A model generated the notes under the pieces. That model searched no databases and was not told the origin of the DNA. It saw nothing but the letters and a program-made list of their open reading frames with translations. From positions 62,001-126,000 of the forward strand of contig NZ_BEWN01000005.1 of assembly GCF_002723955.1 (NCBI RefSeq): 64,000 bases of DNA, read 5' to 3'. The stretch is from Gluconobacter frateurii (GTDB lineage Bacteria; Pseudomonadota; Alphaproteobacteria; Acetobacterales; Acetobacteraceae). The position numbers and the translations under genes are program-made. Positions 1-64,000 of the stretch are shown one piece after another (positions within the stretch are counted from its first letter, which is position 1; each line of letters begins with the position of its first letter).

Positions 1-134
1 TCCGCCCAGCAGGACAAGAGCGACAATGTCGTTCCCGGGACCGCCAGCATGGCTTCCCACTGTTCTGCATCCAGAAAATAATGAGATAGCGCGACCCGCT
101 CCCCACTCCTGATGATCCGTCCCATTCCGCTCAT
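1..134 (-). CDS. HyfG-like hydrogenase-4 large-subunit-like protein (partial, N-terminus only)
   Basis: Only the first 44 codons are inside the window. The ATG at 134 overlaps the stop of the preceding membrane gene as ATGA, so it continues the same translationally coupled chain. The visible N-terminus (MSGMGRIIRSGERVALS, then a short amphipathic stretch) has no signal peptide or membrane segment, which fits a soluble subunit. In Hyf/Hyc and related complexes the gene after the HyfF-type subunit is HyfG, the NuoC/NuoD-like subunit. The assignment rests on gene order, not on a recognised motif. Whether the NiFe-binding cysteines exist lies outside the window. Confidence 0.5.
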   Translation of the reverse strand, partial: MSGMGRIIRSGERVALSHYFLDAEQWEAMLAVPGTTLSLLSCWA

Positions 135-1222
135 GGGTGCCACCCCGGCGTTGGATGCCAGGCCAACAGCAAAGGCCCGCACAACCCAACCGCGAGAAGG
201 GCAGCCTCAACCATCGGCACCATTCCGGACTTCAAAGCCAGACCAGACGGCATCAACCCGGCAAGACGAACGTTTTTCAATCCCGGCAACAGGCACACAA
301 TCATCAGAGCAAGAAGAAACGGTTCAAGAGACCGGCCTATTGCCAAAAGCGCGCAGAAGACCGGCCACGGCGCCATCCCATCAGCGACTGTCCGGTAGCG
401 GCCAGCCTCGCCTTCCCGTTCCAGCACAGCCAGACCGAGCGACGTGATGAGCAAAAGCACAATCGCACTGCCTTCCCCAACCGCTGCGGCAATCGCCCCA
501 AGAGCCGCCAGAACCGGCAGGAACTGCCCTCGCCCTTTCGATTGCACGGCCATCTTCATGATGAGCGTCCCGAACCCCGCAACCAGCACCAGCAGATGCA
601 CAAGCGCATGATGATCAAGCCGCAACATCAGAAGGATCGCCGCAAAGCGCAGACCCGTATCCAATAGAGCAGCCTCAGGCTCCGGAACGGGCGATGGCCC
701 CAGACCGGCCATCATGCAAAGACCAACTGTCAATAAGACAGGCCCAAGCGGAGACTGTTCCATGGAGAGCAGCGACGCCCCCAATACTCCCAAAATTACG
801 CCTCCCAGACGGGACCGCGCCATGTCCCAGACGATCGCGGCCTTCTGCGCGCCGCGACCTTCCCGCCACGCCAGCAGAACAGTCCCAGCCCCGCACAGCA
901 CCGTGACGGCGAACGCGGAATGAACATTCAGTGCCATCAAAGCACAACCCGTCACCAGAAAGGGCAGGATGCGCCCCGTCCTGTCTTTCGCTGGCGGAAG
1001 CAGGAGCGGCATAACGGCCACGGCACAGGAACACGCCGCCGCAAGTGCATCGGCACCCGGCATCAGCCAGACCGCAATCGGCGTCATGATCGCCCCGGCA
1101 ATGGCAAATGTCAGGCTGCTGGCTGGCTGACGATTGGCAGGCGTGAGCATGAGCAGGAAGGCTGCCAGAAGCGGCCAGACCGTGACGGCAAACAATGTCC
1201 CGACCGGAGCAAGCGGATGCAT
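131..1222 (-). CDS. HyfF/antiporter-like membrane subunit, divergent
   Basis: A 363-residue, almost wholly hydrophobic protein with roughly ten or more predicted membrane helices. Its place in the chain (after HyfC-like and HyfE-like subunits) and its composition suggest the HyfF position of a hydrogenase-4/Ehr-type membrane arm, related to NuoL/M/N antiporter subunits. It is much shorter than E. coli HyfF (about 526 residues). I do not see the usual charged helix residues (Glu in TM5, Lys in TM7) in recognisable context, so proton pumping is doubtful. The start overlaps the upstream stop (ATGA at 1222). Function in this organism is unknown. Confidence 0.6.
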   Translation of the reverse strand: MHPLAPVGTLFAVTVWPLLAAFLLMLTPANRQPASSLTFAIAGAIMTPIAVWLMPGADALAAACSCAVAVMPLLLPPAKDRTGRILPFLVTGCALMALNVHSAFAVTVLCGAGTVLLAWREGRGAQKAAIVWDMARSRLGGVILGVLGASLLSMEQSPLGPVLLTVGLCMMAGLGPSPVPEPEAALLDTGLRFAAILLMLRLDHHALVHLLVLVAGFGTLIMKMAVQSKGRGQFLPVLAALGAIAAAVGEGSAIVLLLITSLGLAVLEREGEAGRYRTVADGMAPWPVFCALLAIGRSLEPFLLALMIVCLLPGLKNVRLAGLMPSGLALKSGMVPMVEAALLAVGLCGPLLLAWHPTPGWHP

Positions 1223-1743
1223 CAGTTTTCCTCCACGCGGCGCCAGGCCAGACGCGGCAGCAACGTCACGCCCAGCGCGCCCAGAACGCCCCAGAGCGCA
1301 ACAGCCGCTACAAACAACGGCCAGGATTGCAGGATGCAGGCCATAACGATCAGACCGTCAGCCGCCACCAGAAGGCCCGTAAACTGCACAAGAGACGGCC
1401 CGAACGCCGCGCCACAAAGCCCGATCAGAACAACACCGGCTCCGAGAACGGGCGCAAGTCCCAGACTGGCACCGGACAGACCAAGTGCCAGCAACAGCAA
1501 AAGAGCCCCCACCACAGGCAATACAGCGCCCCGATCTGGCGCGTGAGGCGCAAAACGTCGCAGCCAGATCCACGCACCAATATTCAGCCCGACCAACGTA
1601 ACGGACGTCAGCAGCGCAAGCAGACCGCCACAGACCGTCGCCCCTGCAAACGCACAGACCAACCCGTACAGTGGTAATCCGCGTCCATCCCGGCCTAGGC
1701 CAGCCAGCGCCAGAAGGAGCAGAACGCCAAACCCGACAATCAT
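1222..1743 (-). CDS. HyfE-like small membrane subunit (NuoK-like position)
   Basis: A 173-residue hydrophobic protein. The ATG at 1743 was chosen because it overlaps the stop of the previous gene as ATGA. A longer open frame to 1899 exists, but its extra residues are polar, Cys/Gly-rich and antisense-like. About five to six membrane helices are visible (MIVGFGVLLLLALAG at the start, LVAADGLIVMACIL near the end). HyfE in E. coli is about 216 residues with a similar helix-only layout. The call relies on size, topology and position between the HyfC-like and HyfF-like genes. Confidence 0.55.
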   Translation of the reverse strand: MIVGFGVLLLLALAGLGRDGRGLPLYGLVCAFAGATVCGGLLALLTSVTLVGLNIGAWIWLRRFAPHAPDRGAVLPVVGALLLLLALGLSGASLGLAPVLGAGVVLIGLCGAAFGPSLVQFTGLLVAADGLIVMACILQSWPLFVAAVALWGVLGALGVTLLPRLAWRRVEEN

Positions 1744-2600
1744 GTCGCGAACCTCCCGGCCAGTGCCAGAAGAAGCGCCACACCCGCAAACAGCGCCGTC
1801 AGTCGTTCGCTGCGCTCCTGCGCTGTCAGCCTCAATGTCACAAGCACCATCACCACAAGTAGGACCCGCGCCAGAAGGGCTGCCAGCCCCACGAACCATC
1901 CCGAGAGACCTGCGTCACGCAATCCGACGGATATGGGCAGAGCCAGATCAGCCAGCAGGAAGATCCAGGCAAAATTCAGAACCTGCGCGACCTGCCGCGC
2001 CATATCGCGGGCCGCCCGGTCTTTCATACCATCCAGACGCTGAAGCATGTCGTCTTCACGAAGCGGTGGACATGAAATGGCCAAAGCCAGAACACAGGCC
2101 CCTAAAGCACCTTCCAGCCCCGGTACCGGCTCGATGTGCAACATTGCACAAAGCCCACCCAGACCATCCGCCCCTGGAGCGGCCAGAGCAATCAGGGCTT
2201 CCGTCAGACACAGCACTAGAACCGCGGGAAGAACACGGCGTCCTTCATCCCGCAAGGATGGGCGTCCCAGCATCAGCCTGCCAACGAGCAGAAAAATGCC
2301 TACAAGCAGCGGGTTTGCCAGAGAAATCAGGGCGCCTCCCGTTGTGACAGCAGGCAGAACAGCAAGGCTCAACAGGGAAACAGCCAGAACAAGAGCCATC
2401 CCAGGCGCCAAAGGCTGGCGGAACGCAGCGCGCCAAAAAAGTCCTGCACGCCGCACATGACGCACAGGCCCGGACACAGCTTCACCGTTAACCCAGCGCG
2501 GCAGCTCTTCCAGCATCCAAGCGGTCAGCGGCGTCAAAAGTAGCAGCAGAACACACTGAAAAAGTGTCTGGGCGACAGCAAGGAGGACAACCATCATCAT
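1740..2600 (-). CDS. HyfC-like membrane subunit (NuoH family position)
   Basis: A 286-residue membrane protein starting at one of three tandem ATG codons (2592-2600). ATG 2600 gives an ATGA overlap with the upstream stop. It shows about eight hydrophobic segments and a cytoplasmic loop (REDDMLQRLDGMKDRAARD) in the region where NuoH/HyfC proteins carry their conserved acidic loop. The loop sequence is not a clear match to the standard family motif. HyfC of E. coli is about 315 residues. In known complexes this subunit anchors the soluble redox module to the membrane. Here it is a divergent member, assigned mostly by context. Confidence 0.6.
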   Translation of the reverse strand: MMMVVLLAVAQTLFQCVLLLLLTPLTAWMLEELPRWVNGEAVSGPVRHVRRAGLFWRAAFRQPLAPGMALVLAVSLLSLAVLPAVTTGGALISLANPLLVGIFLLVGRLMLGRPSLRDEGRRVLPAVLVLCLTEALIALAAPGADGLGGLCAMLHIEPVPGLEGALGACVLALAISCPPLREDDMLQRLDGMKDRAARDMARQVAQVLNFAWIFLLADLALPISVGLRDAGLSGWFVGLAALLARVLLVVMVLVTLRLTAQERSERLTALFAGVALLLALAGRFAT

Positions 2601-3844
2601 GATGTCAGCCCCAGAACGGCAAGCACCAGAGCCAGCAGCACAAGCCACAGGCCAACAGCCATCCGTCGTGTCTCCGGCATTTTTCCGACTTTCAGAGCCA
2701 TCATGGCGCGAGCACGCCCCCGCCCGCCAACGATCAGACGGCGGATCACCCACGGCAGAGCAGCGGGCTCTTCAAACAGGCCGGTTTCGCCCTGTGCAGT
2801 CTGAAGTCGACCGGAAAACAGGCCTGCAAAGGCTTTTTCCAACCCACGCTCCACCCGCCATGATTTGACCAGCCACAGCCAGATTGCGCCGAGAAGAAGG
2901 ACAATGGCTGGCAACCTGAGATGCGCGCCGTCTCCGCCTCCCAGAGACCAGAAGGGCCAGACCCATTCGCCCCCCACATGATGAAGAACCGGGCTGAAGA
3001 CACCAAATACGATCAGAGGCAGCAGCATGGTTGCCAGAGCAATGATACCGACCGCTCCGGCAGGCCCAACAGGCAACACACCAGCGTCCGGTCTGCGCCC
3101 AACAATCAGAACATCCACAAGCGAAATCAGGCCGATCAGAAGTGCAACAAACACCCCGATCACGCTCCAGCCCTGCACACCGGCAGCCAACCCAAGCGCG
3201 GCATGAATTCCAAGCCACAGCACGATAAATCCCGGCAACGGCGGAAAAGGCAGCCTGAGAATGGCCAGCACTGGAAGAAGACGAAGTGCTGGGACGTACA
3301 GAACCAGAAGAGTGAGATCCAGCAGCAGGGCTTCCAGAGCAATCCGGGCGCCCGTCGTCAATCCTTCATCCTGCGCTGCAATCATGAGCGTAGCGAGAAT
3401 GGCTGGCCGGAGCAGCCCAAGGTCCCCGGGCTTTTCCCCCCACAACGCACAACGCCCCAAAACAAGAAGCGTCATCGCGCCGAGGCCTGCCATACAGACA
3501 ATCGGGTTGATGGCCCCAGCGTGCCAGAGAACCGAAACGGCAAGAATGGCAGAGAGAGCCGGAAACAGCGCCCCATCGCGTGAACTGAGCGCAGGCCAGT
3601 AAAGCAACGGAAAAAGTGCCAGAAGGGCCACGGTACTGTCAGGAAGCAGAACGGAACACAGCAGCGCTGGCAACGCCCACCAGAGGGGACAGGCCCTGCG
3701 TTCCTGCGTCATCCAGACGCCAAGAGCCACGGCAATGGCTGGACCTGACGTCGCGAGGATCGCAACAAGTGCCGCCGGAAGAGCAATCCGGCCCCGCCCG
3801 GCCGCACTGTCCCGATCCGCTTTCAGAACGGCAGGAACAGTCAA
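2597..3844 (-). CDS. HyfB-like proton-conducting-transporter-type subunit, N-terminally short
   Basis: A 415-residue membrane protein read from a TTG at 3844. The open frame continues upstream to just after a TGA at 3954-3956 but has no ATG or GTG there; its extra residues include a typical NuoL-like helix start (FHTDPVSLCLAVL), so the real N-terminus may lie upstream at a CTG. The motif PFPPLPGF at about 199-206 matches the helix-breaking motif seen near residue 385 of 670-residue HyfB proteins, so roughly 150-180 residues are missing compared with the family. The charged residues of TM5 and TM7 are not found. Degenerate or specialised HyfB. Confidence 0.6.
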   Translation of the reverse strand: MTVPAVLKADRDSAAGRGRIALPAALVAILATSGPAIAVALGVWMTQERRACPLWWALPALLCSVLLPDSTVALLALFPLLYWPALSSRDGALFPALSAILAVSVLWHAGAINPIVCMAGLGAMTLLVLGRCALWGEKPGDLGLLRPAILATLMIAAQDEGLTTGARIALEALLLDLTLLVLYVPALRLLPVLAILRLPFPPLPGFIVLWLGIHAALGLAAGVQGWSVIGVFVALLIGLISLVDVLIVGRRPDAGVLPVGPAGAVGIIALATMLLPLIVFGVFSPVLHHVGGEWVWPFWSLGGGDGAHLRLPAIVLLLGAIWLWLVKSWRVERGLEKAFAGLFSGRLQTAQGETGLFEEPAALPWVIRRLIVGGRGRARAMMALKVGKMPETRRMAVGLWLVLLALVLAVLGLTS

Positions 3845-3950
3845 TACTGCGAGGCACAGAGAGACCGGATCGGTATGAAACAGGGTCGAAAAATTGAACA
3901 GGGTACGGTCCGCTTCGGCAGTGGAAACGGGCCGTATCAGATCATGCCCG

Positions 3951-4796
3951 TCAGATCATGGCGAGAGATACCTTGCGTTGCGGCGGAGGAAAAGCACGAT
4001 CCAGAACTTTCAGATCATCTTCCGTCAATACAATCTCCAGACTGGCAACATTCGACAGCAGATGCTTCGAAGATCCAGCCTTCGGAATAGCCATGACATT
4101 CTCTCGCCGCATCACCCAGGCCAGCGCAATCTGAGCCGGATCGGCGGGGCCCGCGGAGGTCTCGTGCCGACCGGCAACTTCCTTGAGGGCGGGATGCTGA
4201 AGCAGTTCCCCACCCTGACCCAATGGCGAATACGCCATCGTGACCACGCCTGCCTTCAGATCATGATCCAGCAGATCGAACTCTGTGCCACGATGTTCCA
4301 GACTGTAGAGGATCTGGTTGATCTGGCAGGAACCTGAAAGGTTTTCGATTTCTTCCATGTCATCAACATCGAAATTCGAAACACCCCAGCCCCGGATCAG
4401 TCCGTCAGCCTGAAGGTCTTCAAACGCCCTGATGGTCTCTTCCAGCGGCGTACCACCCCGCCAGTGCAGCAGATACATGTCCAGCCAATCCGTCTCCAGC
4501 CGCTCCAGTGAGCGGCGACAGGCCCGGCGCACGCCGTCATATGATGCATTGGACGGCAGAACCTTGCTGACGAGATAGACGTCATCACGCACATCCGCGA
4601 TGGCCTCGCCGACCAGCTTTTCAGACCGGCCATTGCCATACATTTCCGCGGTATCAATCACGCGCAGACCGGCTTCCAGCCCTTTGCGCAGACTTTCGAT
4701 TTCCGAAGAGCGACGATCTGCACTGTCTCCGACATTCCATGTCCCCATTCCAAGGGCTGGAACGGTGGTGCCGTTGCGGAGCGTAACGGTTTTCAT
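3951..4796 (-). CDS. Aldo/keto reductase
   Basis: A 281-residue NAD(P)H-dependent oxidoreductase of the aldo/keto reductase superfamily, which reduces aldehydes and ketones in the cytoplasm. The catalytic tetrad is visible: Asp48 and Tyr53 in DTAEMYGNG, Lys78 in LVSKV and His111 in LLHW. The cofactor-phosphate region IPKAGSSKHLLSN is near residues 238-250. Length is normal for the family (about 270-330). It follows holC on the same strand, and its stop lies about 107 nt before the TTG of the HyfB-like gene. The physiological substrate cannot be read from the sequence; Gluconobacter has many such reductases. Confidence 0.9.
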   Translation of the reverse strand: MKTVTLRNGTTVPALGMGTWNVGDSADRRSSEIESLRKGLEAGLRVIDTAEMYGNGRSEKLVGEAIADVRDDVYLVSKVLPSNASYDGVRRACRRSLERLETDWLDMYLLHWRGGTPLEETIRAFEDLQADGLIRGWGVSNFDVDDMEEIENLSGSCQINQILYSLEHRGTEFDLLDHDLKAGVVTMAYSPLGQGGELLQHPALKEVAGRHETSAGPADPAQIALAWVMRRENVMAIPKAGSSKHLLSNVASLEIVLTEDDLKVLDRAFPPPQRKVSLAMI

Positions 4797-4862
4797 AAGG
4801 CGTCTCCCGGGAAGAACTCAGTCACACAACGACATGAGCGCAGGAGATGTTCCGCCAAAAGG

Positions 4863-5306
4863 TCAGCCGGATTTCTTCCAGCCCCGCTCCTGCTGCTGCC
4901 AGTACACGAGCGTATGACCCACAGCCTTCAAAGCGACCCAACGCTGACGCGCCCGCTGGACACTCGCTGGATCACGACCGTCAAACAGATCAAAAATTCT
5001 TGTGAAGGGGGAAAAATCGTCGTCTCCCGCTCCATCAACACGGAACAGAAATTTCGCACCATTCGGCACGTCATTCCCCTCAGTCAGCCAGATCGGCTGT
5101 CGCGCCGCGTGCCCCATCTTTGCTGTTCCATGCGGAAGCCAGACCGGATCACGCGAAGCCCACAGCGCCGTATCCAGCGCTGTGACAGACGTGGCATCAG
5201 GGCAGCGGACAAGCGCCCGCTCTCCCACATCCAACGTCTTGCCCAGAAGCGCAGGCAACGCCTCTTCAAGAGGCGTCCGCGTCAGATGGTAAAATCCGAC
5301 ATCCAC
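4863..5306 (-). CDS. holC: DNA polymerase III chi subunit
   Basis: Accessory subunit of the clamp-loader complex, linking it to single-strand-binding protein. The protein begins VDVGFYHLTRTPLEEALP, the typical HolC start, and contains the family segments VWLPHGTAKMGHA and FLFRVDGAGDDDF. I chose the GTG at 5306, which gives 147 residues and places the conserved motif at the N-terminus; an in-frame ATG at 5339 would add 11 residues. The upstream sequence overlaps the end of pepA, an arrangement common in proteobacteria (pepA-holC). No strong ribosome-binding site marks either start. Confidence 0.85.
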   Translation of the reverse strand: MDVGFYHLTRTPLEEALPALLGKTLDVGERALVRCPDATSVTALDTALWASRDPVWLPHGTAKMGHAARQPIWLTEGNDVPNGAKFLFRVDGAGDDDFSPFTRIFDLFDGRDPASVQRARQRWVALKAVGHTLVYWQQQERGWKKSG

Positions 5307-5322
5307 TCTCAGGCCCCCGTTC

Positions 5323-6804
5323 TCAGACACGAGCCTCATGAGACTGCACGAACTGGTTCAGGAGACGCACACCAAAACCCGTGGCCCCCTTCGGAGCCGT
5401 CGGGGATGCCGTCGTCTTCCAGGTTGTGCCCGCGATATCCAGATGTGCCCATTTGGCATCACCCACAAAACGCTTCAGGAATTCAGCGGCCAGAATGGCA
5501 CTGCCCGGACGGCCACCGATGTTTTTCATATCGGCAATGTCAGAGTCGATCTGACGGTTGTAGGCCTCGCCCATCGGCATCCGCCACAGACCTTCACCAA
5601 CCTGCTTTCCGGCCTCGAACAGACCAGACGCCAGTGTGTCGTCATTGCTGAAGAGGCCTGCATTCTCCGTGCCAAGGCTCACCACGATCGCACCGGTCAA
5701 CGTAGCCAGATCCACCATCAGCTTCGGCTTGAAACGATCCTTCGTGTAGGCCAGCACGTCTGCCAGAACCAGACGGCCCTCGGCATCAGTGTTCAGAACT
5801 TCGATAGTCTGGCCGCTGTAGCTCGTCACAATATCGCCCGGACGCTGCGCCCGGCCGGACACCATGTTCTCGACCAGCCCGACAACACCAATGACATTGA
5901 CCGGCGACTTACGACGGGCCAGCGCGCTCATCAGGCCGATGACGGTCGCCGCACCACCCATATCGGTCTTCATTTCGTCCATGCCAGCGGCTGGCTTGAT
6001 GGAGATGCCACCGCTATCGAACGTCACGCCCTTGCCGATGAATGCCAGCGGCGCTTCGTCCCCACCGCCGTTATGGCGAACAATGACCGTGCGGGGCGCA
6101 TTGGCGCTGCCCTGCGCCACACCGAGCAGCGCACCAAAGCCGAGCTCCTGCATGGCTGCCTGATCAAGCACTTCAACCTCAAGGCCAATCTCCCGCAGGG
6201 CTTCGATGCGCGCGGTGAAGGTCTCGGGAGACAGGATATTGGCTGGCTCGCTGATCAGATCACGCGTCAGGAACACGCCACGGGACACGGCATCCAGAGC
6301 CACCCAGCGGCTTTCCGCAGCAGCCACATCGGACGTTGCCACCGTCAAGGCTTTCAGGGACGCACGGTCAGAAGACTTCTTCGTGCGATAAAGATCGAAA
6401 TCATATCGGGCGAGACGTGCCCCCGAAGCAGCTTCTGCGGCAAATCCGGCGACATCTGCCGTCAGAGCCAGAACGGCATTTTCCACACCATCCAGAGCCT
6501 TGGCTGCCGTACCGCCAGCATTTTCAACGGCAACAGACGTCACAGCCGAGCCATCCTTGGCCGCACATCCAACAAGCACAACCTGAGACAGGGAGGCAGA
6601 AGGGGCTGTCAGAACAAGTGTCTGGCCAGCGTCACCTTTGAATCCTTTGAACGCAACAGCCCGCCCCAGTGCACCAGCTGTCGCCTCATCAATCGCCTTG
6701 AACGTCGCGTCATCAGACGTTCCCTTGCCGTGACAGATGAGCGCAACAGCCTGTGACGCACCATCATTCAGCGCAGGGAACGAACCGAAAGAAATATCGA
6801 GCAT
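5323..6804 (-). CDS. pepA: Leucyl aminopeptidase (M17)
   Basis: Cytoplasmic zinc/manganese aminopeptidase of 493 residues that releases N-terminal amino acids from peptides. The N-terminal macro-like domain is followed by the catalytic M17 domain. Metal and active-site motifs are present: FDSGGISIKPAAGMDEMK with the metal-binding Asp and Lys, and NTDAEGRL, the family signature. The ATG at 6804 has an AAGGTG ribosome-binding site; the longer open frame to 6894 runs into the divergent neighbour's leader and was not used. The gene is divergent from the exported protein starting at 6887 and is followed by holC. Confidence 0.95.
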   Translation of the reverse strand: MLDISFGSFPALNDGASQAVALICHGKGTSDDATFKAIDEATAGALGRAVAFKGFKGDAGQTLVLTAPSASLSQVVLVGCAAKDGSAVTSVAVENAGGTAAKALDGVENAVLALTADVAGFAAEAASGARLARYDFDLYRTKKSSDRASLKALTVATSDVAAAESRWVALDAVSRGVFLTRDLISEPANILSPETFTARIEALREIGLEVEVLDQAAMQELGFGALLGVAQGSANAPRTVIVRHNGGGDEAPLAFIGKGVTFDSGGISIKPAAGMDEMKTDMGGAATVIGLMSALARRKSPVNVIGVVGLVENMVSGRAQRPGDIVTSYSGQTIEVLNTDAEGRLVLADVLAYTKDRFKPKLMVDLATLTGAIVVSLGTENAGLFSNDDTLASGLFEAGKQVGEGLWRMPMGEAYNRQIDSDIADMKNIGGRPGSAILAAEFLKRFVGDAKWAHLDIAGTTWKTTASPTAPKGATGFGVRLLNQFVQSHEARV

Positions 6805-6886
6805 ATGACACCTTTTGCATGGCAGAACCATTTCAGTTCCTTCGTTATCGGGAACAGCGTGCCTCCACACAAGAGGGTCCAGAGCA

Positions 6887-7546
6887 ATGATCAACCGGAT
6901 GCGTTACGTCGCCGCCTGTTCACTCCCACTTTTCCTGATAAGGGCTTTCATGGTTTACGCACCGGCTTTGGCCAATAGCGTACAGGCTGCCTCCCCGGAA
7001 CTGGAGCACCTGACGCCCCTGCCGCTGCATGACGGCCTGAACAGTTTCAACGGACCGGACGGCCCATTTTCCGTGTTCCAGACATGGCGCGACAATGGAA
7101 ATGCATGGGGCTACCACCTGTATCTTCTGACCAACACTGTCGAAGGGAAAACAAGCGTCATTGGCGTTGAGGCCAAACCCGGAAGTTCCGACACGTCGTT
7201 ACGGGACCATCTAAGCGATGCGCCGCATACCGGCGAAGATGCGTTGTCGACCATGCAGTTCGCCAGGGGGTTACTAGATAAAAAACCGTCAGTTCTGCTC
7301 TTCGAAGCCACCCGTGATCCCGGAGAACACCCGGTTCCATCCCCCGGCCCGACAGTCATCTACGTCTACAACCTGACGACATCCGACGGAACACCCGGCT
7401 GGACGCCTTCCTACTTTCACTTTGTCAAAAAAATTCCTGTTCCGGGAACATTCTGCAGTTCTGATACAGCCTTGAAGGCCGCCACGGGGCTGCCCCTTTC
7501 GGCAGACGCTGGCCCTCCACCGTCCGCCGACGGCTGCCTGCATTAG
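6887..7546 (+). CDS. Exported protein of unknown function
   Basis: A 219-residue protein with a Sec-type N-terminus (Arg residues, then LPLFLIRAFMVY, Ala-rich cleavage region near residue 27). The mature part has the conserved-looking segments TWRDNGNAWGYH, SDAPHTGEDALSTMQFARG and ATRDPG, and two cysteines near the C-terminus that could form a disulfide in the periplasm. The ATG at 6887 is preceded by AGAGGG. The pattern reminds me of proteins annotated as CarG-family carbapenem self-resistance proteins, but I cannot check this, and no antibiotic genes are nearby. It stands alone, divergent from pepA. Confidence 0.7.
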   Translation: MINRMRYVAACSLPLFLIRAFMVYAPALANSVQAASPELEHLTPLPLHDGLNSFNGPDGPFSVFQTWRDNGNAWGYHLYLLTNTVEGKTSVIGVEAKPGSSDTSLRDHLSDAPHTGEDALSTMQFARGLLDKKPSVLLFEATRDPGEHPVPSPGPTVIYVYNLTTSDGTPGWTPSYFHFVKKIPVPGTFCSSDTALKAATGLPLSADAGPPPSADGCLH

Positions 7547-7599
7547 ACGATGTGTATCAGCACATGACGAAACGCCTTTCATGAAGTAGCCTTGCAGGC

Positions 7600-8397
7600 A
7601 TGACCTCAGCTCCTCTTCAAACGGTCTCCCCTGATGATGACCGCGCCCTGCTGTCACTGGCCTTCCGCCTTGCATCGGAAGCCGCAGACATCATCAACGA
7701 GATCCGCGCCCGCGGCTTTCGCACGGAAGTCAAGAAAGACGCTTCTGTCGTCACGGAAGCCGATCGGGCCTCAGAGGAGCACATCCTGCGCGGCCTAAGA
7801 GCCGCCTGCCCGTCTCTTGCGGCGATCGGTGAAGAGGAAATGTCTTCTGGTATCGAAGTCGAAGCCGGAAAAGCCTACTGGCTGGTCGATCCACTGGACG
7901 GCACACGCGGCTTTTCATCCGGCGGACGGGACTTCACCGTCAATATCGGCCTTGTTCGTGGAGATCGTCCCGTTCTGGGCGTCGTCGCGCTCCCCGGCTA
8001 CGGCATGATCTATAGCGGTGGCCAAGGCCTCGGCGCCCATCGCTCCGATGGCACAACCAGCACACCTATCCATACAGCCACTCCGTCTGAAGACGGGCTG
8101 CGCGTTCTGGCGTCCAGCCATCATGGCAACACGGAACTGCTGGAACGCTGGCTTGCCGGACGAAAAGTCGCGTCCATCGACAAACTGGCCTCATCGGTCA
8201 AGTTCATGCGCGTCGCGGAAGGAGCCGCGGATTTCTACCCCCGCTTTGGCCCAACGATGGAATGGGATACCGCTGCTCCGCAGGCCATTCTGGAAGCAGC
8301 AGGGGGAAGTCTGCTGGATGAACACGGTCAGCCCCTTCGCTACGGCAAGCCAGGGCGCCTGAACTCATCCTTTTACTGCACGGGAGGCGCATCGTGA
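7600..8397 (+). CDS. cysQ: 3'(2'),5'-bisphosphate nucleotidase / inositol-monophosphatase-family phosphatase
   Basis: A 265-residue Mg-dependent phosphatase of the CysQ/IMPase family. CysQ proteins hydrolyse 3'-phosphoadenosine 5'-phosphate left over from sulfate assimilation. Metal-binding motifs are all present: GEEEMSSG at 77-84, DPLDGT at 97-102 and EWDTAAPQAI with Asp223. The spacing favours CysQ over true inositol monophosphatase, but paralogues such as histidinol phosphatase cannot be excluded. Its stop overlaps the GTG start of the next gene (GTGA), so the two are translationally coupled. No sulfur genes adjoin it. Confidence 0.85.
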   Translation: MTSAPLQTVSPDDDRALLSLAFRLASEAADIINEIRARGFRTEVKKDASVVTEADRASEEHILRGLRAACPSLAAIGEEEMSSGIEVEAGKAYWLVDPLDGTRGFSSGGRDFTVNIGLVRGDRPVLGVVALPGYGMIYSGGQGLGAHRSDGTTSTPIHTATPSEDGLRVLASSHHGNTELLERWLAGRKVASIDKLASSVKFMRVAEGAADFYPRFGPTMEWDTAAPQAILEAAGGSLLDEHGQPLRYGKPGRLNSSFYCTGGAS

Positions 8398-9407
8398 GCG
8401 AAACCCTTCACACGGAACGTCTGGCCGCTGACCCTGCGGGTATCCGCCGCGCCGCCGAACTCCTGAAAGCGGGCAAACTCGTCGCCTTTGGAACCGAGAC
8501 CGTCTATGGCCTCGGCGCTCTTGCTTCATCCGACACGGCCGTCGCCCGCATTTTTGCAGCCAAGGGGCGCCCGCGCTTCAATCCGCTCATCAGCCATCTG
8601 GCCGATGCGGAAAGCGCCTTTGCGCAGGCGGACCTGCAGGGGCGCATCAAGGACATCGCCTACGCTCTGGCGGAAAAGTTCTGGCCTGGCCCGCTGACAA
8701 TGGTTCTGCCTCGCTCCCCGAATGCCACGGTTTCGGATCTAGCCGCCGCCGGACTGGATACGCTGGCTCTACGCGTCCCCCGTGGCAAAACCGCACTGGC
8801 ACTGCTTCGCGAAGTCGGTGCCCCGATTGCCGCCCCGTCGGCCAATATTTCCGGCACCGTCAGCCCTTCAGATGCCTCGCACGTCCTGCGCTCTCTTGAT
8901 GGTCGCATTGACGCCATTCTGGATTCCGGCCCGTGCTCGGTCGGCGTGGAAAGCACCGTTCTGGATCTCACGCGCGATACGCCCGTGCTACTACGTCCCG
9001 GCGGCGTCACGCTCGAAGATCTGAGAGACTTGTGTGGCCCCATCCACCATCCTGATGATTTTACAGAAGTTCTTCCCGCGTCTCCCGGACGTCTGGCGTC
9101 CCATTACGCTCCATCCCTGCCCGTCAGGCTCGATGCCTACGACGTGCAGCCAAACGAAGCCCTGCTGGCATTCGGACCGGCACTGCCGAATGCGGGGCTA
9201 ACCTGGAACCTGAGCGAAAGGGGCGATCTGGAAGAAGCGGCAGCGAGGCTTTTTGCCGGGCTCCGCTTTCTGGATGCCGAAGGTACAAAACGGGGAATGA
9301 CACGTATCGCTGCCCAGACAATTCCTCGTCATGGGCTTGGGCTGGCCATTCGGGATCGACTGCGCCGTGCAGCTGAACCCCGACCCCCTTCAGCCCTCCC
9401 CGGCTGA
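8394..9407 (+). CDS. L-threonylcarbamoyladenylate synthase, long Sua5/TsaC form
   Basis: A 337-residue protein that makes threonylcarbamoyl-AMP from threonine, bicarbonate and ATP for the t6A37 modification of tRNA. The YrdC/TsaC domain fills about residues 15-210 (GTETVYGLGA, KGRPRFNPLI, PSANISGTVSP, SVGVESTVLDL), followed by a linker and a C-terminal Sua5 domain with SHYAPSLPVRL. The start is a GTG overlapping the cysQ stop. The two-domain length distinguishes it from the short E. coli TsaC (about 190 residues). Confidence 0.95.
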   Translation: MSETLHTERLAADPAGIRRAAELLKAGKLVAFGTETVYGLGALASSDTAVARIFAAKGRPRFNPLISHLADAESAFAQADLQGRIKDIAYALAEKFWPGPLTMVLPRSPNATVSDLAAAGLDTLALRVPRGKTALALLREVGAPIAAPSANISGTVSPSDASHVLRSLDGRIDAILDSGPCSVGVESTVLDLTRDTPVLLRPGGVTLEDLRDLCGPIHHPDDFTEVLPASPGRLASHYAPSLPVRLDAYDVQPNEALLAFGPALPNAGLTWNLSERGDLEEAAARLFAGLRFLDAEGTKRGMTRIAAQTIPRHGLGLAIRDRLRRAAEPRPPSALPG

Positions 9408-9410
9408 AAC

Positions 9411-9890
9411 ATGCCCGAAACTTTCGATCCGAAAGAAATCAAGGTCCTATCCGATATTCTGGCGCTCGTTCTGGAAGAGTCTCCCGGCTCGGCACAGAAC
9501 GCGCTGGACGCTCTACGAGCCCGCGCCCGGCGTAACAATCTGACGGGGGGCGCCCTCAAAAACCTATTCACCAGTCTCGCCACAGACCCCATGCGCACCG
9601 GGACAAGCGCCCGTGAAGCGCAACTGCGGCAGACCATTGCGCAACTTGAAGGCGAAATCAGAACACAGCAGGGCAGAATACGTTCTCTTCAGACGACGCT
9701 GAGCCGCACACAAATGGACACCTACAGCCTTCAGGCAGAGATCGTGACCAACAGGGCCCAGCAACCGTGGCGTTACGTAGCAATTGCCTTTGGCCTGAGC
9801 GCAGGGCTATTGCTAGGGATCGCGGCCACCCAGCTTTATCACAGCCTGACAGATCCCCCTCCGATCGACCGTTCGGTCTACTTCCGTTAA
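9411..9890 (+). CDS. Small coiled-coil membrane protein of unknown function
   Basis: A 159-residue protein starting three nucleotides after the Sua5 gene. Residues 1-60 are polar and helical. Residues about 65-112 look like a coiled coil (REAQLRQTIAQLEGEIRTQQ and following). One membrane helix follows at about 119-142 (RYVAIAFGLSAGLLLGIA) and a short tail ends in DRSVYFR. This suggests a single-pass protein with a cytoplasmic coiled coil. I do not recognise a family. Spacing suggests co-transcription with the Sua5 gene, but there is no functional clue. Confidence 0.7.
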   Translation: MPETFDPKEIKVLSDILALVLEESPGSAQNALDALRARARRNNLTGGALKNLFTSLATDPMRTGTSAREAQLRQTIAQLEGEIRTQQGRIRSLQTTLSRTQMDTYSLQAEIVTNRAQQPWRYVAIAFGLSAGLLLGIAATQLYHSLTDPPPIDRSVYFR

Positions 9891-9942
9891 ACACCGCTTT
9901 TTTGCCTTTCTCCCGTCACAGGCTAAGGATACACGAAGGGCC

Positions 9943-11091
9943 ATGGCCTCTTCCCCCGGCACTTCAGGGCGACATCTGTTGCCCCTTATCGATCGCTATG
10001 TCCTTCGACAGCTTCTGGTCGCACTGCTTGCCCTGACCGGCGGTGCAGTTGCTCTCATCTGGCTGACGCAATCGCTGCATTTCGTCTCCATGATCGTCCA
10101 GCACGGTTTGTCACTGCGCGTTTTCCTGCAGTTGACGTCCCTGATGCTACCATCGTTCGTCGCGGTCATCTTGCCGATCACCACTTTTCTTGTGGTGCTG
10201 TTTACCTATCAGCGCATGTCTGGAGACCGTGAACTGACCGTCATGCGCGCTGCCGGCCTTTCGCCGCTTGAACTGGCGCGCCCTGGCATGATCTGCGGCG
10301 TGACCTCTGTTGTGCTTTGCTATGTGCTGACGCTCTGGCTGGCTCCCGTGTCGTACCATGCGTTTCATCGATACGAGTTCCAGATCCGCAACCAGATGGC
10401 AGCCTTTCTTTTGCAGGACGGCGTCTTCACAAAGGTGTCGGGTGACATGACCGTCTATGTGCGTTCACGAGACGCCAACGGCCTGCTTCATGGCGTGCTT
10501 GTGGAAGATGATCGCGATCCAGATGCCCATACGACCATTCTGGCCGAACGTGGCACCATCGTGACCGTTAACGACAAGCCCCGTGTCGTGCTCTATAATG
10601 GCTCCCGCGAAGAAATCGATCGCCATACCGGGCGCCTGAATGTCCTGACATTCGGTCGGAATACCATTGATCTCGCTTCTTCCCGTCAGAACAATCATGA
10701 AGAACGGGATGCGGCGGAAATGCCCCTGCACGAACTCTTTCATCCCAATCCCGCTGAAGTTTCAGAGCGTGATCGCGGCAAATTCGCAGTGGAAGGCTGG
10801 CATCGCCTGACTGCACCGCTGACCGTGCTGTCTTTTGCCATGATCGGGCTAGTCGCAGTTCTGCGGGGTGCCTTCTCCCGTCACGGAAACATCACCCGCC
10901 CCATGACAGCCATCCTGACCGTGGTTGGCCTCCAGGCGCTGACGCTCATGCTTCAGAACCTTGCAGGTCGAAACCTTGCACTGGTTCCCCTCATCTGGGC
11001 TGTAGCCCTTCTTCCCAGTCTCATCTGTGCAGCCCTGCTGTTTGCTGAACAATGGACGGGCACATCCCGGCAGGCGAAACAGTCTTCATGA
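9943..11091 (+). CDS. lptF: LPS export ABC transporter permease LptF
   Basis: A 382-residue inner-membrane permease of the LptB2FG transporter, which extracts lipopolysaccharide from the inner membrane. It has the family layout: N-terminal helices (LLVALLALTGGAVALIWL), a periplasmic beta-jellyroll-like domain at about 130-260 and three C-terminal helices. The segment TYQRMSGDRELTVMRAAGLS is the cytoplasmic coupling region typical of LptF/LptG. Its stop overlaps the lptG start (ATGA at 11088). An alternative later start is possible because the first residues (MASSPGTSGRH) precede the conserved LPLIDRYVLRQL. Confidence 0.93.
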   Translation: MASSPGTSGRHLLPLIDRYVLRQLLVALLALTGGAVALIWLTQSLHFVSMIVQHGLSLRVFLQLTSLMLPSFVAVILPITTFLVVLFTYQRMSGDRELTVMRAAGLSPLELARPGMICGVTSVVLCYVLTLWLAPVSYHAFHRYEFQIRNQMAAFLLQDGVFTKVSGDMTVYVRSRDANGLLHGVLVEDDRDPDAHTTILAERGTIVTVNDKPRVVLYNGSREEIDRHTGRLNVLTFGRNTIDLASSRQNNHEERDAAEMPLHELFHPNPAEVSERDRGKFAVEGWHRLTAPLTVLSFAMIGLVAVLRGAFSRHGNITRPMTAILTVVGLQALTLMLQNLAGRNLALVPLIWAVALLPSLICAALLFAEQWTGTSRQAKQSS

Positions 11092-12275
11092 AGCGCATGT
11101 TCTATAGTCGGCGCGGCTGGTTCTCCACCCTGCTGCACACCCTCCGCCCGCAGGAAACCGAGGTCGGTTTTTCCACGACGCTGGCAATCTATATTGCCCG
11201 TCACTTCACACTGAACACACTCGCCATGGTTCTGGCCCTGACCGGGCTTGTGTCGCTCTTCGATTTCATCGATCTGCTTCGCCGCGCCGCAACCCGGCCG
11301 GATGTGCCAACAAGCCTCATTCTGGAAATCGCGGGTCTGCACATCCCGTATTACATCATCTACGTGCTGCCCTTCGGCATTCTTCTTGGCGGTATTGTCT
11401 GTTTTTCGCGCCTGACCAGATCATCGGAACTGATCGTTGCCCGCGCCGCCGGCATTTCCGCATGGCAGTTTCTCGCCAGCCCGCTGGCGTGTGCGATACT
11501 GATCGGCCTTTTCACGACCACAGGCATGTCCGCCCTGTCATCCACCATGTACCGACAAGCAGAATTTCTCGACCAGTCTTATCTGCGCACCGGGGGCGGC
11601 CCCCTGACGATGCAAGGAGGTGAACTCTGGCTCCGGCAGGCGGATGAAGGCCTCATTCCACACGGCGTTGCCATCCTGCACGCACAGAATGTTCGTCTTA
11701 ACAAAAACGCTCTGGAAGTTTCAGGCGTAACCGTTTTTCGTCTGGATGAGCGCGACCGTCTGATTATCCGAGTTGAATCACCCACGGGGGTTCTCGCCAA
11801 TCAGGAATGGCACCTCAATGATTCGGCGCTTCTGAAACCCGATCATATGCCTCAGAAAATCGGCGCCCTGACCCTTCCGTCCGATCTGACTGTCAGCCGT
11901 GTTCAGGAGAGTTTTGCGTCTCCCGATACGCTCTCAGTCTTTGCATTACCTGGGTTTATTCGTCTGCTGGAGCACTCGGGTTTCCCATCGATCCGTCACA
12001 GGTTACATTTCCAATCGCTTCTGGCTCTTCCCATCCTTGCTGGTACAATGGCATTGGTATCGGCAGGGTTTTCGATGCGCCCGGCACGGCGCGGCGGGGT
12101 AGCCCGGATGCTGGGATCGGGAATTGCTGCAGGTTTTGCACTCTTCACCATCTCGAAAGTGGCTGAACAGTTTGGTGAATCCGGTGCATTGCCACCGGTT
12201 CTTGCAGCATGGGCACCTACGGGCGCAGGACTTTGTCTTGCGGTCGCGCTTTTGCTGCACATGGAGGATGGTTGA
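11088..12275 (+). CDS. lptG: LPS export ABC transporter permease LptG
   Basis: A 395-residue partner permease of LptF. The ATG at 11088 overlaps the lptF stop and gives MKRMFYSRRGWF; a longer in-frame start at 11052 was rejected because it lies inside lptF without need. Visible parts are the first helix after residue 50 (LAMVLALTGLVSLFDFIDLL), the coupling segment FSRLTRSSELIVARAAGIS, a periplasmic domain at about 170-290 and C-terminal helices. Its stop is TGATG-coupled to lptD, giving an lptF-lptG-lptD operon that puts inner- and outer-membrane LPS transport parts together. Confidence 0.93.
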   Translation: MKRMFYSRRGWFSTLLHTLRPQETEVGFSTTLAIYIARHFTLNTLAMVLALTGLVSLFDFIDLLRRAATRPDVPTSLILEIAGLHIPYYIIYVLPFGILLGGIVCFSRLTRSSELIVARAAGISAWQFLASPLACAILIGLFTTTGMSALSSTMYRQAEFLDQSYLRTGGGPLTMQGGELWLRQADEGLIPHGVAILHAQNVRLNKNALEVSGVTVFRLDERDRLIIRVESPTGVLANQEWHLNDSALLKPDHMPQKIGALTLPSDLTVSRVQESFASPDTLSVFALPGFIRLLEHSGFPSIRHRLHFQSLLALPILAGTMALVSAGFSMRPARRGGVARMLGSGIAAGFALFTISKVAEQFGESGALPPVLAAWAPTGAGLCLAVALLLHMEDG

Positions 12276-14593
12276 TGTCGGTGCCCCGGTGGCTCCCTAA
12301 ACGCGCTCGCAGGTACGTTTCCCTTGCAAGCGCCGCCCTGACGGGAACAGCGCTCGTGGCGCCGCAGGACATGTTCGCCAACACGATGCAGCGCGATAAC
12401 TCGCACATCATCGTTATTGGAAAACCTACGTCCGAGCGTGATCCCCTGACCTATCTCGCCGATAGCGAAAGCTACGCCAAGAACGGTCTGGTCACATGGG
12501 AAGGCAATGTCCGGATCTGGCAGGGCGATCATGCGCTTCGTGCCGACAAAATTACTTATGACCGGAATACCGGCGTTCTGGCGGCGACGGGTCACGTCGC
12601 TATCATGGAGCCGGATGGCAGCACCACCTATGCCAACTACATGGAATTCAGCCATGGCATGCATGATGGGATCGGCACCTCGATCTTCATGAAGATGCAG
12701 GACAATGCGAAGCTGGCCGGCAACGGTATGCGTCGCACGAACGGCCTCATCAACGACCTGTCACATGCCGTTTATACAGCTTGCGAAATCTGTGCGAAGC
12801 GACCGGATGCCCCGCCATTCTGGCAGTTCCAGGCCTACGGTGCGACGCAGGATACCCAGCACAAACGGATCGAATTTGATCACGCATGGCTGAAAATGCT
12901 GGGGCTTCCGGTATTCTATTTCCCGTTCTTCTCAATGAGCGATCCCTCCGTCAAACGCCAGAGCGGCTTCCTGATGGCTGGCATCAGCCCGCATGACAGA
13001 TATCTCGGCACATACTTCACGCTCCCTTATTTCTGGGCAATCGACGAACATCAGGATCTGACCGTCCGCGGCCTCGCCTCCACCAAAACGGGACCGGAAG
13101 TTACAGCGCAGTACCGCAACCGCTTTAACTTCGGAATGCTGGACATCACGGCAGGCGGTGCGTTCGATACCAACCGGGAAAGCCGTTACGTCAACACCTT
13201 CGGGAACAACGTCAATTCCTCCGGCGAATACGGCCTGCAGGGATATATTTTCGGACAGGGTAACTTCTCCCTCAGCCAGAACTGGCTGGTCGGTGCAAAC
13301 ATCAATCTCGCGACATCCGCTAACTACATGCGTGACTATCGCGTCCCGGGCTACGGTTCGGAAATGCTGAATTCGAATGTCTTTCTTGAAGGATACGGCA
13401 CCGGATCCTACGCCCGCGTTGATGCACAGGCCTATCAAGGTCTGAACCAGGGCGTCATTCAGAACTCAGACCTTCCCTGGGTCCTCCCCCGCTTCACCTA
13501 TGCTTTTCAGGGACAACCGGATGCCCTCGGCGGCCGTTTCAGCCTGAACACAACGGATTTTGATGTCTATCGTGTTAACGGCGTGTCCGATCAGCGCGGT
13601 CAGCTCCAGATGCAGTGGGATCGACCATTCCATAACAGCCTTGGTCAACAGTGGCTTGTGACGGCACGTCTGGACTCTAACATCTACCGTGCCACCCGGA
13701 CGTATCAGCAACCTCTATATTACACGGCCATGGGTACGAAGTTTACGGGACAGGTCCTGCCGACAGTCGCCGTAAAAATGAACTGGCCCTTCCTGCGATC
13801 CTTCGCCCATGGACGTGGCTCACAGATCTTCGAACCCATCGTACAGGCGATCGCAGCCCCCAATACCGGCAACTCGTCCAACAGCTACATGCCCAATGAA
13901 GACAGTTTGTCCTACGAGTTCACGGATACAACCCTCTTCTCGCTGAATCGCTACACCGGCACGGACCGTCTTGATGGCGGCCTGCGCGCCAATGTCGGCG
14001 TTCACCAGAGCTGGATGTGGAACGGTCATACGATCGACATGCTCGTGGGCGAAAGCGTTCAGGAACATATCACCCATAATCGCATCCCCTATTCAGGACT
14101 GGACCATCACCTGTCCGACCCCGTTGCACGACTGCGGGTTTCGCCGAACCAGTATGTCGATGTCACAGCACGTGGACGCTACAATCCCTGGACCCACCAG
14201 CTTGATTATGGCGAAGGCCTGCTGAGCACGGGTATCCCTGCCCTCCGCTTTACGGCTGGCTACATCTATGAGCCTGTCACCCCATATTATTACTACGCCA
14301 CGGATTATCGTACGAATGGCGTGAACTCGCCTTACGCAGTGAAAACGAATGAAATTACTGGTGGCGTATGGACGCACTGGCGCCAGTATCATGCGTCCGG
14401 CTTCTTCCGTCGCAGCCTGTCCCGGAAACAGTTCGTCGCAAACGGCGGGGATATTGGCTATTCCAACGACTGTTTCGGGCTGGATATCATGTATATCAAG
14501 CAATACACACGGATCGGCGGCGAGCAGCGGAACACCACAGTGATGTTCAACTTCACGTTCAAAACGATCGGCACCTTCGGAATTAACGGCTGA
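12275..14593 (+). CDS. lptD: LPS-assembly outer-membrane protein LptD
   Basis: A 772-residue outer-membrane barrel that inserts LPS into the outer leaflet. The start ATG overlaps the lptG stop. The N-terminus is a basic signal region (KRARRYVSLASAALTG) with cleavage near residue 36. The periplasmic OstA/LptA-like domain follows (NGLVTWEGNVRIWQGDHALR, DKITYDRNTGVLAATGHV) to about residue 190. The rest is a beta-barrel rich in aromatic alternation, ending MFNFTFKTIGTFGING. The cysteines are sparse (a CEIC pair and one near the C-terminus), unlike the four-cysteine pattern of E. coli LptD. Confidence 0.93.
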   Translation: MSVPRWLPKRARRYVSLASAALTGTALVAPQDMFANTMQRDNSHIIVIGKPTSERDPLTYLADSESYAKNGLVTWEGNVRIWQGDHALRADKITYDRNTGVLAATGHVAIMEPDGSTTYANYMEFSHGMHDGIGTSIFMKMQDNAKLAGNGMRRTNGLINDLSHAVYTACEICAKRPDAPPFWQFQAYGATQDTQHKRIEFDHAWLKMLGLPVFYFPFFSMSDPSVKRQSGFLMAGISPHDRYLGTYFTLPYFWAIDEHQDLTVRGLASTKTGPEVTAQYRNRFNFGMLDITAGGAFDTNRESRYVNTFGNNVNSSGEYGLQGYIFGQGNFSLSQNWLVGANINLATSANYMRDYRVPGYGSEMLNSNVFLEGYGTGSYARVDAQAYQGLNQGVIQNSDLPWVLPRFTYAFQGQPDALGGRFSLNTTDFDVYRVNGVSDQRGQLQMQWDRPFHNSLGQQWLVTARLDSNIYRATRTYQQPLYYTAMGTKFTGQVLPTVAVKMNWPFLRSFAHGRGSQIFEPIVQAIAAPNTGNSSNSYMPNEDSLSYEFTDTTLFSLNRYTGTDRLDGGLRANVGVHQSWMWNGHTIDMLVGESVQEHITHNRIPYSGLDHHLSDPVARLRVSPNQYVDVTARGRYNPWTHQLDYGEGLLSTGIPALRFTAGYIYEPVTPYYYYATDYRTNGVNSPYAVKTNEITGGVWTHWRQYHASGFFRRSLSRKQFVANGGDIGYSNDCFGLDIMYIKQYTRIGGEQRNTTVMFNFTFKTIGTFGING

Positions 14594-14595
14594 GC

Positions 14596-15954
14596 ATGTC
14601 CAAGACCCAACGCACCGCCCCCAAGGCCCTGGCTGCCCTGCTGGCCCTCTCTGTCGCAGCGCCTGCCGCCCTGGCTCACACGGCTCCCACGCACAAGAGT
14701 GCTTCCCAGAAAGCCGCAGCTCCTGCCAAACCACCTCCGGAAGACCAGATCCTCGCCGTCATCAACGGTCAGGTCCTGACGCAGCGTGATGTGGACAACC
14801 GGGCAAAGCTGTTCGTACTCTCCACCGGACTGCCTGTCAGCCCGGATGTCATGAACCGCATGCGCGGGCAGATCATCCATCAGCTGATCGATGAACGCCT
14901 GAAAACGCAGGAAATGCTGAAGCGGCATATCAATGTCGAACCGGAGCAGATCGCCGGTGCCATCAGCAATATTGAACAGCGCAACGGCATGCCCAAGGAT
15001 GCCCTGCGTAACCGCCTGGCGTCCGATGGCGTTTCCCTCACCACCCTGATCGACCAGATCCGTGTTCAGATCGGCTGGATGCAGGTTCTGCGTGAACAGC
15101 TGGGGGAAGGCGGCCGTATTACAGCGACCCAAATCGCCCAGCGTGAACAGGCCCTTCAGGCTGAGCAGGGTCGCGCTCAGTACATGATGAGCGAAATTTT
15201 CGTTCCCGTGGCTGATCCCCGCCATGACGAAAACGAACTGACGTTCACCCGCACCATCATTTCGCAACTCCGGGAAGGTGCGCCCTTCCCGATCGTCGCC
15301 GCACAGTTCTCGCAGGCACAGTCCGCCCTTGATGGTGGATCCATGGGGTGGGTTCAGGAAGATAATCTTGACCCGGAAGTGGTCAATGTCGTGCGGCAGA
15401 TGCCTATTGGCGCCATTTCCAACCCTATTCAGGTCGCCGGCGGCTTCGTGATCGCAACCGTTCAGGCCAAGCGCGTGGTTGGCAAGCAGATGGGAACGCT
15501 TGTTTCTCTACGCCAGGCGTTCTTCCCGTTTGACGCGCCCCTGAACCCACAGAACCCGACACCGCAGCAGCAGGCGTCTCTCCAGAAGGCGACCCACGCT
15601 ATCGAGACCATCCATAGCTGCGACGCGATGGAAGCACTCAACAAGTCTCTGGGAGAAAAACGCCCCAGCAATCCGGGAACGCAGGTTCTGGAGCGTCTTG
15701 CTCCGCAGATGCGGTCCGTTATCGAGCCTCTGCCTGCCAACAAGGTCAGCCGTCCCCTTGTATCGATGGATGGCATTGCCCTGCTCATGGTCTGCGACCG
15801 CCAGCAGAAAAATCTGGCCCAGCAGACACCCGGCGAAATCGCCGATCAGCTCATGAACGAACGGGTGGAACAGGCATCCCGCCAGCTTCAGCGGGATCTG
15901 CAACGCCGCTCCATTATCGATATTCGTCCTGCCGCAAAGCCGGCCCTGAACTAA
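14596..15954 (+). CDS. surA: Periplasmic peptidyl-prolyl isomerase / chaperone SurA
   Basis: A 452-residue periplasmic chaperone for outer-membrane barrels, including LptD. It has a signal peptide (residues 1-27, ALLALSVAAPAALA), a SurA N-terminal helical domain (about 48-180, with EDQILAVINGQVLTQRDVD), one clear parvulin-type domain at about 195-295 (AQYMMSEIFVPV, DGGSMGWVQEDNL) and a degraded second domain before the C-terminal helix. It starts two nucleotides after the lptD stop, the same lptD-surA coupling as in E. coli. The pdxA gene that often follows is absent. Confidence 0.92.
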   Translation: MSKTQRTAPKALAALLALSVAAPAALAHTAPTHKSASQKAAAPAKPPPEDQILAVINGQVLTQRDVDNRAKLFVLSTGLPVSPDVMNRMRGQIIHQLIDERLKTQEMLKRHINVEPEQIAGAISNIEQRNGMPKDALRNRLASDGVSLTTLIDQIRVQIGWMQVLREQLGEGGRITATQIAQREQALQAEQGRAQYMMSEIFVPVADPRHDENELTFTRTIISQLREGAPFPIVAAQFSQAQSALDGGSMGWVQEDNLDPEVVNVVRQMPIGAISNPIQVAGGFVIATVQAKRVVGKQMGTLVSLRQAFFPFDAPLNPQNPTPQQQASLQKATHAIETIHSCDAMEALNKSLGEKRPSNPGTQVLERLAPQMRSVIEPLPANKVSRPLVSMDGIALLMVCDRQQKNLAQQTPGEIADQLMNERVEQASRQLQRDLQRRSIIDIRPAAKPALN

Positions 15955-15955
15955 C

Positions 15956-16780
15956 GTGAGCCTTCCTTCTCTTAAAGACACCATTCAGGCTCACGGTCTG
16001 GATGCCAAGAAGTCTCTCGGTCAGCACTTCCTTCTCGATCCGGGCATCTGTGCCCGGATTGTTTCCCTCGGTGGGGACCTGACCGGCCGAAGCGTTGTGG
16101 AAATCGGTCCGGGTCCCGGTGGCCTGACCCGCGCCCTGCTTGAAAGCCCGGCAGCCCGTGTCGATGCCGTTGAAATTGACGAGCGAGCCTGGCCCCTGCT
16201 GGACGAACTGGCAGAGCACTACCCAGATCGCCTGCACGTCGTCCGTCAGGATGCTCTGAAGCTGGATGCAGCGAGCCTTGCGCCCGCCCCCCGTCAGATC
16301 ATCGCCAACCTGCCCTATAACGTTGCAACCCCTCTCCTTGTCGGCTGGCTAAAACAGGCTGCGTCGTGGGAACGTCTGTCTCTGATGTTCCAGTTGGAGG
16401 TGGCAGAACGTATTTGCGCAGCGCCTGATACGTCCACTTATGGCCGACTGGCCGTTCTGGCCCAGTGGTGTGCGTCGTGCTCTGTGGCGCTGCGTATTCC
16501 CCCAGGGGCCTTCTCACCACCGCCAAAAGTACATTCTGCCGTCGCAGTGCTGATCCCACATGCGGAGCAGCCTGAGCCAGCGCTTTTCCGAGCCATGGAA
16601 CGGGTCACGGCAGCGGCTTTTGGGCAACGTCGCAAGATGCTGCGGTCTTCACTCAAATCCATTGGCGGCGAGGCACTTCTCGGGGAGGCGGGGATTGACC
16701 CGACCCGACGTGCGGAGACACTCTCAGTCGCAGAGTTCGCCCGTCTCGCGGAACTCCATCTTGCCCGCTCCCGTTCCTGA
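15956..16780 (+). CDS. rsmA: 16S rRNA (adenine1518/1519-N6)-dimethyltransferase
   Basis: KsgA/RsmA methylates two adjacent adenines in the 3' terminal helix of 16S rRNA. The 274-residue protein starts with GTG one nucleotide after surA. Diagnostic motifs are KKSLGQHFLLDPGI (19-32), the SAM-binding VEIGPGPGGLTRALL (48-62) and the catalytic NLPYNVATPL near 115. The C-terminal RNA-binding domain contains GQRRKMLRSSLKS. Length is normal. The 3' end overlaps the proposed TTG start of tag. Confidence 0.95.
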   Translation: MSLPSLKDTIQAHGLDAKKSLGQHFLLDPGICARIVSLGGDLTGRSVVEIGPGPGGLTRALLESPAARVDAVEIDERAWPLLDELAEHYPDRLHVVRQDALKLDAASLAPAPRQIIANLPYNVATPLLVGWLKQAASWERLSLMFQLEVAERICAAPDTSTYGRLAVLAQWCASCSVALRIPPGAFSPPPKVHSAVAVLIPHAEQPEPALFRAMERVTAAAFGQRRKMLRSSLKSIGGEALLGEAGIDPTRRAETLSVAEFARLAELHLARSRS

Positions 16781-17339
16781 AACAGCCCCGGCACGTTGCC
16801 GCTGGGCCATGACTGACCCCCTTCTGCGTCAATACCATGACGAAGAATGGGGTGTTCGTGTTCGGGACAGCCGCCTTCTCTGGGAAACGCTTGTTCTTGA
16901 AAGCTTCCAGGCCGGATTGTCATGGCTGATCGTCCTGCGACGTCGGGAAGGATTTCGACGCGCTTTCGAAGGCTTTGATCCGAAAAAAATTGCCCGGTTT
17001 ACAGATGCAGATGTCGATCGGCTGATGCAGGATGAAGGCATTATTCGTGCCCGTGCCAAAATTGTAGCGGCTATCGGGAATGCCCGCGCCTACCTTGCCA
17101 TGCGAGACAATGGCGAGGATTTTGCGGATTTCATCTCGAAACTCGTTCCTGACGCACCAATTCACAACCCTAGCGGAACGGTCCTGACCCAGTCTCCGTT
17201 ATCCGTAAAAATTTCAAAAGAACTGAAATCACGCGGCTTCCGGTTTGTAGGACCGGTGATCGTATATGCCTGGATGCAGGCAGTGGGTCTGGTGCACGAC
17301 CATGACCCATCCTGCTTTCGCTATACGCCAGAACCTTAA
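16764..17339 (+). CDS. tag: DNA-3-methyladenine glycosylase I
   Basis: Base-excision-repair enzyme removing 3-methyladenine. The protein from the TTG at 16764 has 191 residues and begins PAPVPETAPARCRWAMTDP. The Cys of RCRW and the His of YHDEEWGV match the N-terminal zinc ligands of Tag, and VHDHDPSC supplies the C-terminal His and Cys. Therefore the start must lie upstream of the ATG at 16809; TTG 16764 is the most plausible, although no strong ribosome-binding site is seen. A longer frame from 16560 is entirely inside rsmA and was rejected. It lies at the end of the lpt-surA-rsmA run. Confidence 0.88.
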   Translation, partial: PAPVPETAPARCRWAMTDPLLRQYHDEEWGVRVRDSRLLWETLVLESFQAGLSWLIVLRRREGFRRAFEGFDPKKIARFTDADVDRLMQDEGIIRARAKIVAAIGNARAYLAMRDNGEDFADFISKLVPDAPIHNPSGTVLTQSPLSVKISKELKSRGFRFVGPVIVYAWMQAVGLVHDHDPSCFRYTPEP

Positions 17340-17347
17340 TCCAGAGG

Positions 17348-18568
17348 TCAGGGCTCGGAGCCGTTATGCTCCGTCTCATACATATAATCCCGCGTGAGCG
17401 GTAAAGCGTCTACAGATCGTGTCAGCTGAATCTGAAAATTCATATGCCCCTGCACCCGAAACGCCAGTTCGCTTCCAATCAGATAAAGTTCGAACATCCG
17501 AACAAATCGCTCATCATAAAGCTCGATGATCTTCTGACGGTTCGCATCAAACCGCTTGCGCCACTCTGCGATGGTTTTGGCATAATGCAGGCGCAGGATC
17601 TCGCAGTCCGTTACCCACAGTCCTGACCGCTCTACTGCTGCCAATGTCTCACTCAGGGCAGGAGAATACCCACCGGGGAAAATATATTTCTGAAGCCATG
17701 CATTGGTCGTTCCCGGACCGTCTGTTCGGCCAATCGAATGAATCAGCGCCACCCCCTCGGGCTTCAGACAATCTTTAATTCCTTGGAAATACCGCTCGAA
17801 CTGCGGCTTTCCCACATGCTCGAACATTCCGACCGATACCACGCGATCAAACTCATGATGGACATTCCGATAGTCCATAAGTTCAAAGCGGACCTGCCCT
17901 TCAAGCCCTTCTGCCCTGACGCGCCTTCGCGCCTCCTCAAGCTGTTCTTTCGAGAGAGTAATGCCGACAACAGTCGCACCGTAATCTTTGGCAAGCGTCA
18001 GGGCCAATCCGCCCCATCCACACCCGATATCAAGAACTTCAAGCCCTGGTCGATCAAGTCTGAGCTTGGAGGCAATATGCCGTTTCTTCGCAGCCTGGGC
18101 CTCTTCGAGGGTCATGTCCTCATGAGCGAAATAAGCACAGGAATACTGACGGTCCTTATCCAGAAAAAGATCGTAAAGACGGCCATTCAAATCATAATGA
18201 TGGGCAACATTTCGACGTGATCTTTTAAGGGAATTCAGTCCCTTGAGAGGACGAGAAAAATATCGGAGCCGATCTTCGATTTCTTCAAAAACATGGCCGC
18301 CTTCCATGATATTGGCCATCAGAACCTGCATGAGCGTTTCAAGCGTGCATCCTTCGGGACACAGCTCGTCCGCCATGTATTCTTCACCAAAAGCGAGTCC
18401 TGAATTAATGACCAGAGACCGCTCAGCTTTTTTTGTTTTCAAATGAAGCCCTGCTTCAAGGCCGGGCTTGGTGCCTTTGTAGGTATGGCTCGTACCGTCA
18501 CTGAACGTGACGCGAAGCGTCCCTACCTGAATGAATTTCTTCAGAACGAAATCGAGAATGGGCTTCAC
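17348..18568 (-). CDS. cfa: Cyclopropane-fatty-acyl-phospholipid synthase family methyltransferase
   Basis: A 406-residue SAM-dependent enzyme of the Cfa/CmaS family, which methylenates unsaturated lipid acyl chains in the membrane. Motifs: HHYDLNGRLYDLFLD and YSCAYF (about 123-147), the SAM loop DIGCGWGG (180-187) and KYIFPGGYSPALSE. The GTG at 18568 is preceded by a strong GGAGGGA ribosome-binding site seven bases upstream, so the longer ATG frames (18661, 18598) were not used. The N-terminal domain (about 1-110) is typical. The family includes other lipid methyltransferases, so the exact product is not certain. It is convergent with tag. Confidence 0.88.
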   Translation of the reverse strand: MKPILDFVLKKFIQVGTLRVTFSDGTSHTYKGTKPGLEAGLHLKTKKAERSLVINSGLAFGEEYMADELCPEGCTLETLMQVLMANIMEGGHVFEEIEDRLRYFSRPLKGLNSLKRSRRNVAHHYDLNGRLYDLFLDKDRQYSCAYFAHEDMTLEEAQAAKKRHIASKLRLDRPGLEVLDIGCGWGGLALTLAKDYGATVVGITLSKEQLEEARRRVRAEGLEGQVRFELMDYRNVHHEFDRVVSVGMFEHVGKPQFERYFQGIKDCLKPEGVALIHSIGRTDGPGTTNAWLQKYIFPGGYSPALSETLAAVERSGLWVTDCEILRLHYAKTIAEWRKRFDANRQKIIELYDERFVRMFELYLIGSELAFRVQGHMNFQIQLTRSVDALPLTRDYMYETEHNGSEP

Positions 18569-18644
18569 ACCTGTCTCCCTCCTGTTCACGCGCGTCATGA
18601 CAAAGCATGACATGGCTACCAGTTTTCTGGCGAGGAGAGCAGAC

Positions 18645-18682
18645 AACAAAAAACCCGGCACGGGAATACCCGGCCGGGTTCT
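18645..18682 (-). terminator. Rho-independent terminator of the rpsF-rpsR-rplI operon
   Basis: Inverted repeat AACCCGGC (18652-18659) and GCCGGGTT (18673-18680), read on the minus strand as a hairpin followed directly by TTTTTTG. It lies 24 nt after the rplI stop, so it terminates the ribosomal protein operon before the cfa-like gene. Confidence 0.85.
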
Positions 18683-18705
18683 CTGTTTTGGCTATGCCAG
18701 CGAAA

Positions 18706-19299
18706 TCAGCCTTCGGCTTCTTCCGTGGCTGCAGCTTCGGCAGCAGCTTCTTCAGCTGCGTTCTCTGCCTGCAGTTCGCCGAGGATGTTCTCATCCTCTT
18801 CTTCCACGCCAACGGCTTCGCCGCGGGCCTGGCGCTCAGCTTCTTCAGCAGAACGTGCAACGTTGACTGTCAGCGGAATGGACACTTCCGGGTGCAGCAC
18901 GATGCGGGCTTCCGTCAGGCCAAGGACCTTGATCGGGTGAGCCAGAACAACCTGCTGACGAGCGATCGTCAGGCCGGCGTCCGTAGCAGCAACGGCGATA
19001 TCGCGCGTGCTGACGGAACCGTACAGGCTGCCGCTGTCGCTGGCCTGGCGGATGATAACAACCGAAAGGCTGTCCATACGCTCGGCAAGACGCTCGGCTT
19101 CTTCACGCTTCTTGATGTTCAGGGCTTCAAGCTGCGCACGTTCCGTGTCGAAACGCTTGCGGTTTGCAGCCGTGGCACGCATGGCCTTGCCCTGCGGAAG
19201 CAGGAAGTTACGTGCGTAACCCGGCTTCACTTGGACAAGATCACCCATCTGGCCGAGATGCTCGACCCGCTGGAGCAGGATCAGTGCGGTCTGGGACAT
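18706..19299 (-). CDS. rplI: Ribosomal protein bL9
   Basis: A 197-residue large-subunit protein. The N-terminal domain is canonical ([20 protein letters not shown], then [16 protein letters not shown]), followed by the long connecting helix and the C-terminal rRNA-binding domain (LFGSV-type segment [12 protein letters not shown]). The C-terminus is extended by about 45 residues rich in Glu and Ala ([20 protein letters not shown] and following), giving an acidic tail beyond the usual 150 residues. Third gene of rpsF-rpsR-rplI, with the terminator immediately downstream. Confidence 0.97.
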
Positions 19300-19309
19300 G
19301 GTGCTCTCC

Positions 19310-19591
19310 TCAGCTCACGACGTAGGGGAGCAGGGCAAGGAAGCGGGCACGCTTGATAGCCTGCGCCAGCTCACGCTGCTTCTTGGCCGAAACGGCCGTG
19401 ATGCGGCTCGGCACGATCTTGCCGCGCTCGGAAAGGAAGCGGCTCAGCAGACGCACGTCCTTGTAGTCGATCTTCGGCGCATTCGGGCCGGAGAACGGGC
19501 AGGACTTGCGACGACGGTAGAACGGGCGACGTGCACCAACTGCGGTACGACGGGTAGCCGGGTTCACTTCGGGGGTGGTTGTCTCGGACAT
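19310..19591 (-). CDS. rpsR: Ribosomal protein bS18
   Basis: A 93-residue small-subunit protein that binds next to bS6. The conserved core is present: [12 protein letters not shown], then [19 protein letters not shown] and [20 protein letters not shown]. The N-terminus ([19 protein letters not shown]) is slightly longer than in E. coli. It lies between rpsF and rplI with short spacers of 5 and 10 nt. Confidence 0.97.
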
Positions 19592-19596
19592 GTTTC

Positions 19597-20079
19597 TTAC
19601 TCCGCTCCAGCCGCCTCACGAGCATCTTCATGCTCGCCGCGTGCACGATACTCTTCGCGGTCTTCACCACCACGACGCGGGCCGCCACGGCCGCTCTCGA
19701 AACGGCCAGCCGGCTTGGAGCCGCCACGGAAACCGCCACGCTCGCCACGGTCGTCGTTCTTGCGCGCCAGAACCGGGGACGGGTTCTCGTCGATCTCGTC
19801 AACGCGCAGCGTCAGAACGCGCAGCACGTCTTCGTTCAGACCGAGCTGGCGCTCAAGTTCACGCAGCGTGTCAGGGGTGCAGTCGATACCGAGCAGGACA
19901 TAATGGCCCTTACGGTTCTTCTTGATGCGATATGCGAGCGAACGGAGGCCCCAGAATTCGCGCTTCTGGATGGAACCACCATGCTCGGTCAGCAGGGCTT
20001 CAATGGTCTCGACCAGGCTCTCGACCTGTGCCTGGGACACATCGTTACGTGCAATAAGCACGCTTTCGTACAGTGGCAT
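19597..20079 (-). CDS. rpsF: Ribosomal protein bS6 with extended Arg/Gly-rich tail
   Basis: First gene of the operon. The canonical S6 fold occupies residues 1-100 ([39 protein letters not shown]). From about residue 106 the protein carries an extra tail with repeated Arg/Gly/Glu stretches ([27 protein letters not shown]), giving 160 residues instead of 100-135. In E. coli the S6 tail receives glutamates from RimK; this tail is longer and RGG-like. The leader before the ATG is about 157 nt to the next gene and could carry the S6:S18 autoregulatory motif, but I could not fold it with confidence. Confidence 0.96.
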
Positions 20080-20236
20080 GAAAACTCCCTTCGGATGAGG
20101 TCAACCCAACTGGTCCAGCCCGTGCCGGAGACAGTGCAATCTTGAGGAAAGCGTGGGTATAGCCGGCGCGACGCCACATCGCCCGGCAGGGAAAGGCTGC
20201 ATTAATCACGCAGACCTTCGAAAATCAAGGATAAAC

Positions 20237-20809
20237 TCAGAGTCGACGCAGTCTCGGCGGCAGGTATTCGTCTGGCACATCCCAGACTTCCTGCACGACA
20301 TGCCGGATCACAAAGCCGCCCTTCTGGTAATTGCTGAGCGCGCGTGGATGATCGAGGGTGCAGGTATTCACCCGGAGCCGCCAGCTTCCTGCATCAAATG
20401 CTTGGGAAACCGCGCAATCCAGCAGAACTTGGCCCAGCCGCCGCCCGATAGCCGCAGGGACCAGACCGAAATAAGCCAGATTGGCATCCCCGTGATCCCT
20501 CAGATCCAGCTCATAGAACCCCAGAGCTACACCGGCAGCATCCTTGAGCACCATGAAATAAACCAACGGATCATGCAGGATTTCAGCGAGCTGCTCGTCC
20601 GGCATCGGACGGCGCATCCACCAGCAATAATCTTCTCCGACATCGCGGTAGAGCTGGCGATAAAGCGTGAGAGCCGGTGGCAGAACCCGTTCAAGGGACA
20701 AACCATCCGGAAGCACTGGAGACGCACGGGAGGTGCGCGTCTCCAGAAAAGTGACATCCACCTCAAGTCGGGTAGATGCCCCCTTTGGACTGAGCCAGTC
20801 CGGTAACAT
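20237..20809 (-). CDS. GNAT-family N-acetyltransferase
   Basis: A 190-residue protein with the acetyl-CoA-binding segment LVPAAIGRRLGQVLLD (about 118-133), close to the GNAT consensus, and a preceding beta strand ALGFYELDLRD. The end WDVPDEYLPPRLRRL is compact. ATG 20809 follows AAGGTT. Substrate is unknown; it is the last gene before the rpsF leader on the same strand and starts just 12 nt after rpoD ends, so it may be read through from rpoD. Confidence 0.85.
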   Translation of the reverse strand: MLPDWLSPKGASTRLEVDVTFLETRTSRASPVLPDGLSLERVLPPALTLYRQLYRDVGEDYCWWMRRPMPDEQLAEILHDPLVYFMVLKDAAGVALGFYELDLRDHGDANLAYFGLVPAAIGRRLGQVLLDCAVSQAFDAGSWRLRVNTCTLDHPRALSNYQKGGFVIRHVVQEVWDVPDEYLPPRLRRL

Positions 20810-20820
20810 AACCTTGACGA

Positions 20821-22773
<1,953 letters not shown>

Positions 22774-22907
22774 GCGTCTCTCCCTCAACTCCACCGAAAG
22801 CAAGCAATTCGGCAGCGTGCAGGTGGTCGATCCTGAGCGGTAAGTCAAGGTTTAGACGAAAAAGAATGCAACTTCACCGCAAGAAAAAACGTTAGCGCCG
22901 ACCTTTT

Positions 22908-24746
22908 TCAGCCTTCTTCTTCCACATCCTCACCCCGTCGCAAGGCTTCCAGAACCCTCATCCGAGCCAGCAGACTTTCCGGGAAAGAGGCGTCTCCGTC
23001 GCCCCCGCCAGAATAAACCTGCATAATGGTTGCCTGAATGTCATTGGCCACTTCGCGCTCGAAATTGCGAAAATTTACAAGCCCGTAAAAGTGCCACCAG
23101 CTCTCCACGACATCGACCTTGAGAACATCGTCCCGGTCTTTTCCAAGCCCTACTTCGCGCGGCATGGGACTTTCTGTAACGGCGGCAGCGATATCCGTCA
23201 GACCATGATCCTCAATCCAGCGCTGACAGTTCTCTTCCGTCAGATCCTCGTCCTGACAGGTCCAGTCCAGAAGAGCCGAGCGAATCCGATCCAGATCACC
23301 GGGAAGCGCCAGACTGCTATAGGCCTGCTCCACTTCGGGGAGGATGTCCGGATACCGCAGAAGCATCGCTGTAAGAATATTAAGCCGCTCAACACTTCCC
23401 TGCTCGATGTGACGCATTTCGCCCGGAGCCTGCGTCGACAGAGGAAGCGGCGCGCCTTTCTTCTGAAACGGCTTTTTCCCGCTTCCTCCACGCCTGAAAC
23501 GCGCAAAGAACATATCCAGGAACGTGCTGCGATACTCAGACGAGAGAGCACGATCCGGGATAAGCTTTGAAAGAGCCACCAGCTTTTCACGGAGTGCTGC
23601 CCGCTGATCGGGACCGGGGTCCGACATGTTCCCCGTCATCAGGCCAAACAGCTCCGTTGCCAGGGAGGTCGCACCTGAAAGAGCCTCCCCCATCGCTCCG
23701 GCTCCCCGAGAGCGGATCAGACTGTCTGGGTCATCCTTCGGATCAAGGCGACAGAACCGAAGCGTCCGTTCCGGAGACAGCAACGGAAGTGCGACCTCAC
23801 AGACACGCAGCGCCGCACGCGCACCAGCCGCATCACCATCCAGACACAGAATGGGGGACGGAGACATCCGCCACAGAAGATCGAGTTGGTCTTCTCCAAG
23901 CGCAGTCCCCAGAGGCGCAACGGCCCCACCGAACCCGGCCTGATCCAGGGCAATGACATCCATGTAGCCTTCCACCACAACCAGCTCAGCCCCTTTGTGG
24001 ACAGCCTCACGAGCCAGATCGAGATTGTAAAGGGTACGCCGTTTGGAAAAGAGCGCCGTTTCCGGGCCATTCAGATATTTCGGCTGACCCTCCCCCAGAG
24101 TCCGCGCTCCAAAGGAAATTATTTTCCCCCGACGATCGCGGATCGGAAATGTTACGCGATTGAAAAACAGTTCTCCTTTGGGTTGCCCCCGATCATCCAC
24201 GCGCAGGATGCCAGCCTGAACCAGCATCTCAGGCGTCACATCATGGGCACGTAGTTCCTCGACCAGATGCCGCCCATCGCCTGACCACCCGAGCCCGAAC
24301 CGCTCGATGGTTGCGTCACTCAGTCCACGCCCACGCAGGTATGCCAGCCCTTCCCGCCCTTCAGGAAGAGAAAGCCGACGCCGATAGCTGGCCTGAACGA
24401 GGGACAGAACCTCGCCAAGAGATTTGACTTCCCGCGCACGTGCCTCACTCCGTGGATCCTGCTTCGGAACTTCAAGCCCCGCTTCCGCCGCCAGTTGCTC
24501 GACAGCTTCCGGAAAACTCCGGCCATCGCTCTGCATGACAAACGAAATCGCATCGCCATGCGCACCACAGCCGAAACAGTGAAAGTGGTCGTCATAGACG
24601 TAGAAAGACGGCGTCTTTTCCCCATGAAAAGGGCAGCACGTTTTCCAGTTCCGGCCCGAACGAACCAGCTTGTTACGCCGGCCAATCAGGGAGGCCAGGG
24701 GCGTCCGATTACGGAGTTCGTCCAGAAAGGCAGCGTCGAATGCCAT
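22908..24746 (-). CDS. dnaG: DNA primase
   Basis: A 612-residue primase that makes RNA primers at the replication fork. The zinc-binding domain is at the N-terminus (CCPFHGEKTPSF with Cys38 and His41, then HCFGCGAHGD with Cys57 and Cys60). The catalytic TOPRIM domain includes VVEGYMDVIAL near 260 and CLDGDAAG near 305. The C-terminal helicase-binding region is divergent and ends in an acidic stretch. It lies directly upstream of rpoD, with 134 nt between them. Confidence 0.97.
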   Translation of the reverse strand: MAFDAAFLDELRNRTPLASLIGRRNKLVRSGRNWKTCCPFHGEKTPSFYVYDDHFHCFGCGAHGDAISFVMQSDGRSFPEAVEQLAAEAGLEVPKQDPRSEARAREVKSLGEVLSLVQASYRRRLSLPEGREGLAYLRGRGLSDATIERFGLGWSGDGRHLVEELRAHDVTPEMLVQAGILRVDDRGQPKGELFFNRVTFPIRDRRGKIISFGARTLGEGQPKYLNGPETALFSKRRTLYNLDLAREAVHKGAELVVVEGYMDVIALDQAGFGGAVAPLGTALGEDQLDLLWRMSPSPILCLDGDAAGARAALRVCEVALPLLSPERTLRFCRLDPKDDPDSLIRSRGAGAMGEALSGATSLATELFGLMTGNMSDPGPDQRAALREKLVALSKLIPDRALSSEYRSTFLDMFFARFRRGGSGKKPFQKKGAPLPLSTQAPGEMRHIEQGSVERLNILTAMLLRYPDILPEVEQAYSSLALPGDLDRIRSALLDWTCQDEDLTEENCQRWIEDHGLTDIAAAVTESPMPREVGLGKDRDDVLKVDVVESWWHFYGLVNFRNFEREVANDIQATIMQVYSGGGDGDASFPESLLARMRVLEALRRGEDVEEEG

Positions 24747-25079
24747 GGGGCAGCAGGAGCCTTTCGATCAGTTCTGTCAGGAGAGAAGGCTCTTACAATC
24801 CTGAGGCGGGAAAATCCACTCTTCCCACAACGTCCCTGAGTTAAAGAAAACCTGAACAGCAAATACCCATTTTCGAAACAATCGTAGCCATTTTCCCGAT
24901 CTGGAAACGATTACAATATGACAAACAGAAGAAATTTTTTTCTTTTGACACCCATCAATGGAAGAGGCGCAAATATAGCGTCAATATGGCAGTCGAATGA
25001 GGTGCAGGCCCCTGCGTCCCTTTATTGGGGTGGATGAGTCGCGCCTCCACAAAAGATTAAAGACGCAGGATTTCAACCT
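24747..25079. other. Intergenic region between divergent dnaG and pnt operons
   Basis: This 333-nt stretch holds no credible gene. It contains an AT-rich zone around 24900-24985 with a TTGACA at 24945-24950 but no well-spaced -10 box that I can defend. The last 90 nt form a GC-rich leader of the pnt operon, with a short palindrome GCAGG-CC-CCTGC (25004-25015) and an 8-nt inverted repeat CCTGCGTC (25011-25018) / GACGCAGG (25062-25069), whose right arm overlaps the ribosome-binding region of pntA. Confidence 0.6.
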
Positions 25080-26300
25080 ATGACCGTAAAAATCACGGTA
25101 CTAAAAGAACAGGACGAAGGTGGCGAACGCCGCGTCGCCCTGATCCCGCAGGTTGTCGAGCGCCTCAGCAGCCTCGGCGTCTCTTTCGCGATGGAAAACG
25201 GGGCCGGTGTCGCCTCTTCCTACCCGGATGAAACCTACAAAGACGTAACCCTTTCAACGGATCGGAAGGCCCTGCTAGGCGACGCGGACATTGTTCTCGC
25301 CGTTTAGCCTCCTACCATTGAAACCGTTCAGGCCATGAAGCCCGGCGCCATTCTGGTGTCCTTCATCTACGGTCGGAACCACCCTGATCTGGTCAAGGCC
25401 CTGCGGGACCAGAAAGTGACCTGCTTCGCCATGGAGCTGGTTCCCCGCATTTCCCGCGCCCAGGCCATGGACGCCCTGTCCAGTCAGGCGACCCTTGCCG
25501 GCTATTACGCCGTCCTGCTCGGGTCCGTGCACATGACCAAGATCCTTCCCATGATGACCACCGCCGTCGGCTCCCTGCGGGCAGCACAGGTTTTGGTCAT
25601 GGGACTTGGTGTCGCCGGTCTACAGGCCCTCGCGACAGCCAAGCGCCTTGGTGCGGTCACGGAAGGCTATGACGTCCGCCCCGAAACACGCGAAGAAGCA
25701 CAGTCTCTCGGTGCCAAATTCGTCGATACCGGCGTGGATGCCACCGGCAAGGGCGGTTATGCCCGGGAACTGACGGATGAAGAAAAGCAGACAGTCCGCA
25801 AGGCCATCAGCGATCACATCGCCCGCGCCGACCTGATCGTCACCACGGCAGCCGTCCCCGGCAAGAAGGCTCCGCGCCTGATTGATGCCGAACAGATCAA
25901 GGCCATGAAACCCGGCTCCGTCATCATCGACCTTGGTGCAGAAGGTGGCGGTAACTGTGAGGGTACACAGGCTGGCCAGATCGTACAGGTTGGCCCGACG
26001 ACGATTGTCGGCCCCGTCAATGTTCCGTCCATGCTCGCCCTTCAGGCCAGTGAACTTTATTCCAAGAACATCATGCATCTGCTCCAGCAGATCCTGACCA
26101 AGGATGGTCAGATCCAGCTGGATTTCACCGATGAAGTCATTTCCGGCACCGCCCTCACTCATGATGGCTACATCACGAACGAAGGCATCCGCACAGCCGT
26201 CGATCCGAATTCCCCGGCGCCACCAGCACCACAACCCCCTGCCCCGGCTGCCGCCCCCGCCGCACCGGCACAGGCTTCAGGACAGGAGGCCGCACGATGA
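25080..26300 (+). pseudogene. pntA: NAD(P) transhydrogenase subunit alpha (domain I), interrupted by an in-frame amber codon
   Basis: PntA binds NAD(H) and, with PntA2 and PntB, couples hydride transfer between NADH and NADP to proton translocation. The frame from ATG 25080 reads MTVKITVLKEQDEGGERRVA to codon 75, then TAG at 25305-25307, then continues in the same frame with PPTIETVQAMKPGA to 26300. The family has Gln here (DIVLAVQPPT-type), so one C-to-T change from CAG explains it. The downstream part is intact: PRISRAQAMDALSS, the NAD loop GLGVAGLQALA, and a Pro/Ala-rich C-terminal linker. A restart at ATG 25335 would lack the first 84 residues. It could also be a sequencing error or a suppressed codon. 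Confidence 0.85.
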
Positions 26301-26617
26301 TCACCGCAATGACATTCATCATCGCGCTTTACATCTTCATGCTCGCCGCCTTCACGGGCTACGAGGTCATCAGCCGTGTGCCATCCATTCTGCACACACC
26401 GCTGATGTCCGGCTCGAACTTCGTGCACGGCATCGTGGTCGTGGGTGCGCTGACAGCCCTGTTCAACGCCTCTTCCGTGCTCGAACAGGTTGTCGGCTTC
26501 CTCGGCGTCATGATGGGTGCTGGTAACGTTGTCGGCGGTTACGTCGTGACAGACCGGATGCTGGCCATGTTCAAGCCCAGCGACAAAGCTGCTCCGCAGA
26601 AGGGAGCACAGAAATGA
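26297..26617 (+). CDS. pntA2: NAD(P) transhydrogenase subunit alpha part 2 (membrane)
   Basis: A 106-residue protein with three to four membrane helices (MTFIIALYIFMLAAFTGYEV at the start, VVGALTALFNASS in the middle). It corresponds to the membrane part of E. coli PntA, encoded separately as in other alphaproteobacteria. The conserved SRVPSILHTPLMSGSNFVHG segment is clear. ATG 26297 overlaps the pntA stop, and the gene overlaps pntB by four nucleotides, so all three subunits are coupled. Confidence 0.95.
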   Translation: MITAMTFIIALYIFMLAAFTGYEVISRVPSILHTPLMSGSNFVHGIVVVGALTALFNASSVLEQVVGFLGVMMGAGNVVGGYVVTDRMLAMFKPSDKAAPQKGAQK

Positions 26618-28035
26618 TCCTCCTCGAATATATCGTTGCCATCAGCGCCCTTATCGCCTCCGGCCTGCTGGTCTATGGCCTCAAGCGCATGTCCTCTCCC
26701 GTTACGGCCGTTTCCGGCATTGTGACGGCAGGCTGGGGTATGCTGTTCGTCACCGCAGCCAGCTTCCTCGGCATTTTCAGTGTTTCTGAAGCCGCCAAAC
26801 CACATCTGGTCGTCAACGTCATTCTGGCTATTCTTGGCCTCGTCATCGGCGGTGGCTGGGCTGGCTGGAAAGGCCGCAGCGTTGCCATGACGGCCATGCC
26901 GCAGATGGTCGCCCTCTTCAACGGCATGGGTGGCGGCGCTGCCGCGGCAGTCTCCGTCATTGCCCTGACCGGCCCGAAGGAGACAGGCATTGTTCCTCTT
27001 CTCGTCACCGTCGCTGGTGGCCTGATCGGTAGCATGTCCCTGTCGGGCTCCATCATTGCCTGGGCCAAACTCGATGGCCGGATGAACAAGCCGATCCGCT
27101 TCGGTGGGCAGCGTATCGTTAATGCTGCCGTCTTCATGCTGACCGTCCTGCTCGGGATCATGGCAGCCTTCCTGTACCATCAGGATGGCGGCGGTATCGC
27201 CACGCTGCTGTTCTTCATCGGCGCCCTGCTGGCTGGCATCTGCATGACGATCCCCATCGGCGGCGCAGACATGCCGGTCGTGATTTCGCTGTACAACGCC
27301 TTCACGGGTCTGGCTGTGGGTCTCGAAGGCTATGTCATGGCCGATCCGGCTCTGATGATTGCCGGTATGGTCGTGGGTTCTGCCGGTACGCTGCTGACGG
27401 TCATGATGGCCAAGGGCATGAACCGCTCCATTTCCAACGTGCTGTTCAGCAACTTTGGTGAAGCCTCTGCCTCCACGGCCACAGGCCCGCAGAAAGAAGC
27501 CAAGTCCGTTGCTCCAGGCGATGCTGCCACGACAATGCGCTATGCTTCGTCTGTCATCATTGTTCCGGGTTACGGTCTGGCCGTTGCTCAGGCTCAGGGC
27601 AAGCTTTACGACTTCGTCAAGCAGCTTCAGGCCGCAGGCGTGGACGTCAAGTTCGCCATCCATCCGGTCGCCGGCCGTATGCCAGGCCACATGAACGTGC
27701 TGCTCGCCGAAGCCGGCGTCCCGTACGACATGATCTATGACATGGAAGACATCAACGACAGCTTCGCTGACACGGATGTCGCCCTCATCATTGGCGCCAA
27801 CGACGTGGTGAACCCGTCTGCCAGGACAGATAAGTCCTCCCCGATCTATGGCATGCCAATCCTCAATGCCGATCAGGCCCGTCAGGTCTTTGTCATCAAG
27901 CGTGGCATGGGCATGGGTTACTCCGCTGTTCAGAACCCGCTCTTCTTCCAGGACAACTGCGCCATGGTCTTCGGCGATGCGCAGGCCGTCCTCAGCAAGA
28001 TGGTCGAAGCCGTCAAGGCTCTCGGCACATCGTAA
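26614..28035 (+). CDS. pntB: NAD(P) transhydrogenase subunit beta
   Basis: A 473-residue subunit with about nine N-terminal membrane helices that form the proton channel, then the NADP(H)-binding domain III. Diagnostic segments: MPQMVALFNGMGGGAAAAVS, IGGADMPVVISLYNAFTG and, in domain III, VIIVPGYGLAVAQAQGKLYD (NADP loop), HPVAGRMPGHMNVLLAEA and GANDVVNPSA. Full length and apparently intact. It would be non-functional as a transhydrogenase if PntA is not made. Confidence 0.97.
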   Translation: MILLEYIVAISALIASGLLVYGLKRMSSPVTAVSGIVTAGWGMLFVTAASFLGIFSVSEAAKPHLVVNVILAILGLVIGGGWAGWKGRSVAMTAMPQMVALFNGMGGGAAAAVSVIALTGPKETGIVPLLVTVAGGLIGSMSLSGSIIAWAKLDGRMNKPIRFGGQRIVNAAVFMLTVLLGIMAAFLYHQDGGGIATLLFFIGALLAGICMTIPIGGADMPVVISLYNAFTGLAVGLEGYVMADPALMIAGMVVGSAGTLLTVMMAKGMNRSISNVLFSNFGEASASTATGPQKEAKSVAPGDAATTMRYASSVIIVPGYGLAVAQAQGKLYDFVKQLQAAGVDVKFAIHPVAGRMPGHMNVLLAEAGVPYDMIYDMEDINDSFADTDVALIIGANDVVNPSARTDKSSPIYGMPILNADQARQVFVIKRGMGMGYSAVQNPLFFQDNCAMVFGDAQAVLSKMVEAVKALGTS

Positions 28036-28059
28036 ACCAGTTCTCAAGGAGACACTCTC

Positions 28060-29088
28060 ATGGCTGATACAATGCTGGCCGCCGTCGTCCGCGAGTTCGG
28101 AAAGCCTCTCTCTGTCGAGAGGCTTCCCATTCCCGAGATCCGGCCAAACCAGATCCTCGTGAAAGTCGACACCTGCGGCGTCTGCCACACCGACCTGCAT
28201 GCCGCAGAGGGTGACTGGCCTGCAAAACCGAACCCACCGTTCATCCCGGGCCATGAAGGCATCGGCCATATCGTGGCAGTGGGCAGTCAGGTCAATCACG
28301 TCAAGGTCGGCGACGTAGTCGGCGTGCCCTGGCTCTACTCTGCCTGCGGACACTGCGAACACTGCCTCGGCGGCTGGGAAACGCTATGCAAAGAGCAGGA
28401 CGACACCGGTTACACGGTCAATGGCTGCTTCGCCGAATATGTTGTCGCAGATCCGAACTATGTCGCCCATCTGCCCAGCAACATTGATGCCCTACAGGCA
28501 GCGCCCGTCCTTTGCGCTGGCCTGACCGTTTATAAGGGTCTGAAGATGACCGAGGCACGCCCCGGTCAGTGGATGGCCATTTCGGGCGTTGGCGGTCTGG
28601 GTCAGATGGCCGTTCAATACGCGGTTGCCATGGGCATGAATGTCGTGGCCGTCGATATTGATGACGACAAGCTCGCCACAGCCAAAAAGCTTGGTGCTGC
28701 CCTGACCGTCAATGCCAAGGACAAGGACCCGGCAGCCTTCATCCAGCAGGAAGTCGGCGGCGCTCACGGTGCTCTCGTTACGGCTGTGGGCCGCACCGCG
28801 TTCTCGCAGGCCATGGGTTATGCCCGTCGTGGCGGCACAATTGTTCTGAATGGCCTGCCACCCGGAGACTTCCCGGTGTCGATCTTCGATATGGTCATGA
28901 ACGGCACGACCATTCGTGGCTCCATTGTCGGCACACGGCTGGACATGATCGAAGCCATGGATTTCTTCGCCCGCGGCAAGGTCAAGTCCGTCGTAACGGC
29001 AGACAAGATCGAGAACATCAACACGATCTTCGACAACCTCAAGAACGGCCGCCTTCAGGGCCGTACGGTCCTGGATTTCCGGTCCTGA
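28060..29088 (+). CDS. Zinc-dependent alcohol dehydrogenase (AdhP-like)
   Basis: A 342-residue cytoplasmic NAD(P)-dependent medium-chain alcohol dehydrogenase. Catalytic zinc ligands Cys42 and His65 (GVCHTDLH, PGHEGIGH), structural zinc cysteines at 96, 99, 102 and 110 (SACGHCEHC), and the nucleotide fold GVGGLGQMAVQYA near 178 are all present. Asp after the second strand (VAVDIDDDK) favours NAD over NADP. It starts 25 nt after pntB, so it belongs to the pnt transcription unit, which suggests a role in NAD(H) handling during alcohol or aldehyde metabolism. Confidence 0.93.
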   Translation: MADTMLAAVVREFGKPLSVERLPIPEIRPNQILVKVDTCGVCHTDLHAAEGDWPAKPNPPFIPGHEGIGHIVAVGSQVNHVKVGDVVGVPWLYSACGHCEHCLGGWETLCKEQDDTGYTVNGCFAEYVVADPNYVAHLPSNIDALQAAPVLCAGLTVYKGLKMTEARPGQWMAISGVGGLGQMAVQYAVAMGMNVVAVDIDDDKLATAKKLGAALTVNAKDKDPAAFIQQEVGGAHGALVTAVGRTAFSQAMGYARRGGTIVLNGLPPGDFPVSIFDMVMNGTTIRGSIVGTRLDMIEAMDFFARGKVKSVVTADKIENINTIFDNLKNGRLQGRTVLDFRS

Positions 29089-29122
29089 GACAAGACACCT
29101 GAGACTTTAGAAAGCACACGCC

Positions 29123-30106
29123 ATGTTTGCCATGCAGCTCCGCCAACACCACCAGCCTCTGGAATGGGTGGAGCTGCCAGACCCCGAACCCGGACCGGAC
29201 GAAATCCGTATCCGTATCGGGGCCTGCGGCGTCTGCCGGACAGACCTGCATGTCGTGGACGGCGAACTCGCCAACCCCACTCTTCCCATCATTCCCGGAC
29301 ATGAAATTGTTGGCCGTATCGACAAGCTCGGAAGCAACGTTACAAGCCTGAATGTGGGGGAACGGGTCGGTATCCCATGGCTCGGCCATACCTGTGGGCA
29401 TTGCTATTACTGCACCCACGGGATGGAAAATCTCTGCGACCATCCTCTTTTCACAGGCTTCACCCGCAATGGCGGCTACGCGACTATGACCGTCGCCGAT
29501 GCCCGATACGCCTTTCCCATGGGTGACAAAGGGGAAGACAAGGACCTCGCCCCACTCCTCTGCGCCGGACTGATCGGCTGGCGCTGTCTCAGCAAAGCTG
29601 GAGACGGCAAAAAGATCGGCCTGTATGGCTTCGGAGCCGCCGCTCACATCATCATTCAGGTGCTGCGCTGGCAGGGACGCGAGGTTTATGCCTTCACATC
29701 CCCCGGAGACACAGAGAAGCAGGCATTTGCCCGCTCCCTTGGTGCCGTGTGGGCAGGCGGTTCAGACGAACTTCCCCCCGAACCGCTTGACGCTGTCATT
29801 CTATTTGCCCCTGTCGGCGCATTGGTTCCCGCCGGACTGAAAGCCGTCCGCAAGGGTGGGAAGGTCGTGTGTGGCGGCATCCACATGAGCCCGATCCCGT
29901 CCTTCTCCTACGATACACTCTGGGAAGAACGCGAAATCGTCTCCGTTGCCAATCTGACCCGGCAGGACGGGCTGGATTTTCTGAAACTGGCACCGGAGAT
30001 CGGCATAAAGGTGACGAATACGCCTTACACTCTCAAGAACGCCAATCAGGCTCTGGATGATCTGCGCCATGGCCGCTTTGAGGGCGCTGCCGTCCTCATT
30101 CCGTAA
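29123..30106 (+). CDS. Zinc-binding alcohol dehydrogenase family protein
   Basis: A second medium-chain dehydrogenase, 327 residues. Catalytic zinc ligands Cys38 and His60 ([17 protein letters not shown]), structural cysteines 91, 94, 97 and 105, and the nucleotide-binding turn [11 protein letters not shown] are visible; the turn lacks the usual GxGxxG pattern, which is also seen in the YjmD/AdhA-like subgroup. No conserved acidic residue follows the second strand, so NADP use is possible. It lies 34 nt after the first dehydrogenase and ends directly against the CDF gene on the other strand. Confidence 0.9.
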
Positions 30107-31063
30107 TCAGCTTAGAGGTGCCGGAACCCCATCCCGTCGATCCTGCGCCTCGACATACATGCGCAATACAGACGGGTAACGTGTCCGCGTCGTCTTTTCG
30201 AGTAACGACACTCCGCGCTCTACATCGCCAGCAGGGATCGCGTCATTCCAGTCGAGCGACACCAGCACAATCGTGCTCTCCGGACCGCGGGTTTCCGTCA
30301 CAACTTCATTGACCCCAACCACACCCGGCAATTTGGCCGCTTCTGCCCGAACAAAAGCATCAATATCGGGATTACTCTCGCCGACCAGCAGAGAGCGCGT
30401 CTCGTTAGTCAGAAGCCCGGCGACAACAACCAGAACCACACCAATCAGCAGAGACGCCACACCGTCCAGAACGTGAAGACCTGTCACCACGGACAGCAGA
30501 GTGAAGACGAGTGCAATAACAAGGCTGACCAGCGCGGCACCATCCTCAAACAGAACGACAAACAGGCCCGGGTCCACACTCCGGCGAATGATGTTCCAAA
30601 GGGAAACACCCTCTTTGCGTGGCAGGGATTTCACAGCTGCAATGAAACCGTATCCCTCCATACTTCCCGAAATAGCCAGAATGGCGACGTTCATCCACCA
30701 GCCCGGAAATACATGCCCAAGGATCTGGACAGGCTGCATTTCGGACGGGTGCATAACTTTTTCCCACCCCTCATAAAGAGAGGCCACGCCACCACCCACA
30801 AACAGGGCTCCGGCAACCACCATCGTCCAGAAATACAGCTCCCGGTGATGACCAAGAGGATGCTGTTTCGTGGCAGGCGCACCCGCCCGTTTCATACCCA
30901 CCAGCAGAAGAAGCTGGTTTCCACAGTCGACAAAGGAATGAACGGTCTCCGCCAGCATGGCAGCGGAGCCTGTCAGCAATGCAGCTGCGCCCTTCACGCA
31001 GGCGATACCCAAATTCACGCCCAACGCGATGAAAACGACTTTTACGGAACTGCCTGCGGACAT
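30107..31063 (-). CDS. Cation diffusion facilitator family transporter
   Basis: A 318-residue metal efflux protein exporting divalent cations by proton exchange. Six membrane helices are visible; helix 2 carries the metal-binding AETVHSFVDCGNQ motif (His and Asp four residues apart), and helix 5 has HVLDGVASLLIG. The C-terminal cytoplasmic domain begins about residue 225 and includes the VNEVVTETRGPESTIVLVSLD strand pattern. Length is normal. The substrate (Zn, Co, Fe or Mn) cannot be decided. The stop is immediately adjacent to the convergent dehydrogenase with no terminator between them. Confidence 0.9.
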   Translation of the reverse strand: MSAGSSVKVVFIALGVNLGIACVKGAAALLTGSAAMLAETVHSFVDCGNQLLLLVGMKRAGAPATKQHPLGHHRELYFWTMVVAGALFVGGGVASLYEGWEKVMHPSEMQPVQILGHVFPGWWMNVAILAISGSMEGYGFIAAVKSLPRKEGVSLWNIIRRSVDPGLFVVLFEDGAALVSLVIALVFTLLSVVTGLHVLDGVASLLIGVVLVVVAGLLTNETRSLLVGESNPDIDAFVRAEAAKLPGVVGVNEVVTETRGPESTIVLVSLDWNDAIPAGDVERGVSLLEKTTRTRYPSVLRMYVEAQDRRDGVPAPLS

Positions 31064-31140
31064 TCTGGCCTCATGATGCGAAACAGTCTTTAGCTTGGAG
31101 AGGTTGAAGGTCCCGTGTCAAACTTTCCCACTTTCATTTC

Positions 31141-32526
31141 TCAGACGATTGCCTTGAGCGAAGTACGAAAGGTGAATTGCTTGACCTCTTTCGCCAGATC
31201 AGACGCTTCCTGACGCAGATTACGACAGGCGGACGTCACCTGTTCCACCATGGCCGCATTGTGTTGCGTCATCTGGTCCATTTCCCGGATCGCCGTGTTG
31301 ATCGTCTCAAGACTTGCGGCTTCATCCGCAGTTGAACGAGAGATGTCCTGCAGCACTGAGGTAATGCCATCAATGTGGTCGTTGATGAGATGCATGGCCT
31401 TGTCAGCTTCTCCCACCAGATGAACTCCCTCTTCCACCTGCTTGACGGACGCCCCGATGATGCCCTGAATTTCCCGGGCGGACTGGGCAGATCTCTGCGC
31501 AAGTGCACGGATCTCCATTGCAACAACATTGAAACCTCGCCCCGCATCCCCTGCCCTGGCGGCTTCTATCCCAGCATTCAGGGATAGAAGGTTCGTCTGA
31601 AACGCCATTTCCTCAATGAGTCCGATAATGGACTCAATCCGGCGGGAAGACGTACGAAGCGCTCCCATGGCATCGTTAGCTGAACGCATGACATCCGAAA
31701 CCGATAGCGCCTGCTCTCGCGTTCCCATAGCCGTTTCTCTGGCTTTCTGGGATGCCTTGGCCGTCTCACGTACTGTCAGGGTAATATTGTTGATGGACGA
31801 CGCGGACTCTGCCAACCGGGTCGCCTGCCGTTCTGTACGATTGGCGAGATCACCAGACGCTGCGGAAATTTCTCCCGTTCCGCTCGCAATAACGGATGTG
31901 CCATCCGAAATTTTTTCCAAAGCGGCCCGATACGCTCGGATCATCGTGTTGAAGTTCTGTCGGAAGTCTTCGAAGCGATCCTGGAAAGGCTTGCTAAAGG
32001 TAAATGTCAGGTTGCCAGATTTTACAACATCCATCCCCGCGCAGATGGCCTCAATGGTATTGTCCTGAATTTGACGAATACGTTCGCTCTCACCCGAAAA
32101 CCGCCGTTCCGCTTCCGTAGCCTGCTGAGCTTCCACAGCTGCCAGCTTCTGATAGGCAATGCGCTCTTCACTGTTTTTCAGAAACGCCTGAAGAGAGCGT
32201 GCCAACCGCCCCGCACAGTCTCGGTGATGCAGGAAAGGAACCGCCACTTCCGTTGCACCACCTGCAACCTTCTCTGTTACAGCTGTGATTTTTTCAAACG
32301 GGACCGCAACGATTTTGATGGTGAAGCGACCAAGCAGCAGCGTCAGAACAATCTGGAGGGCCACACCCGCAACCGGCGCGATAACCTGCACATCCTGAAG
32401 ACCAGACAGATAACGCAGACAGATCTGATCAACCATTACCTGTACGAGCGACAGAACCAGCAATGCGCCAATGATGACACGAAGCTTCTGCCGAACATAC
32501 GCGGTCTGTTCTATCCACTGCAGCAT
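31141..32526 (-). CDS. Methyl-accepting chemotaxis protein without a periplasmic sensor domain
   Basis: A 461-residue chemoreceptor. Two N-terminal helices (about 14-35 and 48-70) enclose a loop of only about 12-15 residues, so there is no room for a ligand-binding domain. A HAMP-like region and coiled coil follow, then the signalling hairpin [20 protein letters not shown] with [19 protein letters not shown]. Family members with this layout sense in the membrane or cytoplasm, or signal together with other receptors. No CheW-binding pentapeptide or CheB/CheR sites could be confirmed. No other chemotaxis genes are in the window. Confidence 0.88.
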
Positions 32527-32671
32527 CTTGCTTCTCGCTCACATCTCACGGCCAGGTTCAGAAACGGGCCTCTGACAAGGTAGAGGGGCGATATCTATCA
32601 AATGAGCTTTAATGATACGTTAATTAAACAGGAACATTTTATGCCAAACGGATTCAAAGGCATAATTGCAT

Positions 32672-32700
32672 AAAAAAACCGCCCTGAAGGGCGGTTTTTC
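32672..32700. terminator. Rho-independent terminator downstream of yqeY
   Basis: A near-perfect inverted repeat AACCGCCCT / GGGCGGTT with flanking A-run (32673-32678) and T-run (32695-32699). It is symmetric, so it could work on both strands; it sits 23 nt after the yqeY stop on the minus strand. Confidence 0.85.
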
Positions 32701-32722
32701 CAATTCAACTTATCTCGTCATA

Positions 32723-33178
32723 TCAGGCGGAGAGACGAGCCTTCACCAACCCGCTGGCCTTGGCCGGATCAAGATCGGAACCGAAACGCTCCCTAAGAGC
32801 CGCCATGACCTTGCCCATATCCTTCATACCCCCTGCACCAACAGCCGTTACAGCCTCATCAATGGCAGCTTTCAGCGTGCCCTCATCCAGTTCAGGCGGC
32901 AGATAGGACTGGATCGTAGCGATCTCGCCCTCTTCCTTCTCGGCAAGCTCCGGACGACCACCCTGACGATACATGGCGGCAGACTCTGTGCGGGACTTGA
33001 TCATGGAGCGCAGGGCAGAAATCATTTCCGCTTCCGTCACTTCTCCACTCTTGGCGCGAGCCGCAACCTCGAGATCCTTGAGCTTTGCAGTGATGCCTCG
33101 GATCTGCGCTACCTTTTCGGACTGGCCGGCCTTCATTGCGGCCTTGAGATCGTCCATGATCTGTGTGCGAAGTGACAT
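32723..33178 (-). CDS. GatB/YqeY domain-containing protein
   Basis: A 151-residue protein of the YqeY family, homologous to the tail domain of GatB, the tRNA-dependent amidotransferase subunit. Typical segments: MSLRTQIMDDLKAAMKAG at the start, SMIKSRTESAAMYRQGGR and the C-terminal GMKDMGKVMAALRERFG, which resembles the GatB end that contacts tRNA. Family function is unproven. It is divergent from carA, with 218 nt of shared upstream region. Confidence 0.92.
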   Translation of the reverse strand: MSLRTQIMDDLKAAMKAGQSEKVAQIRGITAKLKDLEVAARAKSGEVTEAEMISALRSMIKSRTESAAMYRQGGRPELAEKEEGEIATIQSYLPPELDEGTLKAAIDEAVTAVGAGGMKDMGKVMAALRERFGSDLDPAKASGLVKARLSA

Positions 33179-33277
33179 GCGCCTTCTCCCATCTGTTCAG
33201 AGGCCCGAAAGCCTCGTATCAATTCATGGCCGCAGACTCGCACAAAAGCAGGCTTCCAACAATGGAAGGCCTGATAA

Positions 33278-33336
33278 GGGAAGTTTTTTCCCACACCACC
33301 TTTCCTTACCGAGAATCACTTGGGAAAAAACTTCCC
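33278..33336. promoter_or_regulatory. Twin palindromes forming a perfect 16-bp inverted repeat upstream of carA
   Basis: GGGAAGTTTTTTCCCA (33278-33293) and its exact reverse complement TGGGAAAAAACTTCCC (33321-33336) are separated by 27 nt. Each copy is itself a palindrome of the form GGGAA-N5-TTCCC, with centres 44 bp apart, about four helical turns. This is what paired operators for a dimeric regulator look like; an RNA hairpin in the carA leader is the alternative. No T-run follows the right arm, which argues against a terminator. A smaller palindrome CTTCCA-ACAA-TGGAAG lies at 33253-33268. Confidence 0.6.
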
Positions 33337-33396
33337 ATGCGCGCCTCAATCGCTTATCAGACCTGAAAGTGAACACGGAGCCAGGAACGGGCGACC

Positions 33397-34770
33397 ATGG
33401 ACATCGACAGAATCATCGAAAAAGCCGGAGGCGCGGATGAGATCGCCGCTCTTGCCGGCGTCGGCCTTGAGGCCGTCCGCAAATGGCGTCAGTCGCGAAC
33501 CGTGCCGACCAAGCACTGGCCCGCGTTGCTGCGCGTTCCCGGAATCGAACTCCAGGACCTGACTTCCGCTGAAACCCCGCAAGAAAGAGAGACGGACGTG
33601 TCCAATTCCTGCCCTGCCGGCGCCAATGCCGCCCTTGTCCTTGCAGATGGCACGGTCCTGTGGGGCCGAGGCTTCGGCGCCCATACCGATGGCGCCGTTG
33701 GTGAACTCTGCTTCTCCACCGGCATGACCGGCTATCAGGAAACCCTGACAGACCCGTCTTTCGCTGGGCAGATCGTCACCTTTACCTTCCCGCATATCGG
33801 CAATGTCGGTACGAACACGGACGACAATGAAGCGCCCAAAATGGCCGCTCTTGGCGCCGTCGTGAAGGAAGACGTCACCGCTCCGGCAAGCTGGCGCTCC
33901 ATGGAATCCCTCGACGGCTGGCTGAAGCAGCACGGCCGTGCGGGTATCAGCGGCGTCGACACCCGCGCCGTCACCCGCTCCCTGCGGGATAATGGCCCCC
34001 AAACTGCCATCCTTGCCTTTCCAGCAAACGGTCGGATCGACACCGACAGCCTGTTGAACCGCGCCCGTCAGTGGCCTGGCCTCGAAGGCATGGATCTCGC
34101 CAAAGAGGTCACGCAGCCGAAGCGCGTCTGGACGGAAGGCGTGTGGGAAAGCACCCGACCGACCCGTACCGAGAACCGCCGCCGCGTGGTCGCCATGGAT
34201 TACGGCGCCAAGGACAACATCCTCCGCTGCCTCGTGACCGCCGGTTGTGACGTCACGGTTCTGCCCGCGACAGCTACAGCTGAGGAAATTCTGGAACTGA
34301 AGCCCGAAGGCGTGTTCCTGTCCAACGGCCCGGGCGATCCGGCAGCGACCGGCACCTATGCCGTCCCGGCCATCAAGAGCGTTCTGGACGCCAACGTGCC
34401 AGTTTTCGGCATCTGCCTGGGCCACCAGCTTCTCGCACAGGCTCTCGGCGGCAAGACCTACAAGCTGGATCGTGGCCATCGCGGCGCCAACCAGCCGGTC
34501 AAAGACATCGAAAGCGGCCGCGTGGAAATCACCAGCCAGAACCATGGCTTCGCCGTGGATGAGAAGTCCCTGCCCGCCGATGTGAAGGTGACGCATGTGA
34601 GCCTGTTTGACGGCTCCAACGAAGGCATTGCTTCCACCACCAAGGACGCCTTCTCCGTTCAGTATCACCCCGAGGCCAGCCCTGGCCCGTCTGACAGTTT
34701 CTATCTTTTCGAGCGTTTCGTCGCGGTCATGGACCGTCGCGCCGCCAACAGCACGAACGCAGGAGCCTGA
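33397..34770 (+). CDS. carA: Carbamoyl phosphate synthase small subunit with N-terminal helix-turn-helix domain
   Basis: Glutaminase subunit of CarAB, supplying ammonia for carbamoyl phosphate in arginine and pyrimidine synthesis. Residues 1-55 are a Cro/YdaS-like HTH (ADEIAALAGVGLEAVRKWRQ, then VPTKHWPALL). After a short linker, normal CarA begins near residue 70 (ANAALVLADGTVLWGRGFGA) and runs to the class I amidotransferase domain with Cys340 (GICLGH), His424 and Glu426 (QYHPEAS). The ATG at 33397 has a GGAACGGGCGACC leader. A GTG at 33598, preceded by an AGAGAGA stretch, could start a second form without the HTH. The next gene is carB. Confidence 0.93.
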   Translation: MDIDRIIEKAGGADEIAALAGVGLEAVRKWRQSRTVPTKHWPALLRVPGIELQDLTSAETPQERETDVSNSCPAGANAALVLADGTVLWGRGFGAHTDGAVGELCFSTGMTGYQETLTDPSFAGQIVTFTFPHIGNVGTNTDDNEAPKMAALGAVVKEDVTAPASWRSMESLDGWLKQHGRAGISGVDTRAVTRSLRDNGPQTAILAFPANGRIDTDSLLNRARQWPGLEGMDLAKEVTQPKRVWTEGVWESTRPTRTENRRRVVAMDYGAKDNILRCLVTAGCDVTVLPATATAEEILELKPEGVFLSNGPGDPAATGTYAVPAIKSVLDANVPVFGICLGHQLLAQALGGKTYKLDRGHRGANQPVKDIESGRVEITSQNHGFAVDEKSLPADVKVTHVSLFDGSNEGIASTTKDAFSVQYHPEASPGPSDSFYLFERFVAVMDRRAANSTNAGA

Positions 34771-34773
34771 GCC

Positions 34774-38028
<3,255 letters not shown>

Positions 38029-38040
38029 ACCTACCTGATG

Positions 38041-38076
38041 AAAAAGCCCGTCAGAGCAATCTGACGGGCTTTTTTC
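38041..38076. terminator. Bidirectional terminator between carB and the XRE regulator
   Basis: AAAAAGCCCGTCAGA (38041-38055) pairs with TCTGACGGGCTTTTTT (38060-38075), a long stem with A- and T-runs on both sides. It lies between convergent carB and the small regulator gene and can end transcripts of both. Confidence 0.9.
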
Positions 38077-38080
38077 GTTC

Positions 38081-38287
38081 TTATTCGTCTGAATACCGAA
38101 GAATATCGCCCGGCTGACAGTCGAGAACCCGACAAAGAGCGTCCAGCGTAGAAAACCGGATCGCTTTTGCTTTCCCTGTCTTGAGAATGGAGAGATTGGC
38201 AAGCGTCAGGCCCACCTTCTCTGACAGTTCCGTCAAAGACATGCCCCGCTCTTTCAGAAGCTCATCCAGACTGACGTGAACAGACAT
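38081..38287 (-). CDS. Small XRE-family transcriptional regulator
   Basis: A 68-residue protein that is almost entirely one Cro/C1-type helix-turn-helix domain (LDELLKERGMSLTELSEKVG, LTLANLSILKTGKAKAIRFS, CRVLDCQPGDIL). The ATG at 38287 is preceded by AAGG at a good distance; a longer frame to 38329 adds basic residues without similarity. The family resembles YozG/phage-type small regulators, with a recognition helix LANLSILKTG. Divergent from greA; the shared region has two matching palindromes that may be its own operators. Confidence 0.92.
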   Translation of the reverse strand: MSVHVSLDELLKERGMSLTELSEKVGLTLANLSILKTGKAKAIRFSTLDALCRVLDCQPGDILRYSDE

Positions 38288-38359
38288 CAGATGACCTTGT
38301 CTCCTGTCTTTTTTCTGCCCCGCCAACAAGGCTTTCCATACTCGAACAGATAACTTTGA

Positions 38360-38422
38360 TTATTGATCCTCGATAATCGTTTCGACATAAACAACCATCA
38401 CAAATTTATCGCTATTCGATAA
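38360..38422. promoter_or_regulatory. Two matching 17-bp palindromes, putative XRE operators
   Basis: TTATTG-ATCCT-CGATAA (38360-38376) and TTATCG-CTATT-CGATAA (38406-38422) share the form TTATYG-N5-CGATAA, with centres 46 bp apart. They sit between the XRE gene (start 38287, minus strand) and the greA promoter. A dimeric small HTH protein could bind them and control its own gene and perhaps greA. Confidence 0.6.
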
Positions 38423-38438
38423 ACAAAAACACCGCACC

Positions 38439-38467
38439 TTGCAAGAAACCCCCTGAAATCCTATATT
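38439..38467 (+). promoter_or_regulatory. Sigma70 promoter of greA-ilvA
   Basis: -35 box TTGCAA (38439-38444), spacer of exactly 17 nt, -10 box TATATT (38462-38467). Transcription would start near 38475, giving a leader of about 40 nt before the GTG of greA at 38516. Confidence 0.7.
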
Positions 38468-38515
38468 GTCTGGCTATTCATTCAATTTCAGCTACGCTTT
38501 TCCGAGGATTTCAGA

Positions 38516-38989
38516 GTGCAGAAAATTCCCATGACCGCGCAGGGACTGCAGCGTCTTGAAGACGAACTGCGTACCCTCAAGAGCGTTGATCGCCCTGCCG
38601 TCATCCGGGCCATTGCTGAAGCACGCGAGCATGGCGACCTCTCCGAAAACGCAGAGTATCATGCCGCTCGTGACCGCCAGTCCTTCATCGAAGGACGCGT
38701 GCTTGAGCTTGAAAGTATTGTTTCTTCAGCCGACGTAATCGATCCGTCCACGTTCACTGGCACCAAGGTGCGCTTTGGTGCTCATATCGAAGTCGTGGAT
38801 GAAGAGACAGACAAGGAAAACGCCTACCAGATCGTCGGCGTCCACGAAGCCGATATCAAGCAGGGCCTGATCTCGATCTCCTCCCCGCTTGCCAAGGCCC
38901 TGATCGGCAAGGATGTGGGCGATACCATCTCCGTTCCCGCTCCCGGCGGCGACCGTACCTACGAGATCCTGAAAGTCACATACCGCTGA
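38516..38989 (+). CDS. greA: Transcription elongation factor GreA
   Basis: A 157-residue factor that stimulates transcript cleavage in stalled RNA polymerase. The N-terminal antiparallel coiled coil has the acidic tip SENAEYHAARD (catalytic Asp/Glu region near 42-50). The C-terminal domain contains VRFGAHIEVVDEETDKE, SISSPLAKALIGKDVGD and the ending TYEILKVTYR. The GTG at 38516 is preceded by GAGGA seven bases upstream; the ATG four codons later is the alternative. TGATG overlap with ilvA. Confidence 0.96.
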   Translation: MQKIPMTAQGLQRLEDELRTLKSVDRPAVIRAIAEAREHGDLSENAEYHAARDRQSFIEGRVLELESIVSSADVIDPSTFTGTKVRFGAHIEVVDEETDKENAYQIVGVHEADIKQGLISISSPLAKALIGKDVGDTISVPAPGGDRTYEILKVTYR

Positions 38990-40215
38990 TGTCTGACGTC
39001 CTGACGTCCACCGTCCCTGTCGTTACCATCCAGGACATCGAGAGCGCCCATGAGCGCATCGCGTCCACAGTGGTACGCACGCCGACGATTACCTGCCCCG
39101 CCCTGTCCCGTCTGACAGGCGCGGAAATTACGCTCAAGCTTGAGAATCTTCAGGCCATTGGCTCCTTCAAGGAGCGGGGTGCCGCCAACAAAATGGCGCT
39201 CCTGACGGCTGAAGAAAGGGCACGCGGCGTCATTACCGTTTCGGCAGGCAATCACGCGCAGGGTGTGGCCCGTCAGGCCAGTCTTCTCGGCATTGATGCG
39301 ACAATCGTCATGCCGCGCTTTACCCCGGCATCCAAAGTTGCGGCAACGCAGGCCTGGGGAGCGAATGTCGTTCTGGCTGGCGACGATTTTGCACAGGCCT
39401 GCGTCACAGCAGAAGAACTGCAGAAGACAGAAGGACGCGTTCTCGTCCATCCGTTCAATGATCCTGCTGTCATTGCCGGACAGGGCACGGCTGCTCTGGA
39501 ACTGCTTCAGGACGCCCCCCAGATCGACACGGTCGTTGTGCCGGTTGGTGGCGGTGGCTTGATTGGTGGCTTTGCAACCGTGATGGCGGCCTTACGACCG
39601 GACGTGGAAGTCATTGGTGTACAGGTCGAGGCCTATGCGTCCCTGGCTGCGTTCCCGACAGAGGGCGGCCCGACGCTCGGCGGCTCCACGATCGCGGAAG
39701 GCATTGCCGTCACCACGATGGGCGAACACTGCCTGAACGCATTCCGCAACCGGATTTCCAGAATTCTTGTGGTTAATGAACTTCAGGTCGAAAGCGCCAT
39801 CACAACGCTCGCCGAGAAAGCCAAACAGGTCTGCGAAGGTGCAGGCGCCACGGGACTGGCTGCCGTTATCGCCAATCCGGATCTGTTCAAGGGCCGCAAA
39901 GTCGCCCTTCCCCTCTCGGGCGGCAATATTAACGCCCGTATTCTGGCGAATACGATACTTCGCTCGCTCTTGCGGGACGGCCGGATCCTGCGTCTGATTT
40001 TCCAGATCCCTGACCGGCCCGGCATGCTGGCCGATATTTCCGCCCGGATCGGTAACTATGGCGGAAACATCATCGAAGTGTCCCATCACCGTCTGTTCGC
40101 GTCCCCATCCGTGCAAACGGCGGAACTGGTCGTCATGATTGAAGCCCGCGATACGGAACATGCAAAACAGATCGAGACGGATCTGTCCCGGCATTACATC
40201 GTACGCAGAGACTGA
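38989..40215 (+). CDS. ilvA: Threonine ammonia-lyase
   Basis: A 408-residue PLP enzyme converting threonine to 2-oxobutanoate and ammonia, the first step of isoleucine synthesis. PLP lysine 61 lies in SFKERGAANK; SAGNHAQGVA and the glycine-rich PVGGGGLIGG loop bind substrate and phosphate. A single C-terminal ACT-like domain (about 330-408, RILRLIFQIPDRPGMLADIS) suggests amino-acid regulation. The length matches the short (TdcB/IlvA2) type rather than the 514-residue E. coli IlvA with two ACT-like repeats. Coupled to greA. Confidence 0.93.
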   Translation: MSDVLTSTVPVVTIQDIESAHERIASTVVRTPTITCPALSRLTGAEITLKLENLQAIGSFKERGAANKMALLTAEERARGVITVSAGNHAQGVARQASLLGIDATIVMPRFTPASKVAATQAWGANVVLAGDDFAQACVTAEELQKTEGRVLVHPFNDPAVIAGQGTAALELLQDAPQIDTVVVPVGGGGLIGGFATVMAALRPDVEVIGVQVEAYASLAAFPTEGGPTLGGSTIAEGIAVTTMGEHCLNAFRNRISRILVVNELQVESAITTLAEKAKQVCEGAGATGLAAVIANPDLFKGRKVALPLSGGNINARILANTILRSLLRDGRILRLIFQIPDRPGMLADISARIGNYGGNIIEVSHHRLFASPSVQTAELVVMIEARDTEHAKQIETDLSRHYIVRRD

Positions 40216-40515
40216 GAAGTTTTCGCTGGTTTACAGCCCTTATTGGGCTGTCCCTAGCGGGCTGCACCAATCTTTCGGGCAATTCGAAAGCTTGGTAGAA
40301 GCCGGCTATATAGACGCCAGATATCCTCGTGATATCTTCGAACGGGGCGAAACAGCCAAGATGGAAGTTGCCTACGAGATCAGCAAAGCGGGCGTTTTCT
40401 CAAACTGTCACATCGTGCAGTCGAATGATCCTCACTTGAACGCATCGGCGCTGGCAGGAACGGCAAAAACATTGCCGTCCCCCACTACATCGAACACGAT
40501 GATTTCACGATTTAG
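40212..40515 (+). pseudogene. Frameshifted TonB-C-terminal-domain lipoprotein remnant
   Basis: No single open frame spans this stretch, but three frame segments read as one protein. From a CTG at 40212, overlapping the ilvA stop, the first frame gives RSFRWFTALIGLSLAGCTN, a lipoprotein signal with lipobox LAGC, before stopping at a TAG near 40300. A second frame gives YIDARYPRDIFERGETAKME, then VAYEISKAGVFSNCHIVQSN, the pattern of a TonB C-terminal domain. A third frame gives GKNIAVPHYIEHDDFTI and a TAG at 40513. So at least two frame disruptions separate the pieces. It could be a dead gene or sequencing errors. Confidence 0.65.
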
Positions 40516-40524
40516 AGCAACCGT

Positions 40525-40812
40525 TCAAACACCCTCTACAATAACAACATTGTAGGACGCTGCTTTCCAGCGGTGCTTCGCGGCAGCCTGATACTCCGGG
40601 CTGTCGTACCAGGCACGAGCAGATGCGATATCCGGAAATTCGATAATGACAACACCGTCCGGCTCAATACCTTCAAGCTTTTCCTGCTTTCCATAAGCAG
40701 CCAGAATTTTGGCAGGATGGCCTTTAAAGGACTCCCCAACCGTATCTGAGTACGTTTGAAATTCAGCCGGATCTGTCAATTTATCGCGGATAAAAATAGC
40801 GTAGGCGGTCAT
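40525..40812 (-). CDS. DUF1330 domain-containing protein
   Basis: A 95-residue protein of the ferredoxin-like dimeric alpha/beta-barrel type (DUF1330). Typical parts: MTAYAIFIRDKLTDPAEFQ at the start, then VVIIEFPDIASARAWYDSPE and YQAAAKHR. The family has no established function; members resemble small monooxygenase or sensor-like folds. It is an isolated minus-strand gene, convergent with the TonB-like remnant and separated from upp by 96 nt. Confidence 0.9.
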   Translation of the reverse strand: MTAYAIFIRDKLTDPAEFQTYSDTVGESFKGHPAKILAAYGKQEKLEGIEPDGVVIIEFPDIASARAWYDSPEYQAAAKHRWKAASYNVVIVEGV

Positions 40813-40908
40813 GGATTAAACTCCCGAGAAAAGGGTGATGATCCATAACCGGCCACAAAACGGCATAACATTCAGCACACAAGCGCGTGTGCCGAATATT
40901 TGCATCTA

Positions 40909-41547
40909 TTAGCGTGTGCCGAACAGACGGTCGCCAGCATCTCCCAGACCCGGGACAATATAGCCGTGCTCGTCAAGTTTCTGATCCACACAACACGTCA
41001 CGACCTGCACATCCGGATGCAGCTCCGTCATGTGAGCAATTCCTTCCGGAGCGGCCAGAAGACAGGCGAAAACAGGCGCAATTGCTCCTGCTTCCTTAAC
41101 GCGCGTGACAGCGGCTGCGGCTGAATGGCCCGTTGCAAGCATCGGGTCCAGAACGATGCAGGTCCGCCCCGGAACGTCGCTCGGCATATTGAAGTAGTAT
41201 TCACTGACTTCCAGCGTCTCATGGTCCCGGCGAAGACCAATATGACCGACACGCGCAGACGGCACGAGATCCAGCATTCCATCCAAAAGGCCGTTGCCGG
41301 CACGCAGAATGGAGACAAAGCAGAGCTTCTTGCCGTCCAGTTCCTCACCTTCCATGAACCCGCTTGGTGCTTCGATCTGACGCGGCACAAGAGACAGATT
41401 ACGCGTGGCTTCATAAGCCAGAAGCAGGCTGAGCTCACGGGTCAGGCGACGAAAGCCCGCTGTGGATGTGTTCTTATCACGCAGACGGGTCAGCTTGTGG
41501 CGCACCAGCGGATGGTCGAGAACGATAGGCGGCAGCGCCTGACTCAT
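40909..41547 (-). CDS. upp: Uracil phosphoribosyltransferase
   Basis: A 212-residue salvage enzyme that makes UMP from uracil and PRPP. The PRPP-binding motif [15 protein letters not shown] is clear, as are [16 protein letters not shown] and the uracil-binding C-terminus ([20 protein letters not shown]). The ATG at 41547 has a GGAGAAAAAGT leader and overlaps the msrB stop (ATGA); the longer frame to 41598 was rejected. Confidence 0.96.
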
Positions 41548-41963
41548 ACTTTTTCTCCTGCGGCCGGCCGAAAATCGAGCGCCAGACCGTTCATGCAATA
41601 ACGTAGTCCCGTGGGTGGTGGCCCATCAGGAAAGACATGCCCCAGATGCCCCTGGCAGCTCGCACAGTGCACTTCCGTGCGAACCATTCCATGGCTCCCA
41701 TCCTGCGTCGTTTCAACCGCGCCTTCCAGCGGCTGGAAAAACGATGGCCATCCACTCCCGCTTTCGTATTTCGCCGCGGACGAAAACAGCTCACGGCCAC
41801 ACCCGGCACAAGCGTAAATTCCGGAACGTTTTTCGTCGTTCAGCGGACTGGAACCGGGATATTCGGTACCATGCTCCAGCAGAATACGGCGCTGTTCCGG
41901 GGTAAGGCCAACACCACATCCGCCACCATTGGCGCCCTTAACGGGACCGCAGCCTTGGGTCAT
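41544..41963 (-). CDS. msrB: Peptide methionine-(R)-sulfoxide reductase
   Basis: A 139-residue repair enzyme reducing methionine-R-sulfoxide. The zinc-binding cysteines are Cys52, Cys55, Cys100 and Cys103 ([19 protein letters not shown]), and the catalytic Cys123 lies in RYCMNGLAL. The extra N-terminal cysteines ([15 protein letters not shown]) are unusual and could be a metal or resolving pair. No signal peptide, so cytoplasmic. Translationally coupled to upp. Confidence 0.94.
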
Positions 41964-42050
41964 GGTCAGTCTCCAGAAAATCTGAGGTTTTCAGTTCCCG
42001 ATATATGGAAGCCGCACACCCTTTTGTCACGCATATCTGGAGAGAAGGGC

Positions 42051-42075
42051 GAAACTTCTTGCCGCCTGCCCCGTT
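42051..42075 (+). promoter_or_regulatory. Possible EcfG-type general stress promoter of csbD
   Basis: GAAAC (42051-42055), 16 nt, then CGTT (42072-42075). This differs by one base from the alphaproteobacterial EcfG consensus GGAAC-N16/17-CGTT. It lies 37 nt upstream of csbD, a gene class that is commonly stress-induced. Tentative. Confidence 0.35.
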
Positions 42076-42111
42076 GAAATCCTGCAACTCTTTATTCAGG
42101 AGGAGATCACC

Positions 42112-42303
42112 ATGAGCTCCATCGAAGACAAACTCAAAGGCGCCACCAACAAGGTCGTAGGCAAGATCAAGGAAGAAGTTGGTCGCGTCACGAATGACGA
42201 GCAGCTTGAAGGCGAAGGTGTTGTGCAGAACCTCAAGGGCGAAGCACAGACCGCCAAGGGCGACGTCAAGGACACCGTCAAGAAGGGTATCGACAGGATC
42301 TGA
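42112..42303 (+). CDS. CsbD family stress-response protein
   Basis: A 63-residue, highly charged, all-helical protein. The CsbD pattern is complete: MSSIEDKLKGATNKVVGKIK, EEVGRVTNDEQLEGEG and GEAQTAKGDVKDTVKKG. The ribosome-binding site AGGAGGAG is strong. CsbD proteins accumulate in general stress, but their molecular function is not known. Stands alone, followed by a terminator. Confidence 0.95.
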   Translation: MSSIEDKLKGATNKVVGKIKEEVGRVTNDEQLEGEGVVQNLKGEAQTAKGDVKDTVKKGIDRI

Positions 42304-42328
42304 CTCTCACGTCACTGTCATGATACAG

Positions 42329-42362
42329 CAACGCCCGCCTCTTCGGCGGGCGTTCGCATTTT
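42329..42362 (+). terminator. Terminator of csbD
   Basis: AACGCCCGCC (42330-42339), loop TCTTC, GGCGGGCGTT (42345-42354), then CGCATTTT. A stable 10-bp stem 27 nt after the csbD stop; the T-run is short. Confidence 0.75.
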
Positions 42363-42422
42363 GGGGGAAAGGTGGCATACTGACGCCTATTCTTTCCTCC
42401 TTCTGCAAGACAGGAAACCGCC

Positions 42423-43961
42423 ATGTCCTCTACCGCTTCCTCACAACGCCGCCCCGTCATGCTCGTCATTCTGGACGGGTTCGGCTGGCGCGAGGAAAAC
42501 TCTGACAATGCGGTAAGACTGGCCAACACCCCGACTTTCGATACCCTGTGGGCAAAGTCCCCTCACGCCTTCCTTAAAACATGCGGCGAAGATGTCGGCC
42601 TGCCGGAAGGTCAGATGGGAAACTCGGAGGTTGGCCATCTCAATATCGGGGCTGGCCGTGTGGTGATGCAGGAACTGCCGCGCATCTCACGCAGCGCCCG
42701 CGATGGCTCTCTGGCCGAGAACACAGTCCTGAAAGAATTCATTCACGCCCTTAAGACGTCTGGCGGAACCTGCCATCTCATGGGCTTGATTTCTCCAGGT
42801 GGCGTACATGCCCACCAGGACCACGTTCTGGCACTCGCCAAAATCGTCAGCGCGGCCGGCGTTCCTGTTGCTCTGCACATCTTCAGTGATGGTCGTGATA
42901 CGGCTCCTCAGTCCGGTCAGGAGTATATTCCTGCCCTTCTTAAGGACCTCCCCGAAAGCGTGCAGGTCGCCACGATCAGCGGCCGCTATTACGCCATGGA
43001 CCGTGATCGCCGTTGGGAACGCGTCAAGCTAGCCATCGATGCAATCCGGGATGGCAAGGGCCCACATGCAGACGACGCCCTTTCCGTACTAAAAGCCAGC
43101 TACGCCGAAGACAAAGGGGATGAGTTCGTTATCCCAACAGTCCTTGGCGATTATGCAGGGATGAAAGACGGCGACGGCATCCTGTCCTGCAACTTCCGTG
43201 CAGATCGTATCCGCCAGCTTCTGGATGTTCTGGTTGTGCCAGATTTCGACGGTTACGAGAGTGGCCGGCGCATCAATTTCGCAGCGGTCAGCGGCATGAC
43301 GCGGTATTCAGACCACCTTGCCCCATACATGACTGTCCTCTTTCCAAAGATCCCGCTGGACGATCTGCTGGGAGACGTCGTGGCCAAGGCTGGCAAAGCC
43401 CAGCTTCGTATGGCCGAGACGGAAAAATTCCCGCATGTCACATACTTCCTGAATGGTGGCCGTGAAGTCCAGCTTCCGGGCGAAGAGCGTATCCTCGTTC
43501 CGTCTCCCAAGGTTGCGACCTACGATCTACAGCCGGAAATGTCTGCTCCCGAACTGACAGACCGTGCCGTGGAAGCCATTGAATCCGGCCGCTTTGACAT
43601 GATTATTCTGAACTTCGCCAACCCGGATATGGTCGGCCATACCGGCTCTCTCCCGGCAGCCATCAAAGCCTGCGAAACCGTTGATCAGGGTCTGGGTCGC
43701 ATCAACGACGCCATCACTCGCGCAGGCGGTACACTGATCGTTACGGCGGATCACGGTAACTGCGAGACCATGCGTGATCCGGAGACCGGCGGCGCTCATA
43801 CAGCGCATACACTCAACGTCGTCCCGGTCATTCTGGCTCACGCCGAGGGCAAAACCATCCATGACGGACGCCTCGCCGATCTGGCACCCACACTGCTTGC
43901 GCTGCTCGGCCTGCCCCAGCCCGCAGCCATGACAGGCATTTCCCTGCTTGAAAACGCCTGA
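42423..43961 (+). CDS. gpmI: 2,3-bisphosphoglycerate-independent phosphoglycerate mutase
   Basis: A 512-residue Mn-dependent enzyme interconverting 3- and 2-phosphoglycerate. The phosphatase-like domain has Asp18 (VILDGFGW) and the catalytic Ser68 (MGNSEVGHLNIGAGRVV). The C-terminal metal site includes NFANPDMVGHTGSLPAA and VTADHGNCETM. Full length. The gene overlaps the envC start by 14 nt. Confidence 0.97.
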   Translation: MSSTASSQRRPVMLVILDGFGWREENSDNAVRLANTPTFDTLWAKSPHAFLKTCGEDVGLPEGQMGNSEVGHLNIGAGRVVMQELPRISRSARDGSLAENTVLKEFIHALKTSGGTCHLMGLISPGGVHAHQDHVLALAKIVSAAGVPVALHIFSDGRDTAPQSGQEYIPALLKDLPESVQVATISGRYYAMDRDRRWERVKLAIDAIRDGKGPHADDALSVLKASYAEDKGDEFVIPTVLGDYAGMKDGDGILSCNFRADRIRQLLDVLVVPDFDGYESGRRINFAAVSGMTRYSDHLAPYMTVLFPKIPLDDLLGDVVAKAGKAQLRMAETEKFPHVTYFLNGGREVQLPGEERILVPSPKVATYDLQPEMSAPELTDRAVEAIESGRFDMIILNFANPDMVGHTGSLPAAIKACETVDQGLGRINDAITRAGGTLIVTADHGNCETMRDPETGGAHTAHTLNVVPVILAHAEGKTIHDGRLADLAPTLLALLGLPQPAAMTGISLLENA

Positions 43962-45237
43962 TCCAGCCAGAGTGCTGCCATTGGCTCTGGCGGTTACGCC
44001 ATGGCTGATGGCAGCCTCTCCGGCAGATCACGCCCATCATCGATCTGCCAGGCCTGCTCATCATTCATCCGCCCCAAGTGGCGGACAACAGGCCCTTGCG
44101 CGGGTGCAGGCAGCCCGAAAGGCTCTGGAAGCGCAACAGGCGCAGGAAGCCGCGACCTTACGGGCCAGACAGCAGGCGGCTACTCAGGCCCAGCAGAAAG
44201 CGCTTCAGGACAACGCCCGCAAGGTCGCATTCGCCGCGCAGACACGCACGGCTCAAACGGCTGTTCAAACTACCCGCTCCCGTATTGATACACTGAACGC
44301 AGAAATTGAAGATCTGACACAGAAGCAAACCAGCATCAGGCAGGATATCGCACACGAAAACGAAGCGTTGCAGCCCCTGCTGCCGGTCGCCGCGCGCCTG
44401 TCCATTGCTCCCGACGCGGCGCTCCTTGCCTCACCTTCCGCAGCGACAGACAGCGTGACAGCCCTGTCCATTCTCGGTGGCTTCTCGCGCCTGACCCAGC
44501 AACGCGCCGCGCACCTCCAGACAAAACAGGAAGAACTCCAGACAGTCGGAGACGCGCTTGATAGCCGTCAGAAAGAACTGGATGGTCTCCTGAAATCCCA
44601 GACGCATCAGCGAGATGTCGCAGCAGCCAGAACAAAGGTCGCTGCCCGCCAGGAAACAGTATCGGATCAAGCCGCGAAACGCGCTAAGTCCGCGGTCGCC
44701 GAAGCCATGAAAGCCTCCGCCGATCTTTCGGCCGAAATCGAGGCGATTGCTCGGCAGGAAGCACAGGCAAAGGCCGAACTTGAAGCCGAAGCCCGCGCGC
44801 TGGCAAAGCAGCATCAGATGGAGCAGGCCCGAAAAACAAGAGCACAGGCAAAGGCACTCTCTGCCGGAAATGGCGTTTCTTCCGGCAACGGACACGCGCC
44901 TGTGTCAGGACATATCGCCGTGAGATGGGGACAGGATACCGAGGCCGGCCCTTCCACCGGCATCACGTATGCTGCTGTGTCCTCAGCGTCGGTTCAGGCG
45001 CCCTGTAGCGGACGAATCGTCTTCTCGGGCCCTTTTCGCTCGTTCGGGCAGATGCTGATCCTCGATTGCGGACAGAATTATCGCTTTGTTCTTTCCGGCC
45101 TTGGCTCTTTGGGTGTTTCGAGCGGCCAAAGTGTCAGAAAAGCCGCCACACTTGGGCAAATGCCTGCCTCCGACGGGCTGCTCTTCGTCCAGTTGCGTCA
45201 CGGCGCACAGATCGTCAGTCCTGCTCCGTTTCTCTGA
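43948..45237 (+). CDS. envC: EnvC-like murein hydrolase activator
   Basis: A 429-residue exported coiled-coil protein that activates cell-division amidases. The N-terminus is a signal peptide (VLPLALAVTPWLMAA). Residues about 50-290 form a long coiled coil rich in Gln, Ala, Lys and Glu. The C-terminal LytM/M23-like domain (about 315-425) contains VSGHIAVRWGQDTEAGPSTG and QMLILDCGQNYRF, but the zinc ligands of active M23 peptidases are not obvious, as in other EnvC proteins. The TTG at 43948 overlaps gpmI; a GTG at 43972 is an alternative start. It lies in the widely conserved gpmI-envC-ctpA order. Confidence 0.9.
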   Translation: MKTPDPARVLPLALAVTPWLMAASPADHAHHRSARPAHHSSAPSGGQQALARVQAARKALEAQQAQEAATLRARQQAATQAQQKALQDNARKVAFAAQTRTAQTAVQTTRSRIDTLNAEIEDLTQKQTSIRQDIAHENEALQPLLPVAARLSIAPDAALLASPSAATDSVTALSILGGFSRLTQQRAAHLQTKQEELQTVGDALDSRQKELDGLLKSQTHQRDVAAARTKVAARQETVSDQAAKRAKSAVAEAMKASADLSAEIEAIARQEAQAKAELEAEARALAKQHQMEQARKTRAQAKALSAGNGVSSGNGHAPVSGHIAVRWGQDTEAGPSTGITYAAVSSASVQAPCSGRIVFSGPFRSFGQMLILDCGQNYRFVLSGLGSLGVSSGQSVRKAATLGQMPASDGLLFVQLRHGAQIVSPAPFL

Positions 45238-45361
45238 CCCTGTTTTCTGACAGAGCAGGACACTGTAAGCTCACGTCTTAACATTTCGGCAACCCGTTTC
45301 GCGCTAGTCCTGCACAGCAAGAGACGCCGGAAGCACGCCCGTTCCCGAGGATGGAGATCAC

Positions 45362-46825
45362 ATGAAGTTCCGTACTGGCCTGTTGCTGGGCACCGCCTTT
45401 CTGGCCGGACTGGCTGTCGGACCGGGCGCACTGCGTCTCGTCGGGTCCGCTGGCACTTTCCCTACCGCCGCCATCGCCCGCGACGTCTCCCATGACAACA
45501 GCGCTGAAACCGTTCGTCTCCTGACCCTCCTGGGTACGGTCATGGACGTTGTGAAGGCCGAATACGTTCATCCGGTGTCGGACAAGGACCTCATCAACAA
45601 TGCCCTGGATGGCATGGTTGGCGAACTCGATCCGCATTCGTCTTACATGACCGCCGCCCAGTTCAAGGACATGCAGACCGAAATTTCCGGCAAGTTCGGC
45701 GGTCTTGGCCTTCAGGTTCAGGCTGAGTCTGGTCATGTTCGCGTGGTGTCGCCGATTGATGGCACACCTGCTGCGCGCGCTGGTATCCAGACTGGTGATT
45801 TCATCACGATGGTTGACCACAAGAGCATTGATGGTCTGACGCTCGATCAGGCTGTTCGCAAGATGCGTGGCGATCCGGGAACATCCATCAGCCTGACCGT
45901 CGTCCGTCCCAAGACGGGCAAAACGCTGACCTTCGACATGAAGCGCGAAATCGTTCACGTCCAGATCGTCCGTTCCGCCCTGTACGGCAGCACGGCCTAC
46001 ATCCGTCTGACCGAATTCGATGACGATCTTGAAAGCGCAATGCACACGGCTTTTGACAAGCTGAAAGCAGAAGCCGCCAAGAGCCCTGCTCACAAGCTGA
46101 CCGGCGTGATCCTTGATCTGCGGTCGAACCCTGGTGGCAAGCTCGATCAGGCCATCGCCGTCTCCGATGATTTCATCAAGGAAGGCGAGATCGTCTCCAT
46201 CCGCGGTCGTCATCCGGAGAACAATCAGCGCTGGGATGCTCGGGGAACGGATATCACCAATGGTCTGCCTATCGTCGTGCTGACGAATGGCGGCTCGGCT
46301 TCAGCCAGCGAAATCGTAGCCGGTGCTCTGAAAGATCATCGTCGTGCAGTCATTCTTGGCGAAAAGACGTTCGGCAAGGGTTCCGTCCAGACGCTGATCC
46401 CGATTGGGGATCAGGGGGCTGTTCGCCTGACAACGGCCCGTTACTACACACCATCTGGCCGTTCCATTCAGGGACTTGGCATCACACCGGACATCGCCGT
46501 TGCGGAAACCAAGGACGATGATGGCTACGGCTATCGTGAGGCCGATCTGTCCCATATCCTGACGAATGTGGGAGGCAATCGCACGGCTGAGACGGCTCGC
46601 ACGGATCTTCCGGAGATTTCCAAGTCCATTCCCAAGGCTCCCCCGGCAGACTGGCCGAAGTTTGACCTGACGAAACCCGCAACGGATTTCCAGCTTCAGC
46701 AGGCAATCAAGGTCGTGAATGCCATGGCAGGAATTTCGAACCCGGCCCCTGCGGTTGAACAGGCAACCGAGGTCAAGGCCCCGCCGTCTGACAAGAAGCC
46801 CACGCCGCCAACCCCGGCGCACTAA
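45362..46825 (+). CDS. ctpA: Carboxyl-terminal processing protease (S41)
   Basis: A 487-residue periplasmic protease. Signal anchor at 1-25 (LLLGTAFLAGLAVGPG). Then the cap region, a PDZ domain about 90-180 (FGGLGLQVQAESGHVRV, AGIQTGDFITMVD) and the S41 catalytic domain with Ser314 (NGGSASASEIVAG) and Lys339 (EKTFGKGSVQTL). A C-terminal extension of about 100 residues ends in Pro/Lys repeats. Preceded by a GGATGGAGATCAC ribosome-binding site. In this family CtpA trims envelope proteins and peptidoglycan hydrolases; here it follows envC. Confidence 0.95.
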   Translation: MKFRTGLLLGTAFLAGLAVGPGALRLVGSAGTFPTAAIARDVSHDNSAETVRLLTLLGTVMDVVKAEYVHPVSDKDLINNALDGMVGELDPHSSYMTAAQFKDMQTEISGKFGGLGLQVQAESGHVRVVSPIDGTPAARAGIQTGDFITMVDHKSIDGLTLDQAVRKMRGDPGTSISLTVVRPKTGKTLTFDMKREIVHVQIVRSALYGSTAYIRLTEFDDDLESAMHTAFDKLKAEAAKSPAHKLTGVILDLRSNPGGKLDQAIAVSDDFIKEGEIVSIRGRHPENNQRWDARGTDITNGLPIVVLTNGGSASASEIVAGALKDHRRAVILGEKTFGKGSVQTLIPIGDQGAVRLTTARYYTPSGRSIQGLGITPDIAVAETKDDDGYGYREADLSHILTNVGGNRTAETARTDLPEISKSIPKAPPADWPKFDLTKPATDFQLQQAIKVVNAMAGISNPAPAVEQATEVKAPPSDKKPTPPTPAH

Positions 46826-46855
46826 CCCCTACTTCCCAGAAGGACAGTCCAGATC

Positions 46856-47962
46856 GTGCAGAACCGTCCCGCTCCATCCCGCTCCCCCGGGCTTTGGAGC
46901 CGTCTTCCCGTTATCGGACGCCTTCTGGTCGCGTTCTGGGGTCTTGTTCTTGTAGGCGGTACGACAGCAGCTCTGATGCTCCGGCATCAGAGCCAGTCTT
47001 CCACGCCCCGCGTCACAGCGCAGAACAAACCTCTTGCACCCATTGCTCATCAACCGGATGCGGTGGCCGTCAATCATTCAACGCGCCAGCTTATGCCGGC
47101 AGCACAGCAGATTGCAGCAGCCCCTAAAGCTGTTCCTGTCACTGTACCGGCACCTCCAGCACCGGCATTCAAATCTCCGCAGATGCCTCCACCTATTGCA
47201 CAGCCCCCTGCGATTGACCTGAGTTCGATCACGGCATCAGGCAAGACGGCTCTTGCCATCGTCTTGCAGGGCTTTGGCTATTCAGATGCCATGACCTACG
47301 ATGTGCTTTCACGCATTCCAGCCCCGGTCGCGGTTGGCGTCTCGCCTTATATTGGCAATCTGCCGGATGTCCTGGCACGCGCCCACGCAGCCCATCGAGA
47401 AATCTTTGTCACACTTCCGATGCAGAGTGCACATCCGGAGACGGTCGATGAAGGCCCTCATGCGCTAGGCAACGGCAACTCCGAAGCCGATGATCGTCGC
47501 GAACTGGACTGGTGCCTGTCCCGAGCCCAAGGTGCGACGGGCCTTACGGATACTTCGGAAGCCGGAGACAGCCAGCCCGGCGGCGGATATGCCACCACTC
47601 CGGGCTTTCATCCGATTGAAGACATCATCGCCAGCCATGGCCTGCTCTACCTCAGCGGATCATCCCAGGAAGACCGTCATATCCGTGGCATGACTGCGAC
47701 GGCATGGATCAACGGTGACACCGATGCCGCAACGCTTGATGCAAAGCTTGCCACACTGCTTCCGGAGGGCGCAAAGCCGACCCACATTCTGTTGATGGTT
47801 GGCCCACTGACACCGGTCGCAATCGATCGTCTCGCGACCTGGCTCAGTGGCCCCGCTACAAACCGCTTCGTTCTCGTTCCACCTTCCGCGCTGGCAGATA
47901 ATGGCGCAACGGAGGAGCAGGCCGCGGCTCAGCCCAAAGACATTCAGACGGCTCCCCTATGA
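46856..47962 (+). CDS. Divergent polysaccharide deacetylase family protein
   Basis: A 368-residue protein with an N-terminal membrane anchor (about 26-44, LLVAFWGLVLVGGTTAALML), a Pro/Ala-rich linker and a C-terminal domain of the divergent polysaccharide deacetylase family (COG2861). Recognisable parts are ALAIVLQGFGYSDAM, VAVGVSPYIGNLPDVLARAH, FVTLPMQSAHPE and HGLLYLSGSSQEDR. Most family members have IDDLG where this one has LQGFG, so a key acidic residue is missing. Usually found with envC and ctpA, suggesting a role in peptidoglycan turnover. GTG start at 46856. Confidence 0.88.
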   Translation: MQNRPAPSRSPGLWSRLPVIGRLLVAFWGLVLVGGTTAALMLRHQSQSSTPRVTAQNKPLAPIAHQPDAVAVNHSTRQLMPAAQQIAAAPKAVPVTVPAPPAPAFKSPQMPPPIAQPPAIDLSSITASGKTALAIVLQGFGYSDAMTYDVLSRIPAPVAVGVSPYIGNLPDVLARAHAAHREIFVTLPMQSAHPETVDEGPHALGNGNSEADDRRELDWCLSRAQGATGLTDTSEAGDSQPGGGYATTPGFHPIEDIIASHGLLYLSGSSQEDRHIRGMTATAWINGDTDAATLDAKLATLLPEGAKPTHILLMVGPLTPVAIDRLATWLSGPATNRFVLVPPSALADNGATEEQAAAQPKDIQTAPL

Positions 47963-48471
47963 CCGATTTTTCCAATCTTCCTTATCGCCCCAATGTGGGG
48001 GTTGCCCTTTTTGACCGGGACGGAAAACTGTTTGTTGCTCGCCGTGCAGACTTGCCAGGCGATATCTGGCAGTGCCCACAGGGCGGTATCGACGAGGGGG
48101 AAGATCCTCGGACTGCGGCTCTGCGTGAACTTGCGGAAGAAACAGGCTGCACACGCGCAACAGTTTTAGCCGAACGCTCCGACTGGCTGGCCTACGATCT
48201 ACCAGCAGCACTGATCGGACGGGCGCTCGGGGGGAAATACCGCGGCCAGACCCAGAAATGGTTTGTTCTCGGTTTCGAAGGGAACGATAGCGACATCCGG
48301 CTGGATCTGCATACCCCAGCAGAATTCGATCTTTGGGAATGGATCGAACCGAAAGACCTCCTTAAGCGCAACCTGGGCTTCAAACAGGAGCTTTACGAAA
48401 AGCTGCTGCCTGAACTGAAAGCGCTCTATCAGGCCGCTTCCAAGGACTGGCTGCGCACCAACCGGGCATAA
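47959..48471 (+). CDS. rppH: RNA pyrophosphohydrolase
   Basis: A 170-residue Nudix hydrolase that removes pyrophosphate from 5' ends of transcripts to start decay. The Nudix box is complete at 42-64 (GGIDEGEDPRTAALRELAEE). Other family signatures: RPNVGVALFDRDGKLFVARR at the start and KYRGQTQKWFVLGFEG in the middle. ATG 47959 overlaps the preceding stop (ATGA). The last 43 nt overlap the 3' end of the convergent ABC transporter gene. Confidence 0.95.
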   Translation: MTDFSNLPYRPNVGVALFDRDGKLFVARRADLPGDIWQCPQGGIDEGEDPRTAALRELAEETGCTRATVLAERSDWLAYDLPAALIGRALGGKYRGQTQKWFVLGFEGNDSDIRLDLHTPAEFDLWEWIEPKDLLKRNLGFKQELYEKLLPELKALYQAASKDWLRTNRA

Positions 48472-50183
48472 AGGCCGTCTTTCTTTAGCAACTCTGCATG
48501 CGATCCTGCCTCTACAGCCCGGCCATCATCCATCACGACAATCACATCTGCGGACTGAACCGTTGAAAGACGATGCGCCACAATCACCGTAGTACGCCCG
48601 GTCCGCAGAGTGGCAAGTGCGCCCTGCACACGAGATTCGCTTTCTGAATCCAACGCACTTGTCGCTTCATCAAGCAGCAGAACACGAGGGTCTCGCAGAA
48701 GGGCACGTGCGAGCGCTACACGCTGCCTTTGGCCGCCCGAAAGACGACGGCCGCCTGGCCCAACGCGGGTTTCCAGACCATGCGGGAGGTTGTCCGTAAA
48801 ATCGACAGCCGCCATCCGACAAGCCGCCTCCACTTCTTCCCGGCTCGCGTCCGGCCGACCAATCCAGATATTTTCGATCAGAGAAAGATCGAACAACGTC
48901 GTGTCCTGACTGACATACGCGATCGCATCGCGCAGGGAGGCCACCTGCACATCCCTGATATCGACACCTTCAAGCAGGATACGCCCACCCGACACGTCAT
49001 GCAGACGCGGGATCAGTGACAACGCTGTTGATTTTCCTGCTCCACTCGGCCCAACAAGAGCCACCGTCTGACCTGGCTGCACATCCAGCGTCAGACCGGC
49101 CAGTCCCACCCGACCATCTTCGTACTGATAGGATGCCTGTTCGAAAACAAGATGCCCCTTGCCGCCGGGCAAAGACACGGCATCCGTACGGTCAATAACC
49201 GCAGGCGGCTCATCAATGACGGCAAAAACACGCGCCAGTCCGGCAAGACCTTCCTGCATCGCCGTGTTGAGAGAACCCAGCGCACGGATGGGCCGGGCGG
49301 CTGTCAGGAGAGCCGTAATAAAAGCTGTAAAGTCTCCAAGCGTTGCCCCGCCCATGGCCGCGCGCCAGCCCGCAAATCCCAGAACAACGGCCACAGCTGT
49401 TCCGCCCAGAACCTCCAGAACCGGATCAACACGCGCGCGCCCTTTTGCGATGCGCAGGAATGCCGTGTGCAGCAGATCAAGTGACTGGTCGACACGGCTG
49501 CTCTCACGGTCTTCCATCCGGTAAATCCGGACCTGCCGTGCCAGCGCAAAACTTTCGTTCAGGAGCGCAGACGTCTCACCGATCTGCTCCTGCATTCCGC
49601 CAGACGCCCGGCGCACTTTCTTGCCCAGCTTCTGAATCGGAACAGCAGCGACGGGGTACAGCACCAAGGCAATAAGGCTCAGTTCCCAGTCCGCCCAGAT
49701 CATGGCGGCCACCAAGCCGACAACTGTCACGGCATCACCCAGTGCGTTCACAACACGCACCATGGCTTCCCGGATGGAAACGGCATCTGTTGTAAATCGC
49801 GCAGCCCACTGGGCAGGCGCTTCGCGCTCGATACGCGACACATCGGTCTGCAGAGAATGTTTGAACATGCGGGACTGCAACCCGCGGATAACCGTCAGAA
49901 CGAGCCCCTGAACGGCGATTGTCTGCCCGTATTGGGAAGCTGCTTTCAGTGTGGTCACAATCACGACCAGCGCTGGCACCTGATACAAAATCCGAGGGTC
50001 CTGCGCGGCAAACATGTCCACGGCGCGCTTGATGACGACCGGATAAAGCGCGGTCAGGCTGGCCATTAGAACGGTCAGCACAATCACAGTCACGATCTGA
50101 CGAACGTGATGCCGCATTTCGTCCCGCCAGATTCTGCGGATCAGAATCTGGCTATCTGTATCAAGGGCTGTCTTTCTGCTCAT
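48429..50183 (-). CDS. ABC transporter, fused permease and ATPase (MsbA-like)
   Basis: A 584-residue half-transporter. Six membrane helices in residues about 25-310 (ABC_membrane type), then an ATPase domain with Walker A GPSGAGKST, signature LSGGQRQRVALARALL and Walker B VLLLDEATSALD. Overall it looks like lipid or drug exporters of the MsbA group; the alphaproteobacterial homologues are often called MsbA-like, but the substrate is not proven. The 3' end overlaps rppH on the other strand by 43 nt. Confidence 0.93.
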   Translation of the reverse strand: MSRKTALDTDSQILIRRIWRDEMRHHVRQIVTVIVLTVLMASLTALYPVVIKRAVDMFAAQDPRILYQVPALVVIVTTLKAASQYGQTIAVQGLVLTVIRGLQSRMFKHSLQTDVSRIEREAPAQWAARFTTDAVSIREAMVRVVNALGDAVTVVGLVAAMIWADWELSLIALVLYPVAAVPIQKLGKKVRRASGGMQEQIGETSALLNESFALARQVRIYRMEDRESSRVDQSLDLLHTAFLRIAKGRARVDPVLEVLGGTAVAVVLGFAGWRAAMGGATLGDFTAFITALLTAARPIRALGSLNTAMQEGLAGLARVFAVIDEPPAVIDRTDAVSLPGGKGHLVFEQASYQYEDGRVGLAGLTLDVQPGQTVALVGPSGAGKSTALSLIPRLHDVSGGRILLEGVDIRDVQVASLRDAIAYVSQDTTLFDLSLIENIWIGRPDASREEVEAACRMAAVDFTDNLPHGLETRVGPGGRRLSGGQRQRVALARALLRDPRVLLLDEATSALDSESESRVQGALATLRTGRTTVIVAHRLSTVQSADVIVVMDDGRAVEAGSHAELLKKDGLYARLVRSQSLEAA

Positions 50184-50230
50184 GCGAGGGGGTTTAGCAG
50201 GCCTCTGGAAAACTGCGAAACCAGACGGTT

Positions 50231-51442
50231 TCAGTCCGATTTCCGCGCCATTTCGGATGTTTTTACCAAATAGGCCAGACAGGCTTTCCCGTCCGGTCTA
50301 CAGCCCTCCTTCAGCCACCAGGATTGCCCGGCCTTCAGCCACGCTCCCATGGCAGGCCCGGGCAGCAATCCAGCATCTTTTGCATCCTGCCCAGTCAACG
50401 GAAAAACCGGCTGAGGCAATTGCTGCAAACGCTCTCTGAAAACATCCCATCCCTTATCCCGGGCACCTAGAGCAAAGGCCTGCGTCAACCAGCTTCTGTC
50501 GAGAAGAACGGGAAGTGACTGCTGAAACCGAGCCCGGCGGAGATCATCGTCTGACATGGCAGGCCCAAGGGTCGGCGTATTGTCTCCAAATTGTCGAAGC
50601 CGGTCCCGTTCCGCATTCGACAGCTTCAGCCGCTCACCCAGACCGCTCCAGTCGGCATGGCAAAGCGCGAACAATCGCAGAAGAGCCTCTTCAGGAGCCT
50701 GACACGCCAAAAGCCTGCGCAATGCATGAACATCCGAAGCGGGGACAAGATGCGCCAGCAGTCCCACGTCTTTCATAACTGAAAGCGTTTCCACAACCCG
50801 TGGACCAGTCAGAATTCTTAGCAATTCGGAAGCAATGCGTTCGGCCGATAACGCATCAATCAGCTCCAACCGCTTCGATATTGCATGACAAGCCTCCGCA
50901 TCGGGTTCGCCGTGACCGTACCGCGCGTCGAACCGGAAAAACCTGAGCGCTCTGAGCGCATCTTCATCAATCCTGCGTCCTGCCTCCCCAACAAAACGGA
51001 CACGATGATCGGCCAGATCCTGAATGCCACCGAAATAATCATGCAGCACGTCATGCCGATCTAGCGACATGGCGTTAATGGTGAAGTCCCGCCGCGCCGC
51101 ATCTTCGGCCCAGTCCGTCGTCCAGGCAACGACAGCATGTCGGCCGTCCGTTTCTTCATCGCGACGCAGGGTTGTAATTTCGTAAGGTTCGCCCCGGATG
51201 ACAGCCGTTACGGTCCCATGTGCCAGCCCGGTGGGGATAACCTTCACGCCCCCGGCCTTCAGGATTTTCAGAACATCTTCCGGCGCATCCGATGTGGCCA
51301 GATCAAGATCATGAACAGGCACGCCCCGGAGAAGATCCCGAACCGAACCGCCAACCAGTCGAGCTTCTGGCAACAGAGCCCACAACTCATCCAGACCGCG
51401 TCGATCCTTCAGGCGGGACAGAAGCCCTGAGGGATCGCTCAT
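50231..51442 (-). CDS. cca: CCA tRNA nucleotidyltransferase
   Basis: A 403-residue class II enzyme that builds or repairs the 3' CCA end of tRNA. The nucleotidyltransferase core is at the N-terminus (VGGSVRDLLRG at 30-40, DLDLAT at 45-50), followed by the nucleotide-recognition RRDFTINAMSLD and RIDEDALRALRFFRF. C-terminal helical domain to 403. Its start overlaps the stop of the DUF1285 gene (51439-51442), an arrangement shared by many alphaproteobacteria. Confidence 0.95.
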   Translation of the reverse strand: MSDPSGLLSRLKDRRGLDELWALLPEARLVGGSVRDLLRGVPVHDLDLATSDAPEDVLKILKAGGVKVIPTGLAHGTVTAVIRGEPYEITTLRRDEETDGRHAVVAWTTDWAEDAARRDFTINAMSLDRHDVLHDYFGGIQDLADHRVRFVGEAGRRIDEDALRALRFFRFDARYGHGEPDAEACHAISKRLELIDALSAERIASELLRILTGPRVVETLSVMKDVGLLAHLVPASDVHALRRLLACQAPEEALLRLFALCHADWSGLGERLKLSNAERDRLRQFGDNTPTLGPAMSDDDLRRARFQQSLPVLLDRSWLTQAFALGARDKGWDVFRERLQQLPQPVFPLTGQDAKDAGLLPGPAMGAWLKAGQSWWLKEGCRPDGKACLAYLVKTSEMARKSD

Positions 51443-52032
51443 GGCTGACGCGAAAGCGGGAAGAAACAGTCCTGACTCCAGACGCCCAGACAGGGTTTTC
51501 CTTCTGCATGTCCCGGGACCGCCAATGCCGCAAGTTCGAAATGAACGGAACGACTGATTCGCGCACGGATAGGAAAGTCGCCCTCCCCGTCACGCAGGTG
51601 AACATATGGGATCGCACCACAGTCATCGACGGGCCGATCCCAGTCGCAGGAGATCGGATGATCCGGCCCCACACAGACGAGTTCATCCATATTTGTCCGG
51701 AAACAGAGCGTCTGGTGTCGGCCACAGCTTCCCCGGAAATCAAGCTCAACCGCGATGTAAGGAACATCCTCCACCTGAATGACGCCGCTTTCCATGGGCG
51801 TTTTGAGCCAATATGTGCCTTCCGCATCCCGCGTCAGCATGGACGAAAACATGCAAAGCATCGCTTTTCGGGTTACCGGAGAGCCGCGATAGAGCCACGT
51901 CCCGTCCCTGCGGATCAGGAAAGGAAGCTGGCGTACACCAGCACCAGATGCTGTTGCAGTGACGGTTTCGGATGCCCCTGGTGCGGGGAAAACGTCGGAT
52001 CGGGAGGCATCCCGACAATCATGCGCGCTCAA
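51439..52032 (-). CDS. DUF1285 domain-containing protein
   Basis: A 197-residue protein of the DUF1285 family. The characteristic pattern is present: LPFLIRRDGTWLYRGSPVTR, then EGTYWLKTPMESGVIQVEDV and PYIAVELDF. The TTG start at 52032 is supported by GGAGGG a few bases upstream (CCGGAGGGAAAA). Function unknown; the gene lies between cca and the MoxR-type cluster, which is a common alphaproteobacterial order. Structures of the family suggest a beta-rich fold, but no activity is established. Confidence 0.92.
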   Translation of the reverse strand: MSAHDCRDASRSDVFPAPGASETVTATASGAGVRQLPFLIRRDGTWLYRGSPVTRKAMLCMFSSMLTRDAEGTYWLKTPMESGVIQVEDVPYIAVELDFRGSCGRHQTLCFRTNMDELVCVGPDHPISCDWDRPVDDCGAIPYVHLRDGEGDFPIRARISRSVHFELAALAVPGHAEGKPCLGVWSQDCFFPLSRQP

Positions 52033-52126
52033 TTTTCCCTCCGGTTAAAATGAAAACTTCTCTTCTCACACCAAGTTGGGTGCAATCGAGCCTTGATGAA
52101 ACCCCCACACCTGTCAGACTGGTGAT

Positions 52127-53155
52127 ATGAGCGAGCAGCATTATTCTACCGGCGCCTCCGCCGGAACCCTCCAGGGCGAAGCAGATGTGGCCGAGGCCGA
52201 CCGTCTGGCCCCCGTTCTCCGCGATGTCCATAAGGCTATTGGCGGAATTGTGCTGGGACAGGACCGTGTGATCGAGCAGGTTCTCGTCACGATCCTCTCT
52301 GGCGGTCACGCGCTTCTGATGGGCGCGCCGGGTCTCGGCAAAACACTTCTCGTCAATACGGCCTCCCGCGTGCTGGGCCTGGATGCGACCCGTATTCAGT
52401 TCACGCCTGACCTCATGCCGTCCGACATTACAGGTGCGGAGATTCTCGATCAGGACGTCAACGGACAGCGGGCTTTCCGATTCCTGCCCGGCCCGATTTT
52501 CGGACAGCTTGTTCTGGCCGATGAAATCAACCGTGCCAGCCCACGGACCCAGTCCGCGCTTCTTCAAGCCATGGCCGAGCATCGCGTGACGCAGGGTGGC
52601 AAGGATTACGTCCTGCCATCGCCTTTCCACGTTCTCGCGACCCAGAATCCGATTGAGCAGGAAGGCACCTACCCGCTGCCGGAAGCCCAGCTCGACCGCT
52701 TCATGCTCCGCATTCCGCTGGATTTCCCAAATCGGGATGCAGAACGTCAAATGCTTCTGCAAACAACGGGCGCCACAACCGCCCACGCCCCCACTCTGAT
52801 GAACGCGACAACCCTTCTGGCTGCCCAGAAGCTGGTTCGGCGCCTGCCCGTGGGAGACAAGATCGTCGATGCCATTCTGGCCCTGACACGGTCCCTGCGC
52901 CCTGAAGATGCCTCTGCATCCCCAGACGTACGGGATGCGGTTTCTTTCGGACCAGGCCCCCGTGCCGCACAGGCCCTCATGATCGCCACCCGCGCCCGCG
53001 CCCTTCTGAACGGCCGTCTGGCACCAAGCCTTGATGACGTCGTGGCACTGGCCGAGCCGGTCCTGTCTCACCGTATCGGGCTTGGCTTCGGTGCAAGAGC
53101 TTCTGGCGTGACGGTCGAGGCCCTGATCCGCAAACAGGCCCAGACGATCCTCTGA
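52127..53155 (+). CDS. MoxR-family AAA ATPase
   Basis: A 342-residue ATPase of the MoxR class. Walker A GAPGLGKT at 66-73, Walker B LVLADEINRA near 126-135 and the sensor-type FHVLATQNPIEQEGTYPLPE are visible. MoxR proteins act as chaperones for assembly of complexes or metal-cofactor enzymes, usually with a VWA-domain partner. Here the partners are the three following genes. Start at ATG 52127 with no strong ribosome-binding site. Confidence 0.95.
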   Translation: MSEQHYSTGASAGTLQGEADVAEADRLAPVLRDVHKAIGGIVLGQDRVIEQVLVTILSGGHALLMGAPGLGKTLLVNTASRVLGLDATRIQFTPDLMPSDITGAEILDQDVNGQRAFRFLPGPIFGQLVLADEINRASPRTQSALLQAMAEHRVTQGGKDYVLPSPFHVLATQNPIEQEGTYPLPEAQLDRFMLRIPLDFPNRDAERQMLLQTTGATTAHAPTLMNATTLLAAQKLVRRLPVGDKIVDAILALTRSLRPEDASASPDVRDAVSFGPGPRAAQALMIATRARALLNGRLAPSLDDVVALAEPVLSHRIGLGFGARASGVTVEALIRKQAQTIL

Positions 53156-53160
53156 GTCCC

Positions 53161-54087
53161 GTGAAAAGCCCGACCGAAGCGCTCCGCGGCCTGTTCTCCC
53201 GCAAAAACAGCCGCCCATCAGAGTCCATGATCGCCCCGGCAGAGCGGCTAGCCCTGCCGGCCCTTCTTCTGCATGCTGAAAAAATTGCCGCCAGCCTTCA
53301 GGTTGGCACGCATGGGCGCAGACGGGCTGGCAACGGCGAAGACTTCTGGCAGTTTCGACCGTACAATGCCGGAGAGCCTGCGACGTCCATCGACTGGCGA
53401 CAATCCGCCCGTTCGCCAATCGACAATACGTTCTGGGTGCGGGAACGAGAGCGGGAAAACGCGCAGTCCCTGCTGATCTGGTGCGACCCGTCTCCCTCCA
53501 TGGACTGGCGCTCGGCGCCCACGCTGCCCACCAAACTCGAACGCGCCCAACTCTGCACGCTGGCTCTTGCTGGTGCCGCGCTCAGAGGTGGGGAAAAGGC
53601 CGGGCTTTTGACGGGGCCAGAAGCGGGACGCACGTTCGCTGGCCGTCAGGTGCTTGGACGTCTCGGTGAAGCCCTTCTCCATTCCTCGCCAGATGAACTG
53701 GAGCTCCCCCCTCTGGATGGTATTCCGCCGCAAACGGATCTCGTCCTCATCAGCGACTTTCTCTGGGAAGAAGACCGGATTGATGCCGTTCTCAAGCACT
53801 GCGCCAACCGGCCGGTCCGGACGCATCTGCTATGTATTCTCGATCCCGGTGAGCGCTCCCTCGACCAGAAGGGACGCATCCGGTTTTCCGGACTTGAAGG
53901 TGGCGTTCTGACCCTTCCCGCAGTCGAGAGCCTCGGGCCAGCTTACGAACAGGCCATGTCAGCACATCTCGCCGCCTTGCAGGGGAGCGCGGGCCGTCTC
54001 CACGCTGACTGCGTCATGCATGACACGTCACAGGATCCACTCCCGGCACTTCTGGCCCTTCATCTTGCCATGGGAGGCGGCCGATGA
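53161..54087 (+). CDS. DUF58 domain-containing protein
   Basis: A 308-residue cytoplasmic protein with the DUF58 signature YNAGEPATSIDWRQSARS and the VWA-like LLIWCDPSPSMDW segment (a partial MIDAS motif DPSPS). GTG start at 53161, six nt after moxR. No membrane helices, unlike many DUF58 proteins. In MoxR clusters the DUF58 protein is the usual second gene and probably the ATPase's partner. Overlaps the next start by four nucleotides (ATGA). Confidence 0.92.
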   Translation: MKSPTEALRGLFSRKNSRPSESMIAPAERLALPALLLHAEKIAASLQVGTHGRRRAGNGEDFWQFRPYNAGEPATSIDWRQSARSPIDNTFWVRERERENAQSLLIWCDPSPSMDWRSAPTLPTKLERAQLCTLALAGAALRGGEKAGLLTGPEAGRTFAGRQVLGRLGEALLHSSPDELELPPLDGIPPQTDLVLISDFLWEEDRIDAVLKHCANRPVRTHLLCILDPGERSLDQKGRIRFSGLEGGVLTLPAVESLGPAYEQAMSAHLAALQGSAGRLHADCVMHDTSQDPLPALLALHLAMGGGR

Positions 54088-56837
54088 TCTTTTTGTCCCC
54101 GCTTCTGCTCCTGGGCCTGCTGGCGCTCCCCGCCCTGTGGTGGCTTGTCCGCGCCACGCCGCCAGCTCCGCAGGAAAAAACCTTTCCCTCCCTGCTGCTG
54201 CTCAAGCGACTGACAACCCGGCGCGAAGATGCCGCGCGCTCACCGCTGTGGCTACTGATCCTGCGTATCGTTGCTGTTACTCTCGTTATTTTCGGACTCT
54301 CCAGACCAGTTCTTGTTCCGCACACGAATGACACGACGAATGGCCCGCTTCTGATCGTTCTCGACGATGGCTGGGCATCCATTCCACACTGGAATGAACG
54401 TGTCGCAGCGGCTCTGTCTCTGGGACAAACCGCTCTTCGCAATGGCAATCCTGTCACGGTCGTTCATGCCGCCCGATCTTCCGACGGTGCAATGCCTGAG
54501 CCATTCACAACGAATGACGGACACGCCCTGTCAGAATATCTGGAACATCTGCACGCACGCCCCTGGCCGGTTGATCGCTCCGGGCTGGCAGGTGTTCTTC
54601 AGCGGATTGACCTTTCCGACAAGCATGTCGTTGTTCTTTCTGACGGCCTCTCCTCACCCAACGACGCAGTTCTTCAGACTGCCTTAGGAAAGGCGCGCTC
54701 CATACAGGATATGCGCTGGAACCCCTGCGATATCCTCCGTCTGGCAGCGGGCCTCGGCCCGGACGGCGCACTTCACGCAAAGGTTGAAGGGCTGAACTGT
54801 CCTTCCCGAACCGTCACGATTCGAGCAGTGGCAGCCAATGGCGGCACGCTTGCCACCTTTCCAGCACAGGTTGGCGAAGACAAAACCCTAACCCTGCCGG
54901 CTCTGCTTCGGAATCAGCTCGATCATTTCGCGCTCGAAGGCATGGCAGGGCCAGCCACCACCGTTCTGCTTGGCGACGCCGGTCATCGCCGTCCGGTGGG
55001 CCTGTTGCAGACACCGGGCGATACAACCCCCCTCATCGGCTCGGCATTCTTCCTGAACCACGCCCTCGACACACTGTCAGAGCGTCGGAACGGCGATGCG
55101 ACCGCACTGCTCGGTTCGTCTCTTTCTGTTCTGGTCGCAACGGATGGCGCACTTTCTGGAGATCAAACCCGCAAGCGTGTTCTGGAGTGGGTGCGACACG
55201 GTGGAATGCTCATCCGCTTTGCTGGTCCCGGCCTTGCCGCAGAACAATCTCCCCAGCAGGACGATACCTCAGGCGAAACGCAAGATGCTCTTCTGCCCGT
55301 TCCCCTGATGAACGGAATGCGCCAGTTGGGAGGCCCCATGTCCTGGGGCAAACCACAGGCACTGGAGTCCTTTCCGGCCTCTTCGCCTTTTGCGGATCTA
55401 AGTATTCCTCCTGATGTGACGGTCTCTCGTCAGGTCCTCGCAAAGCCCGAAACCGGCCTCCAGGATCATGTCTGGGCCGCGTTGGCAGACGGAACACCCC
55501 TCGTCACCGCCCGTACGGAAGGAAATGGGGAGATCGTCCTGTTCCACGTCACGGCCTCTCCCGACTGGTCCAATCTTCCCATTTCCGGGCTGTTCCCACA
55601 GATGCTGGAACGCCTGATTGAACGTTCCGCCGGTGTGGCCGGAAGCGGACCAACAGACCTTGCTCCATGGCGTATGCTCGACAGCGATGGCGGCCTCGTC
55701 ATGCCCCCTGCGGCCGCACGCTCCATTCATGGGAACGATCTTTCAAAGACGAGTATCAGCGTGACTCACCCTCCGGGTCTTTACGGCCCCGCGCATGGCA
55801 CCCGCGCGCTCAATGTTTCCGATCACGCTGCCCCTCTCAATGAAGAGCCCCTACTTGGCACCCACATTACGCCGGATGGCGCTCATCCGGACCGACCAAT
55901 CGGGCCATGGCTTCTGGCGGCTGGACTTCTGGTACTGCTCGTGGACTTCGCCCTGTCTCTCAGACGCCGCGGCCTGCTCGGACCGATAGCTGCGATACTG
56001 GTTCTGATCGCCATGCCGCAGGCACAGGCGCAGACAGCCAGCATTCCCCCCGCCCTCCCGGCCTCGGCTCCACAAGCAGCTCTCGAAACTCGTCTCGCGT
56101 ATGTCCTAACCGGGCATGACGATGTGGATGAAGCGTCAAAGGAAGGTCTTCAGGGCCTGTCCGATTATACCAGTGCGCGGAGTTCAGCGGCTCTCGGCCA
56201 TCCGGATGGCGTGCTACCCGGCAAAGATGATCTCGCGTTCTACCCGATGCTCTACTGGCCCATTACCGCAGATGCCCAACCCGATGCCGCTCGTACCAAG
56301 GCCCTGAATGCCTTCATGGATCACGGCGGTATCCTGCTGATCGATCAGCAGGGTGCAGGTACAGATATGGATGCCGGGTCTGGCGGTGCAGTCCGCGCGG
56401 CTCTGAAGCGCGTGACGGATGGGCTGATCATTCCCCCCCTCGCCAAACTAACGGACAAACACGTTCTGGGACACACCTTCTATCTTCTCCACAGCGGCTT
56501 TCCCGGCCGGATCAACGGTCAACCCGTTTATGTCGCCCGCAATGGGGACGAGGCGAATGATGACGTCAGTCCGGTCATTATCGGCAATGGAGACTGGGCG
56601 CATGCCTGGGCGGTCGATGCCTCCGGCAATCATCCTTATGCAGTCCTGCCCGGCGGAGATGACCAGCGCACACAGGCCTATCGCTTCGGGGTCAATATGG
56701 TGCTTTACGCCCTGACGGGAAACTACAAGAGCGATCAGGCTCACTACCCTGAAATGCTGCGCCGGCTGGGGCAGGACAATCCAGACGGCCAGACCAATAC
56801 TGGCAGCACAGACGAAGACGAGGAGGACGCGCCATGA
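54084..56837 (+). CDS. BatA/aerotolerance-type membrane protein with C-terminal DUF4159
   Basis: A 917-residue protein. N-terminal BatA domain with two membrane helices (MIFLSPLLLLGLLALPALWW, LLILRIVAVTLVIFGL), a VWA-like region (GPLLIVLDDGWASIPHW), a long extracytoplasmic part, a central membrane helix near 615 (LLAAGLLVLLVDFALSL) and a C-terminal DUF4159 domain from about residue 675 (TRLAYVLTGHDDVDEASKEG, MDHGGILLIDQQG). In this cluster type it likely anchors the MoxR/DUF58 machinery at the membrane. Function of DUF4159 is unknown. Confidence 0.88.
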   Translation: MIFLSPLLLLGLLALPALWWLVRATPPAPQEKTFPSLLLLKRLTTRREDAARSPLWLLILRIVAVTLVIFGLSRPVLVPHTNDTTNGPLLIVLDDGWASIPHWNERVAAALSLGQTALRNGNPVTVVHAARSSDGAMPEPFTTNDGHALSEYLEHLHARPWPVDRSGLAGVLQRIDLSDKHVVVLSDGLSSPNDAVLQTALGKARSIQDMRWNPCDILRLAAGLGPDGALHAKVEGLNCPSRTVTIRAVAANGGTLATFPAQVGEDKTLTLPALLRNQLDHFALEGMAGPATTVLLGDAGHRRPVGLLQTPGDTTPLIGSAFFLNHALDTLSERRNGDATALLGSSLSVLVATDGALSGDQTRKRVLEWVRHGGMLIRFAGPGLAAEQSPQQDDTSGETQDALLPVPLMNGMRQLGGPMSWGKPQALESFPASSPFADLSIPPDVTVSRQVLAKPETGLQDHVWAALADGTPLVTARTEGNGEIVLFHVTASPDWSNLPISGLFPQMLERLIERSAGVAGSGPTDLAPWRMLDSDGGLVMPPAAARSIHGNDLSKTSISVTHPPGLYGPAHGTRALNVSDHAAPLNEEPLLGTHITPDGAHPDRPIGPWLLAAGLLVLLVDFALSLRRRGLLGPIAAILVLIAMPQAQAQTASIPPALPASAPQAALETRLAYVLTGHDDVDEASKEGLQGLSDYTSARSSAALGHPDGVLPGKDDLAFYPMLYWPITADAQPDAARTKALNAFMDHGGILLIDQQGAGTDMDAGSGGAVRAALKRVTDGLIIPPLAKLTDKHVLGHTFYLLHSGFPGRINGQPVYVARNGDEANDDVSPVIIGNGDWAHAWAVDASGNHPYAVLPGGDDQRTQAYRFGVNMVLYALTGNYKSDQAHYPEMLRRLGQDNPDGQTNTGSTDEDEEDAP

Positions 56838-58882
56838 CGTTCGATCTCGCCCCTCTCCTGCCACTCTGGCTGCTCATCACAATCGCAGTCGCCATTACAG
56901 CAGGCGCAGTTTACGGCTTCATTCGCGGTGCACGCGGGATGATCTGGCGCGCTCTCGCCATTCTGGTGCTTCTGGGCTGGATGGCTGGACCACGGTCACT
57001 CCATCCGGTTTTCAAGCCTGTCCCGCAGGATGCGCTCCTGATTGTGGACCGTTCGCCTTCCATGCAGGTTGGCCCGAGAACCGCGCTCGCTGATCAGACA
57101 GCCACCCAGATCATGCAGGATGCGGCCCATCTTCCCGGCCTGACCCTGCATCGGGTCGACGTTCCCGGAGGCAACGGGCACGGCACTCGCCTGTTCGACG
57201 CGATGGATCATGCTGACCTGCCACAGGGTCGCTTTGCTGGCGCCATTGTCGTCACAGACGGCATGGACCATGACGTTCCCACGCATTTGCCTGCGCGTTT
57301 CCACGGTCCGAATGAGCAGACGCTCCCGATGCATCTCCTTGTAACGGCCAAGGGAGAAGAAACAGACCGCAGGCTGCGTATCCTCAGCACGCCGCCCTAT
57401 GCCATCGTAGGACAGAACGCGACCATTCGCCTTCAGGTAGACGATCTCGGATCGCCCGGCGCAAAAGCGGCAACGCTGACTGTACGCGCGGGTGATGCCC
57501 CACCCGCAACACGTACGATCCAGACCAGCCAGCCCCAGGACATTACCATCCCGGTTCAGCATCCCGGCGAAACACTGGTGGGTTTGTCCGTTTCCTCCCT
57601 TCCCGGTGAGGCCTCAACGCTCAACAACTCTGATGTCATCCGTATCCGTGGCGTTCGGGACAGGCTCCGCGTCCTGCTGGTTTCGGGCGTTCCCAATCAG
57701 AGTGAACGTGTCTGGCGTCGCCTGCTAAAGGCAGATCCTTCTGTTGATCTGGTCCACTTCACCATCCTGCGCTCTCCCAACACGGATGATGGCACACCGC
57801 TTTCCGATCTCGCGCTGATTCCGTTTCCAATCCGGGAATTGTTTCAGGAAAAGATCCGCAGCTTTGATCTCATCATTCTGGATGGATTCCGAAACAGCAA
57901 CATCCTGCCTGAAGAGTATCTTACCAACATTGCGGACTATGTGCGCAAGGGAGGGGGTCTGCTTGTCACGGCCGGTCCGGAGTTCGTACAAGATGGCTCC
58001 CTGCAGGACACGACACTGGCACAGGTATTCCCGGCTCACGTCCCAACGGACGGGATCATCACCCAGCCTTTCCGCCCCGGTCTGACGGATCTCGGCAAAG
58101 CGCATCCTGTCACCGCAGGTCTTGGCAACAGCAGCGACTGGGGGCCTTGGTATCGGTCGGCCAAAGTCGATCAGTCTCACGGGCAGAACCTGATGAGCGG
58201 TCCTGACGGCTCTCCTCTTCTTCTGCTGGATCGTGTGGAACAGGGCCGCGTCGCCATGCTCCTGTCTGATCAGCTCTGGCTCTGGTCTCGTGGCGAAGGC
58301 GGTGGTGGGCCACAAGCGGAACTGCTTCGTCGCCTGTCCCACTGGCTGATGAAAGAGCCAGACCTTGAGGAAAACCGCCTAACCGCCCGTATCGAAAACG
58401 GGCAGCTCCTTGTCGAGCGTCATGCCCTTGGCCAGACGACCATCACACCACAGGCCATGGTGACACTCCCGGATGGCCGGACCCAGCCCCTCTCCATGAC
58501 GGGCGGAAAAGGACTGTGGACTGGCACGCTCCCCGTCAGTGGAAATGGAATCTGGACTATCCGGCAGGATGGCCTCGTCGCGTTCGCAAGCCCCGTGTCT
58601 CAGGATGTTCTGGAACGGCAGGATCTCCGCGCAACGGCGACTGTCATGGGACCAATCGCCCAAGCCTCTGGCGGCAGCCAGCACTGGGCAGGGCTCTTAA
58701 TCCCGCATCTTCGACAAGTACAGGCCGGGCAGGATCTGTCTGGATCCGGCTGGATTGGCCTTCCCGTCAGCAAGGCCGCTGTCGCCGGAGAAACGCGGAC
58801 CCAGGATCTGGTCCCCGGCTGGCTCGCCCTTGTGATGGCGCTGACATTCCTTGGACTTGGCTGGTGGCGGGAAGGCCGCTGA
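56834..58882 (+). CDS. VWA-like / glutamine-amidotransferase-like membrane protein
   Basis: A 682-residue protein with an N-terminal membrane helix pair (about 9-50), a long beta-rich part including LLIVDRSPSMQVG (VWA-like MIDAS start) and a Class I glutamine-amidotransferase-like domain around residues 340-420 (LIILDGFRNSNILPEEYL, VRKGGGLLVTAGPEF). A C-terminal helix (WLALVMALTFLGLGWW) ends the protein. No catalytic Cys is visible in the amidotransferase-like part, so it is probably structural. ATG 56834 overlaps the previous stop. Confidence 0.85.
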   Translation: MTFDLAPLLPLWLLITIAVAITAGAVYGFIRGARGMIWRALAILVLLGWMAGPRSLHPVFKPVPQDALLIVDRSPSMQVGPRTALADQTATQIMQDAAHLPGLTLHRVDVPGGNGHGTRLFDAMDHADLPQGRFAGAIVVTDGMDHDVPTHLPARFHGPNEQTLPMHLLVTAKGEETDRRLRILSTPPYAIVGQNATIRLQVDDLGSPGAKAATLTVRAGDAPPATRTIQTSQPQDITIPVQHPGETLVGLSVSSLPGEASTLNNSDVIRIRGVRDRLRVLLVSGVPNQSERVWRRLLKADPSVDLVHFTILRSPNTDDGTPLSDLALIPFPIRELFQEKIRSFDLIILDGFRNSNILPEEYLTNIADYVRKGGGLLVTAGPEFVQDGSLQDTTLAQVFPAHVPTDGIITQPFRPGLTDLGKAHPVTAGLGNSSDWGPWYRSAKVDQSHGQNLMSGPDGSPLLLLDRVEQGRVAMLLSDQLWLWSRGEGGGGPQAELLRRLSHWLMKEPDLEENRLTARIENGQLLVERHALGQTTITPQAMVTLPDGRTQPLSMTGGKGLWTGTLPVSGNGIWTIRQDGLVAFASPVSQDVLERQDLRATATVMGPIAQASGGSQHWAGLLIPHLRQVQAGQDLSGSGWIGLPVSKAAVAGETRTQDLVPGWLALVMALTFLGLGWWREGR

Positions 58883-59571
58883 TGTTGCGACGTGTGACAA
58901 GTTGGGGTCGACGATTCTGGAGACTCGCACAGGAGTTCAGATCGCAGTATATTGACCCTATGCGACTGCCTCTGACCCTTCCCCGCCTTCTGCTGATTGC
59001 CGCTCTGGCAGCCACGCCGACCATTTTCGTGCCTTGGCACTCTGCCCACGCGCAGGACGCCGACGATGCAGAGGCTGAGCAGGAAGCCGAGGAATCCGCC
59101 AAAAAGGCTGAAGCCCGCAAGGCTGCCAAACGCGCGGCCCCTCCTTCAGCTCTGCCCGGCGCAGAAGCCTCCGACGATGACGGTGGCCATGCCCGTACGG
59201 ATACGAACCCGACCACGGCCCTGTTTGATTCGATCAACCGGGGCTCGCTGAACGCAGCCAAGGAAGCTCTGAATCGTGGTGCGGACATGAACGCGCACAA
59301 CATTCTCGATCAGTCACCGCTTGATATGGCGATCGATCTGAACCGCAACGACATCATGTTCCTGCTGCTTTCCATGCGCACCTACAATCCTGATGGTCGC
59401 CTTGACACAAGCGTTCAGGACAATGGCGTTCAGATGAAAGGTGGCAGCGGCCATCTGACAATTGGTGGCAGCGCCGCCACCGCGAGCCGTAAAAACCTCG
59501 CTCCCCGTTTCGATGAAAAGGGTGCCAGCACGGATCCCGCTTCTGGTTTCCTCGGCTTCGCTGGACGATAG
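58882..59571 (+). CDS. Exported ankyrin-repeat-like protein
   Basis: A 229-residue protein whose ATG overlaps the previous stop (TGATG). The first part is basic; a signal-like segment (LPRLLLIAALAATPTIF) follows an internal Met at 58960 and ends near AHAQ. Then a charged Ala/Lys/Glu region and one or two ankyrin-like repeats (ALFDSINRGSLNAAKEALN, RGADMNAHNILDQSPLDMAI). A Gly/Ser-rich C-terminus follows. Last gene of the MoxR cluster; probably periplasmic. Function unknown. Confidence 0.78.
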   Translation: MLRRVTSWGRRFWRLAQEFRSQYIDPMRLPLTLPRLLLIAALAATPTIFVPWHSAHAQDADDAEAEQEAEESAKKAEARKAAKRAAPPSALPGAEASDDDGGHARTDTNPTTALFDSINRGSLNAAKEALNRGADMNAHNILDQSPLDMAIDLNRNDIMFLLLSMRTYNPDGRLDTSVQDNGVQMKGGSGHLTIGGSAATASRKNLAPRFDEKGASTDPASGFLGFAGR

Positions 59572-59592
59572 TCTCTTCACTTTCAGAGACAG

Positions 59593-59631
59593 AAAAAAGC
59601 CGAGAGGAGAATACTCCTCCCGGCTTTTTTT
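59593..59631. terminator. Bidirectional terminator between the MoxR cluster and the alpha/beta hydrolase
   Basis: AAAAAAGCCGAGAGGAG (59593-59609) pairs with CTCCTCCCGGCTTTTTT (59614-59630) around an AATA loop, with one mismatch. The A- and T-runs on both sides suit the convergent genes on either side. Confidence 0.9.
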
Positions 59632-59652
59632 ATTCATCCAACTTATGCATTA

Positions 59653-60624
59653 TCATTTCCGTAGAAATGGAATGACCTGCTGGTCAATTTCTTCAGGACA
59701 TTCTTCGGGAGCAAAATGCCCGCAGTCTCTCAGGAGGCCCGCAGTCAGATGACTCACCACCGGAGCGAGCATTTCCCGTGGGAAATCCGCGACACCATGG
59801 TCACCGCCCAACGCTAAAACGGGCATCGTCAGTTTCTGTCGCGCCCGACTCCGGTTCTCGGCGATCGTCTGCGGAAAAGCACGGTAATATCCCATTTGCG
59901 CCCGGATACCGTCCGTAGTGTGATAGGTTCTGGCATAGACATCCAGAGCGATCCGTTCGGGGTGCACAGCCCAATGCTGAAAAAGATAAGCCATGAACGG
60001 GCGCTCACGTCCCTTGATCAGTATTTCAGGCAGATCAGGCTGCTGATTGAACATGAACTGCCAGAAAAATGCACTCTGGGCCTGTGGCATGAAAACTTCC
60101 GGCTCTTTCTTAAGCAGACCCGGAATAATAGCTTCAACCAGCACCAGACGAGAAACATTCTGGGGATAATCGGCAGCCATCGCGTATCCAATCCACATGC
60201 CGATATCGTGCCCCATGACGGTGTAAGGTCCGGGGCTGATCTGCTGCATCAGTGCATCAAGTTCTGCCCCGATAGCACCCGTATCGTAGCCACTCTGAGG
60301 GCGAGCAGAAGACCCCATCCCCGGCGGATCGACCACAATCACGCGATGCCCATTTTGAGCCAGAACCGGCATTATCGCGCGCCACGCGTACCATGTCTGT
60401 AGCCATCCCGGAATGAGAAGAACCGGCGTCCCTTCCCCCCCTTCAACGTAATGAAGTTTGAGGCCATTGACCGTCCGGACCTTGTCATGAAAGCCGGGAG
60501 GCAAGGATTGGGCATACCCCGAACTTCCAAAAACACTTGCAGAAATCACCACAAGCACCGCGCCATAACGTCGCAAGCTCCCCTGCAGAAAGAGGCGAAA
60601 AAACCATCCACACATCACGTCCAT
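59653..60624 (-). CDS. Exported alpha/beta hydrolase (epoxide-hydrolase-like)
   Basis: A 323-residue protein with a signal-like N-terminus (GAVLVVISASVFGSSGYAQ). The alpha/beta hydrolase core has VLLIPGWLQTWYAWR (oxyanion region), MGHDIGMWIGY with Asp as nucleophile in the place where esterases have Ser, and a C-terminal catalytic His in DCGHFAPEECPEEI. Asp nucleophiles are typical of epoxide hydrolases and haloalkane dehalogenases. ATG 60624 chosen; 60615 and 60681 are alternatives. Divergent from a TetR regulator with a shared palindrome. Confidence 0.87.
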   Translation of the reverse strand: MDVMCGWFFRLFLQGSLRRYGAVLVVISASVFGSSGYAQSLPPGFHDKVRTVNGLKLHYVEGGEGTPVLLIPGWLQTWYAWRAIMPVLAQNGHRVIVVDPPGMGSSARPQSGYDTGAIGAELDALMQQISPGPYTVMGHDIGMWIGYAMAADYPQNVSRLVLVEAIIPGLLKKEPEVFMPQAQSAFFWQFMFNQQPDLPEILIKGRERPFMAYLFQHWAVHPERIALDVYARTYHTTDGIRAQMGYYRAFPQTIAENRSRARQKLTMPVLALGGDHGVADFPREMLAPVVSHLTAGLLRDCGHFAPEECPEEIDQQVIPFLRK

Positions 60625-60627
60625 CCT

Positions 60628-60651
60628 ATTCTTTGTTGTTTGGCAAAGAAT
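60628..60651. promoter_or_regulatory. Palindrome in the hydrolase-tetR intergenic region
   Basis: ATTCTTTG-N8-CAAAGAAT (60628-60651), a perfect 8-bp inverted repeat, just outside the hydrolase start. Ten bases of the right arm (GGCAAAGAAT, 60642-60651) recur at 60694-60703, next to the tetR start. A likely binding site of the divergent TetR protein for both promoters. Confidence 0.55.
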
Positions 60652-60713
60652 TAGAGCCTTGATGTAGAAGATCAAGCTCAATATTTATCAATCGGCAAAG
60701 AATGGTGAACGCG

Positions 60714-61322
60714 ATGGCTGGCAGACCCCGAGAATTCGACCGTACGGATGCCTTGAAAAAGGCCAGAGATCTTTTCTGGAGGCAGGGATTTGAAAGCACC
60801 AGCCTGTCAGAGCTTGTGGCGACCCTCGGACTGGCATCAGCCCGGATTTATGCAGCTTTCGGATCAAAGGAAGACCTCTTCCGGGAGGCCATCCTGGATT
60901 ACGAAACCCATGAAGGCTCTTTCGCCACACATGCCCTGAAAGAAGAACGCTCCATTCTGGCTGCCATGGAACGCATATTGGAGCAGGCTATCGCGCTCTA
61001 TACGCAACCTGACGGACCCAGAGGATGCATGGTTGTCGCGTCTGCCACCAACTGCTCGACCACAAACGCCTCTGTTGCCACATGGCTTGCCCAACATCGC
61101 AAAGCCCAGACAACCTCACTGGTCGATCGGTTCAGGCTTGCCCAACAGGAAGGAGAACTCCGCGCAGGATGTGATCCACGGGCACTCGGAGATTTCTTTG
61201 CAACATTTTTGCATGGCCTCTCTGTGCAGGCCCGCGACGGCATCTCGGCAGAAAGATTGCAAAATGCCGCACAATCCGCTCTGCAGCTTTTGAAGCAGCA
61301 GATGGCGTCTGGGGAAAATTAG
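60714..61322 (+). CDS. TetR-family transcriptional regulator
   Basis: A 202-residue regulator. The N-terminal DNA-binding domain is typical ([20 protein letters not shown], then [20 protein letters not shown]). The C-terminal ligand-binding domain begins about residue 60 and has no clear subgroup mark. The ATG at 60714 fits the family start; ATG 60702 would add VNAM-type residues. Divergent from the exported hydrolase and probably its repressor. Its last four nucleotides overlap the convergent ccrM gene. Confidence 0.9.
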
Positions 61323-62404
61323 CCGACGTTTCGAAGGGCTACGCTTTCCTGACGCAGGATATCAATCGGTACCATCTGCCCGTCGCGCTCGAAGAACCAG
61401 AACGTCCATCCGTTGCAGGATGGCGCATTCGTCAACGTCGCACCGAGCTTGTGAATGGACCCACGCTGATTGCCAGACACAAGTGTTCCGTCCGGCGTCA
61501 CTGTCGCCTTGAGACGTTTCTGACGATCATAGAGAGCAGTACCAGCAGGCAGAACGCCGGTTTCCACGAAACTTCCAAACGGAATACGCGGCATCTCGCG
61601 CTTCGCCGGCGTCACTGCGATCTGCTCGGATGTCAGGCGCTCTTCACGCGCCACACGTTCCTGCGCAGCTTTTACATAGTCTGGATGCCGTTCGATGCCG
61701 ACGTAATGACGCCCCAGACGCTTCGCCACTGCTGGCGTTGTGCCACTTCCACAGAACGGATCCAGCACGACATCTTCCACATTCGTGGACGCTACCAAAA
61801 CACGATGCAGCAGGCTCTCAGGCTTTTGGGTGGGATGCAGCTTCAGGCCATGCTCGTTCTTCAGGCGCTCGTTGCCCGTGCAGAGCGGCAGATACCAGTC
61901 CGACCGCATCTGAAGATCATCGTTCAGGGCCTTCATGGCCTGATAGTTGAACCGATAACGGCTCTGCGGGCTTTTCGCCGCCCAGATCATCGTCTCATGA
62001 GCATTCGTAAACCGACGCCCACGAAAATTCGGCATCGGGTTGGACTTGCGCCAAATAATGTCGTTCAAAATCCAGAAGCCAAGATCCTGAAGGATCGCGC
62101 CCAGACGGAACACATTGTGATAGGAGCCGATCACCCAGATCGTGCCGTCCTTATCCAGAATGCGATGTGCTTCGGACAGCCATTCCCGCGTAAATTTGTC
62201 GTATGCGGAATAGTCGTCGAACTTGTCCCAGGCATCATCAACGCCATCGACAACCGTCTCATCCGGGCGACGCAGCTCGCCACGAAGCTGAAGATTATAT
62301 GGCGGATCGGCAAAGATGCAGTCCACGCTGCCATCCGGCAGGGTCTTCATCGTTTCCACGCATTCACCACGCAGGATCTGGTCCACGGGAAGTTCGCCGG
62401 TCAT
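61319..62404 (-). CDS. ccrM: CcrM-type DNA adenine-N6 methyltransferase (GANTC)
   Basis: A 361-residue methyltransferase of the CcrM group that methylates adenine in GANTC and is tied to the cell cycle in alphaproteobacteria. The catalytic motif DPPYN is at 33-37, the SAM-binding DPFCGSGTT near 216-224. The C-terminal RAMA-like domain, a mark of cell-cycle-regulated enzymes rather than plasmid-borne ones, includes [20 protein letters not shown]. No restriction gene is adjacent, so it is an orphan methylase. ATG overlaps the rnhB stop. Confidence 0.95.
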
Positions 62405-63024
62405 GCTGCGTGCGCCTTTGCTTCAATCATGTTTCGGATCGGCGCAAATCCGCGCCTGTGATGGGGCGTTACGCCCCGAATTTTCAGGCCGCTCATATGA
62501 ACGGCGGTGCCGTAACCGGCATTACGTTCCCACCCGTAGGCATCGTGCCTCACGGCAAGACGGGCCATCAGACGGTCGCGTGTAATTTTTGCTATAATGG
62601 ACGCGGCTGCGATGGAGAGGCTGATGCCATCTCCGCCAATCACCATTTGAATGGGACAAGGCAGCTTCGGTGCGTGCTTGCCATCAACCAGTGCGAGGTC
62701 AGGCATCCGGCCAAGCCGATCCAGTGCCCGACGCATGGCAAGATGGCAGGCCTGAGCAATATTGATTTTTTCGATCTCGGTCACGGATGCTGCGCCGATA
62801 CCTGTCAGAATATCCGGCGTCTGCATCAGCAGGTCATATGCGACCATACGCCGCTTTGCCGTCAGCTTCTTGGAATCATCCAGCAAAGCCGAAAGCTTCT
62901 TATCAGGCTCAGACGTAAATGCGACGGCGGCGGCAACTACAGGCCCAGCCAGAGGACCACGCCCTACTTCGTCGATCCCGACGACCAGCCCTCCATGGGC
63001 GGCTTCAAGGGCATAATCTGGCAT
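62401..63024 (-). CDS. rnhB: Ribonuclease HII
   Basis: A 207-residue nuclease that removes RNA from RNA-DNA hybrids and single ribonucleotides. The active-site motif [19 protein letters not shown] is at 16-34, with further acidic residues in [10 protein letters not shown] and the C-terminal [18 protein letters not shown]. Full length. Its stop overlaps the ccrM start (ATGA at 62401-62404), so rnhB and ccrM are coupled. Confidence 0.95.
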
Positions 63025-63170
63025 TCCTGAACTGCTCCCCGACCGATCCGGTCAATAAACTGACTACCGAATCGGTTTTGAATCATGGCGACTCGAAAGG
63101 GAAGCCCAAAAATGGGTTATTTTTCAGAATAAGCTGTCAAGTGTGTTCCGAAAGACTCTTTCTGATCGCT

Positions 63171-63800
63171 TTACAGGTTCTCCTGCTCACTCTCTCCGTC
63201 CGTTGGAACCATCGACTGAGAAGTACCTGTTGAATGATGAGCATGTCTTGCCTGCTCACGAATTTCGGGAAAACGGGCAATCGTGTCTCCAATGTTGAAC
63301 ACCAGAAGAACCAGACTGACCACCAGCAACGACATCCCTTTCCCTACAACCTGACGACGACGCCAGAAGTAGCCAGGCAGAAACAGCCACCACCAGAAAC
63401 CCGGAGGCGTATTTCCGGCTTCTCGGATAGCATTCCGATCCAAGGTAAATGCCGTAAAAAACAGACCAAGGACCAGCAATCCGACAATGCCGTTGGTATT
63501 CATGCGGGCAGCCTCGGGTACATGCCGCCAGTCCATGATGTAAAGTGTAATCCGCCCCATGAGCCAGGGGCCAACCAGAAGCACCCACGCCCAGTGTTCG
63601 GACACCTCTGCATTCGGCCTCAGAATGCCGGTCAGAGGGGAAACCAGCCCAGCCGCAGATGCCGGTCGCCAACTGTCCCCGAACGAGGGGGTCCAGACAA
63701 GCGTCTCCGGACGGATCCGCTGCTGCATGATCAGACGCAGAATTTCTTCACGGGACACGGGGCCAGACTGTTGCCCATTGTTCTCGTAAAACCATTCCAT
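63171..63800 (-). CDS. GYF_2 (DUF4339) domain membrane protein
   Basis: A 209-residue protein with an N-terminal GYF_2 domain (MEWFYENNGQQSGPVSREEI, WTPSFGDSWRP) and about four membrane helices in residues 68-190 (LLVGPWLMGRITLYIMDW, NGIVGLLVLGLFFTAFTL, WWWLFLPGYFW, LLVVSLVLLVFNIG). GYF_2 domains bind proline-rich peptides in eukaryotes; in bacteria they are often attached to membrane helices with unknown role. Its ribosome-binding site GGGAGG lies inside a terminator hairpin immediately upstream. Confidence 0.85.
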   Translation of the reverse strand: MEWFYENNGQQSGPVSREEILRLIMQQRIRPETLVWTPSFGDSWRPASAAGLVSPLTGILRPNAEVSEHWAWVLLVGPWLMGRITLYIMDWRHVPEAARMNTNGIVGLLVLGLFFTAFTLDRNAIREAGNTPPGFWWWLFLPGYFWRRRQVVGKGMSLLVVSLVLLVFNIGDTIARFPEIREQARHAHHSTGTSQSMVPTDGESEQENL

Positions 63801-63835
63801 AAAAAAAGCCTCCCGGATTACTCCGGAAGGCTTCT
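63801..63835 (-). terminator. Terminator hairpin containing the ribosome-binding site of the GYF_2 gene
   Basis: On the minus strand AAGCCTTCCGGA-GTAA-TCCGGGAGGCTT is followed by TTTTT and then the ATG of the GYF_2 gene. The hairpin ends the upstream DUF883 transcript; its 3' arm contains GGGAGG at a correct distance from the ATG. Confidence 0.8.
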
Positions 63836-63862
63836 AGCACACGAAGTAATCCGTGCGTGAAA

Positions 63863-64000
63863 TCAGCTGCTCTTGCGGCCGAACAGCAGACCACCAACAA
63901 TCATGCCAACAACAGTAGCAATGACCACGGAAATCAGTGGGCGATCCTGAACGAATGCCGTTGCAGCTTCAAGCTTCGTCTCACCTTCGTCATACAGATC
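63863..64000 (-). CDS. DUF883/ElaB-YqjD family protein (C-terminal part)
   Basis: Only the last 45 codons are in the window. They read DEGETKLEAATAFVQDRPLI, then a membrane helix SVVIATVVGMIVGGLLF and the end GRKSS. This is the C-terminal tail of the DUF883 (ElaB/YqjD-like) family, small proteins that bind ribosomes in stationary phase and anchor to the inner membrane by this helix. The N-terminal ribosome-binding part lies outside the window. Confidence 0.85.
   Translation of the reverse strand, partial: DLYDEGETKLEAATAFVQDRPLISVVIATVVGMIVGGLLFGRKSS

What the first reader, a model, noticed from the sequence alone, without database searches (positions are those of the whole stretch)
25080..26300. 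In-frame amber codon interrupts pntA at codon 76
TAG at 25305-25307 replaces what is Gln in the family (AVQPPT), a single C-to-T change. All downstream sequence, including pntA2 and pntB, is intact. Loss of PntA would remove the proton-driven transhydrogenase, an important NADPH source, in an organism whose oxidative metabolism depends heavily on NADPH/NADH balance.
Basis: seen in the sequence. Interest (0 to 1): 0.72.

Follow-up and report, generated by a model that had tools for sequence, protein, structure and literature searches.

The report
Early stop codon in transhydrogenase gene
In this acetic acid bacterium the gene for one part of an enzyme that exchanges NADH and NADPH is cut short by a very recent stop codon (or a sequencing error); this looks ordinary, because about half of the examined species of the same genus have no such enzyme at all.

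Summary
In this Gluconobacter assembly pntA1 (window 25080-26300) has an in-frame TAG at 25305-25307, codon 76. The other 14 copies compared all read CAG (Gln) there and are open to the normal end. Among 62 ORFs compared over the window, this is the only stop absent from three close relatives. RF1 is intact, none of 44 tRNAs found has anticodon CUA, and TAG ends at least two other genes with known domains, so read-through is unlikely. Restart at ATG 25335 would lack over half of the N-terminal domain. Since the split from G. thailandicus the pnt genes carry 1 amino-acid change against 30 silent ones, so the stop is very young or an error. The metabolic alarm is not supported: 12 of 26 Gluconobacter genomes lack PntB. 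Three of the 12 keep debris of the operon region beside dnaG, and none of the 26 has a soluble transhydrogenase over its cut-off. Best reading: a recent loss-of-function mutation in a gene this genus has discarded more than once. A sequencing error is the main rival and needs reads. Interest is low; the recurrent loss is the more useful by-product.

The parts
25080..26300 (+). pntA1, proton-translocating transhydrogenase alpha subunit part 1 (domain I), interrupted
   Evidence: Translation. The intact relative P0001 has Pfam AlaDh_PNT_N at 7-140 and AlaDh_PNT_C at 144-367.
25305..25307 (+). in-frame TAG at codon 76; CAG in 14 of 14 other copies compared
   Evidence: the 13 named records are the same 13 Gluconobacter genomes
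25080..25304 (+). 75-codon N-terminal fragment before the stop
   Evidence: Pfam AlaDh_PNT_N profile positions 2-71 of 136 only
25335..26300 (+). possible restart ORF (ATG 25335, 321 aa), lacking residues 1-85
   Evidence: ORF; has AlaDh_PNT_N profile positions 82-136 of 136 only, and AlaDh_PNT_C positions 1-213 of 214
26297..26617 (+). pntA2 (PNTB_4TM membrane part), open; ATG overlaps the pntA1 stop (ATGA)
26614..28035 (+). pntB, open; ATG overlaps the pntA2 stop (ATGA)
   Evidence: PF02233 537 bits
28060..29088 (+). zinc-type alcohol dehydrogenase downstream of pntB, open
   Evidence: ORF; 97.9-99.4% identical to G. thailandicus and to its two other relatives' alignments; family name from reading the sequence and recall, not from a family scan
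29123..30106 (+). second alcohol dehydrogenase-like gene, open; its fragments persist in three pnt-less genomes
   Evidence: family name by recall
22908..24746 (-). dnaG, upstream neighbour that marks the site in pnt-less genomes
   Evidence: gene name from reading the sequence and recall

Best explanation
pntA1 in the sequenced strain carries a very recent nonsense mutation that inactivates the transhydrogenase. Translation stops after 75 of 406 codons, inside the N-terminal half of domain I. No tRNA that reads UAG was found, and a restart at ATG 25335 would give a protein without most of the N-terminal domain. Because pntA2 and pntB start in ATGA overlaps, the stop probably also lowers their translation (inferred). 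The loss is tolerated because Pnt is dispensable in this genus: other Gluconobacter lack the operon, at least two of them (G006, G010) through deletions with different breakpoints, and this allele looks like the first step of another such loss. Shown: the stop, its uniqueness among the copies compared, purifying selection until very recently, absence of PntB in 12 of 26 genomes, and debris at the site in three of these. Inferred: loss of activity, reduced pntA2/pntB expression, and near-neutral fitness.
For: Stop confirmed. 14 of 14 other copies have CAG. Only pntA1 of 62 ORFs has a stop absent from the three relatives. Changes on the window's own lineage: pntA1 1 N / 12 S plus the stop, pntA2 0/3, pntB 0/15; sister lineage G020 1/15, 0/2, 3/15. 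These bound the time without selection at 5.5% of the branch, or 1.2% with the sister's background rate. RF1 present without internal stop. 44 tRNAs, none with anticodon CTA. PylS below cut-off. Four of 158 coding-looking ORFs end in TAG and two of those four have Pfam domains, so TAG acts as a terminator. PNTB in 14 of 26 genus genomes. Debris beside dnaG: pntA1 and adh in G010 and G006, adh only in G011. On the rpoD tree presence/absence needs 4 changes among the 26; starred branches alone force 2 for the absent group. No SthA over the cut-off in 26 of 26.
Against: No reads and no second strain of this species, so the base itself is unverified. The near absence of amino-acid changes in pntA1, pntA2 and pntB fits an error or a retained function as well as it fits a very recent null. 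About 150 bases before the start are largely the same in the five species aligned, so no second lesion supports decay. Nine of the 12 pnt-less genomes show no debris, so for them loss, rather than original absence, rests on the tree.
Confidence: 0.68

Rival explanations
1. The TAG is a base-calling or assembly error, or a mutation confined to the sequenced culture, and the species has a normal pntA1.
For: It is the only disruption of its kind found in the window. Strong purifying selection over the whole branch. One assembly in 10 contigs, no reads.
Against: Genome reported 99.97% complete with 0.4% contamination. No cluster of other disrupted genes in the window that would suggest poor base quality.
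Confidence: 0.2
2. Translation restarts at ATG 25335 and the 321-aa product, alone or with the 75-aa fragment, keeps some function or at least keeps pntA2/pntB translated.
For: In-frame ATG with 27 bases between it and the stop, open to the end. NAD-binding domain AlaDh_PNT_C essentially complete.
Against: Only positions 82-136 of 136 of AlaDh_PNT_N remain. No strong ribosome-binding sequence visible before the ATG (by eye). A Met stands at the same place in the 14 intact copies (translations), so it is not a new adaptation.
Confidence: 0.07
3. UAG is read through (near-cognate Gln-tRNA or an unseen suppressor tRNA), giving low amounts of full-length PntA1.
For: Selection signal intact. TAG is a rare terminator here, 4 of 158 coding-looking ORFs, so mild suppression would cost little (inference). 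The tRNA list lacks Ile and Ala-TGC genes, so it is incomplete.
Against: No CTA anticodon in 44 tRNAs. RF1 intact. PylS below cut-off. No unusual downstream structure, z -1.32 and -0.70. No TAG between two coding-looking frames in 464 kb, though that scan ignores stops within the first 100 codons and would have missed pntA1 itself.
Confidence: 0.05

Closest known systems
Proton-translocating NAD(P)+ transhydrogenase, three-gene type (PntA1/PntA2/PntB), e.g. chains 1f8g (PntAA) and 4izh (alpha subunit 1) in the Protein Data Bank; their organisms (Rhodospirillum rubrum, Thermus) are recalled
   Same: Pfam domains AlaDh_PNT_N/C (in the intact relative), PNTB_4TM and PNTB, and the split alpha subunit
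   Different: The window's pntA1 is interrupted at codon 76
Five-gene oxidoreductase cluster of Acetobacter pasteurianus 386B (two transhydrogenase alpha genes, beta gene, adh, aldh), PMC3426403 (passages seen)
   Same: pntA1-pntA2-pntB followed by a zinc alcohol dehydrogenase; one transposon in the first gene gave the clearing-negative phenotype of the cluster cloned in E. coli
   Different: The fifth gene here looks like a second alcohol dehydrogenase, not an aldehyde dehydrogenase (by reading and recall); here the first gene has a nonsense codon
Pnt operon of Gluconobacter thailandicus F149-1 (L003 = L075)
   Same: Same place beside dnaG, 95.7% identical pntA1 DNA
   Different: Open reading frame with CAG at codon 76

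Membership tests
Proton-translocating transhydrogenase (Pnt), three-gene type | Separate pntA1 (AlaDh_PNT_N + AlaDh_PNT_C), pntA2 (4TM) and pntB genes side by side | tested here: met
   Domains in the intact relative P0001 and in window pntA2 and pntB; gene order
Proton-translocating transhydrogenase (Pnt), three-gene type | Uninterrupted domain I reading frame | tested here: not met
   TAG at codon 76; the two fragments each carry part of AlaDh_PNT_N
Proton-translocating transhydrogenase (Pnt), three-gene type | Hydride transfer between NAD(H) and NADP(H) coupled to proton movement | not testable with these tools
   Needs a membrane assay
Nonsense-inactivated gene (pseudogene in its first stage) | Stop absent from orthologues, truncating a conserved domain | tested here: met
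   14 of 14 other copies open; domain split
Nonsense-inactivated gene (pseudogene in its first stage) | Relaxed selection or further lesions | tested here: not met
   1 N / 30 S over the three pnt genes; no other lesion found. This limits its age and does not prove function
UAG recoding or suppression | A tRNA with anticodon CUA, or loss of RF1 | tested here: not met
   0 of 44 tRNAs; RF1 intact. The tRNA set is incomplete
UAG recoding or suppression | Several genes with in-frame UAG | tested here: inconclusive
   No other conserved gene of the window has a lineage-specific stop; no TAG between coding-looking frames in 464 kb, but that scan cannot see stops in the first 100 codons
Recurrent Pnt loss in Gluconobacter | Absence in scattered lineages, with debris at the old site | tested here: met
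   12 of 26 lack PNTB; 4 changes on the rpoD tree, 2 forced by starred branches; debris in 3 of 12, with pntA1 pieces in 2 of these

The most novel reading that the evidence does not exclude
The strain makes low amounts of full-length PntA1 by UAG read-through, in a genome where UAG is a rare terminator, so that the stop works as a dose reducer and the operon stays under selection. The evidence makes this unlikely but does not exclude it.
Probability: 0.04. Interest if true: 0.55.

Novelty: new member of a known kind. Interest (0 to 1): 0.2.

Why it matters
One nonsense allele matters little by itself. In context it fits a pattern: Gluconobacter genomes have discarded the proton-pumping transhydrogenase more than once and keep no recognised soluble one. 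That makes the genus a natural set of with/without pairs for asking what this enzyme is for in incomplete oxidisers. It also warns that metabolic models of the sequenced strain should not assume a working Pnt.

Tried and rejected
Recoding or suppression: no CTA anticodon in 44 tRNAs, RF1 intact, PylS below cut-off. Recoding structure after the stop: fold z-scores -1.32 and -0.70. A second pnt copy in the genome: none found. A soluble transhydrogenase as back-up: none over the cut-off in G000 or in 26 of 26 genus members; the lower-scoring matches are probably related flavoprotein dehydrogenases (inference). A second apparent stop, window 41667-40912, is also present in G. japonicus and sp. Gdi; it lies upstream of the likely start of an open gene, so that gene is not broken.

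Internal stops in pntA1 across the family: one search covered 299 genomes and 231 matched. Many of the listed matches carry TGA or TAA inside, and a few distant ones a TAG, which could look like a high background of broken copies. I located the stops only in 9 fetched loci (L213-L221). Apart from G000, stops were seen in two of these, at query residues 398 (L220) and 382/388 (L221), that is, near the natural end. The rest were not located, so I give no family-wide rate.

Not followed up: one search lists six places where coding-looking frames stand on both sides of a TGA or TAA (none of TAG); I take them for neighbouring genes but did not check them one by one.

Failed analyses: a first rpoD tree was wrong, apparently because the aligner dropped stop signs in a 5' extension and so shifted the codon alignment; one search replaces it. 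An ungapped upstream comparison was misaligned by indels and is replaced by the alignment. The stop-codon count held many doubtful ORFs and is replaced. The promoter scan found no promoter-like site and one terminator-like site, no more than shuffles give.

Literature: eight searches listed no paper whose title or abstract start reports pnt loss or a broken pntA in Gluconobacter; two searches returned no papers. Only passages of five papers were read, so absence from print is not claimed.

Full report
What is there. The window lies in a 3.31-Mb, 10-contig assembly, G000:C5:62001-126000. In the named collection its nearest genome is Gluconobacter thailandicus F149-1 at 92.6% over 10.7 kb, then G. 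japonicus at 90.5% over 9.8 kb; records of the window's own genome may be left out of that collection. The species is perhaps G. frateurii. That is an inference: PMC13279557 (passages seen) puts G. frateurii at 90.0% ANI from G. thailandicus and 87.9% from G. japonicus, the same order; no direct identification was possible. The gene order is dnaG (reverse strand), pntA1, pntA2, pntB, then two alcohol dehydrogenase-like genes. pntA1 starts at ATG 25080 and has TAG at codon 76, 25305-25307; the frame is then open to TGA 26298-26300. pntA2 starts inside the stop of pntA1, and pntB inside the stop of pntA2, both as ATGA.

Is it more than noise? In one search I compared the 14 other copies that matched over most of the operon (13 Gluconobacter, one other genus). 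All 14 have CAG at codon 76 and run to a stop at codon 404-417. The 13 named loci are the same 13 Gluconobacter genomes, so they are not extra evidence. Of 62 ORFs of at least 120 aa in the matching region of G. thailandicus, 59 have a match in the window and 8 of these contain a stop there. Seven of the 8 also contain one in at least one of the two other relatives; six of the seven look like spurious or antisense frames (my judgement from low identity and scattered stops), and the seventh (window 41667-40912) is a start-site matter. Only pntA1 is open in both other relatives and closed in the window. This is an isolated lesion.

How old is it? On the window's own lineage since the split from G. 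thailandicus I counted 1 amino-acid change and 30 silent changes over pntA1, pntA2 and pntB, besides the stop. The sister lineage has 4 and 32. If the genes had been free of selection for more than 5.5% of that branch, more amino-acid changes would be expected; with the sister's background rate the limit is 1.2% (Poisson, 95%, no correction for transition bias). The stop is therefore very recent, or an error, or harmless through read-through. About 150 bases before the start are largely the same in the five species aligned, so no second lesion was found.

Can the cell get round it? Release factor 1 is present without internal stops. The 44 tRNA genes found were typed; none has anticodon CTA. 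Ile and Ala-TGC tRNAs are missing from that list. They normally sit in rRNA operons (recalled), which drafts often lack, so the list is incomplete. PylS scored below its cut-off. In 464 kb of this genome (window plus 20 stretches) 158 coding-looking ORFs end in TGA 114, TAA 40 and TAG 4. Two of the four TAG-ended ORFs carry Pfam domains (DUF2252 and a molybdopterin oxidoreductase domain) and two have none, so TAG is a rare but real terminator. That scan found six in-frame stops between coding-looking frames, none of them TAG, but it required 100 codons before the stop and would have missed pntA1 itself. Structures after the stop are unremarkable. A restart at ATG 25335 would leave only positions 82-136 of 136 of the AlaDh_PNT_N profile.

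Does it matter to the cell? The genus search found PntB in 14 of 26 genomes, all 26 reported at 99% completeness or more. In the 12 others dnaG was located and about 9 kb beyond it searched with nine window genes. G010 keeps two pieces of pntA1 (residues 1-72 and 281-342, the second with a stop) followed by scraps of the second adh. G006 keeps the first 21 residues of pntA1 next to a piece of the end of that adh. G011 keeps the last 50 residues of that adh and no pntA1. As a control, the same two probes in 20 stretches of 20 kb of G000 gave one hit at E of 1e-3 or better, a 31% identical adh match and no pntA1 match. The other nine of 12 show no debris, so for them loss is inferred from the tree. 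On an rpoD tree of 26 genus members and 5 outgroups, presence or absence changes at least 4 times among the 26 (G000 counted as present). The count for the absent group is 5 with outgroups included as not absent, although one outgroup (G033) has no pnt match either. Starred branches alone force 2. Nine of 28 inner branches are open, so the number is uncertain. An operon 79% identical in another genus (G034, L015) fits ancestral presence, but transfer was not tested. No genome of the 26 has a soluble transhydrogenase over the NCBIfam cut-off (the control rings over cut-off in one of 14 named genomes). The window genome has zwf. PMC5403930 (passage seen), citing Deppenmeier and Ehrenreich 2009, says that in G. 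oxydans the enzyme could oxidise NADPH and help build the proton gradient.

How it most likely works. A recent single-base change (CAG in all 14 other copies, TAG here) made a stop in the first fifth of pntA1. Domain I of the transhydrogenase is not made. Because of the ATGA overlaps, pntA2 and pntB are probably translated less. In this genus the enzyme is dispensable, so the strain survives, and on the pattern of some relatives the operon may later be deleted between dnaG and the adh genes. Shown: the stop, its uniqueness, its youth and the repeated absence. Inferred: lost activity, polarity and tolerance. In the related Acetobacter pasteurianus cluster one transposon in the first gene gave the clearing-negative phenotype when the cluster was cloned in E. 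coli (PMC3426403, passages seen). That fits either polarity or a need for the enzyme.

Verdict. The inactivation is likely but rests on one unverified base. The physiological reading is weakened. As a finding it is ordinary, a nonsense allele in a dispensable operon. The repeated loss of pnt in Gluconobacter is the part worth following.

Noticed in passing
L190 (G010) 414-984; L193 (G006) 8722-8881; L186 (G011) 8736-8885: Debris of pntA1 and the second adh gene (G010, G006) or of the adh gene alone (G011) beside dnaG in three pnt-less Gluconobacter genomes, with different breakpoints.
   Followed up: yes
L183 (G001), L189 (G009), L191 (G012), L192 (G022): In four pnt-less genomes a chemotaxis-receptor-like gene (name by recall), 47-55% identical to window 31141-32526, lies about 0.2 kb from the start of dnaG, as if everything between had been removed or had never been there.
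   Followed up: partly
window 31141-32526: The chemotaxis-receptor-like gene is present in the window and G. thailandicus but gave no match in the fetched regions of G. japonicus and Gluconobacter sp. Gdi.
   Followed up: no
window plus L232-L251: TAG ends only 4 of 158 coding-looking ORFs in 464 kb of this genome, a rarely used terminator.
   Followed up: partly
window 59656-61319: Two ORF matches shared with G. thailandicus (81% and 84%) gave no match in the fetched regions of G. japonicus and sp. Gdi; possible lineage-specific stretch.
   Followed up: no
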